From: an uncultured Alphaproteobacteria bacterium
GTDB taxonomy: Bacteria; Pseudomonadota; Alphaproteobacteria; Sphingomonadales; Sphingomonadaceae
Length of the DNA: 64,000 bases
NCBI GenBank assembly: GCA_903934325.1
Contig: CAIZNH010000039.1
Location: 124,001 to 188,000 of the forward strand
Reading direction: 5' to 3'
Part shown: positions 1 to 64,000 of the stretch, one piece after another
How positions within the stretch are numbered: position 1 is the stretch's first letter
Layout: every line of letters starts with the position of its first letter
Notes under the pieces: model-generated
The model's database searches: none
The model's input: only the letters and a program-made list of their open reading frames with translations
What the model was told of the DNA's origin: nothing
Position numbers and translations under genes: made by a program

Positions 1-24
1 TTCGCTCGAACCCGGCTTGCGCAT
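1..24 (-). CDS. Possible 5' end of a gene leaving the window
   Basis: An ATG reads toward the window edge on the minus strand and starts M-R-K-P-G-S-S-E. It is preceded by an AGGTC that could serve as a ribosome-binding site, with GGGAG a little further upstream. Only eight codons are visible, so no product can be named. It would be co-directional with, and downstream of, the acyl-CoA dehydrogenase gene, so an operon partner is possible. A chance ATG is also quite possible. Confidence 0.25.
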
Positions 25-125
25 GGCTGACCTGTTCTCCCTTGCCGACGGCCCTAAAGAATCACACTTGGCCCCGCACCGCAAGCACCAAGCATGCCGC
101 CCCCATAAAGACTGGGGCGCTCGGC

Positions 126-1292
126 TCAATAGGAGCGCGGCAGGCCGAGCACATGTTCGGCCAGATAGGACAGGATGAGATTGGTCGAGATCGGCGCGAC
201 AGTGTAGAGCCGCGCCTCGCGGAACTTGCGCTCGACGTCATATTCCTCGGCAAAACCAAAGCCGCCGAAGGTCTGCACGCACATGTCGGCCGCGGCCCAG
301 CTGGCTTCGGAGGCGAGAAGCTTGGCCATGTTGGCCTCCTCGCCCGGGTTACCCCCTTCATCGTAAACGCGCGCGGCATGGTGCACCATCAGCTCGGCAG
401 CGCGCATCTGGGCATAGCAGCGCGCGATCGGGAACTGCACGCCCTGGTTCTGGCCGATGGGGCGGGCGAACACGCTGCGATCCTTGGCATAGTCGGTCGC
501 CTTGCGGATGAACCACTTGGCATCGCCGATGCACTCGGCCGCGATCAGGATGCGCTCGGCATTCATGCCCGACAGGATGTAGCGGAAGCCCTTGCCCTCC
601 TCGCCCACGAGGCTGCTGGCGGGGATGCGCAGATCATCGAAGAACACCTCGCAGGACGAGTGGTTCATCATCGTGCGGATCGGCTTGATGCTCATGCCGT
701 TTTTCAGCGCGGCCTGCATGTCGACGAGGAAGATCGAGAGGCCTTCGGTCTTGCTCGCCGCCTGTTCGCGCGGGGTGGTGCGGGCGAGCAGCAGCATGAG
801 ATCAGAATGTTCGGCGCGGCTCGTCCAGATCTTCTGGCCGGAGATCACATATTCATCGCCATCGCGGACGGCGCGGGTCTTGAGGCTCAAGGTATCCGTG
901 CCGCTGGTGGGCTCCGACACGCCAAAGGCCTGAAGCCGCAATTCCCCGCTGGCGATGCGCGGCAGATAGGCCGCCTTCTGCGCCTCCGATCCATAACGCA
1001 GCAGCGTGTTCATGATGTACATTTGCGCATGGGCCGAGGAGCCGTTGCAGCCCGACGCCTGGATTTCCTCCATGATCACGCAGGCCGCCTCAAGGCTGAG
1101 GCCGCTGCCGCCATGCTCTGTCGGGATCAGCGCGGCAAGGAAGCCTGCTTGTGTCAGCGCATCGACAAATTCGCCCGGATAGGCGCGCGCGGCATCCTTG
1201 GTGCGCCAGTATTCGCCCGGAAAACCATCGCACAGGCTAGCGACCGCGCGGCGGATTTCGGCCAGTTCCTCGGGCTCGTGGGCGGTGGACAC
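126..1292 (-). CDS. Acyl-CoA dehydrogenase
   Basis: FAD-dependent acyl-CoA dehydrogenase, about 388 residues, the usual length for this family. It would introduce a 2,3-double bond into an acyl-CoA thioester and pass electrons to ETF. Visible family features are an N-terminal helical domain, a central beta domain containing YVISGQKIWTS, and a C-terminal helical domain with QTFGGFGFAEEYDVERKFRE, the usual ACAD signature region. I chose the GTG start because GGAGAG lies just upstream of it; an in-frame upstream start would add 19 residues that do not look like the family. It is divergent from an MFS transporter gene. Substrate chain length cannot be read from the sequence. Confidence 0.88.
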   Translation of the reverse strand: MSTAHEPEELAEIRRAVASLCDGFPGEYWRTKDAARAYPGEFVDALTQAGFLAALIPTEHGGSGLSLEAACVIMEEIQASGCNGSSAHAQMYIMNTLLRYGSEAQKAAYLPRIASGELRLQAFGVSEPTSGTDTLSLKTRAVRDGDEYVISGQKIWTSRAEHSDLMLLLARTTPREQAASKTEGLSIFLVDMQAALKNGMSIKPIRTMMNHSSCEVFFDDLRIPASSLVGEEGKGFRYILSGMNAERILIAAECIGDAKWFIRKATDYAKDRSVFARPIGQNQGVQFPIARCYAQMRAAELMVHHAARVYDEGGNPGEEANMAKLLASEASWAAADMCVQTFGGFGFAEEYDVERKFREARLYTVAPISTNLILSYLAEHVLGLPRSY

Positions 1293-1421
1293 GCGATGCT
1301 CTCCTTCAACCTGGCGGGCGGATTGAACGCTTGCGCGCCACAAGTCCACCTGACGAATTTATGCGCTTTTGCCACGCGGCTCTCCCGTGGCAATCCCGTT
1401 TCGATCTGATACTGACCGCGC

Positions 1422-2636
1422 GTGACGACTCCCACTCCCCTCGCCTATCTCACCCGCACGCAAGAACGCGCGCTGGCGCTCACCATCGCGGTGGTGACGG
1501 CCAATGCCTATTACATCCACCCGATCATCGGCGAGGTGGCGCGCGCCTTTGACGTTGGCGAGGGCGAGATCGGGCTGGTCCCCGCGCTCAACCAGCTGGC
1601 ACTCGCGCTCGGGATCCTGCTGCTGCTGCCGCTGGGCGATTTCTATTCCAACCGCCGCTTGTGCCTGATCTTCGTTGCGGGCCAGACCCTGTGTCTTGGC
1701 GGCATGGTGCTGGCGCCCGGCTTCGTGCTGTTTACTGCCGCCTCGACCTTGCTCGGCTTCTTCACCATCGCGCCCTACCTGATCCCCGCTTTTGCCTCGA
1801 AACGGGTCGCGCCCGAGCGTCTCGGGCAAGTCACAGCCCAGCTCACCGCCGCGGTGATCTTCGGCATTCTGGTGGCGCGCGTCGGCGCAGGCGTGATTGC
1901 CGAACATGCCGACTGGCACACCGTCTATGTCTGCGCCTTTGCGATCATGGTGGGGGTGACGTGCTTTCTGCCCTTTGCCATGCGCAGCGAAGGCACCGCA
2001 CCCAAGCGCTCCGGGGCCAGCTATGGCGCGCTGATCGCCTCGGTCTTCACGCTAGCGGCCAGGCATCCCGACATGCGGCTCTCGGCAGCGATGCAAGGGC
2101 TGAACTTTGCGACCTTCACGGCCACATGGCTGGCCCTCGCGCTGCATCTGACCAGCCCGGCGATGGGATATGGCACGGATGATGTCGGCTTTCTGGCCGG
2201 GATCGCGGCGGTCAGCGTCGTCACCACGCCGCGGCTCGGGCGCTGGGCGGACCGGGTCGGCCCGCGCCGCGCGCGGATCGCGGCGGCGCTGGTGCAATTC
2301 GTCGGCATCGCGCTGTTCTATCCGCTGGGCTTTTCGATTCTGGCAGTGCTGGTGCCGCTGTTCATCGTCAATCTCGTCGGCCCGACAGTGGATGTGACCG
2401 GACGGATGACGCTGTTCACGCTCGCCCCGGACATCCGCACGCGGCTCACCACCAGCTATATCGTCACCATGTTCGTGGGCGGCGCGATCGGCTCTGCTGC
2501 GGGCACGGCGATCTACGAGGCGGGTGGCTGGGCGGCGGCCTGCGCGCTGCTGCTGGCCATGTCGAGCGCGGTGCTGAGCCTTGCGATCTATGCCGAGCGG
2601 CGCTGGCGCAGGCTGGGTGATGTTGAGGCCGCCTGA
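1422..2636 (+). CDS. MFS family transporter
   Basis: A 404-residue integral inner-membrane protein with about twelve hydrophobic segments in two halves, the layout of the major facilitator superfamily. After the second membrane helix comes GDFYSNRR, which matches the conserved MFS loop 2-3 motif (G-x-x-x-D-R/K), and the equivalent second-half loop reads GRWADRVGPRRAR. It resembles drug:H+ antiporter-type transporters, but the substrate cannot be inferred. The start is GTG; no strong Shine-Dalgarno sequence is visible. It is divergently arranged with the acyl-CoA dehydrogenase, so the 129 bases between them must hold both promoters. Confidence 0.85.
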   Translation: MTTPTPLAYLTRTQERALALTIAVVTANAYYIHPIIGEVARAFDVGEGEIGLVPALNQLALALGILLLLPLGDFYSNRRLCLIFVAGQTLCLGGMVLAPGFVLFTAASTLLGFFTIAPYLIPAFASKRVAPERLGQVTAQLTAAVIFGILVARVGAGVIAEHADWHTVYVCAFAIMVGVTCFLPFAMRSEGTAPKRSGASYGALIASVFTLAARHPDMRLSAAMQGLNFATFTATWLALALHLTSPAMGYGTDDVGFLAGIAAVSVVTTPRLGRWADRVGPRRARIAAALVQFVGIALFYPLGFSILAVLVPLFIVNLVGPTVDVTGRMTLFTLAPDIRTRLTTSYIVTMFVGGAIGSAAGTAIYEAGGWAAACALLLAMSSAVLSLAIYAERRWRRLGDVEAA

Positions 2637-2693
2637 CAGGAAAAGTGTCAAGCTTCTCATTTTATTAGGAAATTTCCGCTAGTTCGGTCAATG

Positions 2694-2764
2694 AAAGGCG
2701 TTCAGGCCAGAAACCGAATGACGGGCCAATCCTCCCCTCACTCCGGTCGGGCCGAACGCCTTTT
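2694..2764. terminator. Bidirectional terminator-like hairpin
   Basis: AAAGGCGTTC (2694-2703) is perfectly complementary to GAACGCCTTT (2754-2763). GGCC (2705-2708) extends the stem to GGCC (2750-2753) past a single bulged A. The stem is followed by TTTT on the plus strand and by a T-containing run on the minus strand. It sits between the 3' end of the MFS gene and the 3' end of the oppositely oriented tRNA, the expected place for a shared terminator. The 41-base loop is longer than usual. Confidence 0.55.
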
Positions 2765-2791
2765 GCTTTGCCTGTCATGCTGCTGGGTGAG

Positions 2792-2868
2792 TGGTGACCC
2801 CGGCGCGATTCGAACGCGCGGCCCCCAGATTAGGAATCTGGTGCTCTATCCGGCTGAGCTACGGGGTC
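2792..2868 (-). tRNA. tRNA-Arg (anticodon CCT)
   Basis: A 77-nucleotide cloverleaf on the minus strand. The acceptor stem GACCCCG pairs with CGGGGTC, followed by discriminator A and an encoded CCA end. The D-arm carries GCTCAG...GAGC. The anticodon stem CCAGA/TCTGG encloses the loop TTCCTAA, giving anticodon CCT, which reads AGG arginine codons. The T-arm contains GTTCGAATC. AGG is a rare codon in GC-rich alphaproteobacteria. It lies just downstream of the grxC/DUF1178 operon on the same strand. Confidence 0.97.
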
Positions 2869-2895
2869 CCGTGGCTCTCTTAGCATCCACTTCCT

Positions 2896-3363
2896 TCAAT
2901 TCAACTTATCCGGCGGGGCCACGGGGAACGGCAGCGGCGCGACCGGCACGCCCTCCTCGATAAGGGCCTTGGCTTCGGCGAGGCTCGCCTGCCCGTGGAT
3001 CGGGGCTTCGTCGCGCTCGCCATAATGCATCTTGCGGGTTTCATCGGCGAACTTGTCACCCACCCATGTCGAGTTTCTGAGCGCTTCGGCCTGCGCCTTG
3101 GCGAGCGCAGCCAGCGCCTTCTGCACCTCTGGCGGCATCGGCGTGTTGGCCATCGGCTGCGCGGCGGCGGGGGCCGGCGCATCGGCGCGGGTGTTGCCCT
3201 TGGCAGGCACGGCCGGCGCCATCGGCGCCTTGCTCACCTCACCCGAACCGCAGGTCGGACAAGCCAGCAATCCGCGCGCGTGCTGATCCTCGTAATCGGC
3301 CGAGGAGCCGAACCAGCCCTCGAAACGGTGGCCTTGCTGACAGGAGAGGTCGAAAACGATCAT
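2896..3363 (-). CDS. DUF1178 family protein
   Basis: A 155-residue protein of the alphaproteobacterial DUF1178 family. It begins MIVFDLSCQQGHRFEGWFGS, typical of the family. CPTCG (C-x-x-C) follows in the first 40 residues, suggesting a small metal site, perhaps with an upstream Cys/His pair. The middle is Ala/Pro-rich and low complexity. The C-terminal part carries GERDEAPIHGQAS, which recurs in the family. Its biochemical function is unknown. It is the last gene of a grxC / carbon-nitrogen hydrolase / DUF1178 cluster and follows the hydrolase stop by a few bases, so it is probably co-transcribed. Confidence 0.85.
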   Translation of the reverse strand: MIVFDLSCQQGHRFEGWFGSSADYEDQHARGLLACPTCGSGEVSKAPMAPAVPAKGNTRADAPAPAAAQPMANTPMPPEVQKALAALAKAQAEALRNSTWVGDKFADETRKMHYGERDEAPIHGQASLAEAKALIEEGVPVAPLPFPVAPPDKLN

Positions 3364-3368
3364 GGCGA

Positions 3369-4188
3369 TCAGGATTTGGGAATTGCGCGGCGATTGGCAA
3401 GAGCGGGCACCTGCGTGCGCACTTCGGCAATGCGGGCAAGGTCGATATCGCAGAACGCGAGCCCCGGCGCATCTCCCCCCATGTCGAGCAGCACTTCTCC
3501 CCAGGGATCGACCACGAGGGAATGGCCATAGGTCTCGCGCCCGTCCTCGTGGCGGCCCACCTGGGCTGCGGCGATGACGAAGGCGGAAGACTCGATCGCC
3601 CGGGCGCGCAGCATGACGTGCCAGTGCGCTGCGCCCGTGGGACGGGTAAAGGCAGCGGGCACGGCGATTGTCTCGCAGCGCCGGTCGCCCAACTCTCCGA
3701 ACAGCGCGGGGAACCTCAGGTCGTAGCAGATCGTGAGGCCAAGCCGCCCGACCGGCGTGTCCTCGATCACCACCACCTCTTCGCCCGGGCGATAGGCATT
3801 GCTCTCGCGCCAGCTTTCGCCGTTTGCGAGATCCACATCGAACATATGGATCTTGTCGTAGGTGTCTGGTCGCTCGCCGTCAGGTGCGAACAGCATTGAT
3901 CGGTTGGCATTGCGCCCGCCCCCCGCCGCCACCGCCATCGAGCCGAGCGCGATGGTGAGCCCGTGCTCCTCGGCCAGATTGGCGAGCATCGGCACGAAAG
4001 GCGAGGCGTCCTGCGACACGATATGCGGCGCGGCGCGCGCGGTCGCGATCGAGCAGCAGCGACATTTCAGGCGTGAAGAGCATCTGCGCCCCGCCCTCCA
4101 CAGCATCAGAGGCGGCGCGCGCGATCGTGTCGAAGTTGCGCCCCGGATCAATCCCGGAGCACATCTGCAAAACGGCGATCCGCGGCAT
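3369..4188 (-). pseudogene. Carbon-nitrogen hydrolase (nitrilase superfamily), frameshifted
   Basis: Amidohydrolase of the nitrilase superfamily, close to the Nit/omega-amidase branch. The N-terminal part (MPRIAVLQMCSGIDPGRN through LFTPEMSLLLDRDRAR) is in one frame. The rest (PHIVSQDASPFVP through the C-terminus) is in another. All three catalytic residues exist when the frames are joined: Glu in LFTPEM, Lys in YDKIHMFD and Cys in TICYDLRFP. The break falls in the alternating CG run near 4031-4044. Restoring one CG unit gives a smooth DRDRARAAPHIVSQ. The gene may be inactivated, or the sequence may have lost two bases here. The start overlaps the grxC stop as TGATG. Confidence 0.8.
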
Positions 4189-4451
4189 CAGCCTGCCAGA
4201 AGCGCGTCGAGCTTGCCCGCAGCCTCCAGCGCGGCGAGATCATCGCTCCCGCCCACGTGCACCTCGCCGATGAAGATCTGCGGCACGGTCATCGCGTTGG
4301 GCGCGCGGGCGAGCATTTCCTCGCGCTTCGGCCCGCCCAGCGTGATGTCATATTCGGTGAAGACCGCGCCTTTCTCGGTCAAAAGGCGCTTCGCCCGCAC
4401 GCAGAAGGGGCAGGCGAACTTGGTGTAGATATCGATCTGTGGGCCAGCCAT
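4188..4451 (-). CDS. grxC: Glutaredoxin 3
   Basis: A class I dithiol glutaredoxin of 87 residues, the normal length for GrxC. It begins MAGPQIDIYTKFACPFCVRAK, with the CPFC active site at residues 14-17. The cis-Pro segment TVPQIFIG and the glutathione-binding GGSDDL motif follow. It reduces glutathione-mixed disulfides in the cytoplasm. Two adjacent ATGs are available; I chose the second because AGAGG sits at better spacing from it. The stop overlaps the next gene's ATG by one base, so translation is probably coupled. It is divergent from the Hsp20 gene. Confidence 0.92.
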   Translation of the reverse strand: MAGPQIDIYTKFACPFCVRAKRLLTEKGAVFTEYDITLGGPKREEMLARAPNAMTVPQIFIGEVHVGGSDDLAALEAAGKLDALLAG

Positions 4452-4459
4452 CATGTCCT

Positions 4460-4488
4460 CTTGAAAGCGTGCTGCGATAGCCCAGATA
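4460..4488 (+). promoter_or_regulatory. Sigma32 (RpoH)-like heat-shock promoter for hsp20
   Basis: CTTGAAA at 4460-4466 is an exact match to the heat-shock sigma -35 core. After a 14-base spacer comes CCCAGATA at 4481-4488, a partial match to the CCCCAT-type -10 element. Transcription starting near 4495 would give a leader of about 105 bases before the Hsp20 ATG, the length expected if it carries an RNA thermometer. The -35 element overlaps the upstream region of the divergent grxC gene. The assignment is by motif only. Confidence 0.5.
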
Positions 4489-4522
4489 AAGCCTGTTGCC
4501 GCGTTCCGCCAGTCTTGGGGAA

Positions 4523-4594
4523 CACCTGCGGTGACACGCGGGTGCTGTATCCGGCAGGCCCGCGCCAGACCAAATTGCTCAGACACGAGGATTT
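4523..4594 (+). promoter_or_regulatory. ROSE-type RNA thermometer in the hsp20 leader
   Basis: Two hairpins lie in the predicted leader. The first pairs CACCTGCG (4523-4530) with CGCGGGTG (4537-4544) around a six-base loop. The second, start-proximal hairpin pairs AAATTGCT (4572-4579) with AGGATTT (4588-4594), leaving one unpaired G. This is the hallmark of ROSE elements: a U-U/C-G-C-U strand masks the AGGA Shine-Dalgarno with a bulged G opposite it. Such elements control small heat-shock genes in alphaproteobacteria by melting at high temperature. The AGGA lies nine bases before the ATG. The pairing is seen directly; function is inferred. Confidence 0.72.
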
Positions 4595-4600
4595 GCATCA

Positions 4601-5080
4601 ATGTCGCGTTTCGATTTCACCCCCTATCGCCGCAGCACCGTGGGTTTTGACCGCCTGTTCGACCTGCTCGAAAACCAGGCCCGCCTCAACGCCGGCGACA
4701 ATTATCCCCCCTTCAACATCTCGCGTTCGGGCGAGGACAATTACCGCATCACGCTGGCCGTGGCGGGCTTCCGTCCGGGCGATATCGACATCACCGCCCA
4801 GCAGAACCTGCTGGTCGTGCAGGGCCGCAAGCGCGACGAGATCGCGGACGGATCGGAGCTGATCCATGTCGGCATCGCCAATCGCGGGTTCGAGCGCCGC
4901 TTTGAACTGGCCGATTTCGTGCGCGTCGAAAGCGCCGACCTTGCCGACGGGCTGCTGACCATCGATCTGGTGCGCGAAGTGCCCGAGGCGATGAAGCCCA
5001 AGAAGATCGCGATCAATGGCGCCGCACGGCTGACTGCTGTGCAGCTGGACGACGCGGACAAGGCCTCCAGCGCTGCCTGA
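4601..5080 (+). CDS. Hsp20 family small heat-shock protein
   Basis: A 159-residue small heat-shock protein of the IbpA/HspA class, an ATP-independent holdase that binds unfolding proteins. The N-terminal arm MSRFDFTPYRRSTVGFDRLF is typical of alphaproteobacterial class A proteins. The alpha-crystallin domain spans about residues 36-135, with YPPFNISRSGEDNYRITLAVAG at its start and VESADLADGLLTIDLVREVPE near its end. The C-terminal PKKIAI carries the I-x-I anchor used for oligomer assembly. The start is fixed by AGGA nine bases upstream. It is apparently heat-controlled at two levels, by a sigma32-like promoter and a ROSE thermometer in the leader. Confidence 0.93.
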   Translation: MSRFDFTPYRRSTVGFDRLFDLLENQARLNAGDNYPPFNISRSGEDNYRITLAVAGFRPGDIDITAQQNLLVVQGRKRDEIADGSELIHVGIANRGFERRFELADFVRVESADLADGLLTIDLVREVPEAMKPKKIAINGAARLTAVQLDDADKASSAA

Positions 5081-5112
5081 ACATCGGAATTGATGGAAAA
5101 CTGAGGGCCGTA

Positions 5113-5152
5113 GGGGGCGGGTCTTGCGATCCGCCCCCGCGGCTTAAGCCGC
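5113..5152. terminator. GC-rich hairpin pair downstream of hsp20
   Basis: GGGGGCGG (5113-5120) pairs with CCGCCCCC (5131-5138) around a ten-base loop. It is directly followed by the perfect 14-base palindrome GCGGCTTAAGCCGC (5139-5152). The location 33 bases after the Hsp20 stop fits a transcription terminator, but there is no T-tract. If the neighbouring structured region is transcribed from the minus strand, the same hairpins could end that RNA instead. Confidence 0.5.
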
Positions 5153-5470
5153 CTTGCCTGATCCTGTCCGTCCGGGTCGCAGAAGACGGACAAAACGCGG
5201 CAAGCTCGTGACCATGAAAGGACCGTAAAACAGGTCCGGTCTGCCGCATCGGCAACCCGGTGAGACAAGACCCTTCTACCCGGGGAGGACCTTACAAATC
5301 CCTTCCTTGGGCCAGCGTCTAATGCGGAAACGCAATCTCACGCAAGCGTAAACTTACAAAGTTGTAAGGAAGCGACAGCGCCGCTCAAATCCTTGTAACA
5401 AAACGACCCATACCCGCGTCCAGCGCAGCGAAAACCGCCCTGCTACCCTGTCACAATTGTGTCGAAAAAA
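5153..5470. other. Gene-free structured region, candidate small RNA
   Basis: About 320 bases between the convergent ends of hsp20 and pyrG contain no convincing ORF but many inverted repeats. GTCCGTC/GACGGAC pair at 5166-5172 and 5185-5191. GCGGCA/TGCCGC pair at 5197-5202 and 5242-5247 and enclose GGACC/GGTCC (5220-5224, 5233-5237). A competing hairpin TGCCG/CGGCA (5242-5246, 5249-5253) and a CCCGG/CCGGG stem (5256-5260, 5280-5284) follow. CTTACAA-AG-TTGTAAG (5353-5368) is a short palindrome, and CTTACAAA also occurs at 5291-5298. I could not match it to 6S, tmRNA, SRP or a known riboswitch. Strand and identity are open. Confidence 0.4.
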
Positions 5471-7117
<1,647 letters not shown>

Positions 7118-7232
7118 TTAAGCAGCGAGAGGGATTCGGGGCAAGCGAATTGAGCAGGCGATCGGCCTGCCATCCACAGCCCTGTGACAAATGCGCCGCG
7201 CAGCCGCCTGAGCGGGGCGCGGGCGTTCGGGC

Positions 7233-7607
7233 TTACTGGCCCTGCGGAGCCCCGGCAGGCGCTGCGGGTGCGGCAGGGGCAGGCGCAACGGGTGCGACCG
7301 GCTCGGCCAGCGGGTCAACCCCGGGGGCCGGAGCGCCGGTGGCGCGTTCCAGCGTCGTGCTGACCGTGCCCACCCGGCTTTCGCGCACGGCCAGAGCCGC
7401 GAGCACGATGGCAAGGGTGACAAAGACAATCGCCAGCCACTTGGTCGCCCGGGTCAGGAAATCCGCTGCCCCGCGCGCACCGAAAGCGCCAGACGGGCTG
7501 CCGCCGATCCCCAGCCCGCCACCTTCGGAGCGCTGCATCAGCACCACGCCGACGAGAGCTGCGGCCACGATGGCCTGGATCACGGTGAGGAAAAGGAACA
7601 GCGACAT
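7233..7607 (-). CDS. secG: Preprotein translocase subunit SecG
   Basis: A 124-residue small subunit of the SecYEG translocon. The N-terminal membrane segment MSLFLFLTVIQAIVAAALVG is followed by the SecG signature VLMQRSEGGGLGIGGSPSG. A second membrane segment spans about residues 55-75 (KWLAIVFVTLAIVLAALAV). The tail is a long Ala/Pro-rich extension, common in alphaproteobacterial SecG. I chose the internal ATG because the 28 residues upstream do not resemble SecG and AAGAG lies upstream of this start. The tpiA-secG-pyrG order is often seen in alphaproteobacteria. Confidence 0.93.
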   Translation of the reverse strand: MSLFLFLTVIQAIVAAALVGVVLMQRSEGGGLGIGGSPSGAFGARGAADFLTRATKWLAIVFVTLAIVLAALAVRESRVGTVSTTLERATGAPAPGVDPLAEPVAPVAPAPAAPAAPAGAPQGQ

Positions 7608-7695
7608 GAAGGATACTCTTGGCAAGGGCGCGTGTGCGCACCCGGGAAACGTCATTGGGCGCCATGTAGGCTGCGCGGGCGAAATCGGCAAGGGT

Positions 7696-7723
7696 GGGCG
7701 GGGGCCTGAGCGCGCCCCTGCCC
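7696..7723 (-). terminator. Possible terminator hairpin after tpiA
   Basis: GGGCGGGGGC (7696-7705) can pair with GCCCCTGCCC (7714-7723) with one mismatch and an eight-base loop, just beyond the tpiA stop on the minus strand. No clear T-tract follows, so it may be only an attenuating or mRNA-stabilising hairpin between tpiA and secG. Confidence 0.35.
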
Positions 7724-7730
7724 TCCCGGC

Positions 7731-8504
7731 TTAGTGGTCGGACGGCTCGCCGGCAGCGAGCGCGATGCCCATAAAGCTGTCGGCGGTGAGGCTTGCGCCG
7801 CCCACCAGCGCTCCGCCGACATCGGGCACGGCGAAAATTTCGGCCGCGTTTTCCGGCTTTACCGAGCCGCCGTAAAGGATGCGCACATCCCCGCCCTGCT
7901 CGGCGCCGTAGAGGCTGACGAGCAGCTTGCGGATGACGGAGTGCATTTCGGCAATGTCATCGGTGGTCGCGGCATTGCCGGTGCCGATCGCCCAGATCGG
8001 TTCATAGGCGACCGTGATCCGCTCGGCGATATCGGCCGGCGCATCGGCTGGTGCGGGCAGCGAGGCCTTCAATTGCTTCTTCACGAAGGCCACGGCCTTG
8101 CCCGAATCGCGGGTCTGCGCGCTTTCGCCGCAGCACATGATGATGCGCAGGCCTGCACCAAGCGCTGCGGCCGCCTTGGCGCGCACCAGCGCATCGCTTT
8201 CGCCATGGCCCTGACGGCGCTCGGAATGGCCGAGGATCACGAACTTGGCGCCAGCATCGGCCACCATCGCGGCGGAAATATCGCCGGTGAAGGCCCCGCC
8301 ATCGGCGTGGTGGCAATCCTGCGCCCCGACCGAGATCTGCTCGGCCTCGCGGTGGATCGGGTGGATCAACGTGAAGGGCGGCGCGAGTGCGACCTCGACC
8401 TTCATGTGGCGCTGGGCGGCACGATCGATCGCGCGCGCTTCGGAAAGCATCGCGCGGGTGCCATGCATTTTCCAGTTTCCGACGATGTAGGGTCGGCGAG
8501 TCAT
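7731..8504 (-). CDS. tpiA: Triose-phosphate isomerase
   Basis: A 257-residue TIM barrel that interconverts dihydroxyacetone phosphate and glyceraldehyde 3-phosphate. The N-terminal RRPYIVGNWKMHG carries the substrate-binding Asn and catalytic Lys. GHSERR contains the electrophilic His, and AYEPIWAIGTG the catalytic Glu and flexible loop 6. The C-terminal ILYGGSVKPENA and GALVGGASL are phosphate-binding loops. The ATG was chosen for the AGGAC seven bases upstream and the canonical family start; an upstream in-frame start would add five residues. Confidence 0.97.
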   Translation of the reverse strand: MTRRPYIVGNWKMHGTRAMLSEARAIDRAAQRHMKVEVALAPPFTLIHPIHREAEQISVGAQDCHHADGGAFTGDISAAMVADAGAKFVILGHSERRQGHGESDALVRAKAAAALGAGLRIIMCCGESAQTRDSGKAVAFVKKQLKASLPAPADAPADIAERITVAYEPIWAIGTGNAATTDDIAEMHSVIRKLLVSLYGAEQGGDVRILYGGSVKPENAAEIFAVPDVGGALVGGASLTADSFMGIALAAGEPSDH

Positions 8505-8545
8505 GGGTGTGTCCTGCACCTTGAGAGAGGGAATGGCGATTGTTT

Positions 8546-8584
8546 TTGGGCCTTAGGGCCAATGTTCTTGGGCCTTAGGGCCAA
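8546..8584. repeat. Tandem imperfect palindromes between tpiA and ppiD
   Basis: The 17-base near-palindrome TTGGGCCTTAGGGCCAA occurs at 8546-8562 and again at 8568-8584, a 22-base spacing of about two helical turns. It lies in the 253-base divergent spacer between tpiA and ppiD. The layout is what a dimeric repressor operator would look like, but simple repeat duplication is equally possible. The remaining spacer to 8757 shows no ORF, and I saw no Trp-rich leader peptide in it. Confidence 0.5.
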
Positions 8585-8757
8585 GGGGCCGCGTCCGCTA
8601 GCCGAACATCCGCGTCCAGTCAAAAGGCTGCATCCACAAACAACAAAAGGCCCCCAGACCTGTTGCCGCGCGGACGCAGGGCCGATAAAGCGCGCCTCGC
8701 GCCGGTTGTAGAAGCGGCGTCCAGCAGCCGTTCTGACCACCCGGGATCACGCCAGCA

Positions 8758-10695
8758 ATGCTCACCTTCTTCCGCCAATTCTTCCAGTCGAAGATCGGTC
8801 TGCCGATTTTCCTCGGCTTTCTGGTGCTGATGGCGCTCGCCTTTGCGGTGGCCGATATCACCGGCACGGGCAGCAGCTTCGGCACGGTCTCGGGCAATGA
8901 CAATATCGCGGTGGTGGGCGACGAGCCGATCGCCACGGGCGAGGTGGTGCTGGCGGCGAACAATGCGCTCGATCAGGTGCGCCAGCAGAACCCGGGCCTC
9001 GCCATGCCCGAATTCATCCGCGCCGGCGCCTTCGACGAAGTGCTGCGCCAGCTGATCGACCGCTTCGCCATTTCGCAATATGCCCGCAAATATGATCTCG
9101 CCGCGGGCGACAACCTCGTCAATTCCGAGATCCTCCAGATCCAGGCCTTCAAGTCGCTGGCGGGCGAGTTCGACGAGCAGACCTATCTCGCCGCTCTGCG
9201 CCAGCGCGGGCTGACCGATGCGACCTTCCGCAAGGATCTGGTGGCCGGCCTGCTGGAAGACCAGCTGCTCCTGCCCGCGCTCGCCGCGCCGCAGCTGCCG
9301 GAAAAGGTCGCACGTCAATATGCCGCACTGGTGCTCGAACGCCGCGTCGGCGAGATCGCGCTGATCCCGTCGAGCGCCTTTGCCCCGGCCGCAGCCCCGA
9401 CCGAGGCGCAGCTGACCGAATGGTACGGCGCCAATCGCAGCCTGTTCCTGCGGCCCGAGCGGCGCACCTTGCGCTTTGCGGTGTTCGGCACCGACAGCCT
9501 CAAGGTCAACGCCGCCGCCACCGAGGCCGAAATCGCCCCGCGCTACAAGAAGGACGCAGGCCTCTATCAGGCGCGCGAACGCCGCGCTGTCACCACCTTT
9601 GTCGTGCCCACCGAAGACGCGGCCAAGGCGCTTGCTGCCCGCATCCGCTCCGGCACTGCGCTCGAGGCCGCTGCCCGCGATGCCGGGTTCAGCGCCTCCA
9701 AGGCAGAACTGCGCACCCGCGAGGAGATGGCCACCGCCACCAGCTTCGCCTTTGCCGAAAACGCCTTCAAGGCCACCCAGGGCGGCGTGGTCGAGCCGGC
9801 CAAGGGCACGCTCGGCTGGTATGTCGCGCGGCTCGACAGCGTCGAGAAGATCCCGGCGCGCAGCCTTGCCGAAGTGCGCGGCGCGATTGCCGAGCAGATC
9901 GGCACGGAAAAGCGCAGCGCCGCCACCGCCGATCTCATCGCCGAGATCGAAAGCGAGATCGACGGGGGCACCGCGCTCGCCGAAGTCGCCAAGTCCTATG
10001 GCCTCAAGGTCGAAACCACGCCGGCCCTTCTCGGCAATGGTCAGGCCTATGGCCAGCCCAGTGTCCAGATCGTGCCGCAGCTTGCCCCCGTGCTCCAGAC
10101 CGCCTTCCAGATGGAAGAGAGCGAGCCGCAGCTGGCTGAAGTCGTGCCCGGCCAGCAATTCGTGATCTTCGAGGTCGCCCGCGTCGATGAAGCCGCCGCC
10201 CCGCCGCTCGCCGAAGTGCGCGCACAGGCCGAAGCCGGGTGGAAGCAGGCGCAGGGCGCCAAGCTGGCCCGCGCTGCGGCGGACCGCATCCTCGGCAAGG
10301 TGCGCGCCAAGACCGATCTGCGCGCCGCGCTCGGCGCCGAAGGCAAGCCCTTCGAGATCGAGCCGATCAATCTTGAACGCCGCGCGCTGATCGCCCAGCG
10401 CGGCCAGCGCATCCCGCCGCCGCTGGTGCTGATGTTCTCGATGGCCGAAGGCTCGGTCAAGCTGCTCGAAGGCCCGCGCAATATCGGCTGGTACATCGTC
10501 AGCCTCGACGAGATCGCCACCGATCCGGTCGACAAGGAACCCGGCCTGCTCCAGCAGACCCGCGGCCAGCTCGCCCCGACGGTGAGCGAGGAATATCGCC
10601 GCCAGGCCGCTGCCGCGATGCGCAAGGAACTGGGCACGACCCGCAACAACGCCGCCATCGATGCGGTGCGCAAGCAGCTTGCGGGCGAGCAATAG
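8758..10695 (+). CDS. PpiD-like membrane-anchored peptidyl-prolyl isomerase
   Basis: A 645-residue periplasmic folding factor of the SurA/PpiD type. A single N-terminal membrane anchor (about residues 13-33, LPIFLGFLVLMALAFAVADI) is followed by a SurA-like N-terminal chaperone domain (about 50-200). A parvulin/PPIC-like domain (about 250-370) contains TKGTLGWY-type sequence (AKGTLGWYVARLD) near its end. A second rotamase-like region and a helical tail follow. It would assist folding of outer-membrane and secreted proteins at the Sec exit site. It is the first gene of a plus-strand run, ending nine bases before trpE. Confidence 0.9.
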   Translation: MLTFFRQFFQSKIGLPIFLGFLVLMALAFAVADITGTGSSFGTVSGNDNIAVVGDEPIATGEVVLAANNALDQVRQQNPGLAMPEFIRAGAFDEVLRQLIDRFAISQYARKYDLAAGDNLVNSEILQIQAFKSLAGEFDEQTYLAALRQRGLTDATFRKDLVAGLLEDQLLLPALAAPQLPEKVARQYAALVLERRVGEIALIPSSAFAPAAAPTEAQLTEWYGANRSLFLRPERRTLRFAVFGTDSLKVNAAATEAEIAPRYKKDAGLYQARERRAVTTFVVPTEDAAKALAARIRSGTALEAAARDAGFSASKAELRTREEMATATSFAFAENAFKATQGGVVEPAKGTLGWYVARLDSVEKIPARSLAEVRGAIAEQIGTEKRSAATADLIAEIESEIDGGTALAEVAKSYGLKVETTPALLGNGQAYGQPSVQIVPQLAPVLQTAFQMEESEPQLAEVVPGQQFVIFEVARVDEAAAPPLAEVRAQAEAGWKQAQGAKLARAAADRILGKVRAKTDLRAALGAEGKPFEIEPINLERRALIAQRGQRIPPPLVLMFSMAEGSVKLLEGPRNIGWYIVSLDEIATDPVDKEPGLLQQTRGQLAPTVSEEYRRQAAAAMRKELGTTRNNAAIDAVRKQLAGEQ

Positions 10696-10703
10696 GCCAG
10701 GGC

Positions 10704-12224
10704 GTGACCGCAACCGGACTGCCTGAAAACGCCGCAGCTGCCACGGCCCTGCTCGCCTCCGGGCGCCCGGCGCTGGTATGGCGGCGGATCATTGCCGATA
10801 GCGACACGCCGGTTGGCGCGGCGCGGCGGCTGATCGTGCCGGGCCGCGGCGACTTCCTGCTCGAAAGCGTCGAGGGCGGCGAAGTGCGCGGGCGCTACTC
10901 GCTGCTCGGGCTCGATCCCGATCTGGTGTTCCGTGCGAGTGGCGAGAGCGCCGAGATCAACCGCGACTGGAAGCTCGACCGCGAAGCCTTTGCCCCGTGC
11001 GAAGGCAATGCCCTTGCCGCGCTGCGCGATCTTGCCGCAACCTGCCGCATCGATCCCATGCCCGAAGGCCTGCCGCCCGCGCTCGCCTGCCTCGTGGGCT
11101 ATCTCGGCTACGAGACCATCGGCCTTGTCGAGACCCTGCCGCGCGCGCCCGACAGTCCGCTCCAGCTGCCCGACATGCTGTTCGTGCGCCCCACGGTGAT
11201 CCTGGTGTTCGACGGGCTCACCAATGCGCTGTTCGCCATCGCTCCGATCTGGGAAGCGACTGACCCGGAAGCGTCGGTGGAACGCGCGGGCGAGCGGATA
11301 GATGCCGCCCTATCCCAGCTTGGCACCGCCATTCCGGCGGCAGACACCGCTGCCCTGCCCGATACCCTGCCCGATCTTTCTCCGGTGATCGCGGCCGATG
11401 ACTACAAGGCGATGGCGCTGGCGGCGAAGGACTACATTCTTGCAGGCGACATCTTTCAGGTGGTGCTGGCGCAGCGCTTCACCTGCCCCTTCCCGCTCCC
11501 CCCGCTGGCGCTCTATCGCGCATTGCGGCGGGTGAACCCCTCGCCTTTCCTCTATTTCCTCGATCTGCCCGGCTTCGCGCTGGTCGGCTCCAGCCCGGAA
11601 ATCCTTGTGCGCGTGAGAGAAGGCGAGGTCACTATCCGCCCGATCGCCGGAACCCGTCCTCGCGGGGCCACGCGCGAAGAGGACATCGCCAACGAAGCCT
11701 CCCTGCTGGCCGATCCCAAGGAGCGGGCCGAGCACCTGATGCTGCTCGATCTCGGACGCAATGATGTCGGACGCGTCGCGGCTGCAGGCACGGTCGAGGT
11801 CACCGACAGCTTCACCATCGAGCGCTACAGCCACGTGATGCACATCGTCAGCAATGTGGTGGGGCAGCTCGACACATCGAAGGACGCGCTCGATGCGCTC
11901 TTTGCGGGCTTCCCGGCAGGCACTGTCTCCGGCGCGCCCAAGATCCGCGCCTGCGAGATCATCGCGAGCCTCGAACCGGAAACCCGCGGCGCCTATGCCG
12001 GCGGCGTCGGCTATTTCGCGCCCGACGGCAGCCTTGATAGCTGCATCGTGCTGCGCACCGCCGTGGTGAAGGACGGGGTGATGCATGTGCAGGCGGGCGC
12101 GGGGATCGTCGCGGACTCAAATCCCGATTACGAACTCGCCGAATGCCGCGCCAAGGCCGGTGCGCTGATCGCCGCCGCGCGCGAGGCAGTGCGGGTCGCA
12201 GGCGAGCCGGGGTATGGCCAATGA
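10704..12224 (+). CDS. trpE: Anthranilate synthase component I
   Basis: A 506-residue chorismate-binding enzyme that works with TrpG to make anthranilate, the first committed step of tryptophan synthesis. The C-terminal chorismate-binding domain contains FQVVLAQRF, SPFLYFL, RPIAGTRPRGAT, LLDLGRNDVGRV and FPAGTVSGAPK, all signature blocks. The N-terminal region has the LLESVEGG element of the Trp-binding feedback site. The start is GTG, nine bases after ppiD. The stop overlaps the ATG of the next gene (ATGA). No attenuator peptide was seen upstream. Confidence 0.97.
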   Translation: MTATGLPENAAAATALLASGRPALVWRRIIADSDTPVGAARRLIVPGRGDFLLESVEGGEVRGRYSLLGLDPDLVFRASGESAEINRDWKLDREAFAPCEGNALAALRDLAATCRIDPMPEGLPPALACLVGYLGYETIGLVETLPRAPDSPLQLPDMLFVRPTVILVFDGLTNALFAIAPIWEATDPEASVERAGERIDAALSQLGTAIPAADTAALPDTLPDLSPVIAADDYKAMALAAKDYILAGDIFQVVLAQRFTCPFPLPPLALYRALRRVNPSPFLYFLDLPGFALVGSSPEILVRVREGEVTIRPIAGTRPRGATREEDIANEASLLADPKERAEHLMLLDLGRNDVGRVAAAGTVEVTDSFTIERYSHVMHIVSNVVGQLDTSKDALDALFAGFPAGTVSGAPKIRACEIIASLEPETRGAYAGGVGYFAPDGSLDSCIVLRTAVVKDGVMHVQAGAGIVADSNPDYELAECRAKAGALIAAAREAVRVAGEPGYGQ

Positions 12225-13321
12225 TCGCCGCCGCCATCCGTTCGCTGGCGCTGATGCTGGTGCTCGCCCTCGCTCTGCCGGGCCAAGCGCTCCGCGCCGA
12301 GGACTGGCGCGCACAGGCGAAAGAGCACAGCATTGCGATCAAGGATTTCCGCTTCGGCACGGGCGAGACCCTGCCTGAAGTGACCATGCACGCCCTCACG
12401 CTGGGGACCCCGCGCCGCAATGCGGCGGGCGAGATCGTCAATGCGGTGATGCTGCTCCACGGCACGGGCGGCGATGCCACCTCGCTGCTCCAGCCCCATT
12501 TCGGCGATCTGATGTTTGCGCGCGGAGCCCCGCTCGACATCACCAAGATGTTCGTCATCTCGCCAAGCAGCCTCGGCCACGGCAAGAGCAGCAAGCCGAG
12601 CGACGGGCTGCGACTCGCCTTCCCGCGTTACGACTATGACGACATGGTGCGCGCCCAGCACCGGATGTTGACCGAAGGCTTCGGCATTGCCCGGCTCGAC
12701 ATGATCATCGGCACTTCGATGGGCTGCATGCAGTCCTTCGTGTGGGGGCCGATGTACCCCGGTTTCGTGCGCCGCTATGTGCCGCTCGCCTGCAATGCGA
12801 TCCCGATTGCAGGGAGGAACCGGATGTTCCGCCAGATCGTGATCGACGGCTTCCGCAATGATCCGGCTTACGCGGGCGGCAATTACGCCGATCCGGCGGC
12901 CTTGAAGCAGGGTCAGGAAACCTTTGCCAACATGTCGCTGATCGCGGGCAGCAATCCCTACCGGATGCAGGCCGAAGCCCCGACGCTGGAGGCCGCGCAA
13001 AGCCTGCTCGCGGCGAGCAAGGCCCGCCTGCTGGCGCGCGCGGCCGATCCCAATGACACGATCTACCAGTATGATGCCTCGCGCAATTACAACCCGGCCC
13101 CGCGCCTTGGGGAGATCACCGCGCCGGTGCTGTGGATCAATTCGGCCGATGATTTCATCAATCCCGAGGGGCTTGGCGAACCCGAGGCGCTGGCAAAACG
13201 GATGCCGAACGCGCGCTTCGTGCTGATCCCGGCGAGCGCGGAGACCTATGGCCACGGCAGCCACAGCCGCCCGCAATTGTGGATGGAGCATTTGCTGCGC
13301 TTCATGGAGGAACATCCGTGA
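12221..13321 (+). CDS. Secreted alpha/beta-hydrolase (homoserine O-acetyltransferase-like fold)
   Basis: A 366-residue alpha/beta-hydrolase with an N-terminal signal peptide (about residues 1-25, IRSLALMLVLALALPGQALRA). The nucleophile elbow is GTSMGCMQS, with Ser as probable nucleophile. LLHGTGGDA forms the oxyanion-side loop. The C-terminal block has Asp in LWINSADDFINPEG and His in TYGHGSHSRP, completing a triad. Overall resemblance is to the MetX-like branch, but the signal peptide argues for a periplasmic enzyme of unknown substrate. It sits between trpE and trpG with four-base overlaps on both sides, so it is co-translated with the trp genes. Confidence 0.82.
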   Translation: MIAAAIRSLALMLVLALALPGQALRAEDWRAQAKEHSIAIKDFRFGTGETLPEVTMHALTLGTPRRNAAGEIVNAVMLLHGTGGDATSLLQPHFGDLMFARGAPLDITKMFVISPSSLGHGKSSKPSDGLRLAFPRYDYDDMVRAQHRMLTEGFGIARLDMIIGTSMGCMQSFVWGPMYPGFVRRYVPLACNAIPIAGRNRMFRQIVIDGFRNDPAYAGGNYADPAALKQGQETFANMSLIAGSNPYRMQAEAPTLEAAQSLLAASKARLLARAADPNDTIYQYDASRNYNPAPRLGEITAPVLWINSADDFINPEGLGEPEALAKRMPNARFVLIPASAETYGHGSHSRPQLWMEHLLRFMEEHP

Positions 13322-14166
13322 GGTCGGCGCTTTTCGCCCTCTCCGCCGTGCTGGTTCTTGCCGCCTGTTCGGAAGCGCCTGCGGGCGAGCCCGTGGTGCG
13401 CAGCCGCTTGGACGGAGCCAATCCGGCCGAGAGCGCCAGCCCCTCGCCCGAGCCGACTGCCCAGGCGGAATCGGCCTGTCGTTCGGTGACCTTCGAGGCA
13501 GTGCCGCTCACGGTCTGCACCGCCGATCCGGCAAAGCATCGGATCGACATGGCCAACGTAGGCCCGGACAAGCAGCCTTTCGGCTCGATCAGCGCCTTCG
13601 CCAAAAGCGTTGACGCGGGCGGCATCGCCTTTGCCATCAATGGCGGGATGTATGGCGATGACCTCAAACCCATTGGCTACTACGTCGAAAACGGCGAGCG
13701 GCTGAAGGAGCTGGATCGCGGGGATGGGGCCAAGGAAGGTGGCGGCAATTTCTACATGAAGCCCAACGGGGTGTTCTTCGGCTCGGGCGGCAGTTGGCGC
13801 GTGCTGGGCAGCAACACCTTTTTCGAGACTGTGGGCGATCGCCCGCAGTTCGGCACGCAATCGGGGCCGATGCTGCTGGTGGACGGCAAGCTCCACCCCG
13901 AGATCCAGGACGATGGCCCCTCCAAGGCCGTGCGCAACGGCGTGGGCGTGGATGCCAGCGGCAAGGCGCATTTCGTGATTTCCGATGCGCCGGTGAGCTT
14001 CGGGCAGTTGGCGCGCTTCTTCCGTGACGAACTCAAGGTGAAGAACGCGCTCTATCTCGACGGGGCGATCTCCAGCCTGTGGGACCCGGCGAGGGGCCGC
14101 ATGGACAAGGGCCGCGTTGGTCCGATCATTGTTGTGACGAAGCAAGAGGGTAAGACGCCGGAATGA
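13318..14166 (+). CDS. Lipoprotein with phosphodiester glycosidase (NAGPA-like) domain
   Basis: A 282-residue probable lipoprotein. It starts VRSALFALSAVLVLAAC, giving a short signal peptide with lipobox LAAC, then an Ala/Pro/Ser-rich linker to about residue 50. The remaining domain resembles the phosphodiester glycosidase family (PF09992; NAGPA/YigE-like): INGGMYGDD near residue 105, FYMKPNGVFF, QSGPMLLVDGKLHP, and the C-terminal LYLDGAISSLWDP. Substrate unknown. The GTG start overlaps the hydrolase stop (GTGA), and the stop overlaps the trpG start (ATGA). It is a second non-trp gene embedded in the trp cluster. Confidence 0.8.
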   Translation: MRSALFALSAVLVLAACSEAPAGEPVVRSRLDGANPAESASPSPEPTAQAESACRSVTFEAVPLTVCTADPAKHRIDMANVGPDKQPFGSISAFAKSVDAGGIAFAINGGMYGDDLKPIGYYVENGERLKELDRGDGAKEGGGNFYMKPNGVFFGSGGSWRVLGSNTFFETVGDRPQFGTQSGPMLLVDGKLHPEIQDDGPSKAVRNGVGVDASGKAHFVISDAPVSFGQLARFFRDELKVKNALYLDGAISSLWDPARGRMDKGRVGPIIVVTKQEGKTPE

Positions 14167-14774
14167 TTCTCGTCATCGACAATTACGACAGCTTCACCTT
14201 CAATCTCGTCCATTACCTGATGGGGCTGGGGGCCGAGGTGCGCGTCGAGCGCAATGACGCGCTGACCGCTTCGCAAGCGCTGCGGACCAATGCGGCGGGT
14301 TTTCTCATCTCGCCCGGCCCCTGCACGCCTACGCAAGCGGGGATCAGCTTGGATCTGGTCGCTGCCTGTGCCGATGCGGGCAAGCCGCTGATGGGCGTGT
14401 GCCTCGGTCATCAGGCGATCGGCCAGCATTTCGGCGGCACGGTGCAGCGCGGCGGATTGATGCACGGCAAGACCTCGCCTGTCACCCATGACGGGACGGG
14501 GGTGTTCCAAGGCCTCCCCAGTCCCTTCATCGCCACGCGCTATCACAGCCTCGAAGTGGTGGATGTACCCGCAGAGCTGGTGGCCAACGCCCATGCCGAG
14601 ACGCCGGGGGCCGATCATCCGAGCGTCATGGGCTTCCGCCATGCGCAACTGCCGATCCATTCGGTGCAGTTCCACCCCGAAAGCATCGCCACCGAGCATG
14701 GCCACGCGCTCCTCGCCAATTTCGTCCGTCTGTGCGGGCTGGAGCCGGTGATGCCGGCAAGGCTCTCGGCATGA
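14163..14774 (+). CDS. trpG: Anthranilate synthase component II (glutamine amidotransferase)
   Basis: A 203-residue class I glutamine amidotransferase that supplies ammonia to TrpE. It starts MILVIDNYDSFTFNLVHYL, the standard TrpG opening. The nucleophile Cys is in GVCLGHQAIG, and the catalytic His-Glu pair in SVQFHPESI. It might be shared with p-aminobenzoate synthase, as in other bacteria, but the location beside trpD and trpC supports TrpG. It overlaps the upstream lipoprotein gene and the downstream trpD by four bases each. Confidence 0.96.
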   Translation: MILVIDNYDSFTFNLVHYLMGLGAEVRVERNDALTASQALRTNAAGFLISPGPCTPTQAGISLDLVAACADAGKPLMGVCLGHQAIGQHFGGTVQRGGLMHGKTSPVTHDGTGVFQGLPSPFIATRYHSLEVVDVPAELVANAHAETPGADHPSVMGFRHAQLPIHSVQFHPESIATEHGHALLANFVRLCGLEPVMPARLSA

Positions 14775-15763
14775 GCGCCCTGCCCGACATCACCACGCCG
14801 CTCAGCGAGACGGAGGCCGAAGCCGCTTTCGGCGTGCTGCTCGACGGCGCGCCATCCGAACAGGAGATCGCCGACTTCCTCGTAGCGCTCTCCGCGCGCG
14901 GCGAGACGTCTGACGAGATCGCCGGCGCGGCACGGGCCTTGCGCTCAAGGCTGATCCCCATCGATGCTCCCGAGGGCGCAATCGACGTCTGCGGCACGGG
15001 GGGCGACGGGCACCACACGCTCAATGTCTCGACCGCCGTCAGCCTCGTCGTCGCGGCTTGCGGCGTGCCGGTGGCCAAGCACGGCAACCGCGCGGCATCG
15101 TCAAAGGCAGGCGCGGCGGACACGCTGGAGGCCCTCGGCCTCGACATGGACGCAGCCGGACGCACGGCGGAAAAGACGCTGGCCGAAATCGGCATCTGCT
15201 TCCTTTTCGCCAAGAACCATCACCCCGCCATGGCGCGCATCCAGCCCATCCGGGTGCGGATCGGCCAGCGCACGATCTTCAACCTGATGGGCCCGCTCTC
15301 CAACCCGGCCAAGGTGACCAGCCAGCTGATCGGCATCGCGCGCCCCGCCTATGTCCCGATCTATGCCGGCGCCATGGCACGGCTCGGCACGGGCAAATCG
15401 CTGATCGTTTCGGGGGACGAGGGGCTCGATGAACTGAGCCTTGCAGGCGGCAATGAAGTCGCCGTGGTGACGGGCAATGCCTTCACCATGGAGCGCATCG
15501 ACGCTGCCACCGCCGGCCTGCCGCACGCGCCGATCGATGCGATCCGCGGCAATGATGCGAAGTATAATGCCTCGGCGCTGAAGGCGCTGCTGATCGGCAC
15601 CCCCGGGCCATACCGGGACGCGGTGCTGTTCAATGCCGCTGGCGCGCTGACCGTGGCGGGGCGCGGGCAAAGCTGGCCCGAACGCGCAGCAATGGCCGCC
15701 GAAGCGCTCGATTCCGGCAAGGCGCTCGATCTCCTCCTGCGCTGGATCGCCATGGCAAAGTGA
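14771..15763 (+). CDS. trpD: Anthranilate phosphoribosyltransferase
   Basis: A 330-residue enzyme transferring phosphoribose from PRPP to anthranilate. Signature blocks are [20 protein letters not shown] (PRPP/Mg binding), [20 protein letters not shown], and [19 protein letters not shown] with [13 protein letters not shown]. The ATG that overlaps the trpG stop (ATGA) was chosen; upstream in-frame codons lie inside trpG. The stop is one base before the trpC ATG. Confidence 0.97.
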
Positions 15764-15764
15764 C

Positions 15765-16559
15765 ATGAACAAGCTCGAAGAAATCTGCGCCACCAAGCGC
15801 GAAGAAGTCGTCGCCCGCAAGGCCGCCGCCACCACCGCCGCGCTCGAAGCCGCCGCCGCCGGACAAACGGCCCCGCGCGGGTTCGAGGCTGCGCTGCGTG
15901 CGCGGGCCACGGGCGGCTCCTATGCCCTGATTGCCGAGATCAAGAAGGCGAGCCCCTCCAAAGGCCTGATCCGCGCCGATTTCCGCCCGGCCGATCACGC
16001 CGCCGCCTACGAGGCGGGCGGCGCCGCATGCCTCTCGGTGCTCACCGACGCGCCCTATTTTCAGGGCCACGAGGATTATCTCGTCGCCGCACGCGCCGTC
16101 TGCAAGCTGCCGGTGCTGCGCAAGGACTTCATGGTCGATCCGTGGCAATGCCTCGAAGCGCGCGCCATCGGAGCCGACGCGATCCTCATCATCGTCGCCG
16201 CGCTGGAGGACAGCCGGATGGCCGAGATCGAAGCCGCAGCGCGCCAATATGGCATGGACGTTCTGGTCGAAGTGCATGACGAGGCCGAGATGGAGCGCGC
16301 CGCGCGCGTGCTTCAATCGCGCCTGATCGGGGTCAACAACCGCGATCTCAAGACCTTCACCACCAGCCTCGCCACCACGGAACACCTCGCCCCGCTCGCG
16401 CCGCAAGGCACGCTGCTGGTGGGCGAAAGCGGGATCAATTCCCACAGCGATTGCCAGCGTCTCGAAGCCTGCGGCGTGCGCACCTTCCTTGTGGGCGAGA
16501 GCCTGATGCGCGCTGACGATATTGCGAGTGCCACGCGGGCGCTGCTGGGGACAGAATAG
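15765..16559 (+). CDS. trpC: Indole-3-glycerol phosphate synthase
   Basis: A 264-residue TIM-barrel enzyme closing the indole ring of CdRP. It carries [15 protein letters not shown] with the catalytic Lys, [33 protein letters not shown] and the phosphate-binding [11 protein letters not shown]. It is monofunctional; there is no TrpF fusion and no trpF, trpB or trpA nearby, so the last pathway steps must be encoded elsewhere. It is the last of the trp genes in this block. Confidence 0.97.
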
Positions 16560-16567
16560 CACAACAC

Positions 16568-16632
16568 CCGTTCGCCTCGAGCGCAGTCGAGAGGCCTGTG
16601 CGGGGTGTCTCGACTTCGCTCGACACGAACGG
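16568..16632. repeat. REP-like extragenic palindrome
   Basis: CCGTTCG (16568-16574) and CGAACGG (16626-16632) form the ends of a 65-base inverted repeat. Inside are two smaller hairpins built on TCGAG/CTCGA-type sequence, including GTGTCTCGACTTCGCTCGACAC. Such CGTTCGTGTCGAG...-type palindromes are common, dispersed, extragenic elements in sphingomonad genomes (recalled, not checked). It fills the trpC-moaC spacer and could end or stabilise the trp transcript. Confidence 0.65.
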
Positions 16633-16645
16633 CTAGAGGGGACGA

Positions 16646-17119
16646 ATGAACAAGCTAACCCACCTCGGCGAAGATGGCTCGGCCCACATGGTCGATGTCG
16701 GCGGCAAGGCCGAAACGCACCGGCGCGCGGTCGCCAGCGGGCGGATCACCATGTCGCCAGAGGTGCTCGAAGCCATCCGCGCCGGCAATGCCCCCAAGGG
16801 CGACGTGCTGGGCACAGCGCGCATCGCCGGGATCATGGCGGCCAAGCGCACGGGCGAGCTGATCCCGCTGTGCCACCCGCTCGGGCTGGAAGCGGTGAAT
16901 ATCGACTTCGATTACGAAGAGGGCGCGATCCGGGCCACGGCCACGGCCTCGCTGACAGGCAAGACGGGCGTCGAAATGGAAGCGATGACAGCCGTTTCCA
17001 TCGCACTCCTCACAATCTACGACATGGCAAAAGCGCTCGACAAGGGCATGGTCATTTCCGAGGTGCGCCTGATGGCCAAGTCCGGCGGCAAGTCGGGCGA
17101 CTGGAAAGCCGCAGTTTGA
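16646..17119 (+). CDS. moaC: Cyclic pyranopterin monophosphate synthase
   Basis: A 157-residue MoaC, acting with MoaA in the first step of molybdenum cofactor synthesis. It begins [21 protein letters not shown] and carries [22 protein letters not shown], the conserved substrate-binding block, and [21 protein letters not shown] with KGMVI. The start is ATG with GAGGGGA upstream. Its TGA overlaps the TTG start of moeA, indicating coupled translation of two cofactor genes. Confidence 0.97.
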
Positions 17120-18297
17120 ACGCGCCGCTGGCACTGGAGGAAGCGCAGGCCCGCCTGCTGGCGCTCGCCCCCGTGCTGCCCGCAGAATCCATCGCCACCG
17201 AAGCCGCGCTCGGGAGGGTGCTGGCTCAAGACCTCCACGCAAACCGCACCCAGCCCCCCGCCGATCTCTCCGCGATGGATGGCTATGCGCTGGGGCCGAG
17301 CGACGGCCCCTGGGCGCTGGTGGGCGAAAGCCGCGCGGGCGCGCCCTTTGCGGGCGTCATCGCTCCGCAGGAATGCGTGCGCATCTCGACCGGCGCCAAT
17401 GTGCCCGAGGGCGGAACCCGCGTGCTGCTTCAGGAAGATGCGAGCGTCACAGACGGCATGGTTACCGCCAGCGAAGTGCCGCCCACCGGTCGCCATATCC
17501 GCCTGCGCGGGTTTGATTTTCATGGCGGTGATCTGCTGCTCCCCCGCGGCACGCGCCTCAACGCAGGTCGCATCGCGCTGGCGCTGTCAGGCGGGCATGG
17601 ATCGGTGAGCGTCACCCGCCCCGTGCGCGTGGCCGTGCTCGATAGCGGGGACGAGCTCAGCGCCGATCCCGCAAACTGCCTCCCCCACCAGATCCCCGCC
17701 AGCAATGGTGCGATGATTGCCGCGATGCTCGCGCCCTTGGGCTGCGAGGTGCTGCGGCTCGGTCCGGTGGGCGACGATATGGCCGCATTGGAAGCCGCGC
17801 TGGCACGGGCCGAGGGGGCGGATATCCTCGTCACCTCGGGCGGGGCATCGGTCGGCGATCATGATCTGATCAAGCCCGCACTCGCCAATTGGGGCGCCGA
17901 GACAGCCTTCTGGCGCGTGGCGATCAAGCCGGGCAAGCCGCTGCTGGTCGCCACACGGGGCACGCAGGTGATCCTCGGCCTGCCGGGCAATCCGGTATCG
18001 AGCTTCGTCACCGCCTTCCTCTTTGCCCTGCCGCTGGTGCGCGCGCTGCAAGGCGATGGTGCGCCCCTGCCCGCCGCGCTGATCATGCAGGCGGGCGAGC
18101 CCCTGCCCGCGATCGGTCCGCGCCGCGAATTCCTGCGCGCGGTGATCGAAGGCGGTGCAGTGCGGCTTGCCGGTTCGCAGGATTCCTCCGCGCTGTCCGC
18201 ACTCGCCGCTGCCGATTGCCTGATCGACCGGGCGGCCCATGCGCCTGCGGCTGAGGCGGGTGAGGCCTTGCGGGTGTTTCCGCTCCGGATTGGCTGA
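17116..18297 (+). CDS. moeA: Molybdopterin molybdenumtransferase
   Basis: A 393-residue MoeA that inserts molybdate into adenylylated molybdopterin. It has [10 protein letters not shown] near the N-terminus, [11 protein letters not shown], the MoCF-like domain with [18 protein letters not shown], and [19 protein letters not shown] followed by the beta-rich C-terminal domain. The proposed start is TTG, overlapping the moaC stop as TTGA. It fits the family N-terminus ([14 protein letters not shown]); no ATG or GTG in this frame fits better. The frame stays open upstream inside moaC but is not coding there. Confidence 0.94.
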
Positions 18298-18352
18298 AAC
18301 GCTTGGCTTCGCTGTCCAGCGCGCTTGACTCGCGTTCCATGGTTGCCTAATT

Positions 18353-18367
18353 GTTCCTTGTTCGTTC
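18353..18367 (+). promoter_or_regulatory. SOS (LexA) box upstream of lexA
   Basis: GTTCCTTGTTCGTTC is an exact GTTC-N7-GTTC, the direct-repeat operator recognised by alphaproteobacterial LexA. It lies 141 bases before the lexA ATG, in the 210-base moeA-lexA spacer. It would let LexA repress its own gene until DNA damage triggers self-cleavage. The motif is exact; function follows from known family behaviour. Confidence 0.8.
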
Positions 18368-18507
18368 ACCTTAATGGCGGAACGAGGAGTGCAGGCAACG
18401 CACCTGATGCCTTCTTGAAAAGGGGCTGGTGCCTCTTGGCGCACGCAAGGGATGGCACGGCGGGCCTGACGGGCGCGTCGTGAGTGCGACCACAGGAGTT
18501 TGGAGCA

Positions 18508-19191
18508 ATGCTGACCGCAAAGCAGCGCGAGCTGATCGTCTTCATCCAGCAGCGGCTGGAAGAAACCGGCATCTCGCCCAGTTTCGAAGAAATGAAGGAA
18601 GCGCTCGATCTGAAGAGCAAGTCGGGCGTGCACCGGCTGATTTCCGCATTGGAAGAACGCGGCTTCCTGCGCCGCCTGCCCAATCGGGCGCGTGCGCTCG
18701 AAGTGATCCGAGAGCCGGGCGACACGACTCCTTCGCGTGGCTCTGCGGCCAGCGACAATGTCGTACCCATGCCTGCGCCGCGCGCTGCTCAGCCCGAGCC
18801 TGCCAATGACGTTATCGAACTGCCGTTGCATGGCCGCATTGCCGCGGGCGCGCCGATCGAGGCATTGGAAGGGCAGTCGACCCTCCCCGTCCCTGCCGCC
18901 CTGCTTGGCCCGGGCGAGCACTATGCGCTCGAGGTTTCGGGCGATTCGATGATCGAAGCCGGCATCTTCGACGGCGATTTCGCGCTGGTGCGCCGCACGG
19001 ATAGCGCGCGCGACGGCGAGATCGTTGTGGCGCTGGTGCGCGGCGAGGAAGCGACGCTCAAATATCTGCGCAAGGAAGGCGGCCAGGTGCGGCTCGATCC
19101 GGCCAATGCGGCCTATGATCCGCAGTACTACCGCCCCGATGAAGTGCAGGTGCAGGGCAAGCTCGCAGGGCTTTTGCGCCGCTATCACTGA
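18508..19191 (+). CDS. lexA: LexA repressor (SOS response)
   Basis: A 227-residue LexA. The N-terminal winged helix (about 1-65) opens [20 protein letters not shown] and carries [32 protein letters not shown] long linker (about 70-105) is typical of alphaproteobacteria. The C-terminal S24 peptidase domain has the self-cleavage site Ala113-Gly114 in [11 protein letters not shown], nucleophile Ser147 in SGDSMIEAG and general-base Lys185 in [10 protein letters not shown]. The ATG has GGAG six bases upstream. It is probably autorepressed through the upstream GTTC-N7-GTTC box. Confidence 0.97.
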
Positions 19192-19279
19192 TTTTTCCGG
19201 GCGGATTTTTCGTCTGATTATTCAAAATCAATGACTTATGCGTTTTCGAGGCCGCTTTTGGGGGTTCCCAAGGGCGACC

Positions 19280-19350
19280 TTGACCGCATTTGACCCCCAG
19301 TTGACCCCGAGATGACCCCCCGATGAGCGGCACTTGACCCCCGCTTGAAG
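19280..19350. repeat. Degenerate 11-bp tandem repeat (TTGACCCC-type)
   Basis: In the 173-base spacer between the convergent lexA and comEC genes, TGA recurs at 19281, 19291, 19302, 19313, 19324, 19335 and 19346, a period of 10 then five times 11 bases. Each is embedded in a unit close to TTGACCCCNNG; units 2, 3, 4 and 6 are closest and units 5 and 7 are decayed. The period is one DNA helical turn and not a multiple of three, so it does not encode a peptide repeat. The last unit forms part of the lexA terminator hairpin. Confidence 0.7.
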
Positions 19351-19358
19351 CGGGTTTT
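19340..19358 (+). terminator. Rho-independent terminator of lexA
   Basis: CCCGCT (19340-19345) pairs with AGCGGG (19349-19354) across a three-base TGA loop and is followed by TTTT. It lies 149 bases after the lexA stop and just before the comEC stop on the other strand. The stem is short but GC-rich, and the T-tract is present on the plus strand only. Confidence 0.6.
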
Positions 19359-19364
19359 CCGGCC

Positions 19365-21620
19365 TCACTCAGCAGCCTGCCACCAGCCATGACGGCCCTC
19401 TCTCTGGGCCACGGTTTCGATCCTTTGATCGGCCAGATGGATCGCAAGGCCACCCGTCTGGCCTAGCATCCGGCGGTCCGCCTTGAGCCAGCGCGGCCGG
19501 CACGAACGCGGCAGCGAGCGATCGGCAATGACGATATCGGCCTTGCCGCAAGCCGCCGCGAGAGAACGCTCCTCGATCCGGTCACGGCTGCGCGCCATGA
19601 GGATCACCCAATCCCGCCCGCCCCGCTCCAGCACCAGCGTGCAGAAGGCCGTGGAACAGCGCGCCCCCTCCCACTCGGCGAGCGGCACGGGATCGGCCTT
19701 GACGCCCGCCAGCTCGATCAGATTGTCCCGCGCGTAGGATGAACGGCTGTCGCGAAGGGAGAGCAGGCGGCGTTCTCCATAAGGCCCGGGTATCGTGATC
19801 CCCACCTGCTTGCCATCGCCCGCCACCAGCACATCGGGCACAGGGGTGAGCAGCACCAGCACTGTGGCCAGCGCCACCGGCGCAAATCCCCAGAGCCTCG
19901 CCCGCTCGCTCCACAGCGCAAGCCATAAGCCGCCCCCCGCAAACAGCGCCACGGCCCCCATCCCGATCTGCGGCATCAGCCTGACCGCGCCCGGTTGGCT
20001 GGCGGTGATATGAGCGATCCACAGGAGCAGATCGAGCGAGCGCTCGGTCGCCCACCAGAAGGGCGCGCCTGCGCCGACGAGATCAAACGCCAGCCCCAGC
20101 GCGATCAGCGGCATCGAGACGAAGGTCACCAGCGGGATCGCCACGACATTGGCGACCGCCCCGTAAAGCCCTGCGCGGTGGAAGTGGAACAGCACGATCG
20201 GCATCAACGCGAGTTCGATCACCATGCCGGTCGCAAACAGCATCCCCGCCCGCCGCAAGCCATGCGCCCACCACGGCTCGTCACGCGCGGCAAGGAAAGC
20301 GCGGGCCGGCGCACTGGTCGAGAAGGCGATGATCGAAAGCACCGCCGCAAAGCTCATCTGGAAGCTCGGCCCGATCGCGCTTTCGGGCCACAGCACCAGG
20401 ACGAAGCCACCCGCCACCGCCAGCATGCGCAAGGACAGGGCATCGCGGCCCAGCACCAGCGCGCCGAGCACCAGCATTGCGCCCACGCAGCTGCGCACGG
20501 TCGGCACCTCGGCGCCGGTAAGCAGCGTGTAACCGATCCCCGCCAGCGCCCCCGCACTCGCCGCCACGATCGGCAGGCGTACTCTCAAGGTCAGCGCAGG
20601 CCACAGGGCGAGGAGGCGCATCACCACGAAATAGGCCGCCGCAATCACCGCGCTCACGTGCAGACCGCTGATCGAGAGGAGGTGGGTGAGCCCCGAATCG
20701 CGCATCGCGATCTCGTCGGCCGGGCTGATGCTTCCCCGGTCACCGCTGGCAAAGGCCGCCGCGATAGCGCCCGCCGAACCCTCGACCCGCCCCCGCACAT
20801 GGTTCGCCAAGGCGCGCTGCACGCTCGCCGTGCCGCCGCTGGTGGCAGCGGGCCGGACGACTTCGACCGGGCCGATTGCACTGCCGGTTGCCGCAAGTCC
20901 CTGAAACCAGGCAGCGCGCGCGAAATTATAACTCCCAGGCAGCATCGGTGCGGCGGGCGGCATCAGCCTCGCGCGCAGCCGCACAACCGCGCCTTCGGCA
21001 ATCGGCGCATCGCCTAGCTTGTCGAGCGGCACGTTGATCCGCACCTTGTAAGCCGAGCTGCTTGCCGCATCGCGCACCGCCAGCGTCAGACGGATGCGCC
21101 CCTCGGCGGGCTGGTCCTCGCGCTCCAGCACATGGCCGTGCAGCAACGCCATGCCCGGCTGCGCGAGCGGCGGCGTGCCGACCATCTCCGAGCGCGCCCA
21201 GATCACCGCAATGCCGGCCGCGAACACCAGCCCCGCAGCGATCAGCGCCTGACGCAGGTGGACATGGGCATCCTCGCCCGCGCTCCCCGCCGGCCAGATC
21301 CGCCATGTGGCGAGCGCCAGTCCGGCCCCGCCCGCGAGCGCCGCCAGCCATGCCAGCGGCGTCGGCAGGGCGAACCATGCGAGGATCCCGGCCATGAAGA
21401 TCACCGTCAGCCACGGCGCGCGGTCAAACCCTGCCTCGGCCAGAAAGCGCTCCGCCCTTGCCGCCACAGCGCTGCCAAAGCCCTTGCCTCCGGAGCCATT
21501 TCCACCCGTGCGAGTGCTGGACATTGGCCGCGCGCTTTGCCAAGGGCGCGCCGGAACACCGCTCCCGTCAGGCGTGCTGCCGGGGGTGTCTCCCATCGGA
21601 ATGATCGGCACATCGCGCAT
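19365..21620 (-). CDS. ComEC/Rec2 family membrane protein
   Basis: A 751-residue polytopic membrane protein of the ComEC/Rec2 family, the inner-membrane DNA-uptake channel of natural transformation. An N-terminal DUF4131-like region with two to three membrane helices (about 65-130) is followed by a beta-rich segment. The competence domain (about 270-550) contains LTHLLSISGLHVSAVIAA and LLTGAEVPTVRSCVGA, the family signatures. The C-terminal 190 residues hold a soluble domain in which I see no HxHxDH metallo-beta-lactamase motif. The start has AGGAC seven bases upstream. It is convergent with lexA and divergent from gltX. Confidence 0.88.
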   Translation of the reverse strand: MRDVPIIPMGDTPGSTPDGSGVPARPWQSARPMSSTRTGGNGSGGKGFGSAVAARAERFLAEAGFDRAPWLTVIFMAGILAWFALPTPLAWLAALAGGAGLALATWRIWPAGSAGEDAHVHLRQALIAAGLVFAAGIAVIWARSEMVGTPPLAQPGMALLHGHVLEREDQPAEGRIRLTLAVRDAASSSAYKVRINVPLDKLGDAPIAEGAVVRLRARLMPPAAPMLPGSYNFARAAWFQGLAATGSAIGPVEVVRPAATSGGTASVQRALANHVRGRVEGSAGAIAAAFASGDRGSISPADEIAMRDSGLTHLLSISGLHVSAVIAAAYFVVMRLLALWPALTLRVRLPIVAASAGALAGIGYTLLTGAEVPTVRSCVGAMLVLGALVLGRDALSLRMLAVAGGFVLVLWPESAIGPSFQMSFAAVLSIIAFSTSAPARAFLAARDEPWWAHGLRRAGMLFATGMVIELALMPIVLFHFHRAGLYGAVANVVAIPLVTFVSMPLIALGLAFDLVGAGAPFWWATERSLDLLLWIAHITASQPGAVRLMPQIGMGAVALFAGGGLWLALWSERARLWGFAPVALATVLVLLTPVPDVLVAGDGKQVGITIPGPYGERRLLSLRDSRSSYARDNLIELAGVKADPVPLAEWEGARCSTAFCTLVLERGGRDWVILMARSRDRIEERSLAAACGKADIVIADRSLPRSCRPRWLKADRRMLGQTGGLAIHLADQRIETVAQREGRHGWWQAAE

Positions 21621-21685
21621 CGGCTTGTCCTGTGACCGGGCAATCCATTGCCAAGCCGCTCAAAGTGAACAGGAATTGACAGGCC

Positions 21686-23122
21686 ATGGCAAGCGAAAGC
21701 AGCGTGACGAGCGAGTCTGGAAGCGGCGAGGTGGTGACCCGCTTTGCGCCCTCGCCCACCGGCTTCCTGCATATCGGCGGCGCGCGCACCGCGCTGTTCA
21801 ACTGGCTTTATGCCCGCCACCACGGCGGCCGCACCCTGCTGCGGATCGAGGATACCGACCGCAAGCGCAGCACCCAGGAAGCGATCGACGCGATTATCGA
21901 GGGTCTCGACTGGATGGGCCTCGATTACGACGCGCCCCCGCTGTTCCAGTCCGACCGGGCCGAGCGCCACGCCGAAGTCGCATGGCAGCTGCTCAAGGCG
22001 GGCCACGCCTACAAGTGCTTCGCCACGCCCGAAGAACTCGAAGCTATGCGCGAGGAGCAGCGCGCCAACAAGAAGCCGCTGCGCTATGACGGTCGCTGGC
22101 GTGACCGCGATCCGGCCGAGGCTCCGGAAGGCGCGCCCTTCACCATCCGGCTCAAGACCCCGAACGAAGGCGAGACCACGATCCACGACCGCGTGCAGGG
22201 CGCGGTGACGGTGAAGAACGAGGAAATCGACGACTACATCATCCTGCGCGCCGACGGCACGCCGACCTATATGCTCGCGGTGGTGGTGGACGATCACGAC
22301 ATGGGCGTGACCCACGTGATCCGCGGCGATGATCACCTGAACAACGCCTTCCGCCAACTGCCGATCATCCGCGCGATGAACCTGATCGAGGGCAATTGGC
22401 CCGATCCGGTCTATGCTCACATCCCGCTGATCCACGGCGCGGACGGGGCCAAGCTCTCCAAGCGCCACGGGGCGCTGGGCGTGGAGGCCTATCGCGACGA
22501 ATTCGGCATCCTGCCCGAGGCGCTGTTCAACTATCTGCTGCGTCTGGGCTGGGGCCATGGCGACCGCGAGGAAATCACCCGCGAAGAAGCGGTCGCGCTG
22601 TTCGATCTCGACGGGGTCGGCAAGAGCCCCTCGCGCTTCGACATGAAGAAGCTGGAGAATCTCAACGGCCATTACCTGCGCGAGGCCGATGATGCGCGCC
22701 TTGCCGCGCTGGTTGCCGCAAGGATCGGCGAAGGGGCTGACGAGGAGCTGCTGACGCAGGCCATGCCGGTGCTCAAGGTGCGCGCCAAGAACCTCAACGA
22801 AGTGGTTGAAGGCGCAGCTTTCCTCTTCGCCAAGCGCCCGCTCGCCATGACCGAAAAGGCCGCCCAGCTGCTCGAAGGAGATGCACGCGCGATTTTGCGT
22901 CAGATTTACGAGCGCCTGAGGGCCGAAAACGACTGGACAAGCGAAGCGCTCGAAGCCACTACGAAGACGCTTGCGGAGGAGCTTGGATTGGGCCTCGGCA
23001 AGCTGGCGCAGCCAATGCGTGCGGCGCTGACCGGGACGACCACATCACCCGGGATTTTTGATGTTCTGGTCCTTCTGGGCCGGGACGAGGCCCTTGCACG
23101 GCTTGACGCCCAGGCGGCGTAG
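21686..23122 (+). CDS. gltX: Glutamyl-tRNA synthetase
   Basis: A 478-residue class I aminoacyl-tRNA synthetase charging tRNA-Glu, and tRNA-Gln if the organism uses the transamidation route. The HIGH motif is in [19 protein letters not shown], and KLSKRHGA is the KMSKS-equivalent. DTDRKRST and GRW-type residues complete the Rossmann catalytic core; the C-terminal half is the alpha-helical anticodon-binding cage. The start is ATG with ACAGG upstream. It lies 42 bases before gltA. Confidence 0.97.
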
Positions 23123-23164
23123 ACGAGGGTGCAAGGGAGGGGTTAATTGGACAGGAGACAGACC

Positions 23165-24451
23165 TTGGCAGACAAGCTGGCGAAGCTCGAACTGGGCGGC
23201 AAGACCTATGAGTATCCCGTGCTCGAAGGCAGCACCGGCCCCGATGTCATCGACATCCGCAAGCTCTACGCGCAGACGGGTGCCTTCACTTTCGACCCCG
23301 GCTTCACCTCGACCGCGAGCTGCGAAAGCGCGCTGACCTATATCGATGGTGACGAAGGGGTGCTGCTGCACCGCGGCTATCCGATCGGCCAGCTGGCCGA
23401 GGATTCGAGCTTCATGGAAGTGAGCTACCTGCTTCTGAACGGCGAACTGCCGAGCAAGACGGCGCTCGACGATTTCACCCACACCATCACCCGTCACACC
23501 ATGCTGCACGAGCAGCTGATGACCTTCTATCGCGGTTTCCGCCGCGACGCGCACCCGATGGCGATCATGTGCGGCGTGGTGGGCGCGCTGTCGGCCTTCT
23601 ATCACGACAGCACCGACATCTCCGATCCGCAGCAGCGCATGATTGCCTCGCACCGCCTGATCGCGAAGATGCCGACGATTGCGGCGATGGCCTACAAGTA
23701 TTCGGTCGGCCAGCCCTTCATCTATCCGGACAACTCGCTGAGCTACACCGGCAACTTCCTGCGCATGACCTTCGGCGTGCCGGCCGAGCCCTATGAGGTG
23801 ATCCCGGCGGTCGAACGGGCGATGGACCGCATCTTCATCCTCCACGCCGATCACGAGCAGAACGCCTCGACCTCGACCGTGCGTCTTGCCGGTTCCTCGG
23901 GCGCGAACCCGTTTGCCTGTATCGCGGCGGGCATCGCCTGTCTGTGGGGCCCGGCGCATGGCGGCGCGAACGAAGCCGCGCTCAACATGCTCAAGGAAAT
24001 CGGCACGCCCGACAAGATCCCGCACTATATCGAGCGGGCCAAGGACAAGAACGATCCGTTCCGCCTGATGGGCTTCGGCCACCGCGTGTACAAGAACTAC
24101 GATCCGCGCGCGACGGTGATGCAGAAGACCGTGCGCGAGGTGTTCGATGCGCTCAAGGTCAATGATCCGCTGTTCGAGACCGCACTGCGGCTCGAAGAAA
24201 TCGCGCTGAATGATCCCTATTTCATCGAGAAGAAGCTGTTCCCCAACGTCGACTTCTACTCGGGGATCATCCTCTCGGCGATCGGCTTCCCGACCACGAT
24301 GTTCACCGCGCTGTTTGCCCTCGCCCGCACCGTGGGCTGGGTAGCGCAGTGGAACGAGATGATCAGCGACCCCGGCCAGAAGATCGGGCGTCCGCGCCAG
24401 CTCTACACCGGCCCGACGCAGCGCGACTACGTGCCGCTCTCGGCACGGTAA
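23165..24451 (+). CDS. gltA: Citrate synthase
   Basis: A 428-residue type II (hexameric, Gram-negative) citrate synthase condensing acetyl-CoA and oxaloacetate. It carries [51 protein letters not shown] with catalytic His, [29 protein letters not shown] with the second active-site His, and VDFYSGI with the catalytic Asp. The start is assigned to TTG because AGGAG lies seven bases upstream and the sequence then reads (M)[11 protein letters not shown], as in relatives. Confidence 0.97.
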
Positions 24452-24463
24452 GCCAGAAACGAT

Positions 24464-24664
24464 ATGTTCCGGACGGTGCTCAAGGCCGCAGGCATGTTCC
24501 TGCTGGCCATGGGCACCATTTGGACCCTTCAGGGCCTCGGCTTGCTGAACTGGCCCGCCGACAGCTTCATGCTCGCCGACAGCACATGGGCGCGCAACGG
24601 CGCGATTACCGCAGGTTTCGGGGCCGTGATGCTGTGGTGGGCCTTTCGCCGCCCGCGCGGCTGA
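24464..24664 (+). CDS. Small membrane protein of unknown function
   Basis: A 66-residue protein starting MFRTVLKAAGMFLLAMGTIW, with two hydrophobic segments (about 7-27 and 44-62) and a basic C-terminus (FRRPRG). The two-helix hairpin suggests an inner-membrane protein. It follows gltA by 12 bases on the same strand and could be co-transcribed. I do not recognise a named family; small proteins of this type with WTLQGLG-like sequence occur beside metabolic genes in sphingomonads. Confidence 0.65.
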   Translation: MFRTVLKAAGMFLLAMGTIWTLQGLGLLNWPADSFMLADSTWARNGAITAGFGAVMLWWAFRRPRG

Positions 24665-24667
24665 TTT

Positions 24668-26086
24668 TCAGACTGCGAAAGCTGGCAGTTCCAGCGTGAA
24701 GAGCGCTCCGCCGCTCTCTGCGGAGCCGACCGAGAGTTCGCCCTCCATCGCCTCGGCCAGACGGCGCGAGATGTAGAGGCCGAGGCCGGAACCCTTGTCT
24801 TTGCCGCCGTCGCTGTCGCGACCGAGCCGTTCGAACTTGTCGAAGATGTGCTCGGCCTGTTCGGGCGTGATACCGGGGCCTTCATCCGCAACGCTCACGC
24901 AGACGCGCCCTTCACCTGCCGGCGCGGCGGTGATCGTCACCGTGCTGCCCGCAGGCGAATAGGCTATCGCATTGCCGATAAGGTTGATGAGGATCTGCAG
25001 CAGGCGGCGGAATTCGGCATTGGCAAGCGCCGCGCCCGGCTCCCCATGTGTCACGAGCCGGATCTCGCGGTTCTGCGCCCGCACGCCGAGAATGCCTGCC
25101 GCACGCGCCGCCGCATCGGCGAGATCGACCTTCTCGCGCGCGGTCGAAAAGCCCGGGGTCTCCGCCACTTCGAGATCGGCGAGGTCGCCGAGCATTGCGG
25201 CAAGGTGCTGCCCTGCGCTGGCGATGGTGCCGGCATAGTCGGAATATTCATCGCGCAAGGGCCCGGCGAGCCGCGCGCGGATGGTTTCGGCATTGGCGAT
25301 GATCCGCGCCACGGGCTGGCGCAGCAACGGCGCAAGCGCGCTACCGATCAGGCGCGTTGCGCTGGCCTCGCCTTCGGCCGCGGCAGGCTGATGCGCACCG
25401 GGGGCGAGCGGTTCGTCAGCGATCAGCAGGAGCTCGAAGCCCGCCGGGTTCTGCGGATCGGGGCCGAGCGGGATCAGCCGCACCCGCCATTCGCGCCGCG
25501 ATCCGGCAAAGCGGCACAGCGCCCCGTCGAGCAGCCGCCAGTGCAGCGGCTGGTGGTGGGCAATGCCCTGCAATTCGACCAGCTCGCTCCACCCCTGCCC
25601 GGCCGCCGCCATGCCCGCCGCCTGAAGCTCCATCGCATCGGGCGCGAGCGCGCTCAGCACCTGCAGGCGCTGGCGGGCATCGAGCCGCGCGCTGACTTCG
25701 GCTGCGGCGCGGTCGATCGCATCGAGCCTTTCGGCATAGGCGCGGCCCTCGGTTGCAGGCGGAAGGCTGCGCTGCCAATTCTCGACCAGCACCTCACACC
25801 CGGTCTTGCCGTCATCCTCGCCCGAACGCGCCGGGTGGATGCGGGCAAAGCCGGAGACCATCGCCTCGCCATCGAAGGCGGAGAATTCGCGCGCGATCTT
25901 CAGCCCCATGCGGCGGGTCTGACGCACCAGATCGAGCAGTTCGGGGATCGCCAGCGGCCCCGGCACTCGCCCGCCGCAGCGCGCCTGCAATTCGGCGAGC
26001 GGCTCGTCGGCATTGAGCAGCCAGTCGCGCGCATCGGTCACCCCGCGGGCGCCAAGCAGGGTATCGCGGCGATCCATCGTGTTCAT
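24668..26086 (-). CDS. Histidine-kinase-like protein lacking the phospho-acceptor histidine
   Basis: A 472-residue soluble protein with a weakly PAS-like region (about 140-230), a DHp-like helical pair (about 245-305) and an intact HATPase_c domain (about 355-470). The ATP-binding boxes are clear: N box ILINLIGNAIAYS (Asn372), G1 DEGPG (401-405), F box FDKFERLG and G2 GSGLGLYIS (432-440). The H-box, normally SHELRTPL, reads APLLRQPV at 252-259, with Pro253 where His belongs. It therefore probably binds ATP but cannot autophosphorylate there. No membrane segments are seen. The start overlaps the upstream gene's stop (ATGA). Confidence 0.78.
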   Translation of the reverse strand: MNTMDRRDTLLGARGVTDARDWLLNADEPLAELQARCGGRVPGPLAIPELLDLVRQTRRMGLKIAREFSAFDGEAMVSGFARIHPARSGEDDGKTGCEVLVENWQRSLPPATEGRAYAERLDAIDRAAAEVSARLDARQRLQVLSALAPDAMELQAAGMAAAGQGWSELVELQGIAHHQPLHWRLLDGALCRFAGSRREWRVRLIPLGPDPQNPAGFELLLIADEPLAPGAHQPAAAEGEASATRLIGSALAPLLRQPVARIIANAETIRARLAGPLRDEYSDYAGTIASAGQHLAAMLGDLADLEVAETPGFSTAREKVDLADAAARAAGILGVRAQNREIRLVTHGEPGAALANAEFRRLLQILINLIGNAIAYSPAGSTVTITAAPAGEGRVCVSVADEGPGITPEQAEHIFDKFERLGRDSDGGKDKGSGLGLYISRRLAEAMEGELSVGSAESGGALFTLELPAFAV

Positions 26087-27006
26087 GCCGTCAGGCCCAG
26101 CAACAGCCGTGCACGCTCGGGCGCAATGTCCTCCAGCCCCTGCGGTGCACGGGAAGCGGAATCGACCAGCGGGAAGATACGGGCGATATTCTCGGGCGAC
26201 ATTCCGGCACTGCGCAGCATCAGCGCGAGCCTTGCCCCCTGCCCTTCCTGACAGGCGAGCACGGCATCCTCGCGCTCCTCGCGGCCAAGCGCCGCCACCG
26301 CGCTGGCAAACAGCGTGAGGCCCGCATGATCGAGCGCCAGCGCCGCAATCGCGCCGCGCCGCATGGCCGAGACAAGCCGGGCCAGCAGACCGAGGCGGCT
26401 CGCGCCTTCATCATAGGTCTCGTGCAGCCGCCGCGCCGCGTCGCCCTGCCCCAGATGGCGCGCGGTGAGCGCGTGGAACAGTTCGGCCGGAAGCTCGGAG
26501 AGCGGTAGCTCCATCCGGCGCTGGCTCTGGATGAAGCGTGACTGTGCCGCGAGCGTGTTCATGGCAAGCTCTGCCACCAGCGGATCTTCGGCAGCGATCA
26601 GCTCCTGAAGCAGCGGGCTCAGCACCGGATCGAGTCCATGGTGCTGGTGGAGCCGCTCGGCCGTCAGGCTTTCGGCGGCCAGCGCATGGCAATGGGCGAG
26701 CAGCAGCGGATCGCCTGCGAGCGCATCGGCCAGCGCATCATGCGCGCGGCGGTCGGCATCGGCGGGCAGACGCACAGCCGGATCGCGTCCTGCGGCGGCG
26801 GCAAGCAGCTGCGCGGTAAGGTCGGACAGCATCCCGCGCACCCGCGCCAGCACCGCGTCGCTCACCAGCCTGTGCCCGTCGCTTGCCAGCATACGGCGCA
26901 GCACCGGAACGAGCGAGGCAAGCGCACGGGTCTCGCGCGCGAGTTCATCGCGCAAGGCAGCCTCGAGAGCTCCGCCGTCAGCAAGGTCCATGGTCTCGTC
27001 GCCCAT
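26083..27006 (-). CDS. All-helical protein, possibly DUF2336-like
   Basis: A 307-residue protein, rich in Ala and Leu, predicted almost entirely alpha-helical with HEAT-like repeating helices. It has no signal peptide or membrane segment. It is reminiscent of alphaproteobacterial DUF2336 proteins in composition and in sitting beside two-component genes, but no signature motif confirms this. Either the first ATG or the one five residues later (MDLADGG) may be the start. It is translationally coupled to the downstream histidine-kinase-like gene, so the two products probably act together. Confidence 0.6.
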   Translation of the reverse strand: MGDETMDLADGGALEAALRDELARETRALASLVPVLRRMLASDGHRLVSDAVLARVRGMLSDLTAQLLAAAAGRDPAVRLPADADRRAHDALADALAGDPLLLAHCHALAAESLTAERLHQHHGLDPVLSPLLQELIAAEDPLVAELAMNTLAAQSRFIQSQRRMELPLSELPAELFHALTARHLGQGDAARRLHETYDEGASRLGLLARLVSAMRRGAIAALALDHAGLTLFASAVAALGREEREDAVLACQEGQGARLALMLRSAGMSPENIARIFPLVDSASRAPQGLEDIAPERARLLLGLTA

Positions 27007-27041
27007 CCTGCCCGCATAGTGCAGGCTTGGTTAAATCCGCG

Positions 27042-28232
27042 TTAGCCCAGATCGCCGGTTTGCGGGAGCAGCAATCCGCCAGTGAAGAGCAGCGCAACGA
27101 GCGCGGTTGCCTCGGGCAAGAGGCCAAAGGCGGCAGCCGGTGCGAGGAGTGCGAGCAGCACGCTCCGGTCCGCCAGCGGCGCGAGCGGTGCGGGCGGCGA
27201 CGAAAGGCGCGCAAGGCCGATCAGCACCGCCCCGAGCAGTGCCAGCGGCACGAAGGTGGCCGGCGCAGACAGCGCCAGCACCAGCATGGCCGAAGCGGCG
27301 CAATCGACCGCAATCTGCGGCCACGCCCGCTTGCCCGGGCCTGCGCCCTCGCCCAGCAGTGCATGCTTCATCGCGGCCAGAGCGCCCGAAAAAGTTGCCG
27401 CAAAGACTCCCAAGGCGCCAAGCCCGAGCCCCACTGCCGATAGCCCGCCCACCGCCGCAGCAACGCCGCCTGCCAGCAGCAGCCCCGATCCGGCCAGCGC
27501 CATCAGCGGCCCCTGCGCCAGCCCGCGCGGAGACAACGCCCGCGCCGCAAGGCCTGCGAGGCTGGCCGAAGGCCGCCGCCAGTCGGCCTCGCCCGCAGCC
27601 CGCGTGATCAGCGCCTGTTCCTGCGCCGCCAACGCGCTCTCGTCGCTGGCGAGGAGCCATGAGCCGCCGGCAGCAACCTCGGCGGGCAGATCGCGGCATG
27701 GCGTGCCGGCCTGAAGCGCAAGCCGCAGCAGCAGCGAGATCGCGTCGGCATCGGGCGGGAAATCGGCCAGATGCTGCACCGGCGCGCCGCGCATCGCCAA
27801 AACCCCGCCCCAATGGCGCGCGGCATCGATGCGCTCGAAATCATCGGGATGGGCGGCGACCAGCGGGCTATCCGATAGCAGGCAGGCGACCAGGCGCGGC
27901 GGCGTGGCCTCGGCAAACAGACGCGCGGTCACGGCGGGATCGGGCAGCAACCCGTCGGCCAGGATCACCAGCTCGTCCTCGGCCCGCACCAGCGCCGGCA
28001 GGTGGAGGAAACCGCGCAGAGCCTGAAACGTGCCCCCCGCCCTTTCCACCGCCTGCTGCACCCGCAGGATTTCCGCATCGGGACTTTCGCAGAGGCACAG
28101 GATCCGCTCGCACCCGAGGCTGCACAGCAGATCGACCTGCCGCGCCAGCACCGATCGTCCCGCCAGGGGCAATACGGCACGCAAGGTGCCCGTTCCGGTT
28201 CGTCTGAGGGCCGCGATCAGGGCCGTGCGCAT
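27042..28232 (-). CDS. Nucleotidyltransferase-like domain fused to a membrane domain, function unknown
   Basis: A 396-residue protein. The first 130 residues resemble a sugar-nucleotidyltransferase fold: AVLPLAGRSVLARQVDLLCSLGCERILCL matches the usual 'PL-x-G-x-P-x-L-x-x-Q-x-x-L-L-x-x-G' pattern, and ELVILADGLL the metal-binding strand. The catalytic GGxGTR loop is missing. Residues about 220-395 contain six or so hydrophobic, Ala/Leu-rich segments. I do not recognise the family. It lies between the HPt-like gene and the helical/pseudokinase pair on the same strand, with a 35-base gap downstream. The Shine-Dalgarno GGGAGG is strong. Confidence 0.65.
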   Translation of the reverse strand: MRTALIAALRRTGTGTLRAVLPLAGRSVLARQVDLLCSLGCERILCLCESPDAEILRVQQAVERAGGTFQALRGFLHLPALVRAEDELVILADGLLPDPAVTARLFAEATPPRLVACLLSDSPLVAAHPDDFERIDAARHWGGVLAMRGAPVQHLADFPPDADAISLLLRLALQAGTPCRDLPAEVAAGGSWLLASDESALAAQEQALITRAAGEADWRRPSASLAGLAARALSPRGLAQGPLMALAGSGLLLAGGVAAAVGGLSAVGLGLGALGVFAATFSGALAAMKHALLGEGAGPGKRAWPQIAVDCAASAMLVLALSAPATFVPLALLGAVLIGLARLSSPPAPLAPLADRSVLLALLAPAAAFGLLPEATALVALLFTGGLLLPQTGDLG

Positions 28233-28239
28233 ATCCCGC

Positions 28240-28266
28240 CTCCCGCAAGGGGGTTTCCCTCGGGAG
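28240..28266 (-). promoter_or_regulatory. Hairpin overlapping the ribosome-binding site of the nucleotidyltransferase-like gene
   Basis: CTCCCG (28240-28245) and CGGGAG (28261-28266) are perfectly complementary with a 15-base loop. On the minus-strand mRNA the CGGGAG copy includes the GGAG Shine-Dalgarno just before the ATG at 28232. Folding would partly hide the ribosome-binding site. The rest of the 113-base spacer to the HPt-like gene shows nothing definite. Confidence 0.3.
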
Positions 28267-28345
28267 AATTGCCGCTTTCACCGGCGAGGTTCAAGCCATG
28301 CCTGCGCGGCTGTGCCCGAAATCTGTCTGCGGAAGTGTTAGGCGC

Positions 28346-28657
28346 TCAGCGCTTCATCGAGCGGTTGAAGCGCGCCAGCACCGCTTCGATCTCGCGGATC
28401 ACGAAGGGCTCACCGGGCGCGGAATTGAGCGCGTGTTCGGCTGCAGCCTGCAATTCATCGGCATGGAAGCTGGCGGCCAGACCCTTGAGGCGCATCGCGG
28501 CCACGTTCCAGTTGCCATCGCAACGCGCCCGCTTGAGCAGATCGAGCTGCCGCGCAGCACTGTCGAGGAAGGCCCCGCGCAGCTCGCGCATCAGCGCGGC
28601 GTTTTCGCCGGCTGCTGCCGCAAGGGTCGCATCAAGAGCACCATTATCATAGGCCAT
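28346..28657 (-). CDS. HPt-like four-helix protein lacking the phospho-histidine
   Basis: A 103-residue helical protein with the HPt layout. The key helix reads NVAAMRLKGLAASFHADEL (51-69), which aligns with the HPt consensus AHxLKGxAxxxGAxxL. The L-K-G core is kept, but the phospho-accepting His is replaced by Met55. His65 lies elsewhere on the helix and is not at the expected position. The protein may bind a response regulator or kinase without relaying phosphate. It is divergent from the large coiled-coil gene by 58 bases, which suggests shared regulation. Confidence 0.7.
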   Translation of the reverse strand: MAYDNGALDATLAAAAGENAALMRELRGAFLDSAARQLDLLKRARCDGNWNVAAMRLKGLAASFHADELQAAAEHALNSAPGEPFVIREIEAVLARFNRSMKR

Positions 28658-28715
28658 GATGCCCGATTACAGGCGATTAGGTTAAAGCGGGGTTTATCCC
28701 GAGTCCGCCTGTGAT

Positions 28716-31271
28716 ATGATGCCAGCCATGACAGGACGGCACCAGATACGCGCCTTGGGGCGCAAGGGCGGCGCGGACGACGCTGGAGATGCGGCAATTC
28801 CCGAGGGTGAGGCGGCGCCCGAGAGCGGCGAGATACTGCTCGAGGAAAGCTGGGAAGAGCCGTCCGCGGATACCGCTCCCTCCACCAGAGGCGCATGGAT
28901 CGCCCCTGCTCTCGCGCTGCTGGCCATGGCCGGATGGACCGGGTTCTTCGGCTGGACGGTGAGCGCCGAGGCGCTGGCGGGTGCCGCTCCAGGGACATGG
29001 GCGGGCTGGATCGTCTCGTGGTCGGTGCCGATGGGCCTGATCGGCATTCTCTGGCTGCTGGCAATGCGCTCCTCGCGCGCCGAGGCGAGCCGCTTTGCCG
29101 CCAGCGCCGCGCTGCTGAGCCGGGAAAGTGCCGAGCTCGAGGCACGGCTCAAGGTGGTCAACCGCGAGCTCAGCCTTGCGCGGGAATTCCTCGCCGCCGA
29201 AGCCCGCGACCTCGAAGCCCTCGGCCGGATCGCGGCGGAGCGCATCTCCACCCATGCCGCCGAATTGCAGGCGCTGGTCGCCACCAATGGCGCGCAGGTC
29301 GAAGCCATCGGCTCGGCGAGCGAAACCGCGCTCGGCAATATGAACCGGTTGCGCGATGATCTTCCCGTGATCGCCAATGCCGCCCGCGATGTGACCAACC
29401 AGATCGGCAATGCCGGTCGCCATGCGCAGGAACAGCTCGATCAGCTGACCATCGGGTTCGAGCGCATCGGCACCATCGGCACCGCCAGCGAAGCGCAGGT
29501 TCAGGGCCTCAGCGCCACGGTGGGCGCGACACTGACCGGGTTCGAAGCGCAGGTTGCCCGGATCGAGGCGCTGGTGAGCGACCGCTTCACCCGCCTGCAG
29601 GGCGAGACCGCCGCCTATCGCGAGCGCGTGGAAGCGCTGGAAGTCGCCGCGCTCGATGCCCTGCGCGCCCAGACCGCGCAGCTCGAAACCGATATCACCG
29701 CCGCCGCAGAAAGGCTGCGCGAAGCCGAAGAGGCCGCCCGCGCGGGTTTGCGCGGAGAGATGGAAGCGCTCGATGCCGAAGCCGCCGCCCGTCTCAAGGC
29801 GGTAGAAGCGGCCGAGGCCAGCGCGCTTGCCACGGCCCGCAGCCGGATTGCCGCGATCACCGAGGAAGCCGACACCATCGAGGCGCGTCTGGCGGCCCGC
29901 GACCTCCAGTTTGCCGAGGCTGTCGAGCAGCGCCAGTCGGCCTTCGAAACGCGCGAGGCTCAGGCCAGCGAAGTCCTCGCCCAGCGGCTCACCGCGCTCG
30001 ACGATGCCCTCGCCCAGCGGCGCGAGGCGCAGCTCGCCGACACCGCGAGGCTGGTGGCACATGGCGAGGAAATCACCGCGCAGCTCGATACCTTCGGCGC
30101 ACTGCTGGCCGAGATCACCGCCAGCGGCCATGCCGCACGCAGCAGCCTGTCTGACGGCTTTGACGCGCTCGGCCAGACGCTTGCCGCCAAGCGCACCGCC
30201 CTCGCCGAGACCGAGGCGCGGCTTGCGCAGCTGACCGAAAGCGGGGTGCGCCTGCTCGAAATCATCCAGTCAGGCGCGCGCACGAGCCGCGAGGAATTGC
30301 AGCAGGCCATCACTTCCGCAAGCGAGACGCTGGCGGGCGTGGAAGGCCGCGCGGGCGATGTGCGCCAGCTGATGCTGGCCTCGGGCGAGAGCGGCAAGGA
30401 CCTCTCGGCCTATCTCATCATGACCCGCGAGGAGATCGCTGCGGCCGACGCCGCGATTGCCGGCTTTGGCGCGAAACTCGCCGAGCAGTCGGACGAGGCG
30501 CTCGCCAGGCTTCAGGGCCTGCGTGGCGGTTTTGCGCGATTGAACGAAGAAAGCGGCACGCTGGCGGGCGAGACGCAGGAGCAATTGCGCACGGCGCTTG
30601 CCACGCTTGAGGAAGCCATCGCCAAAGCCTTTGCCACGCTCGATGAAGGCGCGCGCGAGAAGGCGGCGGCCCTCGCCGAAAGCCTCGGCGGGGAAGCGGT
30701 GCAGGCACTCGAACGCACGATGCGCAACGAGACCGCCGCTTCGGTCGGCAAGATCGAAGCCGCTGCCGCCCATGCCTCGGGCGTCGGACGCGAGGTGGTG
30801 GTGCAGCTGCGCGACCAACTGTTGAAGGTGAACGAGCTTACCGGCAATCTCGAACAGAGGGTCACTCGCGCCCGCGAACTGGCCGAGGAGCAGGTCAACA
30901 ACGACTTCGCGCGGCGCATGGCGCTGATCACCGACAGTCTCAATTCGGCCGCCATCGACATCAGCGGCGCGCTTTCAAGCGAAGTCGCAGACACCGCATG
31001 GGACGCCTATCTCAAGGGCGATCGCGGGATCTTCACCCGCCGCGCCGTCCGCCTGATCGACAATGGCGGCGCGCGCGACATTGCCGAGCTCTACCAGCGC
31101 GACGACGCCTTCAAGGCCAATGTCAGCCGCTACATCCACGATTTCGAAGCGATGCTGCGCGCGACCCTCTCGACCCGCGATGGCCACGTGCTGAGCGTGA
31201 CCATGCTGGGTTCGGACATGGGCAAGCTCTATGTCGTGCTCGCCCAAGCGATCCAGCGCCTGCGCAACTAA
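28716..31271 (+). CDS. Large membrane-anchored coiled-coil protein (TipN-like)
   Basis: An 851-residue protein. A 55-residue acidic N-terminus precedes two membrane segments (about 60-81 and 94-117). These are followed by over 600 residues of Ala/Glu/Arg-rich coiled coil (about 120-740). The last 110 residues form a distinct, less repetitive domain with DTAWDAYLKGDRGIFTRRAV, YIHDFEAMLR and SDMGKLYVVLAQAI. Length and architecture match TipN, the Caulobacter birth-scar polarity protein (two N-terminal membrane segments and a long coiled coil). I infer a scaffold or polarity role, not proven. Three in-frame ATGs lie within the first five codons; the first is used. The stop directly abuts the DUF1467 stop. 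Confidence 0.72.
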   Translation: MMPAMTGRHQIRALGRKGGADDAGDAAIPEGEAAPESGEILLEESWEEPSADTAPSTRGAWIAPALALLAMAGWTGFFGWTVSAEALAGAAPGTWAGWIVSWSVPMGLIGILWLLAMRSSRAEASRFAASAALLSRESAELEARLKVVNRELSLAREFLAAEARDLEALGRIAAERISTHAAELQALVATNGAQVEAIGSASETALGNMNRLRDDLPVIANAARDVTNQIGNAGRHAQEQLDQLTIGFERIGTIGTASEAQVQGLSATVGATLTGFEAQVARIEALVSDRFTRLQGETAAYRERVEALEVAALDALRAQTAQLETDITAAAERLREAEEAARAGLRGEMEALDAEAAARLKAVEAAEASALATARSRIAAITEEADTIEARLAARDLQFAEAVEQRQSAFETREAQASEVLAQRLTALDDALAQRREAQLADTARLVAHGEEITAQLDTFGALLAEITASGHAARSSLSDGFDALGQTLAAKRTALAETEARLAQLTESGVRLLEIIQSGARTSREELQQAITSASETLAGVEGRAGDVRQLMLASGESGKDLSAYLIMTREEIAAADAAIAGFGAKLAEQSDEALARLQGLRGGFARLNEESGTLAGETQEQLRTALATLEEAIAKAFATLDEGAREKAAALAESLGGEAVQALERTMRNETAASVGKIEAAAAHASGVGREVVVQLRDQLLKVNELTGNLEQRVTRARELAEEQVNNDFARRMALITDSLNSAAIDISGALSSEVADTAWDAYLKGDRGIFTRRAVRLIDNGGARDIAELYQRDDAFKANVSRYIHDFEAMLRATLSTRDGHVLSVTMLGSDMGKLYVVLAQAIQRLRN

Positions 31272-31550
31272 CTAGCCAGCCTTAGGCGGCTGCGGCAGAA
31301 AATCGATATCGGCGGCGCTGATCCAGCCATACTGGTAATTGGCGACGAACAACCCGGTGCATAGCGCAGCGATGATCGTGGCCCGCAGCAGCAGCTTTCC
31401 AGGGCGGAAATTGACCGGCGCGCTGTCCGCCTGTCCCGGCACCTTCGCCACGCCCGCCTCGTCCGCCGTGCGCACGCCGAAGGGCAGCATGATGAAGGCG
31501 CTCATCGCCCAGAACAGGAAATAGATCGCGGCAATCGAGGTGATCTGCAT
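31272..31550 (-). CDS. DUF1467 family membrane protein
   Basis: A 92-residue protein starting MQITSIAAIYFLFWAMSAF. Two membrane segments (about 3-23 and 53-73) flank a loop with LPFGVRTADEAG, the pattern of alphaproteobacterial DUF1467. Its function is unknown. The ATG overlaps the RNase J stop as TGATG; a GTG one codon earlier is also possible. It is the last gene of the nuo-birA-coaX-rnj series, an order conserved in related bacteria. Confidence 0.85.
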   Translation of the reverse strand: MQITSIAAIYFLFWAMSAFIMLPFGVRTADEAGVAKVPGQADSAPVNFRPGKLLLRATIIAALCTGLFVANYQYGWISAADIDFLPQPPKAG

Positions 31551-33205
31551 CACCCCGCCCCGCCCGGCATCACCACCCGCACCTGCGGCCGCTTGCCCGA
31601 CCAGCGCTGCGCGGCGCGACGCGCGGCCAGACGCGCAGCCTCGTGCACGGCGGCCGGATCGCGCCCGTCCTTGCCCTTGAGGCGGGTGATGGCATTCAGC
31701 ACGTCATTCGCCGTCTCTTCGAGGAAGGCAGGCATATCCTCGTCAAGCGGCAGGCCGATGGCCTCGATCACCGGCGATTGCCCGCGCACCAGCACCACCA
31801 CCATCACACCCTCGCCTGCGATGCGGCGGCGCATGGTGATCGCCTCGCCATTGGCGGGCGCGATGATATCGCCGTCGAGCACCAGACGCCCGGCGCGCAC
31901 TTCGGCAAGCTTGCCCGGCTTGCCCGGGGCAAGGCGGACGATATCGCCGTTCTTCTGCACCACCTGCGCAGGGATGCCGCATTCCTTGCCGACCCGCGCC
32001 TGCTCGGCCATGTGGCGCATCTCGCCATGCACCGGCACGAGGATCTCGGGCTTGAGCCAGTCGTAAAGCGCTTCCAGCTCAGGCCGTCCGGGGTGGCCGG
32101 AGACATGGATGAAGGCCTGACGGTCGGTCACCATGGTGATCCCGCGCGCGGCGAGCTGGTTCTGGATCTTGCCGATGGGGATTTCATTGCCCGGGATCTG
32201 GCGCGAGGAGAACAGCACCACATCGCCTGCGACCAGCTCGATCGGATGGTTGCTTTCGGCCATGCGGGCCAGCGCCGCGCGCGGTTCGCCCTGCCCGCCG
32301 GTGGCGATGATCAGCACCTCACCGCGCGGGAGGCCCATGGCCGTGTCGAAATCGACCGGCGTGGGGAAGTCCTCAAGATAGCCATTATCCTGCGCCACCT
32401 CGATGATCCGGTCGAGCGAGCGGCCCGCGACGCAGATCTGACGGCCTGTCTCGCGCGCGACATCGCCCAGCGTCTGGAGCCGCGCGACATTGCTGGCAAA
32501 GGTCGTGACGACCACCCGCTTGCCCTTGTGGCGCGCAACCTCCTCCATCAGCGCCTGATGCACCGCGCCTTCGCTGCCCGAGGGCTTGGGATTGAAGACA
32601 TTGGTGGAATCGCACACCAGCGCCAGCACGCCGTCCTCGCCAATAGCGCGCAGATCGGCCTCGGTCGCGGGCTCGCCGATGATCGGCTCCTCGTCGAGCT
32701 TCCAGTCACCGGTATGGAACACGCGCCCGTAAGGCGTGTCGATCAGCAGGGCATTGCCCTCGGCAATCGAGTGCGCGAGCGGGAGATAGGAGACAGTGAA
32801 AGGGCCGAGCTCAAGGGCCGGATCGTCATCGCCCACGATGTTGAGTTCGACCTTGCCGAGCAGGCCGGCCTCTTCGAGCTTCCTCGCCACCAGATCGGCG
32901 GTGAAGGGCGTGGCGTAAAGCGGAACGCCTAGCTCCCCCGCAAAATAGGGCACCGCGCCGATATGGTCCTCGTGCGCGTGGGTAAGCACGATCCCGAGCA
33001 GATCGCGGCTGCGCTCCTCGATGAATTCGAGATCGGCAAAGACCAGATCGACGCCCGGATATTCCGTGCCCGAAAAGGTCATGCCGAGATCGACCATCAG
33101 CCACTTGCCCTGGCAGCCGTAGAGATTGACGTTCATGCCAATCTCGCCCGATCCGCCGAGGGCGAGGAACAGCAATTCGTCTTCCGGGGTAAAATCGTTC
33201 TTCAC
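31550..33205 (-). CDS. rnj: Ribonuclease J
   Basis: A 551-residue beta-CASP metallo-beta-lactamase ribonuclease with 5'-exo and endonucleolytic activity in RNA decay and maturation. It opens KNDFTPEDELLFLALGGSGEIGMN. The zinc site is THAHEDHIGAVPYF, with further ligands in HTGDWKLDEEP. CDSTN and SGHPGRPELEALYDWLKPEILVPVHGE are beta-CASP and RNase J signatures. The GTG start was chosen because it follows AAGAGA and begins the family-like sequence; the open frame continues upstream inside coaX without homology. It lies 23 bases after coaX. Confidence 0.95.
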   Translation of the reverse strand: MKNDFTPEDELLFLALGGSGEIGMNVNLYGCQGKWLMVDLGMTFSGTEYPGVDLVFADLEFIEERSRDLLGIVLTHAHEDHIGAVPYFAGELGVPLYATPFTADLVARKLEEAGLLGKVELNIVGDDDPALELGPFTVSYLPLAHSIAEGNALLIDTPYGRVFHTGDWKLDEEPIIGEPATEADLRAIGEDGVLALVCDSTNVFNPKPSGSEGAVHQALMEEVARHKGKRVVVTTFASNVARLQTLGDVARETGRQICVAGRSLDRIIEVAQDNGYLEDFPTPVDFDTAMGLPRGEVLIIATGGQGEPRAALARMAESNHPIELVAGDVVLFSSRQIPGNEIPIGKIQNQLAARGITMVTDRQAFIHVSGHPGRPELEALYDWLKPEILVPVHGEMRHMAEQARVGKECGIPAQVVQKNGDIVRLAPGKPGKLAEVRAGRLVLDGDIIAPANGEAITMRRRIAGEGVMVVVLVRGQSPVIEAIGLPLDEDMPAFLEETANDVLNAITRLKGKDGRDPAAVHEAARLAARRAAQRWSGKRPQVRVVMPGGAG

Positions 33206-33228
33206 AATGTCTCTTACGTTGTGCGCGG

Positions 33229-34023
33229 TCAGGCGGTTTCGGCCTGCCGGGCAAGGATCGCGAGGCCGTCCAGCGTGAGGTCGGCATCGACGTAATCGAA
33301 GATTTCGGTCGCATCGTCGAAAAGGATGGCAAGGCCGCCTGTCGCCACGACCTTGGCCGGGCGGCCGATCTCGGCCTGCATACGGGCGACCATGCCCTCC
33401 ATCATCGCGACATAGCCCCAATAGACGCCGATCAGCATCTGGTCTTCGGTGTTGCGACCGATCACGCTGCGGCTGGCAGGTGCGCGAATGGCGATGCGCG
33501 GCAGCTTGGCGGTCTTGCCCACCAATGCATCAAGCGAGAGGTTGATCCCCGGCGCGATCGATCCGCCCTTGTAGGCGCCGGTGAAATCGACCGCCTCGAA
33601 CTTGGTCGCCGTGCCGAAATCGACGACGATCAGATCACCGCCGTATTTGTGGTGCGCGGCAAGGATGTTGAGCGCGCGGTCGGCCCCGAGCGAGGAGGGC
33701 TGATCGACATCGATATCGAAGCGCCAGCGTGCCGCGCCCTGCCCTGCAAACAGCGGGGTGATGCCGAAATATTTCTGGCACAGCACGGTCAGGTTGTGGT
33801 CGGCCCGCGGCACCACCGAGGCGACGATGATCTGCGTGATATCCGAGCGTTCCAGCCCTTCGATCTTGAGCAGCTGGAGCAGCCACACCGCATATTCATC
33901 GCCCGTGCGGCGCGGATCGGTGGCGATGCGCCAGCGCGCACGGATCGAATGGCGCCCTTCCTCGTCATAGGTGAACAGGGCGAAGACGACATTGGTGTTA
34001 CCGACATCGGCGGCGAGCAACAT
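33229..34023 (-). CDS. coaX: Type III pantothenate kinase
   Basis: A 264-residue CoaX phosphorylating pantothenate, the first step of coenzyme A synthesis. The ASKHA-fold phosphate-binding loop [15 protein letters not shown] is at the N-terminus. [14 protein letters not shown] and [14 protein letters not shown] carry the catalytic and pantothenate-binding residues, and [15 protein letters not shown] matches the family. It follows birA by 17 bases. This birA-coaX-rnj trio downstream of nuoN is common in alphaproteobacteria. Confidence 0.96.
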
Positions 34024-34040
34024 GGGATGTGGTCCTTCTG

Positions 34041-34766
34041 TCAGGATATGTCACCGGCGCGAATGACACGTTCGCTGCCATCCGCCAAGCGCAGCCGCAA
34101 TCCGCCGTCGCTTTCGTCGAGCCCGGCAAAGCTGCCGGTGAGCACCGAGCCATCGGTATCGTGAACCGTGACGGGCGAGCCTGTGGCGTGGATCGAGCCG
34201 CCGAGAAAGGCGTGAAGGGTCGCGGCAAGGCCATAGGTGCGCCACGCTTCGAGCCGCCGGTCGAAGGCGGCAGCAAGGCTGGCAGCGAAACCTTCGAGCT
34301 CAAGCGGCAGGGCGATATCGGCAATCGCGGCGGTCTTGCGGTCAGGCAGTTGCGGGGCGCGTGCGAGGTTCACACCGATACCCACGACGATTTGCCCGCG
34401 CACCATTTCCAAGAGGATGCCCGAGAGCTTGCCGCCATCCAGCATCACGTCATTGGGCCATTTGAGCGCCGGAGCGACGTCATCCGGCAGCACCCCGGCC
34501 ACTGCATCGCGCACCGCGAGTGCGGCCACGAAGCTGAGTGTGGCAGGCGGCGGCGCGCCCTCTCCCAGCTGCACCGCGGTCGATCCCATGAAATTGCCCG
34601 CGCCGTCGAACCATTCACGACCCTGTCGTCCGCGCCCTGCGGTCTGGCGGCGGGCGACGAGCCATGTCCCTTCCGCCCAGCCCTCGCCCGAGCGGATCGC
34701 GGCAGCCAGATCGGCGTTGGTCGACCCGGTCTCCTCGACCAGCGTGATGACGTGGGGGCCGTTCAA
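34041..34766 (-). CDS. birA: Biotin-[acetyl-CoA-carboxylase] ligase
   Basis: A 241-residue monofunctional biotin protein ligase; it lacks the N-terminal helix-turn-helix of E. coli BirA. It carries [24 protein letters not shown] (the biotin/ATP-binding loop), LKWPNDVML with the catalytic Lys, and GKLSGILLE; the C-terminal SH3-like part is present. The start is TTG, overlapping the nuoN stop as TTGA, the same arrangement as moaC-moeA. No better ATG or GTG is available upstream of the conserved block. Confidence 0.94.
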
Positions 34767-36241
34767 ACCGCGAGGAACAGCGAGGCTGCGGCCTTGTCGG
34801 CCAGATCGGTCAGCGAGGGGGTGAGGAGATAGCCCAGCGGCGAGATGATCAGCGCGGTAAGACCGAGCAGCGCCCAGTGCCCTGCCCCGCTCTTGCCGGT
34901 GACGACGCCCGCTGGCTCGTCAAAGAACATCACCTTGACGAACTTGATGTAGTAGAACGCACCGATCACGCTAGCCGCGATGGCGATCGCGCCAAAGGCA
35001 ACCAGCCCGGCCTCGATGGTCGCCTGAAACACCACGAACTTGCTGTAGAAGCCGAGCAGCGGCGGAATACCGGCAAGGCTGAACATCAACAGCAGCAGCG
35101 CCCAGGCAATCGCCGGACGGGTGACCGAAAGCCCGCGGATATCGGCGAAGGTTTCAAACATCGCGCCGTCCCCGTCCCGCAGCATCAGCAGCGCGACAAA
35201 GCTGCCAAGGCTCATGGCGACATAGATGAACAGGTAGACGAGCATCGCGCTCGCCCCGTCCTGATTGGCAACCGCAAGGCCCAGCAGGATGAAGCCGATA
35301 TTGTTGATCGAGGAATAGGCCAGCAGGCGCTTCAGGTTCTCCTGACCGATGGCTCCCAGCGCGCCGAAGACGATCGAAGCCAAGGCGGTGAACATCACGA
35401 TCTGCTGCCACGCGGCAACCTGCGCCCCGAACACCTCGAACACCACCCGCGCGGTGAGCGCCACGGCAGCAACCTTCGGTGCGGTGGCAAAGAAGGCGGT
35501 GACCGGCGTCGGCGCGCCTTCATAGACGTCCGGCGTCCACATGTGGAACGGCACGGCGCTGATCTTGAAGGCAAGGCCTGCGAGCACGAAGATCAGGCCG
35601 AACAGCGGGCCATAGGCGAGCTCGCCGGTCAGCCCGCTACGCACAGCGGCAAAGCCGGTGCCGCCGGTAAAGCCATAGAGCAGGCTCATCCCGTAAAGCA
35701 GGATCCCCGAAGCAAGCGCGCCGAGCACGAAATACTTCAGCCCCGCCTCGCCCGAGCGCGTGTCGCGCCGCAGGATCGCCGCCAGCACATAGGCCGAAAG
35801 GCTGTTCAGCTCGAGCCCGAGATAGAGGCTCATGAAGTCGTTGGCCGAAACCATGATGCTCATGCCGACAGCGGCGAACAGGATTAGCACCGGATATTCG
35901 GCACGCATCCCGCGCTCGGTTCCGGCAGCGGCACCCGCGAAAAAGGCGGGGGCCACCACCAGCGCGCCGATGGCGGCGAGATAGATCAGCGCCTTGGCGA
36001 ACAGCGCGAAGCTGTCGACCTTCAGCAGCCCGCCGAAAGCCAGAGTCGCCGGGCCATCGGTGCCAAGGTGCAGTCCGGGGACCAGCATCAGCCCCGCCCC
36101 GAACAGTGCGCCAGCCCCGGCAATTGCGATCAGGCGCGCTGCCTTGTCGCCGCCCCATGCTGCGACCAGCAACAACGCAAGGCCCGCTCCGGTGAGCAGG
36201 AGTTCAGGCGCAACCAGCGCAAAGGAAGGTGCGAAATCCAT
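34763..36241 (-). CDS. nuoN: NADH-quinone oxidoreductase subunit N
   Basis: A 492-residue antiporter-like membrane subunit of complex I with about 14 transmembrane helices. It has the proton-channel helices with conserved Lys/Glu (LYLGLELNSLSAYVLAA, FKISAVPFHMWTPDVYEGAP) typical of NuoN. The start ATG overlaps the nuoM stop by one base. Its stop overlaps the birA TTG. Confidence 0.96.
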   Translation of the reverse strand: MDFAPSFALVAPELLLTGAGLALLLVAAWGGDKAARLIAIAGAGALFGAGLMLVPGLHLGTDGPATLAFGGLLKVDSFALFAKALIYLAAIGALVVAPAFFAGAAAGTERGMRAEYPVLILFAAVGMSIMVSANDFMSLYLGLELNSLSAYVLAAILRRDTRSGEAGLKYFVLGALASGILLYGMSLLYGFTGGTGFAAVRSGLTGELAYGPLFGLIFVLAGLAFKISAVPFHMWTPDVYEGAPTPVTAFFATAPKVAAVALTARVVFEVFGAQVAAWQQIVMFTALASIVFGALGAIGQENLKRLLAYSSINNIGFILLGLAVANQDGASAMLVYLFIYVAMSLGSFVALLMLRDGDGAMFETFADIRGLSVTRPAIAWALLLLMFSLAGIPPLLGFYSKFVVFQATIEAGLVAFGAIAIAASVIGAFYYIKFVKVMFFDEPAGVVTGKSGAGHWALLGLTALIISPLGYLLTPSLTDLADKAAASLFLAV

Positions 36242-37821
36242 CAGTGTGCGCCCTCCGTGGCGCTTTTCGTTGCATCGCCAGAATGTTCACTGCCGCCATG
36301 ATGGCCCATCGCATTGGCTGCTTCGGCACGCGGCGCGCCGGGGGCGAGCTGCGCATCGGAAGCGGGTGCAGCCGCGGCGAGGCGAGCGTCCAGAAGGGCA
36401 ATGTCGGCACGCATCGGCGCGAGGAAGCTTTCAGGGTAGACGCCCATCCACAGCACCGCGGCAGCGATCGGCGCCATCATGATCCACTCGCGCGGAGAAA
36501 TATCGCCCATCTTCGCCGCGTCCTCATTGGTCTGCCCGCCGAAAGCCACACGGCGATAGAGGTAGAGCATATAGGCCGCGCCAAGGATGATGCCCGTGGT
36601 CGAGACCAGCGCGACAAGGCTCGATGTCTGGTAGATGCCCGCCAGCGCTAGGAACTCGCCGACGAAGCCACTCGTCCCCGGCAGGCCGATGCTCGCCATG
36701 GTGAACAGCAGGAAGAACAGCGCGTAATAGGGCATGTTGATCGCAAGGCCGCCGTAGCGCGCGATCTCGCGGGTGTGCAGGCGGTCGTAGATCACGCCCA
36801 CGCACAGGAACAGCGCGCCCGAGACGAGGCCGTGGGAGAGCATGATGATCATTGCCCCTTCCAGACCCTGCACGTTGAAGGCGAACAGGCCGACCGTGAC
36901 GATCGCCATGTGCGCGACCGACGAATAGGCGATCAGCTTCTTCATGTCGGACTGCACCAGCGCGACCAGCGAGGTGTAGACCACCGCGACCATCGACAGC
37001 GCGAAGACCAGCCATGCGAACTGCGCGGAAGCCTCGGGGAACATCGGCAGGCTGAAGCGGATGAAGCCATAACCGCCCAGCTTCAGCAGCACGCCGGCCA
37101 GGATCACCGAGCCTGCGGTGGGTGCCTGCACGTGGGCATCGGGCAGCCAGGTGTGCATCGGCCACATCGGTACCTTCACTGCAAAGCTCGCGAAGAAGGC
37201 CAGCCACAGCCAAGTCTGCGCGCCAGCGGGGAAGCCGTATTCCATCAGCGTCGGAATGTCGGAGGTGTTTGCCTCAGCGACCATCCAGAACATTGCGATC
37301 AGCATCAGCACAGAGCCGAGCAGCGTGTAGAGGAAGAACTTGTAGCTGGCGTAGATGCGGTTGTCCCCGCCCCACACCCCGATGATCAGGTACATCGGGA
37401 TCAGGCCCGCCTCGAAGAAGACGTAGAACAGGAACAGGTCCTGCGCCGCGAAGGTGCCGATCATCAGCACTTCCATGAACAGGAAGGCGGCCATGTATTC
37501 GCCGACGCGCTTCTGGATCGCGTCCCAGCTGGCAAGGATGCAGATCGGCATCAGGAAGACGCTGAGCATGATCAGCATCAGCGCAATGCCGTCGATCGCT
37601 AGCTTGTACTGGAACCCAGCGAACAGGTTCGCTTCCTCGGGGAACTGCCACTGCGGCCCGCCGATCTGGTAGTTCGACCACAGCATGATGCCGAGCACGA
37701 AGGTGACAAGCGTCGCCCCCAATGCGATCCAGCGGGCGGCATTGGCGCCTGCGAACAGGCACGCAAAGGCGCCCGCCAGCGGCACGCACATCATCAGCGA
37801 CAGGATGGGAAGGCCTTCCAT
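36241..37821 (-). CDS. nuoM: NADH-quinone oxidoreductase subunit M
   Basis: A 526-residue antiporter-like proton-pumping subunit with about 14 membrane helices. Key elements are [21 protein letters not shown] with the conserved Glu, [27 protein letters not shown]-type sequence with the Lys and the TM8 motif, and [12 protein letters not shown]. The C-terminus is extended, with a His/Gly/Ala-rich tail ([11 protein letters not shown]) that could be metal-sticky but is probably unstructured. It lies 14 bases after nuoL. Confidence 0.96.
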
Positions 37822-37835
37822 TACGAAGCGCGCTC

Positions 37836-39848
37836 CTAAAGCAGAACGTAGGTGATAGCGGCGACCAGCCCGAGCAGCATGATCAGCGCATAGGTGTAGA
37901 CGTAGCCCGACTGGACCGACTTGGCCGCGACCGCACTGCGCTCGACCACCCAGGCAATACCATTGGGGCCGAAGCGGTCGATCGTGCCGATATCGCCGAA
38001 CTTCCAGAAGACGCGGCCGAGCGCGAAGGCAGGCTTCACGAAGATCGCGTCATAGAACTCGTCGAAGTACCACTTGCGGAACACGAAGTTGTGCAAGGGT
38101 CCGAAGGCGCCCACGAACTTGCCCGGCAGTTCGGGCTTGGCGATGTAGGCCAGATAGGCCCCGGCCAGACCGAGCAGCATCACGGCGCTTGCGGTGAGCT
38201 TCACCCACAGCGGCACGGCGTGCATCGCGTGGATCAGGCCCTCGTTGTAGAAGATCCCTTCGCCCCAGAAGGCCGGATCGTCGATGAACTGGTGGTGGAA
38301 GACAAAGCCCGCCAGCACCGCACCAAGGCCAAGGATGCCAAGCGGCAGCAGCATCGGCAGCGGGCTTTCATGCGGGTGATAGCCCGCGGTGCCGTCTTCC
38401 GAAGCATGCGCGTGGTGGTGATCGTGCCCATGCGCGTGATCATCGTGGACCGCGTGCTGGATATGCTCCGACTGCTCCCAACGGGGCTTGCCCCAGAAGG
38501 TCAGGAACATCAGGCGCCACGAGTAGAAGCTCGTCAGCAGCGCCGCGATCGCGCCGGCCCAGAAGGCGAACTGCCCCGCCCCGTTGTGGCGCGCATAGGC
38601 CGCCTCGAGGATCGCGTCCTTGGAATAGAAGCCCGCAAAGCCGAACACCCCGAGGATGCCGACGCCGGTAATCGCCAGCGTGCCCGCCATCATCGCCCAG
38701 AAGGTCAGCGGGATATGCTTACGAAGGCCGCCGTAATAGCGCATGTCCTGTTCATGGTGCATGGCGTGGATCACGCTGCCAGCGCCAAGGAACAGCAGCG
38801 CCTTGAAGAAGGCGTGGGTGAAGAGGTGGAACATCGCCGCCCCGTAAGCCCCGACACCTGCTGCAAAGAACATGTAGCCCAGCTGCGAGCAGGTCGAATA
38901 GGCGATCACCCGCTTGATGTCCCACTGGGTCGTGCCGATGGTCGCCGCGAAGAAGCAGGTGGCAGCCCCGACGATCGTGACGATGGTCAGCGCGGTCGGC
39001 GCGGTCTCGAACATCGGCGACAGGCGGCACACCATGAACACGCCCGCCGTCACCATGGTCGCGGCGTGGATCAGCGCGGAGACCGGCGTCGGGCCTTCCA
39101 TCGCGTCCGGCAGCCAGGTGTGAAGTCCCAGCTGCGCCGACTTGCCCATCGCCCCGATGAACAAGAGGATGCACAGGATATCCATCGTGTAGAGGCGCAT
39201 GCCGACGAAGGTGATCGTGGAACCGCTCATCCCCGGAGCCGCCGCCATGATCTCGCTGATCGATGTAGTCTGGAACACCAGATAGGTGCCAAAGATGCCG
39301 AGCATGAAGCCAAGGTCACCCACGCGGTTGACCACGAAGGCCTTGATCGCTGCAGCACCGGCTGAGGGCTTCTTGAACCAGAAACCGATCAGCAGATAGG
39401 AGGCAAGGCCGACGCCTTCCCAGCCAAAGAACATCTGGACGAGGTTGTCGGCCGTCACCAGCATCAACATCGCGAAGGTGAACAGCGAGAGATAGGCGAA
39501 GAAGCGCGGCTGATCCGGGTCTTCCTCCATGTACCCCCACGAATAGAGGTGCACGAGCGCGGAAACCGAGTTGATCACCACCAGCATGATCGCGGTCATG
39601 GTGTCGACCCGCAGTGCCCAGTCGAAAGTCAGCGTGCCGCTCTGCACCCACTTGAGCACCGGCACGACTTCAGCCGTCGCGGTGCCGCCAAGGAAGCCGA
39701 GAAAGATCGGCCAGCTCAGGCCAGCGGCAAGGAACAGTCCGGCCGTGGTCACGCTCTTGGCCGCGACATTGCCGATCATGCGGTTGCCGAGCCCCGCGAT
39801 CAGCGAAGCCAGCAGCGGCGCGAATACGATGATGAGGATGGGATGCAC
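37836..39848 (-). CDS. nuoL: NADH-quinone oxidoreductase subunit L
   Basis: A 670-residue subunit, the distal antiporter-like module of complex I. It has about 16 membrane helices and the long C-terminal lateral helix. [19 protein letters not shown] carries the conserved Glu, and [23 protein letters not shown] and [15 protein letters not shown] the conserved Lys regions. A histidine-rich cytoplasmic or periplasmic loop ([18 protein letters not shown]) lies near residue 460, a feature seen in several alphaproteobacterial NuoL proteins. Confidence 0.97.
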
Positions 39849-39855
39849 GAGCCTC

Positions 39856-40161
39856 TTACCCCTTCATCCGGTTGATATCGTCGACCGCGATCGAGCCGCG
39901 GGTGCGGAAGTAGATCACCAGGATCGCAAGGCCGATGGCCGCTTCGGCAGCCGCCACGGTCAGCACCAGCATCGCGAAGATCTGGCCCACCAGATCCTGC
40001 ATGAAGGCGCTGAAGGCGACGAGGTTGATGTTCACCGCCAGCAGAATGAGCTCGACCGCCATCAGGATGACGATCACGTTCTTGCGGTTGAGGAAGATCC
40101 CCAGCACGCCGAGCACGAACAGGATCGCGCCCACGGTGAGATAATGTTCGATGCCGATCAC
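39856..40161 (-). CDS. nuoK: NADH-quinone oxidoreductase subunit K
   Basis: A 101-residue three-helix membrane subunit at the standard length. It contains [15 protein letters not shown] and [18 protein letters not shown], with the two membrane-buried Glu residues of the E-channel. The ATG overlaps the nuoJ stop by four bases. Confidence 0.96.
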
Positions 40162-40781
40162 AGCTCGACCCCCTGCCCGACTTCCGGGTTCTTCATGACG
40201 GTTGCATCTTCCGGACGGCGACGGATCTGCTTGCCCACGTCCTGACGCGCACGTGCACCGGGCTTGGGCGGCTGGAAGGTCAGCACAATCGCGCCGATCA
40301 TGGCGACCAGCAGGATTATCCCGGCGATCTCGAACAGCACGATGTAACGGCCATAGAGCAGGCCGCCCAAGGCCTCGATATTGCTGGATCCGGCAGCCTG
40401 CACAGCGTCACCCGCCGCCTTGCCGAGAGTGAGCCCGCCCGCGCTATATGCCCCCGCCGCCAGCAGCAGTTCGGCCAGCAGGATGCCTGCAATCACCAGC
40501 CCGAGCGGCGCATTTCGCGAAAAGCCTGCGCGCATCGCGGCAAAATCAATGTCGAGCATCATGACGACGAACAGGAACAGCACCGCCACCGCGCCGACAT
40601 AGACGATCACCAGCAGCATCGCGATGAACTCCGCGCCCACCAGCACCATCAGGCCGGCGGCGTTGAAGAACGCCATGATCAGCCACAGCACCGAATGCAC
40701 GGGGTTGCGCGCCATGACCACCATCACGGCGCTGGCGACGACAATGGTCGCGAAGAAGTAGAAGGCGATGGCCTGTATCAT
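40158..40781 (-). CDS. nuoJ: NADH-quinone oxidoreductase subunit J
   Basis: A 207-residue subunit with five membrane helices, including [34 protein letters not shown]-type TM3 with its pi-bulge region, and a soluble C-terminal tail containing [23 protein letters not shown] 128-base gap separates it from nuoI, the only real interruption of the otherwise overlapping operon. A second promoter or mRNA processing site could lie there, but no clear element is visible. Confidence 0.95.
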
Positions 40782-40909
40782 GATGATCCCTACCCCCCGA
40801 TCCGCTCCGCCAGGAGCTCGCCAGAGGCCCGTCCTTACTAAACCCGAGTTCCGCGAGATGGCCTTGGCAAGCAGGCCCCAAGCGGGTGTTGTTCTATTTT
40901 CGGCGCGCC

Positions 40910-41398
40910 CTAGCGATAGGGTGCGTCGGCTTCAAGGTTGGCCGCGATGGCCCGTTCCCACTTGTCACCATTCGCGAGCAGCTTGGCCTTGTCGTAAAGC
41001 AGCTCTTCGCGGGTTTCGGTGGCGTATTCGAAATTCGGACCTTCGACGATCGCATCGACCGGGCAGGCTTCCTGACAGAAGCCGCAATAGATGCACTTGG
41101 TCATGTCGATGTCGTAGCGGGTGGTGCGGCGGCTGCCGTCTTCCCGAGGCTCGCTTTCGATGGTGATCGCCTGCGCGGGGCACACGGCCTCGCACAGCTT
41201 GCACGCGATGCAGCGTTCCTCGCCGTTGGGATAGCGCCGCAGGGCGTGTTCACCCCGGAAGCGCGGGCTAAGCGGTGACTTCTCGAAGGGGTAATTGATC
41301 GTCGCCTTGGGCTTGAAGAAATACTTCAGCGTCAAGGCGTGCGCCTTGAGGAATTCCCAGAGGGTGAACGATTTGATGAGGTGCGAAACGGTGGTCAT
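40910..41398 (-). CDS. nuoI: NADH-quinone oxidoreductase subunit I
   Basis: A 162-residue peripheral subunit carrying two [4Fe-4S] clusters (N6a, N6b). The ligand motifs are [12 protein letters not shown] and [12 protein letters not shown]. The N-terminal amphipathic helix ([16 protein letters not shown]) docks to the membrane arm. The ATG overlaps the nuoH stop (ATGA); residues further upstream in this frame are not NuoI-like. Confidence 0.97.
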
Positions 41399-42441
41399 GC
41401 GAAGTGCCCAATGGCCATGAGGTAACCGGAGGTGACGGCGACGAAGATCAGGCTCATCGGCAGGAACACCTTCCATCCGAGGCGCATCAGCTGGTCATAG
41501 CGGTAACGCGGTACGGTCGCCCAGATCCAGCTGAACATGAAGAAGAAGATGAAGGTCTTGACGAGGAACCACACGATCCCCGGCACCGCGTAAAGCACCG
41601 GAATGTCGAGCGGCGGCAGCCATCCGCCCCAGAACAGCAGCGTGTTGAGCGAGCACATCAGCAGGATGTTGGCATATTCGCCGAGCCAGAACAGCGCGAA
41701 GCTCATCGAGGAATATTCGGTCTGGTAGCCTGCGACGAGCTCGCTCTCGGCCTCGGTGAGGTCAAACGGCGCGCGCGCGGTTTCGGCCAGCGCGGAGATG
41801 AAGAACACCACCCACATCGGGAAGAGCAGCGGGTGGATCGCATAGGCGTTGATCAGCCCCAGCCCGAAGCCCTTCTGCGCGCTCACGATGCCGGAGAGGT
41901 TGAAGGTGCCGGCAAACAGCACCACGCAAACCAGCACGAAACCGATCGAAACTTCGTAAGAGATCATCTGCGCCGAGGCGCGCATCGCCGAGAAGAACGG
42001 GTATTTGGAGTTCGACGCCCACCCGCTCATCACCACGCCGTAAACCCCCATCGAGGAGATCGCGAGGATGTAGAGCAGGCCGACATTGATGTCGGCAATC
42101 ACCCCGCCGTCCCAGAACGGAATCACCGCCCAGGCGGCGAGCGCCACGGTGAAGGTGATGATCGGCGCAAGCAGGAAGATGCCCTTGTTCGCGGCGCTCG
42201 GAATGATCGTCTCTTGCAGGAAGACCTTGAGGCCATCCGCAAAGGACTGGAGCAGGCCGAAAGGCCCGACCACGTTGGGCCCGCGCCGTAGCATGATCGC
42301 GCCCAGCACCTTGCGGTCGACATAGATCACCATGGCGACCGAGAACATGACGAGCAGCGAGACGATGACGATCGCTGCCACCGTGGCGGCGGTCCAGGCC
42401 CATTCGTAAGGCAGGCCGAGCGACTGGAAGAAAGCGGTCAT
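41395..42441 (-). CDS. nuoH: NADH-quinone oxidoreductase subunit H
   Basis: A 348-residue eight-to-nine-helix membrane subunit that forms the quinone-binding chamber. It carries [21 protein letters not shown], the near-N-terminal loop, [25 protein letters not shown] (the conserved acidic loop), and a C-terminal [14 protein letters not shown]. It overlaps nuoG and nuoI by four bases each. Confidence 0.97.
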
Positions 42442-44453
42442 TCCGCGGGCTCCTTCACGTCAGCCCCGTGGAGCAATTCATCCGAACACCGCTGCATCAC
42501 CTCGCTCGCGCGGGCGATGGGGTTGGTGAGGTAGAAGTCCTTGACCGGATAGCCGGCAATCTCGCCCTCGAACTTCGCACCGCCATCCGCCTTGGGGAGC
42601 GCGCCGTAATCGGCAAGGCCCTCTTCGCCCAGCGCAGGCACGGCAGCGATCATCTTGGCCTGAAGCTGTTCGAAGCTGTCGAAGCCGACGGTGACGCCCA
42701 GGCTATCTGCGAGCGCGCGCAAGATCGTCCAGTCCTCGCGCGCGTCCCCCGGGGCGTAGACCGCCTTCTCGGCGAACTGCACACGGCCTTCCGCGTTGAC
42801 GTAGGTCCCGTCCCTTTCGGCGTAGGATGCGGCCGGCAGGATAATGTCGGCGTGATGCGCGCCCTTGTCGCCGTGGTGGCCGATATAGACCTTGAGGCTC
42901 TTGGCGTAGGGCGAATAGTCCATCTCGTCCGCGCCGAGGCTCAGCAGCACCTTGGGGCTCGCGGCGGCGATATCGCCCATCCCGCCCGGAAGCGTGAAGC
43001 CGAGCATCAGCGACGCCATGCGAGCGGCCGAAATGTGCAGCACGTTGAAGCCGTTCCAGCCCTCACGGACGAGGTCGAACTTGTCCACCAGCTTGAGCGC
43101 GGCAGGCAGCGCGCCCTTGGCCAGCCCCGCCGCGCCGAGGATCACCGCCGGGCGCTTGGCCGCCTTCATCGCGTCGCCCAATTCCTTGGGGATGCGGTTG
43201 AGGAGCTTCAGATCATTGCCAAGGATGGTCGCCGGATAGGTCGGATTCCATTCCGGGCCGATGATGTAGACCTTGGCCCCCGCCTTCACCGCCTTGCGCA
43301 GGCGGACATTGAGCAGCGCGGCTTCCCAGCGCACATTGCTACCAATGATCAGGATCGCGTCGGCCGTCTCGATACCGGCGAAAGTGCTGTTGAAGTTCAC
43401 CGCCGCGAGGTTCGACACGTCATAAGTCATGCCGGTCTGGCGCGCTTCGGTGAGCTGCGATCCGCAGGCATTGACCAGCGTCTTGGCCGCGAACATCGTT
43501 TCCGCATCGAGCAGATCGCCCGCCACGGCCGCGATGCTGGCCTTGTCCTTGCCGAGCGCGCCCGCGATCAGGCCGAAAGCCTCGGTCCATTCTGCCGGTT
43601 GCAGCTTGCCGTCACGGCGCACCCAGACGCGGTCCAAGCGGCGCTTGGTCAGGCCGTCGACCTGATAGCGACCCTTGTCCGACAGCCACTCTTCGTTGAC
43701 GTCGTCATTGATGCGCGGCAGCGCGCGCATGACTTCGCGGCCCTTGGAATGGAGCGTGATATTGGCGCCTACCGCGTCCGAGACGTCGATGCTGAGCGTC
43801 TTCTTCAGCTCCCACGGCCGCGCCTCAAACGCGTACGGGCGAGACGTCAGCGCGCCGACCGGGCACAGGTCGATGACGTTCGCCGAAAGCTCGTGCGCCG
43901 CTGCCTGTTCCAGATAGGTGGTGATCTGCATATCCTCGCCGCGATAGAGCGCGCCGATCTCGTCCACACCCGCGATCTCTTCCGAGAAGCGCACGCAGCG
44001 GGTGCAGTGGATGCAGCGGGTCATGATCGTCTTGATCAGCGGTCCCATGTACTTCTCGGTCACCGCGCGCTTGTTTTCCTGGAAGCGCGAGCCGCCGCGG
44101 CCATAGGCCACCGCCTGATCCTGAAGGTCGCACTCGCCGCCCTGATCGCAGATCGGGCAATCGAGCGGGTGGTTGATGAGCAGGAACTCCATCACCCCTT
44201 CGCGGGCCTTCTTGACCATCGGGCTGTCAGTGCGGATTTCCTGACCCTCGGCAGCCGGCAGCGCGCAGGAGGCCTGCGGCTTGGGCGGCCCGGGCTTCAC
44301 CTCGACCAGACACATGCGGCAATTGCCCGCTATGCTCAGGCGTTCGTGATAGCAGAAGCGCGGGATTTCCTTGCCCGCCAGCTCGCACGCCTGCAGCACA
44401 GTCGCGCCCGCCGGGACCTCGATTTCCTGACCGTCTACGGTGACCTTGGGCAT
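42438..44453 (-). CDS. nuoG: NADH-quinone oxidoreductase subunit G
   Basis: A 671-residue peripheral subunit. The N-terminal ferredoxin-like domain binds a [2Fe-2S] ([15 protein letters not shown]) and further clusters through the His-Cys motif [17 protein letters not shown] and [10 protein letters not shown]. The C-terminal molybdopterin-oxidoreductase-like domain (about 220-660) has lost its cofactor in complex I. It starts within TAATG, overlapping the nuoF stop by one base. Confidence 0.97.
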
Positions 44454-45745
44454 TACTCGGCTGCCTCTTGGAATTGCGCGTTATGTTCGTTGATCCGCCG
44501 CTCAAGCTCGGGGCGGAAGTGGCGGATGAGGCCCTGGATCGGCCATGCGGCGGCATCACCCAGCGCGCAGATGGTGTGGCCTTCGACCTGCTTGGTGACT
44601 TCCTGCAGCATGTCGATTTCCTCGATCGCGGCGTCACCGGTGCGCAGGCGCTCCATCATGCGCCACATCCAGCCCGTGCCTTCGCGGCAAGGGGTGCACT
44701 GGCCGCAGCTTTCGTGCTTGTAGAAGTAGCTGAGGCGGCTGATCGCGCGGACGATGTCTGTCGACTTGTCCATGACGATGACCGCTGCCGTGCCGAGGCC
44801 CGAGCCCAGTTCCTTCAGCCCGTCGAAATCCATCGGGGCGTTGCGGATCTGCGCGGCGGGCACCAGCGGCACGGATGAACCGCCCGGGATCACCGCCAGC
44901 AGATTGTCCCACCCGCCGCGAATGCCGCCGCAGTGCTTCTCGATCAGCTCTTCAAAGCTGATGCTCATCGCCTCTTCGACGACGCAGGGCTTGTTCACGT
45001 GGCCGCTGATCTGGAAGAGCTTGGTGCCCTTGTTGTTCTCGCGCCCGAAGCTCGAGAACCACGCAGCGCCGCGCCGCAGGATCGTCGGCGCGACCGCGAT
45101 GCTCTCGACGTTGTTGACCGTGGTCGGGCAGCCATAAAGCCCCGCGCCCGCCGGGAACGGGGGCTTGAGGCGCGGCTGGCCCTTCTTGCCTTCGAGGCTT
45201 TCGATCATCGCGGTCTCTTCGCCGCAGATGTAGGCGCCCGCGCCGCGGTGCATGAAGACGTCGAAGTCGTAGCCAGAGCCGCAGACGTTCTTGCCGATCA
45301 GGCCTGCGTCATAGGCCTCGGCAATTGCCTTCTGGAGCGTTTCGGCCTCGCGGATATATTCGCCGCGGATGTAGATATAGGCTGCGCGCGCGCGCATCGC
45401 GTAGCCCGCGACCAGCGCGCCTTCGACCAGCTTGTGCGGATCGTGGCGGATGATCTCGCGGTCCTTGCACGAACCGGGTTCGCTCTCGTCGGCATTGATA
45501 ACGAGGAAGCTCGGGCGGCCGTCGCGCGATTCCTTGGGCATGAAGGACCACTTGAGGCCCGTGGGGAAGCCCGCCCCGCCCCGGCCGCGCAGACCGCTGG
45601 CCTTGATCTCTTCGATGATCGCGTCCTGCCCGCGCGCCAGCAGCGCCTTGGTGTTGTCCCAATCACCGCGCGCCTGCGCTGCCTTCAGCCCCCAGTCCTG
45701 GAAGCCGTAGAGGTTCGTGAAGATGCGATCCTTATCGCCAAGCAT
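44453..45745 (-). CDS. nuoF: NADH-quinone oxidoreductase subunit F
   Basis: A 430-residue NADH-oxidising subunit binding FMN and [4Fe-4S] cluster N3. [16 protein letters not shown] and [14 protein letters not shown] form the NADH/FMN site. [22 protein letters not shown] and the cluster ligands [16 protein letters not shown] follow. The ATG overlaps the stop of a small upstream ORF as TGATG; a GTG one codon earlier is an alternative. Confidence 0.97.
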
Positions 45746-45921
45746 CACTGCATTCCCTTGTTCTTGGCGCGCTTCAGCCGCACCAGCGAAATCACCTGAA
45801 ACACAAGGCCGAGGCCCATGATAATCACGCCCATCTCGTAAGGCCCGGTCGCAGTCAGCACCGCGCCCAGCGCAAAGCCGGTGAGGCCGAGGATCGCGAA
45901 CAGGAGCGTGAGCGGGTTCAT
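45745..45921 (-). CDS. Small two-helix membrane protein within the nuo operon (58 aa)
   Basis: The translation begins [20 protein letters not shown] and continues through [20 protein letters not shown] to end in a basic tail, [11 protein letters not shown]. Two membrane helices are separated by a short loop. Its ATG overlaps the stop of the preceding small ORF (ATGA), and its TGA overlaps the nuoF ATG. Tight overlaps on both sides, codon choice like its neighbours and a sensible topology support real coding. It is not a standard complex I subunit; function unknown, possibly an accessory or assembly protein. Confidence 0.75.
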
Positions 45922-46061
45922 CCGATCACCCCTGCGCTGTAGAGCGCGTAAAGCACGCCGATAATCAGCAGGATCACACCCACGCGCACCATGCCCATCA
46001 GCACCTTGTAGGCGATGAAGGCGAGCACGAGTGCACCGAGGAGTGAGGCGATGGCAGTCAC
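45918..46061 (-). CDS. Small membrane protein within the nuo operon (47 aa)
   Basis: From a GTG codon one base after the nuoE stop the frame reads (M)[19 protein letters not shown] and then [20 protein letters not shown] with tail YSAGVIG. Two hydrophobic segments fill nearly the whole protein. The stop overlaps the next small ORF's ATG as ATGA. An earlier GTG four codons upstream lies inside nuoE. The very compact fit between nuoE and the next gene argues for a real gene. Function unknown. Confidence 0.68.
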
Positions 46062-46062
46062 C

Positions 46063-46731
46063 TTACCATTCACCCCGATAATCGTGGTTGGCACCCACCA
46101 TCGCCGTCAGCGTGGTGGGCCCGCCCGAAGGCTCGGAGGTGTGACGGCCCGGCTCCTGCGTCCCTGCCTTGGGCGTCTGACCGGCGGCGAGCGCATCGAG
46201 CACCGCGTCGAGGCGTTCAACCGTCAGGTCCTCGTAGTTGTCGTCGTTGATCTGGACCATCGGCGCGGTAGCGCAATTGCCCATGCATTCGACTTCGGTG
46301 AGGGTCCACAGCCCGTCTTCCGAGACCTCGCCCTTCTTCATGCCGCGCTTCTTGCAGGCGGTCATGATGTCGTCAGAGCCGCGCAGCATGCAAGGCGTGG
46401 TGCCGCACACCTGCACGTGGAATTTGCCCACGGGTTTGAGGTTGTACATGAAGTAGAAGCTGGCAACTTCGAGCACGCGGATCACCGGCATGTCGAGATA
46501 GGCCGCGACATATTCGATCACCGGCAGCGGCAGCCAGCCCTGCGTGTCCGTCTCCGCGCCGACCTGCCGCTGGGCAAGATCGAGCAGCGGCATCACCGCC
46601 GAGCGCTGACGCCCCTCGGGATATTTGGCGATATGCCAGTCGGCAGTTGTCTTGTTCTCCGGCGTCCACGCGAAGGCGCTCCAACGGGCGCGCAGTTCGG
46701 GGGTATCGGGAGCGGGGGTACGGTCAGCCAT
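46063..46731 (-). CDS. nuoE: NADH-quinone oxidoreductase subunit E
   Basis: A 222-residue thioredoxin-fold subunit carrying [2Fe-2S] cluster N1a. The ligands are in VQVCGTTPCMLRGSDD and VECMGNCATAPM. YPEGRQRSAVMPLLDLAQRQ is the typical N-terminal helix bundle. A Gly/Pro/Thr-rich C-terminal extension of about 40 residues follows, as in related alphaproteobacteria. The ATG at [13 protein letters not shown] has AGAAG upstream and lies eight bases inside the preceding small ORF. Confidence 0.96.
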   Translation of the reverse strand: MADRTPAPDTPELRARWSAFAWTPENKTTADWHIAKYPEGRQRSAVMPLLDLAQRQVGAETDTQGWLPLPVIEYVAAYLDMPVIRVLEVASFYFMYNLKPVGKFHVQVCGTTPCMLRGSDDIMTACKKRGMKKGEVSEDGLWTLTEVECMGNCATAPMVQINDDNYEDLTVERLDAVLDALAAGQTPKAGTQEPGRHTSEPSGGPTTLTAMVGANHDYRGEW

Positions 46732-46870
46732 TGTTCTTCTCATCTCCGAACACGCGCTCGGCATGTTCGCGCTCAAGATGTTTGCGGTCGGCACGCGCAG
46801 CAATCCAGAGGATGCCGGCCCAGAAGACCAGCACACCGAGGGCCGCTGCGATGCCGTAGATCGCGATCAC
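46724..46870 (-). CDS. Small single-helix membrane protein between nuoD and nuoE (48 aa)
   Basis: A GTG codon overlapping the nuoD stop (GTGA) opens (M)[19 protein letters not shown] and [10 protein letters not shown], followed by a charged tail [18 protein letters not shown]. One membrane helix with a cytoplasmic charged tail is predicted. It overlaps the nuoE start by eight bases. Its placement and phasing resemble the other two small ORFs of the operon. No known complex I subunit has this sequence; an accessory or assembly role is only an inference. Confidence 0.72.
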
Positions 46871-48078
46871 CGGTCACACTCCCCGAACACCACGTCGATC
46901 GCGCCGAGAATGGCGGTAGCGTCGGGCAGCATGTGGCCCTTGGACATGAAGTCCATCGCCTGGAGGTGCGAGAAGGCGGTGGGACGGATCTTGCAGCGGT
47001 AGGGCTTGTTGGTGCCGTCGCTGACCAGATAGACGCCGAATTCGCCCTTGGGGCTTTCGGTCGCCACGTAAACCTCGCCCGCCGGCACGTGGAAGCCTTC
47101 GGTGTAGAGCTTGAAGTGGTGGATCAGGCTTTCCATCGACTGCTTCATCTCGCCGCGCTTGGGCGGGGAGACCTTGCCATCGGTGCTGGCGATCGGGCCT
47201 TGCGGCATGTCGCGCAGACACTGCTTGATGATCTTCGCGCTCTCGTAGACTTCCTTCACGCGCACCATGAAGCGGTCATAGCAGTCCGAATTGGTGCCGA
47301 CCGGAATGTCGAACTCCATCCGGTCATAGACCTCGTAGGGCTGGCTCTTGCGCAGGTCCCACGGAATGCCGGCAGCGCGGATCATCGGGCCGCTGAAGCC
47401 CCAAGCCACAGCGTCCTCGCGGCTCACCACCGCGATATCGACATTGCGCTGCTTGAAGATGCGGTTGTCGATCACGAGGCTCATCGCGTCGCCGAACAGC
47501 TGCGGCAGGCGGTTGTCGAGCCAGTCGCCGATATCCACCAGCAGCTTTTCCGGCACGTCCTGATGCACGCCGCCCGGTCGGAACCAGGCCGAGTGCATGC
47601 GCGCGCCGCTCGCGCGTTCGAAGAAGTTGAGGCAGTCCTCGCGCAGCTCGAACACCCACAGGTTGGGCGTCATCGCGCCCACATCCATCACATGCGCGCC
47701 GATGTTGAGCATGTGGTTGCAGATGCGGGTCAACTCGGCGAACAGCACGCGCAGATATTGCGCGCGGATCGGCACTTCGAGGTTCAGCAGTTTCTCGATG
47801 GCGAGCACATAGGAGTGCTCCATGCACAGCGGCGAACAGTAATCGAGCCGGTCGAAGTACGGCAGCGCCTGCAGATAGGTCTTGTGCTCGATCAGCTTTT
47901 CGGTGCCGCGGTGGAGCAGGCCGACATGGGGATCGATGCGTTCGATCACCTCGCCGTCGAGTTCCATCACCATGCGCAGCACGCCGTGCGCGGCCGGGTG
48001 CTGGGGACCGAAATTGATCGTGTAGTTGGAGATCACCTCACCGGTGGTGGTGAGCGATTCTTCGCGGATCATGCTCAT
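46867..48078 (-). CDS. nuoD: NADH-quinone oxidoreductase subunit D
   Basis: A 403-residue 49-kDa-type subunit that forms the quinone site with NuoB. It carries [35 protein letters not shown] and [14 protein letters not shown], and the C-terminal [19 protein letters not shown] block. NuoC and NuoD are separate genes, not fused as in E. coli. It overlaps nuoC by four bases and the following small ORF by four. Confidence 0.97.
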
Positions 48079-48719
48079 TTCTTGGCATCTCCTTCCGGCT
48101 TGGGAGGAGCTTTCTCGTCACCCGGAAGCACGTAATCGGCACCTTCCCACGGGGACAGGAAATCGAATCTGCGCATTTCCTGCGCGAGCTCGACCGGTTC
48201 ATAGACCACCCGCTTTTCCTCTTCGGAATAGCGCAGTTCGGTATAGCCGGTGAGCGGGAAGTCCTTGCGGAAGGGGTGGCCTTCAAAGCCGTAATCGGTG
48301 AGGATGCGGCGCAGATCGGGGTTGCCCGCAAAGGTCACGCCGTAAAGATCGAAGACCTCGCGCTCCAGCCAGCCCGCATTGGGCCACAGCGTGGTGACGG
48401 TGGGCACCGGCGTATCTTCAGAGGCCGAGCACTTCACCATCACGCGGTGGTTCTTGGTCAGGCTCTGGAGCATGTAGACGACTTCAAAGCGCTCGCTGCG
48501 CGCCGGATAGTCGACGCCAGCGATCTCCATCAGCTGCTGGTACTGGTGATCGTCACGAAGGATTTCGAGCACGCGGGCAACCGCATCGCGCTCGACGCGG
48601 AAGATCACCTCGCCATGCGCTTCGACAGCCTGGATCAGCCAGACCGAGATGGTCTCCGATACGGCGTCGATCACGCCTTCGTTGGAAGCGAACCTGGGGG
48701 CGGAATGAACAAAGGTCAT
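48075..48719 (-). CDS. nuoC: NADH-quinone oxidoreductase subunit C
   Basis: A 214-residue 30-kDa-type subunit. The family signature [43 protein letters not shown]-type region is near residues 115-160. The C-terminal tail is Pro/Lys-rich. It is 13 bases downstream of nuoB and overlaps nuoD. Confidence 0.96.
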
Positions 48720-48732
48720 AGTCCGGGCGCCC

Positions 48733-49326
48733 TTACCTTTCGATCGTGCCGACGCGGCGGATCTTCCGCTGCAATTGCATCACGCCGTAGAGCAGCGCCT
48801 CGGCGGTCGGCGGGCAGCCGGGGACATAGATGTCGACCGGCACGATGCGGTCGCAGCCGCGCACCACCGAGTAGGAGTAATGGTAATAGCCGCCGCCGTT
48901 GGCGCAGCTGCCCATCGAGATGACGTATTTGGGATCCGACATCTGATCGTAGACCTTGCGCAGCGCCGGGGCCATCTTGTTGCACAGCGTGCCCGCCACG
49001 ATCATCACGTCCGACTGGCGCGGAGAGGCGCGCGGGGCGATGCCGAAGCGCTCCATGTCGTAGCGCGGCATGTTGACGTGGATCATCTCGACCGCGCAGC
49101 AGGCGAGCCCGAAGGTCATCCACCACAGCGAGCCGGTGCGCGCCCACTGGAACAGCTCCTCGGTCGAGGTGACGAGGAAGCCCTTGTCGTTGACCTCGCT
49201 CTGGAGCGAATTGAAGAAATCGACGTCAGGCTGGCGCACGACGCCCGCAGCGGAATTGGCCGCAGTGATGGTCGCGTTGGCAGCAATCGTTGCTGCGCTC
49301 GCGGCTGTGATGCTTGCGTTGCTCAT
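48733..49326 (-). CDS. nuoB: NADH-quinone oxidoreductase subunit B
   Basis: A 197-residue subunit with [4Fe-4S] cluster N2, the last before quinone. The ligands are [25 protein letters not shown] and [14 protein letters not shown]. The first 30 residues ([19 protein letters not shown]...) are an Ala/Thr-rich extension of low complexity. The ATG overlaps the nuoA stop (ATGA); more upstream codons fall inside nuoA. Confidence 0.96.
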
Positions 49327-49697
49327 TCCCAGTCCAACGCCCCCTTCTTCCATTCGTAAGCAAGGCCCACCGCGAGGATGAACAGGAACACCATCATGCC
49401 GCCCCAACCGGTCCAACCCGTCTGATCGAGACTCACCGCCCAGGGAAACAGGAAGGCTACTTCGAGATCGAAGACGATGAAGCTGATCGCGACGAGATAG
49501 AAGCGCACGTCGAACTGGCTGCGCGCGTCCTCGAAGGCGGGGAAGCCGCATTCATATTCGGACAGCTTCTCGGCATTGGGGTTGTGGGCTCCGGTCAGAC
49601 GCGACACCGCCATGGGCGCGAACACAAAAAGCACCGAAAGCCCGAAGGCAATCAGAATGAACAACAGTATCGCAAGATACTGGCTGAGATCGATCAC
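49323..49697 (-). CDS. nuoA: NADH-quinone oxidoreductase subunit A
   Basis: A 124-residue three-helix membrane subunit and the first gene of the complex I operon. It has [28 protein letters not shown], the conserved TM1-2 loop with its Cys, and [13 protein letters not shown]. The GTG start giving (M)[12 protein letters not shown] is chosen by comparison with family N-termini; a TTG four codons upstream with GGGA before it is an alternative. The 147 bases upstream to the beta-propeller stop must hold the operon promoter, but I cannot name its elements with confidence. Confidence 0.94.
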
Positions 49698-49844
49698 GGC
49701 GATGTCCAAGCTATTAATCCCGTCGGTCGCCCTAAGCCTGTCGCGCGCACCGCGCAAGCCTGCGACTCGGGCAAAACCCCTTAGAGATGTTGCATGAAAT
49801 CGAACAGTCGTTGCGGTGAAAGATTCGCAGAAGCTTGGCGCTGC

Positions 49845-51071
49845 TTACAGACCAAGCGGCAAACGGCGGATTTGCGTCGGCAAGGCGGGCAAATCAGGCT
49901 TCGGCGCACCCTTTTCGAACCGCTCCCACTGCCCGTTGCCTACGTAGTAAAGCGCGCCGTCAGCAACACTCCCGCCGAGCGGTTCGGTCCAGTCGGGATG
50001 CGCCTGTTCCAGCGTGCGGTGGCCGACAATGTGCGTGCCATCATCCGATAGACGCAGCGCGATGATCCGCATCGGAGAGGTGCCGTTCTGCACCGCGACC
50101 AGCTCGTCGCCGTGCCGCCACAAGCCATCGATCCCGTCGAGCGCAATCGGCACGTCGCTCGCGAGCCGCGAGGCCGCACCGGTGGCGAGGTCGATCACCG
50201 CCAGACCATAGCGGTAATCGCTGGCATAGAGCCTCTGCCCGTCCGCGCTCACCGCCAGCCCCTGCGGCGAGCGCAGGGATCCGGGCGCGACGAGCGCGCT
50301 CAGCTCTGTCGCACCGGCAGGCGCGCGGTAGATACCGCCGCCCTCCGGATCACTGGCATAGACAGTGCCATCCGGACCGGCAGCAAGATCCGACACCTTC
50401 ACGCCCGGTGGCGCAGCGATCCGGCGCGGATTGCCGAAATCGCCGGTCACCTCGAATATTCCCGTAAAACCTCCGGCATTGCCGGACGAGCCATCGATAT
50501 CGGCCGAGGCGATCCAGCCCCTGCTGGAGTCGGCAGCCGACGCGATACCCGAAAGGGACTGAGCGCCTGTGATGGGAAACGCGGTCCATTCTGTCCCGCC
50601 GCTGCGCACATACACCGCCCGGCGGGACACCGAAGAGGCCATCGCCTCCATGCCGTTGTCCGCAACAAACACCGATTCAATCAGACCCGCTTCGGCCTGC
50701 ACCGTGTCGAAGATGGTGCTTGCGGCGATCACCTCGGCGGCGGGCAGGAGCAGTCTGCGCGCGGCTTCGGCATGGGCCGCGCCGATCAATTGCGGGATTT
50801 GTGCCTGCGCAGGCCGGCTGAACACATGGCCACGCTCGCGAAGCCATGCGAGGCTGGCAAGCGACGCATCGCCCTCGCCCCCGGTAAGCTGCGCATTCAG
50901 CAGCCGCAGGCGCACGCTGGTGCTGTCGGGGAAGTCGCGCGCGAGGTGCTCCAGCGCTGCCAGTTCGGTGATCTGGCCGGACGCCGCATCGACGCTGCGC
51001 CATGGGGCAGGCCCCTGCGCCGCAAGCGGCGTCGCAAGGGCCAGCACCAGCGCAGCGGCAAGTGCCCTCAT
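49845..51071 (-). CDS. Secreted beta-propeller (SMP-30/gluconolactonase-like) protein
   Basis: A 408-residue exported protein. The signal peptide is MRALAAALVLALATPLAAQG. Residues about 25-120 are helical (TPR-like counting of ordered elements). From about 130 on, repeating beta-strand units such as VSDLAAGPDGTVYASDPEGGG, SPQGLAVSADGQRLYASDYRYG and LDGIDGLWRHGDELVAVQNG form a six-bladed propeller resembling SMP-30/gluconolactonase. Substrate unknown. Its ATG overlaps the aldehyde dehydrogenase stop (ATGA), so both are co-translated. Confidence 0.78.
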   Translation of the reverse strand: MRALAAALVLALATPLAAQGPAPWRSVDAASGQITELAALEHLARDFPDSTSVRLRLLNAQLTGGEGDASLASLAWLRERGHVFSRPAQAQIPQLIGAAHAEAARRLLLPAAEVIAASTIFDTVQAEAGLIESVFVADNGMEAMASSVSRRAVYVRSGGTEWTAFPITGAQSLSGIASAADSSRGWIASADIDGSSGNAGGFTGIFEVTGDFGNPRRIAAPPGVKVSDLAAGPDGTVYASDPEGGGIYRAPAGATELSALVAPGSLRSPQGLAVSADGQRLYASDYRYGLAVIDLATGAASRLASDVPIALDGIDGLWRHGDELVAVQNGTSPMRIIALRLSDDGTHIVGHRTLEQAHPDWTEPLGGSVADGALYYVGNGQWERFEKGAPKPDLPALPTQIRRLPLGL

Positions 51072-52498
51072 TTCATCATGCGCGCCGTAGCCTGCTCGGT
51101 CGCCTTGCCATAGGGCGGCTTCAGACCGCCCAGCTTGGCAATGTCGATCTTGGGCTGGTGATAGACCGCGCGCGCATGGCTGAATTCGCGGAAGCCCTCG
51201 ATCGCGTGATAGCTTCCCATGCCCGAAGGCCCGACCCCGCCGAAGGGCAGGTCTTCCATCGAGACATGGAACACCACGTCATTGGTGGTCACCCCGCCCG
51301 AGATGGTGCGGGTCAGCACGCGCTCCTGCTCGCCCTTGTCCTCCCCGAAATAGTAGAGGCCAAGCGGGCGGTCATGCTCGTTGATGTAGTCGACCGCCTG
51401 ATCGACCGCCTTGTAGGTCATCACCGGCAGCACGGGGCCGAAAATTTCCTCCTGCATCACCGTCATGCTGTCATCGACGCCGCGCAGCACCGTCAGCGGC
51501 ATCTTGCGCTGGTTGGCATTGGCGAAGTCTTCGCCCGCCGGATTGACCTCGATCACCTCGGCGCCCTTGTCGCGCGCATCGGCGACGAGGCCCTGAAGTC
51601 GCTCGAAATGGCGGTCGGAGACGATCGAGGCGTAGTCGTCATTGTCGAGCACGCGCGGATACATCGCCGCTGCCGCCCCGGTCACTCCGGCGACGGCTTC
51701 ATCGGCCATGTCCTCGGGCACCATCAGGTAATCAGGCGCGAGGCAGATCTGGCCGTCATTCATCATCTTGCCGATCGCGATCCGCTCGCCCGCCTTGGCG
51801 AAATCGGCGCTGCGGCCCATGATCACGGGCGACTTGCCGCCGAGTTCCAGCGTCACCGGAACGAGGTTTGCAGCCGCTGCCTGCATCACGCGGCGCCCGG
51901 TCGCGGTCGATCCGGTGAAGACGAGGTGATCGAAGGGCAGCGACGAAAACGCGGCGGCCACTTCCGGCCCACCGGTGATCACCGCCACTTCTTCAGGTGC
52001 GAAATAATCGGCGGTCAGCTTGGCCATCAGCTCGCTGGTCCGCTCGGTGAATTCCGACGGCTTGATCATCGCGCGGTTGCCCGCAGCCAGCACCTGCATC
52101 AGCGGCCCGAAGGCGAGCTGCACCGGGAAGTTCCACGGCGAAAGAATGCCGATCACGCCCTTGGGCTCGTAACGCACCTCGGCCTTGGCGCCGAGCAGGC
52201 CGAGCGGGAACTGGACTTTCCGCTTTTCGGTCTTGGTCCAGCTGTCGATGTGCTTGAGCGCATGGGCGCCCGCGCCGACAGTTGCGGCGATATCGGTGAG
52301 CATCGACTGATGCGCCGAACGGCTGCCGAAATCGGCGCTCATCGCCTTGGCAAATTCCTCGCCATGCTCCTTCACCAGCGCCATCGCGCGCTTGATGCGG
52401 TCATTGCGCTGCGACAGCGGCTCGGGGCGCGAGGCGGTGAAGGCGGCGCGCTGGCGCGCAAGCAGGGCTTCAAGTTCTTCGCGGCGATCATCGGCCAT
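51068..52498 (-). CDS. Aldehyde dehydrogenase (coniferyl-aldehyde-dehydrogenase-like)
   Basis: A 476-residue NAD(P)-dependent aldehyde dehydrogenase. It carries GILSPWNFPVQLAFGPLMQ with the oxyanion Asn, FTGSTATGRRVM (cofactor binding), VTLELGGKSPVI with the catalytic Glu, NDGQICLAPDY with the nucleophile Cys, and EEIFGPVLPV. The short C-terminus and FHVSMEDLPFGGVGPSGMGSYH are typical of class 3/coniferyl aldehyde dehydrogenases. The internal ATG was chosen because GGGAG lies at good spacing; an ATG seven codons upstream has no such site. It is divergent from a thiolase gene. Confidence 0.93.
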   Translation of the reverse strand: MADDRREELEALLARQRAAFTASRPEPLSQRNDRIKRAMALVKEHGEEFAKAMSADFGSRSAHQSMLTDIAATVGAGAHALKHIDSWTKTEKRKVQFPLGLLGAKAEVRYEPKGVIGILSPWNFPVQLAFGPLMQVLAAGNRAMIKPSEFTERTSELMAKLTADYFAPEEVAVITGGPEVAAAFSSLPFDHLVFTGSTATGRRVMQAAAANLVPVTLELGGKSPVIMGRSADFAKAGERIAIGKMMNDGQICLAPDYLMVPEDMADEAVAGVTGAAAAMYPRVLDNDDYASIVSDRHFERLQGLVADARDKGAEVIEVNPAGEDFANANQRKMPLTVLRGVDDSMTVMQEEIFGPVLPVMTYKAVDQAVDYINEHDRPLGLYYFGEDKGEQERVLTRTISGGVTTNDVVFHVSMEDLPFGGVGPSGMGSYHAIEGFREFSHARAVYHQPKIDIAKLGGLKPPYGKATEQATARMMK

Positions 52499-52662
52499 GG
52501 CGTTCTCCCGTTCGGTCATGGATTGGTTTTGATTTGCTATCGTCTTCGCCCAAAGACTGCCGCCTGACAAGGTGCTTGCCCCCTCGCCTCGCAAGATTGC
52601 CAATGCCGCATTGCAGCATTAGAGCGTCGGCCAAACACAAGACATCGCAGGAAGGACGTCCC

Positions 52663-53859
52663 ATGACCCAGCTCTCCCCCGCCGATCCGATCGTGATCCT
52701 CTCTTACGCGCGCACGCCGATGGGCGCGATGCAGGGCGCATTGGCCGAGGTTGCGGCGACCGATCTGGGCGCGATTGCGGTGAAGGCCGCGGTCGAGCGG
52801 GCGGGCGTCGCCGGTGCGGATATCGACCGCGCCTATATCGGCTGCGTCCTGCCCGCAGGGCTCGGCCAGGCCCCGGCCCGTCAGGCAGCGATCAAGGCTG
52901 GTCTCCCCCAGTCGGTCCAGGCCACCACCGTGAACAAGGTCTGCGGCTCGGGCATGAAGACCGTGATCATGGGCGCCGAAGCGCTCGCCAGCGGCACCAT
53001 CGACATGGTGGTGGCTGGCGGGATGGAGAGCATGACCAACGCGCCCTACCTTTTGAAGAAGCACCGTTCGGGCGCACGGCTGGGCCATGACACGGCCTAT
53101 GACCACATGTTCCTCGACGGCCTCGAAGATGCCTACGAGCCGGGCCGCGCGATGGGCACTTTCGCGCAGGACACCGCCAACGCCTACCAGATGACCCGCG
53201 AGGAGATGGACGCCTACGCCATCGAATCGCTCGCCCGCGCCAACCGCGCCATCGCCAGCGGCGCCTTCGCCGATGAAGTCGTGCCAGTAACGGTGGCGAC
53301 CCGTGCTGGCGATGTGGTGGTCGAGCATGACGAAGCCCCGTCCAAGGGCCGCCCGGACAAGATCCCGCAGCTGAAGCCCGCCTTCGCCAAGGACGGCACG
53401 ATCACCGCTGCCACCTCGAGTTCGATTTCGGACGGTGCCGCAGCCCTCGTGCTCACCCGCGCCAGTGTTGCCGCGGCCAAGGGCCTTGCCCCTGTCGCCC
53501 GCGTGGTTGCCGTCGCGGCCCATGCACAGGCTCCGGCCGAGTTCACCACCGCGCCGATCCCCGCGATCCAGAAGGTGCTCGACCGCGCCGGCTGGAGCGT
53601 CGATGATGTCGATCTGTTCGAAGTGAACGAGGCCTTCGCCTGCGTCGCCATGTTCGCGATGCGCGATCTCGGCATTGCCCACGAGAAGATCAACGTGAAC
53701 GGCGGCGGCACTGCGCTCGGCCACCCGATCGGCGCGAGCGGCGCGCGGATTGTAGTGACTCTGATTGCCGCGCTCAAGGCGCAGGGCAAGACCCGCGGCG
53801 TCGCCAGCCTGTGCATCGGCGGCGGGGAAGCCACCGCCATCGCGGTCGAACTGGTCTGA
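52663..53859 (+). CDS. Acetyl-CoA C-acetyltransferase (thiolase)
   Basis: A 398-residue thiolase condensing or cleaving acyl-CoA. NKVCGSGMKTVIMG holds the nucleophilic Cys, NEAFACVAMF the conserved Asn-Glu, GGTALGHPIGASGARI the His, and SLCIGGGEATA the second Cys. It is of the biosynthetic size class and may serve acetoacetyl-CoA formation or degradation. The start has GGAAGGA upstream. It is divergent from the aldehyde dehydrogenase by 164 bases. Confidence 0.95.
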   Translation: MTQLSPADPIVILSYARTPMGAMQGALAEVAATDLGAIAVKAAVERAGVAGADIDRAYIGCVLPAGLGQAPARQAAIKAGLPQSVQATTVNKVCGSGMKTVIMGAEALASGTIDMVVAGGMESMTNAPYLLKKHRSGARLGHDTAYDHMFLDGLEDAYEPGRAMGTFAQDTANAYQMTREEMDAYAIESLARANRAIASGAFADEVVPVTVATRAGDVVVEHDEAPSKGRPDKIPQLKPAFAKDGTITAATSSSISDGAAALVLTRASVAAAKGLAPVARVVAVAAHAQAPAEFTTAPIPAIQKVLDRAGWSVDDVDLFEVNEAFACVAMFAMRDLGIAHEKINVNGGGTALGHPIGASGARIVVTLIAALKAQGKTRGVASLCIGGGEATAIAVELV

Positions 53860-53880
53860 TCAACGAGGCCGGGCGGCGGG

Positions 53881-54381
53881 TTACTCGTCGCCCGGCAAGT
53901 CCTCGACGCCCCACAGACGGGTCCGCGCGATCCAGCCCTTGCGGCTGGCGATATCGACTTCGCACCAATCCGCCTTGCAGCCCTTGAGCTGCGCGACAAC
54001 GCCCGGCTGAGCCCGCCAGCGCAGCGCCGATCCCGCTTCGGGGCCTGCGCGCACATCAGCAAGGCCGCTTCCCGTCACCAGCGCGCCGCGTTCGGGATCG
54101 AGCTGGCTGCGCGCGATCCATCCGCGATCACCCTGCGGATCCTCGACCAGTCGCCAGCCCTCGCGCACCCGCACCACCTTCACCGGCAGGCCCTTGCGCT
54201 TGTAGACCCATTCGATTGGATATTCCTCGCTCGGGCCGACGCGCATGCGCACCTCGTCATAGCGCAAGGTTGCCCAATAGGGCACCTCGCGCTCCTGCGC
54301 GCGGGCAGGCGAGCCGGCCAGCATCGCGCCGGCCAGCGCCAAAATTCCGAATGAATTGAAAAGTCGTAATCCCATGATCAT
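53881..54381 (-). CDS. Exported bacterial SH3-domain protein
   Basis: A 166-residue exported protein. Signal peptide MIMGLRLFNSFGILALAGAM ends at about residue 30 (SPARA-QE). Two SH3b-like repeats follow: YDEVRMRVGPSEEYPIEWVY...GWRLVEDPQGDRGWIARSQL and GLADVRAGPEAGSALRWRAQPG...DWCEVDIASRKGWIARTRLWG. This two-domain periplasmic SH3 type is widespread in alphaproteobacteria and probably binds peptidoglycan peptides or proteins. The exact start among three close ATGs is uncertain; the middle one has GGATC before it. Confidence 0.85.
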   Translation of the reverse strand: MIMGLRLFNSFGILALAGAMLAGSPARAQEREVPYWATLRYDEVRMRVGPSEEYPIEWVYKRKGLPVKVVRVREGWRLVEDPQGDRGWIARSQLDPERGALVTGSGLADVRAGPEAGSALRWRAQPGVVAQLKGCKADWCEVDIASRKGWIARTRLWGVEDLPGDE

Positions 54382-54475
54382 GAGATCCGATAGCGCCATG
54401 TGCGCGGGCGATTCAAGGTCCGCGTGCCGTATCCCTGCTTGACCATCACGGCCCTCACGCATTAGCCGATGGACC

Positions 54476-55480
54476 ATGCCAGACACCCGCACCCCGCTTG
54501 AACGCCCCCGCGTTATCGTCACCCGCCATCTGGTGCCCGAAGTCGAGGCGCGGATGCGCGAATTGTTCGACGTGGTGCTCAACGAAGGCGATGTCCCGCT
54601 GACCCGCGAGCAGCTTGCCGCCGCGATGCATGATTGCGACGTGCTGGTGCCGACCGTCACCGACCGGATCGATGCCGAACTGATCGCGGGCGCTGCCCCG
54701 CGCCTTGGCCTGATCGCCAATTTCGGAGCGGGGACCGAGCATATCGATCTCGCCGCCGCCGCTGCGCGAAAAATCCTTGTCACCAACACTCCCGGCGTTT
54801 TCACCGACGACACGGCCGACCTTGCCATGGCAATGATCATCGGCGTGCCGCGCCGGGTGCGCGAAGGCACGGCGCTGGTGCGGCGCGGGGAATGGACCGG
54901 CTGGACGCCTTCGGGCCTGCTCGGTCGCAAGCTCGCGGGCAAGGTGCTCGGGATCATCGGCATGGGGCGTATCGGACAAGCCGTGGCCCACCGCGCCCGC
55001 GCCTTCGGGCTGGAGATCGCCTATACAAACCGCAAGCGCCTGCCCGAGGCCTTGGAGCGCATGCTCGGTGCGCGCTATGTCGCCGATGTCGATACGCTGA
55101 TGGGCGAGGCCGATATTCTCACCCTGCACTGCCCGCTGACCGAGGAGACCCGCCATCTCGTCGATGCGCGGCGGATTGCCTTGATGAAGCCGGGCAGCAG
55201 CATCATCAACACCGCACGCGGCGAGATGATCGACACCGATGCGCTGGTCGCTGCGCTGCAATCAGGGCATCTCGCGGGCGCTGGGCTTGACGTCTATCCC
55301 GACGAGCCGAACGTCGACCGCCGCCTGATCGAGCACCCCAACGTCATGACCCTCCCCCACATCGGCAGCGCCACCACCGAGGGCCGCGAGGATTCGGGCC
55401 ACAAGGTGATCGCCAATATCCGCATGTGGGCAGACGGCCACCGCCCGCCCGATCAGGTGCTGACGGCGCTGGTGCGCTAA
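54476..55480 (+). CDS. D-2-hydroxyacid dehydrogenase (glyoxylate/hydroxypyruvate reductase-like)
   Basis: A 334-residue NAD(P)-dependent D-isomer-specific 2-hydroxyacid dehydrogenase. The nucleotide loop is VLGIIGMGRIGQAVAHRARAFG. Catalytic residues are Arg in INTARGEMID, Glu in YPDEPNVDRRL and His in LPHIGSATTEGREDSG. The substrate-side segment NFGAGTEHIDL-type is present. Closest in look to glyoxylate/hydroxypyruvate reductases; the true substrate is not decided by sequence. It is divergent from the SH3 gene. Confidence 0.92.
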   Translation: MPDTRTPLERPRVIVTRHLVPEVEARMRELFDVVLNEGDVPLTREQLAAAMHDCDVLVPTVTDRIDAELIAGAAPRLGLIANFGAGTEHIDLAAAAARKILVTNTPGVFTDDTADLAMAMIIGVPRRVREGTALVRRGEWTGWTPSGLLGRKLAGKVLGIIGMGRIGQAVAHRARAFGLEIAYTNRKRLPEALERMLGARYVADVDTLMGEADILTLHCPLTEETRHLVDARRIALMKPGSSIINTARGEMIDTDALVAALQSGHLAGAGLDVYPDEPNVDRRLIEHPNVMTLPHIGSATTEGREDSGHKVIANIRMWADGHRPPDQVLTALVR

Positions 55481-55502
55481 ACAGCCAGCGCCCGCAGAGC
55501 GG

Positions 55503-56906
55503 TCAATCCCCCGTCAAAATCCGCTCGACCAGCTCGCCGACGCTCGGCGTGTAGCCGTTCGAGTAGAAGGGATCGGTCTTGAAGTTGTAGGCTGCGTGGC
55601 CTGCGAAGGCCAGGTTCCTGTCGGGATCGTCGCCATGGGCGATGTCCTGCAGGGTCTTCTGGATGCAGAAGCTGCGCGGATCGGCCAAGCGGCCGGTAGT
55701 GAAGTCGTCGTGGTCCTTCCAGCTGGAAAAACCGCAATGCGAAAGGCAGCCCATGCAATCCTGCTGGTCCTTGCGGATCGTCTCGCGCGCGTCGGGCGTG
55801 ACGAAGACGATCGTGTCGTCGGGCGTCTTGAGCGGTTCGCTATGGCCGGCGCGCATCCACATTTCAGCGCGGGTCTTGTCTTCGGGCTTGACCCAGAAGC
55901 TGCGGGCCTTGCCGTCTTCGCCAAGCTGGACGGTGCCCTCTTCGGCGCCGCGCTTGAAGAAGGGGATCTGGCGCTCCGAACGGTGCATCAGATCATAGAG
56001 GAACGGGGTCTTCACCGCGCTCGAATAGAAGCCGGTGGGCGAGAACTTGTGGAGCAGCACATCGCCCGGTTCGACCGTGCGAAGCATGTCCTTCCATATC
56101 TGCGGGATCGGGCTTTCCTGCGTCAGCAGGGGACGGGTGCCGAACTGGAAGGCGATGGTGCCGAGCTCGGGATTGTCGATCCAGTCGTTCCAGTCGCGCA
56201 GATACCACACGCCGCCCGCCATCACGATCGGCACAGAATCGGCCACGCCCTCGGCGCGCATCACATCGCGCAGCGCTTTCACGCGCGGGTACGGATCTTC
56301 GGGCTTGGTCGGATCTTCGGCGTTGGAGAGGCCATTATGCCCGCCCGCCAGCCACGGGTCTTCATAGACCACCGCCGCCATCAGATCGGGCACCTTGTGG
56401 TAGGAACGCTTCCACAGCGCGCGGAAGGCGCGGCCGGAGCTGACGATCGGCAGGTAGCAGACGTTGAAACGGGCGGCGATCTCGGCAAGCTTGTAGGGCA
56501 TCCCAGCGCCGCAGGTGACGCCGGTCACCATGCCGCGGGTGTTTTCCAGCACGCCTTCGAGCACGGCCTGCGCCCCGCCCATTTCCCACAAGACGTTGAT
56601 GTTGATCGCGCCCTTGCCGTTCGCGATCTCGTAGGCCTTCTTCACCTGCGTGGTCGCGCCGTCGATGGCGTAGCGGATCAGCTCCTGATGACGCTCCTCG
56701 CGGGTGCGGCCGTGATAGATCTGGGGGATGACATTGCCGTTGTCGTCATAGCTGTCGGCATTGACCGCACTGACCGTGCCGATCCCGCCCGCAGCCGCCC
56801 AGGCCCCCGAGCTTGCGTGGTTGGTTGCCGAAACACCCTTGCCGCCTTCAACCAGCGGCCAGACTTCACGCCCGCCATAGACGATCGGGCTCAATCCCTT
56901 GAACAA
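55503..56906 (-). CDS. Nitronate monooxygenase / 2-nitropropane dioxygenase-like flavoenzyme
   Basis: A 467-residue FMN TIM-barrel protein. It begins (M)FKGLSPIVYGGREVWPLVEGGKGV and contains VTCGAGMPYKLAE, PIVSSGRAFRALWKR, YEDPWLAGGHNGLSN and IVMAGGVWYLRDW, which fit the nitronate monooxygenase/FabK-like barrel. It has an unusual C-terminal extension with CMGCLSHC (C-x2-C-x3-C) and a fourth Cys about 24 residues later. The TTG start is supported by AAGGGAG directly upstream. Substrate not determinable. Confidence 0.85.
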   Translation of the reverse strand: MFKGLSPIVYGGREVWPLVEGGKGVSATNHASSGAWAAAGGIGTVSAVNADSYDDNGNVIPQIYHGRTREERHQELIRYAIDGATTQVKKAYEIANGKGAININVLWEMGGAQAVLEGVLENTRGMVTGVTCGAGMPYKLAEIAARFNVCYLPIVSSGRAFRALWKRSYHKVPDLMAAVVYEDPWLAGGHNGLSNAEDPTKPEDPYPRVKALRDVMRAEGVADSVPIVMAGGVWYLRDWNDWIDNPELGTIAFQFGTRPLLTQESPIPQIWKDMLRTVEPGDVLLHKFSPTGFYSSAVKTPFLYDLMHRSERQIPFFKRGAEEGTVQLGEDGKARSFWVKPEDKTRAEMWMRAGHSEPLKTPDDTIVFVTPDARETIRKDQQDCMGCLSHCGFSSWKDHDDFTTGRLADPRSFCIQKTLQDIAHGDDPDRNLAFAGHAAYNFKTDPFYSNGYTPSVGELVERILTGD

Positions 56907-57003
56907 TGAAAACTCCCTTTCGCGCCGTCCCTGTGGCGCGCATTTCGTGGTGGTGCATAGTCGCGTGAAGCCCGCGCCGCAATCTCTGAGGGAAGCGTCC
57001 AGC

Positions 57004-57735
57004 CTAACCCATATTGCAGGGCTGGATCGCCTCCGGATCGGTGCGCGCCTTGCCGCGCGCAAAGCGGGCGAAATAGCCCTTGATGTCAGGGCGTTCGATA
57101 TACTCGACCAGCACGTAGCCGACCGCCTCGAACTCGCAGAACAAGAGCGTGTGCGGCAGACCGTGGCGCCCGACGGGACTGTCGCTTTCCACCACAATGA
57201 TCTGCCCTTCGGCGTTGAGCGCGGGCCACATCCGCCACAGGAAGGCGTAGGGCTCGGTCACCTCGTGATACATGTGGACCAGGAAGATGCGGTCGAAGCT
57301 GTCAGCCGGAAGCTGCGGATCGTCCGGCTCGCCCAGCTTTATCGAGATGTTTTCGAGCCGCTCCTTCTCGACCCGGCGCCCGAGCCGTTGGAGCGCATCG
57401 CGGCTGATGTCCTGCGCCAGAACCCGGCCATCGCCACCGACCTTTTCAGCAAGGCGGACGGTGTAATAGCCCTCGCCGGCGCCGATGTCGGCGACTGTCA
57501 TCCCTGCGCGAATTTCGGCGAGGTCCATCACGATCTGGGCCTCGTCGCGCTCGTCGCGCGCGTCCTCGTTGGCGAACTGGGTGGAGACGACCTTGGCGAC
57601 CGGGCGGTCAGGCTTGGGAAACTCCATCGCGCTTTCGGGCCGCTCGGCCGTGACCGGCATCAGCTGGTCGCAGCCGGCCAGCGCCAGCGCGCCCGCCAGC
57701 AGCCAACCGCCCCGTGTCGCGCGAGCGGCGCGCAT
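57004..57735 (-). CDS. SAM-dependent methyltransferase with lipoprotein signal
   Basis: A 243-residue protein. The N-terminus MRAARATRGGWLLAGALALAGCDQ is a lipoprotein signal peptide with lipobox LAGC. After a linker comes a class I methyltransferase fold: GMTVADIGAGEGYYTVRLAE (motif I), DISRDALQRLG, and DRIFLVHMYHEV (motif IV region). A SAM-binding fold on an exported lipoprotein is odd, because SAM is cytosolic. It lies two bases after the prfB stop and is probably co-transcribed with prfB. Confidence 0.8.
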   Translation of the reverse strand: MRAARATRGGWLLAGALALAGCDQLMPVTAERPESAMEFPKPDRPVAKVVSTQFANEDARDERDEAQIVMDLAEIRAGMTVADIGAGEGYYTVRLAEKVGGDGRVLAQDISRDALQRLGRRVEKERLENISIKLGEPDDPQLPADSFDRIFLVHMYHEVTEPYAFLWRMWPALNAEGQIIVVESDSPVGRHGLPHTLLFCEFEAVGYVLVEYIERPDIKGYFARFARGKARTDPEAIQPCNMG

Positions 57736-57737
57736 GG

Positions 57738-58865
57738 CTATTCGACGTCCTCGATCTCGACCGTCTCGCCCGTTACCCGCTGGGCGAGCGCGGCCGAGAT
57801 GAAGGGATCGATCGAACCATCGAGCACCGCATCGGGCGAGGTCGAGACCACGCCGGTGCGCAGATCCTTGACCATCTGGTAGGGCTGCAAGACGTAGGAA
57901 CGGATCTGGTGGCCCCAGCCAATATCGCTTTTGGAAGCATGCTCCGCGCTGGCAGCTTCCTCGCGGGCGCGCATCTCGGCTTCGTAAAGCCGAGCCTTCA
58001 GCATGTTCATCGCGATTTCGCGGTTCTTGTGCTGGCTGCGGTCTTGCTGGCTGGCCACCACGATCCCGCTCGGCTGGTGGGTGATGCGCACCGCCGAATC
58101 GGTGGTGTTGACGTGCTGACCGCCCGCACCTGACGCGCGGTAGGTGTCGATCTTGAGATCGGCCGGATTGATCTCGATCTCGAAGCTGTCGTCGATCACC
58201 GGATAGACCCAGACGCTCGAAAAGCTGGTGTGGCGGCGCGCCGAACTGTCATAAGGGCTGATGCGGACGAGGCGGTGCACACCGCTCTCGGTCTTGGCAT
58301 AGCCATAGGCATTGTCGCCCTTGATCAGCAGGGTGGCCGACTTGATCCCGGCCTGCTCGCCTGCCTGATATTCGACCGTATCGACCCTGAAGCCGCGCCG
58401 CTCGGCCCAGCGGGCGTACATGCGCAGCAGCATCTCGGCCCAATCCTGGCTTTCGGTGCCGCCTGCGCCGGCGTGGATTTCGAGGTAAGTGTCGTTGCCG
58501 TCTGCCTCGCCCGAAAGCAGTGCCTGAACCTTGTCGGCATCGGCCCGGTCAGCGAGCGCGGCGAGCGTCGCCAGGCCATCCTCGACGATCGCTTCCTCGC
58601 CCTCGGCCTCGCCCATCTCGATGAATTCGATCGCATCGGCCATTTCGGCGGCAATCTCGTTCACCGTATTGACCGCAGTTTCGAGCGTCTTCTGCTCACG
58701 GCTGATCGCCTGGGCCTGCTTGGGATTGTCCCAGAGATTCGGGTCCTGCACGCGAGCATTAAGCTCGTCGAGCCGGCGCAGCGCGCGCTCCCAGTCGAGC
58801 GACAGGCGCACCAGCGCCAGCGCCGCTTCGATCCGGTTGATATATGAGTGGGCCTCGGCCCGCAT
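57738..58865 (-). CDS. prfB: Peptide chain release factor 2
   Basis: A 375-residue RF2 terminating at UGA and UAA. The catalytic GGQ motif is in ASGAGGQHVNTTDSAVR. The codon-recognition tripeptide region reads VRISPYDSSARRHTSF, SPY in place of the usual SPF. The N-terminal helical domain is complete. There is no in-frame UGA or CUUUGA slippery site near the start, so the gene lacks the programmed +1 frameshift used by many bacteria. The ATG at MRAEAHSYINRIE was chosen by family fit. Confidence 0.96.
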   Translation of the reverse strand: MRAEAHSYINRIEAALALVRLSLDWERALRRLDELNARVQDPNLWDNPKQAQAISREQKTLETAVNTVNEIAAEMADAIEFIEMGEAEGEEAIVEDGLATLAALADRADADKVQALLSGEADGNDTYLEIHAGAGGTESQDWAEMLLRMYARWAERRGFRVDTVEYQAGEQAGIKSATLLIKGDNAYGYAKTESGVHRLVRISPYDSSARRHTSFSSVWVYPVIDDSFEIEINPADLKIDTYRASGAGGQHVNTTDSAVRITHQPSGIVVASQQDRSQHKNREIAMNMLKARLYEAEMRAREEAASAEHASKSDIGWGHQIRSYVLQPYQMVKDLRTGVVSTSPDAVLDGSIDPFISAALAQRVTGETVEIEDVE

Positions 58866-58980
58866 GGCTGATCCTTTACTGAGCGCAAGCCCCAAAAGGG
58901 CGCGGAAATTCCGGCCCTGCGCTTAGCGCGGGCGGCGCGATTGTAAAGCGGCAGGCGGCATACCGCCCGCCCCCATCGGC

Positions 58981-59520
58981 TTACTTCTTGAGCGCGCGCA
59001 CCGCAGCAAGGGTCTTTTCGACGTGGCCGCGATAATCGCTGTTGGAATGGACCGCGACGATCTTGCCGCTGGGCGCGATCACATAGGACGTGCGGGTGGT
59101 GAGGCCCGAAGTACCCATCGCCACGTCATAGCCGGAAATCACGCCGGGCACGGCCACGCCGACCGGAAAGGCATCGCGGCACTCCTGCTTGCTGAAGCGC
59201 TTCAGGGTCTCGATATCGTCGTTCGACATCCCGATCACGCTAGCGCCGGCCGCCTTGAACTGCGGCATGGCCTCGGCGAAGGCATTGGCTTCGAGCGTGC
59301 AGCCGCTGGTGAAGGCCTTGGGGTAGAAATAGAGCACCACCGGCCCCTTCGCGAGCGCGGCGCTGAGCGAGAAGCCGAATTCCTTGCCGGCCATCGCGGC
59401 ACGCGTAGTGAAGGCAGGTGCCTTCTGGCCGACGGGCAGTTCTGCCGAGGCGGTGGTGGCGGAAAGGCCGGCAAACGCAAGAGCGGCTGCGGCGATGATG
59501 GGGGCAAGGTTTCTGGTCAT
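58981..59520 (-). CDS. Exported peroxiredoxin (AhpC/TSA, Bcp-like)
   Basis: A 179-residue thioredoxin-fold peroxiredoxin. A signal peptide (about 1-26, MTRNLAPIIAAAALAFAGLS...ASA) precedes LPVGQKAPAFTTRA. FYPKAFTSGCTLEANAF carries the peroxidatic Cys in the PxxxT/S-x-x-C pattern. A second Cys (KQECRDAF) may be the resolving one. It would reduce periplasmic peroxides; partner unknown. It lies between prfB and the PBP1A gene, all on the minus strand. Confidence 0.9.
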   Translation of the reverse strand: MTRNLAPIIAAAALAFAGLSATTASAELPVGQKAPAFTTRAAMAGKEFGFSLSAALAKGPVVLYFYPKAFTSGCTLEANAFAEAMPQFKAAGASVIGMSNDDIETLKRFSKQECRDAFPVGVAVPGVISGYDVAMGTSGLTTRTSYVIAPSGKIVAVHSNSDYRGHVEKTLAAVRALKK

Positions 59521-59573
59521 GCTGTCGCAATCCTTCTGGGCGCGGCCGGTTCCCCGGCGATGCTGGGTTGTTG

Positions 59574-62114
59574 TCAGTCGGTGCCGCCCTGCTCTTCGGC
59601 CATGCCCGGCAGCGCGTCGGGATTGTCGTCCACCACTGCCCCAGCGGCGCTCTGGCGACCGGCCCGGATCAGTTGGAGGATCTCGTTGCGGCGCGCGGCG
59701 ATCTCGTCCTGGCGGGTATAGCGCTCGGGCTCGGTATCGGGCTTGAAAGCCTCCCAGATGATCGCCGATTTGGGATCATCGGTCGGCAAGCCATCGAGCA
59801 CGCGCTTGCCCGAACGCCGGTCCACCCGCACCATGCGCACGCCCTGCGGCGCCACGGGGGGAAGATCGGACCATTTCGCACGGGTCTTTTCGATCAGGCT
59901 TTTGATGATCGGCGCTGAGATCGTGCCGCCAAAGGCATAGCCGCCCATATTGCGCGGCTGGTCAAAGCCGACATAGGCGCCCGCGATCATTTGCTGGGTG
60001 CCGCCGATGAACCACACGTCCTTGGGGCCGGTGGTGGTGCCGGTCTTGCCGAACAGCGGCAGGCCCAGCGGATTGAGCACGGTCGCCGTCCCGCGGCTGA
60101 CCGCGCCGCGCAGCATGTGCATCACCTGAAAGGCGGTGCGAGCATCCATCGCCTGCGTGCCCTTGAGCCCGAGGCGCGGCATCGGCTTGCCGTCCCATTT
60201 CGCCATGCTGCAACCGCGGCATTCACGCATGTCGGCCCGCCACAGCACCTTGCCGCGCCGGTCCTGCACATAGTCGATCACGGTCGGCTGGTTCAGGCGT
60301 CCGTGATTGGCGAGCGCGGAATAGGCGGCAACCATCTTGGACAGCGTCGTCTCGCCCGCGCCGAGAGCCGTCGAGGGATAGGGATCGAACTTGCCGATGC
60401 CGAGCTTGGCGATCGCGCTCACGACATTGGGCATTCCGGCGCTCATGCCGATCTGCACGGTCATGATGTTCTGCGACTGCTCCAGCCCGTAGCGCATCGG
60501 ATGCTGCCCGCCGCCGCCCGGTCCGCCGCGGATGCACTTCTCGCCGAGATTGGCACCCTGATAATAGCAGAAGCGCGAGTTATCGATCTGTGTCGAAGGG
60601 GTCATCCCATTGTCGAGCCCGGTGGCGTAGACAAACGGCTTGATGGTCGAACCCGGCTGACGCATCGCCTGCGTGGCGCGGTTGAAATCGGACAGGCGGT
60701 TGTCGAACCCGCCCTGCATCGCCAGCACACGGCCATATTGCGCGTTCTGGACGACCAGCGCGCCCTGCGCCTCGGGGATGGTGCGGACATTCCAGCCATT
60801 GCCCGAAGGGCTCGCGGCGATCACGTGACCTGTCTTCAGCGCGTCGGGCAATCCATAGAGCGGCGCTTCGTTGCCATCGGCAAAACCGATCCGTGCCGAT
60901 GTGCCGCTGCGGCTTGTGACGACGCCGATCTTCCAGTCGCGATAGCTTATGCCAAGCGGCGAGGATTGCAGCTGGCTTGCCCAATTGCCCTCGCGCACAT
61001 CGATGGTGGCGATCGGCTTGGTCCAGGCGCGTCCGCCGTGATAGCGCAGCAAGCCTTCGCGCAGCGCGTCGCGCGCGGCCAGCTGGATCTGCGGATCGAG
61101 GCTGGTGCGCACCCACAGGCCACCGGCATAGACCGAATTCGCCCCGTCCTCGGCATTCTCGCCAAAACGCTCGATCAGCTCGCGGCGGACTTCTTCAAGG
61201 AAATAGCCCGCATCGACGCTGCGTTCGCGCCGCTGGGTAACAAGGCCGAGCGGCTTTGCAGCGGCCGCACGGCGCTCGGAGCCGGTGATGAAGCCGTTGG
61301 CTTCCATCTGGTTCAGCACGAAATTGCGGCGTTCAAGCGCGGCCTGCTCCTGCCCCTTGCGGCCATAGCGCTCGGGCGCCTTCGGCAGGATCGCAAGGAA
61401 GGCCATCTCGTGCAGTTCGAGATCATCGACATCCTTGTCGAAATAGGCGCGCGATGCGGCCTGCACCCCGAATGAGCGCCGCCCGAGCGGGATCTCGTTC
61501 AGATAGAGTTCGAGGATTTCCTGCTTGGTCAGCACCTGCTCGATGCGCCCGGCGAGGATCATTTCCTTCAGCTTGCGGGTGACCGAGTATTCGTCCCCTA
61601 GCAGAAGATTCTTGGCGACCTGCTGGGTGATGGTCGAACCGCCCACCGCACGCTCGCCGGTGCCGGCCTTGCGGGCATAGTCGAACACCGCATTGGCCGT
61701 GCCGAGGAAATCGACCCCGCCGTGGCTGAAGAAGGTCTTGTCCTCGGCAGCGAGATAGGCCTCGATCAGCTTCTGCGGGAAATCGGCATATTGCAGCTGC
61801 ACGCGCCGCTCGCGCGCATAGGAATGGACGATCCCGCCGTCATAGCCGCGCACCTGCGTGGGTAGCGGGGTTTCGTAAGTGAGCAGAGTCTCGGCCTCGG
61901 GCAAATCGCTCGCCAGCCACACGAACACCGCGATCCACAAGGCAAGGCCCGCGCCGGCAAGGCTCGCCATGATCCGGAACAGGCGGTTTTGCGCCCATTT
62001 GCTGCGGAACCATGCCAGCGCCATGCCGATATCGCGGTTCACGCGGAAGCGCAGATAGGCCCAAGCGGATTGCGCGGGGGCGTCCTGCGGAGGGGTGGCG
62101 GTCGGCTCGGTCAT
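59574..62114 (-). CDS. mrcA: Penicillin-binding protein 1A
   Basis: An 846-residue bifunctional peptidoglycan synthase. A short cytoplasmic N-terminus is followed by a membrane anchor (about 48-70). The GT51 glycosyltransferase domain carries EDKTFFSHGGVDFLG with the catalytic Glu, and GGSTITQQVAKNLLLG. The transpeptidase domain carries the SxxK motif in PGSTIKPFVYA, SQN in LEQSQNIM and KTGTT. An OB-like insert lies between them. It polymerises glycan strands and cross-links them in the periplasm. It follows the amidase gene on the same strand. Confidence 0.97.
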   Translation of the reverse strand: MTEPTATPPQDAPAQSAWAYLRFRVNRDIGMALAWFRSKWAQNRLFRIMASLAGAGLALWIAVFVWLASDLPEAETLLTYETPLPTQVRGYDGGIVHSYARERRVQLQYADFPQKLIEAYLAAEDKTFFSHGGVDFLGTANAVFDYARKAGTGERAVGGSTITQQVAKNLLLGDEYSVTRKLKEMILAGRIEQVLTKQEILELYLNEIPLGRRSFGVQAASRAYFDKDVDDLELHEMAFLAILPKAPERYGRKGQEQAALERRNFVLNQMEANGFITGSERRAAAAKPLGLVTQRRERSVDAGYFLEEVRRELIERFGENAEDGANSVYAGGLWVRTSLDPQIQLAARDALREGLLRYHGGRAWTKPIATIDVREGNWASQLQSSPLGISYRDWKIGVVTSRSGTSARIGFADGNEAPLYGLPDALKTGHVIAASPSGNGWNVRTIPEAQGALVVQNAQYGRVLAMQGGFDNRLSDFNRATQAMRQPGSTIKPFVYATGLDNGMTPSTQIDNSRFCYYQGANLGEKCIRGGPGGGGQHPMRYGLEQSQNIMTVQIGMSAGMPNVVSAIAKLGIGKFDPYPSTALGAGETTLSKMVAAYSALANHGRLNQPTVIDYVQDRRGKVLWRADMRECRGCSMAKWDGKPMPRLGLKGTQAMDARTAFQVMHMLRGAVSRGTATVLNPLGLPLFGKTGTTTGPKDVWFIGGTQQMIAGAYVGFDQPRNMGGYAFGGTISAPIIKSLIEKTRAKWSDLPPVAPQGVRMVRVDRRSGKRVLDGLPTDDPKSAIIWEAFKPDTEPERYTRQDEIAARRNEILQLIRAGRQSAAGAVVDDNPDALPGMAEEQGGTD

Positions 62115-62168
62115 GGGCGAGGCGCAACTAGCATGGGGGACTTGGCCAAGGAAAGCGGCTTTTCCGGC

Positions 62169-63066
62169 CTATTCCCCGCCTGCTCCATCATCGCTGGCCC
62201 GCGCGAAATAGACCCGGATCGCCTGTGCCAGCACGCCGGCCATCTGCCCCTGCCCCTGCGGCGTGGTCAGGCGCGCGCGATCGAGCTGGTTGGTGACGAA
62301 CCCGCTTTCGAACAGCACCGAGGGCACATCTGGTGCACGCAGCACCGCCAGCGCAGCCGAGCGGCTCGGCTGGGGATGGAAGGCGAGCCTGCCCTCCCCC
62401 TCGCGCAGCACCAGACCGGAAAAGGCCATCGCGGCTTCCTGCGCACGCTGCTGCGACAGCCCGACCAGAATTGCGCTCACCGCCTCACTCTGCCCTCAAT
62501 GGCGATGCCATTAAGCCGGTCGGCATCGTTCTCGCGCGCGGCAAAGCGGGCGGCGGCCTCGCTCGATGCGTCATTGGACAAGGTGTAGATGCTCGCACCG
62601 CTGACATTGTCCTGCTCGCCGGCGGAATCGGCGTGGATCGAGACAAACAGATCAGCGTCCAGCAACCGCGCGACCTCGGGCCGGTGCGGCAGCGGCAGGA
62701 TGCGATCATCTTCGCGGGTCAGCGCCACGCGGATACGGCCCGAGCGCAGCAACTCATCGCGCAGCGCCAGCGCAAGAGCGAGCGTGATGTCCTTCTCCTG
62801 CACCTGCGACCCTGCGCGTCGGACCCGATCGCCCCGGGATCGCGCCCGCCATGCCCGGCGTCGATCACCACCAGCGGCAGCGAGGGATCCTTGGGGCCGG
62901 AAATCGAAGGCAGATCGACCGGCATGTCGCCGGGCCCTAGCGGAAAGTGCAGCACGTAGTCGCGCCCCATAGCCGGCACCGGAACGCGCAAACCCGTCGC
63001 CGCCGCACCGCCCAGCAGCAGCGCGGGAACCAGCAGCACGATCAGCAGCAGGGTGCGAAAGCTCAT
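62169..63066 (-). pseudogene. N-acetylmuramoyl-L-alanine amidase, broken by two frameshifts
   Basis: Zinc amidase (Amidase_3, AmiA/B/C type) that cleaves the peptide from MurNAc during cell separation. Three frames must be joined. Part 1 is MSFRTLLLIVLLVPALLLGG (membrane anchor or signal) to VVIDAGHGGRDPGAIG. Part 2 is QVQEKDITLALALALRDELL through VSIHADSAGEQDNVSG to RLNGIAIEG. Part 3 is SAILVGLSQQRAQE to LFESGFVTNQ. The zinc ligands (HGG, Glu of QEKD, HAD) and catalytic Glu (ESGF) are all present. The breaks fall at GGG runs (62810-62812 and 62493-62495); one extra G at each would restore the frame. Either a disrupted gene or two one-base sequence errors. Confidence 0.85.
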
Positions 63067-63488
63067 GTCGTCTTTCGCTTACGTTCTTGCCCTGTGATAA
63101 CGCAATAGAGTTGCGGGCTTTGTCCCATGCTGCTAGCAAGCACGAGAGGCTGCATCCTGATGCCATGGCATCCGAACCGCTCGCCTCTCGCACCGGGCCG
63201 CCTTCTTCTTACGGCTCCCGGTTCCAGAACAGGTTGATGTTGTGACAAGACGCTTTTCCCCGCAAATCCGTGCAGTGCGTGCTTTGCCCGCCTGCGTTGT
63301 TGCGGGCCGGAGCGCGGCCGAGCGCCGCAGTCCTGTCGCTCCAGACACGAGCTTCGCGCCTCCGGCCCATCGCGGCCCGGGCGTGACAATCCCTTCCGGT
63401 CGCCCCTCCGGGCTGGCCGGTTCATCCCACAATCGGCGTCCCCTTTTCAGCCCCTCGCGGGCGAGGCTGGACGCATGGAGACTATTCA
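63067..63488. other. Gene-free spacer, long leader of the RNase E/G gene
   Basis: These 422 bases between the divergent amidase and rne genes show no convincing ORF. A perfect palindrome GATGCCATGGCATC lies at 63159-63172, and several GC-rich inverted repeats follow. A long structured 5' leader is typical of RNase E genes, where it serves autoregulation by RNase E itself (known from E. coli). Promoter elements could not be fixed with confidence. Confidence 0.45.
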
Positions 63489-64000
63489 ATGGCAACGCGC
63501 ATGCTGATCGATGCGCGCCACCCGGAAGAAACCCGGGTGGCGGTCCTGCAGGGCAACCGTATTGAGGAATTCGATTTTGAATCTGCCGAACACAAGCAGA
63601 TCAAGGGCAATATCTATCTCGCCAAGGTAACCAGGGTCGAACCGTCGCTTCAGGCGGCGTTCGTCGATTTCGGCGGCAATCGCCACGGCTTCCTGGCCTT
63701 CAGCGAAATCCACCCCGACTACTACCAGATCCCCAAGGCAGACCGCGACGCGCTGCTGGCCGAAGAGGCCGAGGCCGCCGAGGAAGAAGAGCGCCTGCGG
63801 GCCGAGGAAGAGGACGAGGGCATCTCGCCCGGCGAGGAATACGACGCCGAGGATGACAGCGGCGAAGCGCTCGCCGAAGACTTTGCCGAAAACGGCGTCG
63901 AGGAAGTCGACACTTCCGACAAGGACGATGTCGCCACCATCGAGGACGGCGCTTCGGACGAAGACAGCTCGGACGACGAGACCGGCGAGAGCGACGACTC
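63489..64000 (+). CDS. rne: Ribonuclease E/G, 5' part
   Basis: The first 170 codons of an RNase E/G family endoribonuclease; the rest lies beyond the window. The N-terminus MATRMLIDARHPEETRVAVL and FDFESAEHKQIKGNIYLAKV with VEPSLQAAFVDFGGNRHGFL match the RNase H-like and S1 start of the family. From about residue 85 a long acidic Glu/Asp-rich insertion interrupts the S1 domain (EEAEAAEEEERLRAEEE onward), as in alphaproteobacterial RNase E. It still runs at the window's end. Confidence 0.9.
   Translation, partial: MATRMLIDARHPEETRVAVLQGNRIEEFDFESAEHKQIKGNIYLAKVTRVEPSLQAAFVDFGGNRHGFLAFSEIHPDYYQIPKADRDALLAEEAEAAEEEERLRAEEEDEGISPGEEYDAEDDSGEALAEDFAENGVEEVDTSDKDDVATIEDGASDEDSSDDETGESDD

Follow-up and report, generated by a model that had tools for sequence, protein, structure and literature searches.

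The scaffold protein TipN combines an N-terminal membrane anchor with a long coiled coil. TipN has been described as a polar scaffold of Caulobacter (PMC7083601, PMC7403779, PMC10127582), and DivL of the same organism as a pseudo-histidine kinase that binds DivK~P without kinase activity (PMC4211667). Here, we describe a block of five neighboring genes, at positions 24668 to 31271 of a 64,000-nucleotide window (the whole stretch of DNA analyzed) from an uncultured alphaproteobacterium of the Sphingomonadaceae, that bears likeness to DivL and a putative likeness to TipN. A pseudo-histidine kinase (HK), a probable DUF2336 protein (HEL), a transferase-derived membrane protein (NTR) and an HPt-like protein (HPT) are encoded on the reverse strand and a coiled-coil scaffold (TIPN) on the forward strand; the HEL stop and the HK start overlap (ATGA). 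All five open reading frames of the original prediction were confirmed, with Pro253 and Met55 at the acceptor positions of HK and HPT. Our tentative reading, to which we give slightly less than an even chance, is that the module is a binding-only, DivL-like remnant of an active phosphorelay attached to a membrane scaffold.

Recurrent gene order, low pN/pS and invariant ATP-site residues in HK argue that the block is more than a chance neighborhood. First, HK accompanies the scaffold at 71 of 80 named loci and HEL, NTR and HPT at 75 each, several of the HK absences being contig ends, and the same gene order, with gltX-gltA on one side and DUF1467-rnj on the other, recurs in most of 40 family regions examined. 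We therefore reject a chance neighborhood; as had been predicted, the neighborhood is conserved and its genes are not scattered among close relatives. Second, pN/pS between the window and five close relatives is 0.11 to 0.51, indicating purifying selection on all five genes, with several of the underlying dS values near or above 1. HPT has the lowest values (0.11 to 0.20), followed by HK (0.27 to 0.30), while HEL and NTR have the highest (0.39 to 0.51); with gltA, rnj and coaX at 0.07 to 0.19, the module genes evolve faster than these three. Third, N368, N372, D401, G403, G432 and G434 are identical in 39/39 HKs and G405 in 38/39. The five genes are not an indivisible machine, since NTR is missing from L168, L172 and L173, HPT from L193, L195 and L199, and HEL likewise from some relatives, and since the scaffold and NTR occur without HK in 10/52 family genomes, recounted by genome after merging modules split over two contigs (G012, G040 and G056). 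These 10 genomes, together with the high pN/pS of HEL and NTR, would fit a scenario in which the scaffold-NTR pair alone matters and HK, HEL and HPT are decaying passengers; however, with HPT under the strongest constraint of the five, HK also constrained and HK retained at most named loci, we regard such decay as very improbable. The five-gene module contains no receiver gene, which counts against the binding-only reading. A promoter scan detected 0 promoters.

The scaffold (28716..31271, forward strand; 851 residues) is a divergent, membrane-anchored coiled coil with one clear membrane segment (residues 99-117) and a conserved C-terminal domain. Its PDB matches are generic coiled coils, and its putative likeness to TipN lies in layout, the scaffold appearing, like TipN, to be a large coiled coil with an N-terminal membrane anchor. 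HPT and TIPN are separated by a 58-bp gap that holds a clade-conserved element, GGTTAA-N4-GGGTTTA (28680..28696, forward strand). With at most one mismatch, it occurs in 69/76 loci versus 2-3% of shuffled or random windows. TTAA-like halves are present in 69/76 loci, the other 7 having TTTC. The exact element is found once in the window's genome. It is absent from 18/18 other family loci without a close module, from 20/20 loci of other families of the order and from 38/38 loci of other orders, the single match in the last group (L101) being a family member. We take TTAA-N7-TTAA to be the CtrA box; this pattern has 3 sites in the genome versus 7 for the reversed control. With the exact element occurring once, the box rarer than its control and the element absent outside the clade, CtrA control of the gap was rejected.

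HK (24668..26086, reverse strand; 472 residues) is soluble by hydropathy and matches HATPase_c in Pfam at 97.5 bits, while its HisKA score of 25.1 bits falls below the cut-off of 26.9. It carries the ATP-binding N, G1 and G2 residues of a histidine kinase and lacks the acceptor His of a catalytic one, Pro253 (codon 25328-25330) taking that place. Pro occupies this position at 69/71 named loci, and the acceptor His is present in 1/108 aligned relatives (L067), a count that omits L054, whose HK has Arg there. The mean share of the commonest residue is 0.67 and 0.70 in the two DHp helices and 0.70 in the ATP domain, compared with 0.45 in the N-terminal part. Like DivL (PMC4211667), HK has kinase-type DHp and ATP domains, a nonphosphorylatable acceptor residue and ancestry among His-bearing kinases; unlike DivL, it has Pro rather than Tyr at the acceptor, is soluble by hydropathy, has DUF2336 and scaffold neighbors, and shares its genome with a separate DivL-type gene. 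A protein with the DivL signature SYELRTP or SYEFRTP was found in each of four genomes checked, although the matches in G000 and G033 cross a TGA, and the window's own genome encodes SYEFRTP. Because of this separate protein and the Pro, we reject HK as a DivL ortholog. HK might still be a second DivL acting on the CckA/ChpT/CtrA relay: DivL (structure 4q20) is among the matches of its profile, at E 1.7e-29, and DivJ is its second-best NCBIfam model, far under the cut-off. Yet twelve other solved sequences rank above DivL, the genomes have their own DivL-type protein and TTAA-N7-TTAA is rarer than its control, making such a role very unlikely. The proposal that the module acts on the CckA/ChpT relay gained support from no result.

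HPT (28346..28657, reverse strand; 103 residues) scores 17.1 bits against Pfam Hpt, below the cut-off of 24.6; 14/27 HPT members match this family at 0.1. A profile link to His-bearing HPts (96.3%) places it by similarity in the HPt family, and a PDB sequence search gave a best match of 4.6e-4 to a short stretch of an unrelated chain with a designed-type name. Met55 (codon 28493-28495) stands where the phosphorylatable His would be, and the normal His occurs in 1/101 relatives (L060). The original expectation that both acceptor histidines are lost while the surrounding motifs are kept is borne out. A His at +10 (His65 in the window) is present in 83/101 relatives, and the sole HPt with the normal His has Gly there. 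This pattern, and the fully kept ATP site of HK, would be accounted for if the chemistry had moved, with phosphotransfer through other residues such as the +10 His, or with HK phosphorylating another side chain or protein. HK, however, has no comparable new acceptor residue and Pro is fixed in most of its clade, and we consider moved chemistry improbable. Because the phosphate-carrying residues were lost while the proteins stayed conserved, the module proteins probably work by binding partners rather than by passing phosphate. The original suggestion that selection maintains a role different from conventional phosphotransfer is likewise supported.

HEL (26083..27006, reverse strand; 307 residues) is all-helical. 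In Pfam, the window copy has no match and 19 members of set A1, which omits L046 although L046 has HEL, have none to DUF2336. By contrast, positional orthologs match DUF2336 (PF10098) at 4e-63 to 4e-25, and profile comparison ties HEL to this family (96.6%); we therefore reject HEL as a kinless protein. On homology, HEL is probably a divergent DUF2336 protein, the window copy being too divergent for a Pfam match. A PDB sequence search with HEL returned no match and a Foldseek search of its model against the PDB a best E of 1.0; the literature examined gives no function for DUF2336. HEL occurs only alongside HK (36/36 genomes, split contigs merged).

NTR (27042..28232, reverse strand; 396 residues) scores 26.6 bits against NTP_transf_3, just under the cut-off of 27, and its hydrophobic segments begin at residue 243. 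One ortholog matches CDP-OH_P_transf, and the PDB entry that the NTR profile matches best is 4mnd (E 6e-4), an inositol-phosphate cytidylyltransferase/CDP-inositol transferase. CDP-alcohol phosphotransferases carry the motif D-x2-DG-x2-AR; it is missing from the window NTR and recognizable in 3/48 NTRs. Judged by these matches, NTR descends from a nucleotidyltransferase/CDP-alcohol-type transferase and, unlike 4mnd, has lost the catalytic motif. In L068, L307 and L310, a motif-bearing NTR adjoins an inositol-phosphate synthase and a MobA-like transferase; in the window's genome, an inositol-phosphate synthase gene lies on a different contig. These neighbors and the 4mnd match are compatible with a block that controls or contributes to a pathway for an inositol-phosphate lipid or a capsule, polarity being incidental, but the motif is gone in 45/48 NTRs and we give this envelope role a low probability.

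The ancestry of the block can be followed in relatives. HKs with His beside DUF2336 are kept in five other family genomes (G007, G012, G040, G052 and G056), and such neighbors occur at 5/30 class loci. HPTs with His occur within the family in L305, L311, L312 and L315, the L311 copy appearing frame-shifted past its His motif. An HPt lies near the scaffold gene, in the same place and direction as HPT, at 8/39 loci of other orders and 11/20 loci of other families of the order, and outside the family it keeps its His in 19/19. The His-bearing HKs and these HPts indicate that loss of the acceptor His is the derived state. The original prediction named restored histidines in close homologs as grounds for refutation; close relatives do not have them, whereas the five more distant family genomes and lineages outside the family do. 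In a quick HK tree search with SH-aLRT support only and the G012 and G056 HKs not included, the 39 module HKs group in a single clade (support 100), and three family members that retain the His branch immediately outside it. Plain parsimony on this tree gives five changes, not one, the excess coming from two fragments with a gap at the acceptor position (L260 and L268), a third fragment (L264) that falls among module HKs on an exceptionally long branch, and a nested His (L067); after setting these four aside, the tree fits one His loss for HK. The pairing of HPt and scaffold predates the module; like the family of HEL and the descent of NTR, this had escaped the original prediction. Sequence comparison documents HPts near the scaffold gene and His-bearing HKs beside DUF2336, both well outside the family; within the family, the two pairs joined with the transferase-derived membrane protein; and in the window lineage, the acceptor His then disappeared from HK and HPT and the CDP-alcohol motif from NTR, with all five genes under purifying selection.

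Beyond this documented ancestry, we infer a function for the binding-only module. The scaffold would gather the module proteins at a membrane site, probably a cell pole. The HK dimer would still bind ATP; in the way that DivL binds DivK~P, its DHp face may hold a response regulator to which it passes no phosphate. HEL would be an obligate adaptor of HK, His-less HPT would sit between receiver domains and the scaffold as a docking element or competitor, and NTR would be the partner in the membrane. As its output, the module would determine where the response regulator is available, or whether it is available at all. The more specific version, a polar scaffold module of three dead enzymes (kinase, HPt and lipid-head-group transferase) that arose when an active phosphorelay linked to the scaffold evolved into a signaling complex with a purely structural role, is possible but rather unlikely.

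DivL is a well-studied histidine kinase turned receptor, and HK looks like a second, separate case. Here, relatives that keep the His exist in related genera, the partner genes lie in one block and there is a link to a scaffold of putative pole type; these features make the change from phosphorelay to binding complex open to direct test. Because forms with intact chemistry still exist within this family, the steps of the proposed switch can be examined one at a time. The block also provides DUF2336 with a first context and draws attention to a scaffold-linked HPt in several alphaproteobacterial orders.

Conservation, ancestry, the loss of the phospho-acceptor residues with retention of the ATP site, and selection are established for the five-gene module. 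The genes are present as originally predicted. Those for the HPt-like protein (HPT, 28346-28657, minus strand), the transferase-derived membrane protein (NTR, 27042-28232, minus), the divergent DUF2336 protein (HEL, 26083-27006, minus) and the pseudo-histidine kinase (HK, 24668-26086, minus) form a leftward row with intergenic gaps of 113 and 35 bp followed by an ATGA overlap. The gene for the membrane-anchored coiled-coil scaffold (TIPN, 28716-31271, plus) runs rightward, 58 bp from HPT. The HPT/TIPN gap holds a strongly conserved element, GGTTAA-N4-GGGTTTA (28680-28696, plus), which is found at 69 of 76 named loci, is confined to the clade of the window, occurs once in the genome in its exact form and is probably part of a divergent promoter. 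The module is bordered by gltX-gltA at one end and by DUF1467-rnj-coaX-birA-nuoN at the other, and judged from the nearest named loci the genome is Porphyrobacter/Erythrobacter-like. The module lies directly behind gltA (citrate synthase; 23147-24451, plus); a cell-cycle screen with a Caulobacter tipN cpdR double mutant recovered citrate synthase, as described in PMC7083601, and this correspondence is probably a coincidence.

Several counts document the conservation of the neighborhood. First, an HK match at 1e-20 is present in 54 of 59 Sphingomonadaceae genomes (58 genera), paralogues included, and most of 40 fetched HK-matching regions have the same block and the same flanks. Second, the partners accompany the scaffold at 71 (HK), 75 (HEL), 75 (NTR) and 75 (HPT) of 80 named loci, in line with the predicted five-gene neighborhood. 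Many absences at these loci reflect short contigs; NTR is missing inside long stretches at L168, L172 and L173, and HPT at L193, L195 and L199. Third, at 52 family loci with TIPN, raw counts were 37 for HK, 33 for HEL, 46 for NTR and 31 for HPT. Because the module is split across two contigs in three genomes (G012, G040 and G056), we recounted by genome, and obtained 40, 36, 47 and 31 of 52, respectively. In this recount, which ignores shared ancestry, HEL is always accompanied by HK (36/36), HPT occurs in 30 of 40 genomes with HK vs 1 of 12 without it, and 10 of the 52 genomes keep TIPN and NTR without HK.

The acceptor position of HK is Pro at 69 of 71 named loci (Ser in one, a gap in one); in 37 other genomes it is Pro in 22, His in one (L067) and any of ten other residues in 14. 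In HPT, it is Met at 54 of 75 named loci, followed by Leu (11), Gln (6), Glu (3) and Asp (1), and in 26 others Leu (8), Gln (6), Met (5), Trp (3) or, once each, Ala, Glu, Gly and His (L060). The ATP-site residues of HK are identical in 39/39 sequences, except G405 (38/39), and conservation of the DHp helices (0.67 and 0.70) is close to that of the ATP domain (0.70) vs 0.45 for the N-terminal part. Against five close relatives, pN/pS is 0.11-0.20 for HPT, 0.27-0.30 for HK, 0.29-0.35 for TIPN, 0.40-0.47 for HEL and 0.39-0.51 for NTR; flanking gltA, rnj and coaX have 0.07-0.19 and DUF1467 0.19-0.46. Therefore, the module evolves more quickly than its housekeeping neighbors, yet is constrained. 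Phosphotransfer via a new acceptor is a real alternative to its loss: HPT (28346-28657, minus) has His65 at +10 from the lost acceptor, and a His is found there in 83 of 101 relatives, while the sole HPt keeping the normal His has Gly. Judged from these sequences, the +10 His is possibly a substitute acceptor or a binding residue.

HEL itself has no Pfam match, and DUF2336 is not among the matches of its 18 near relatives. Positional orthologues match DUF2336 (4e-63 in L068, 7e-30 in L067 and 4e-25 in L053), and profile comparison relates HEL to DUF2336 at 96.6%. The AlphaFold2 model of HEL is all-helical (pLDDT 94.6, pTM 0.91); Foldseek against the PDB gave nothing below E 1, and HEL has no solved sequence relative there. 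A DUF2336 gene adjoins a His-bearing HK at 5 of 30 HK loci from the class, examined with 1.5 kb flanks only (L250, L251, L252, L254 and L259); at L250, L252 and L259, from other alphaproteobacteria, DUF2336 genes lie on both sides. The same pairing occurs in five family genomes, G052 (L304), G007 (L311), G040 (L069), G056 (L322) and G012 (L323). The order in G012, TIPN-NTR-DUF2336-HK, is that of the window minus HPT; in G052 and G007, the pair shares its stretch with TIPN and NTR, and in G040 and G056 the pair and TIPN are on different contigs. In the HK tree, 39 module HKs, including that of the window, form a clade with one misplaced fragment (support 100), which the His-bearing HKs of G052, G007 and G040 join next (support 99). 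Plain parsimony on this tree gives 5 changes at the acceptor; on our reading, which sets aside L260, L268, L264 and L067, the HK His would have been lost once, the site drifting in deeper branches and Pro becoming fixed across most of the window's clade. In G052, a receiver-domain gene and an HPt-like gene lie between NTR and TIPN (L304:12906-14043, minus); read by eye, the latter has an AHDLKG motif and differs in type from HPT.

The HPT-scaffold pair also has His-bearing counterparts. Of 240 class genomes, 47 carry a TIPN homologue, mostly of the C-terminal part, and 44 of the 47 are not members of the family. An HPt gene, divergently oriented, lies within ∼1.2 kb of TIPN at 8 of 39 fetched loci from other orders and, for the other families within the order, at 11 of 20; the acceptor His is kept in all 19; within the family, His-bearing HPts adjoin TIPN at L305, L311, L312 and L315. 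A profile of eight HPts from the order, run on 21 genomes, matched below 1e-15 in 10 of the 15 from other orders, a proportion that is not unbiased because 8 of the 15 were picked since they or a genus-mate showed the pair. Seven of these matches are near TIPN, one is ∼10-12 kb away (G062) and two are elsewhere (G140 and G244); in 9 of the 10 genomes, the HPt is the sole match. HPT is related to these HPts (profile comparison, 96.3%). A DUF2336-like gene lies directly behind TIPN at 7 of 20 loci from other families of the order.

For NTR, the orthologue in L068 matches CDP-OH_P_transf at 3e-10 and adjoins genes for inositol-1-phosphate synthase and a MobA-like transferase, a set shared with L307 and L310; the CDP-alcohol motif is recognizable in these three of 48 NTRs. 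The best PDB match of the NTR profile is a bifunctional inositol-phosphate enzyme (4mnd, E 6e-4). An inositol-phosphate synthase gene is present in 19 of 59 family genomes, including that of the window, on another contig. Inside the G017 module, L068:5645-11270 contains two CDP-alcohol-type genes and a Wzi-like gene along with those for inositol-phosphate synthase and the MobA-like transferase; G038 and G003 have similar sets. This stretch is possibly a bacterial inositol-lipid locus.

We suggest that the HK dimer would capture a response regulator without phosphorylating it, holding it as DivL holds DivK~P, the case of such capture described in PMC4211667. HEL would be the obligate partner of HK, the His-less HPT a docking piece tethered to the scaffold, and NTR a membrane partner. 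The originally predicted link to the CckA/ChpT relay is countered by a separate DivL-type gene in all four genomes checked (two of the four matches cross a TGA) and by the fact that the module includes no receiver gene.

In the literature searched, which leaves out most subscription papers, we found no account of this module, of an HPt linked to TipN or of what DUF2336 proteins do; this is no proof of novelty. Both pseudo-kinase receptors and polar scaffolds have precedents of their own. The evolutionary facts of this module are solid, and they are unexpected.
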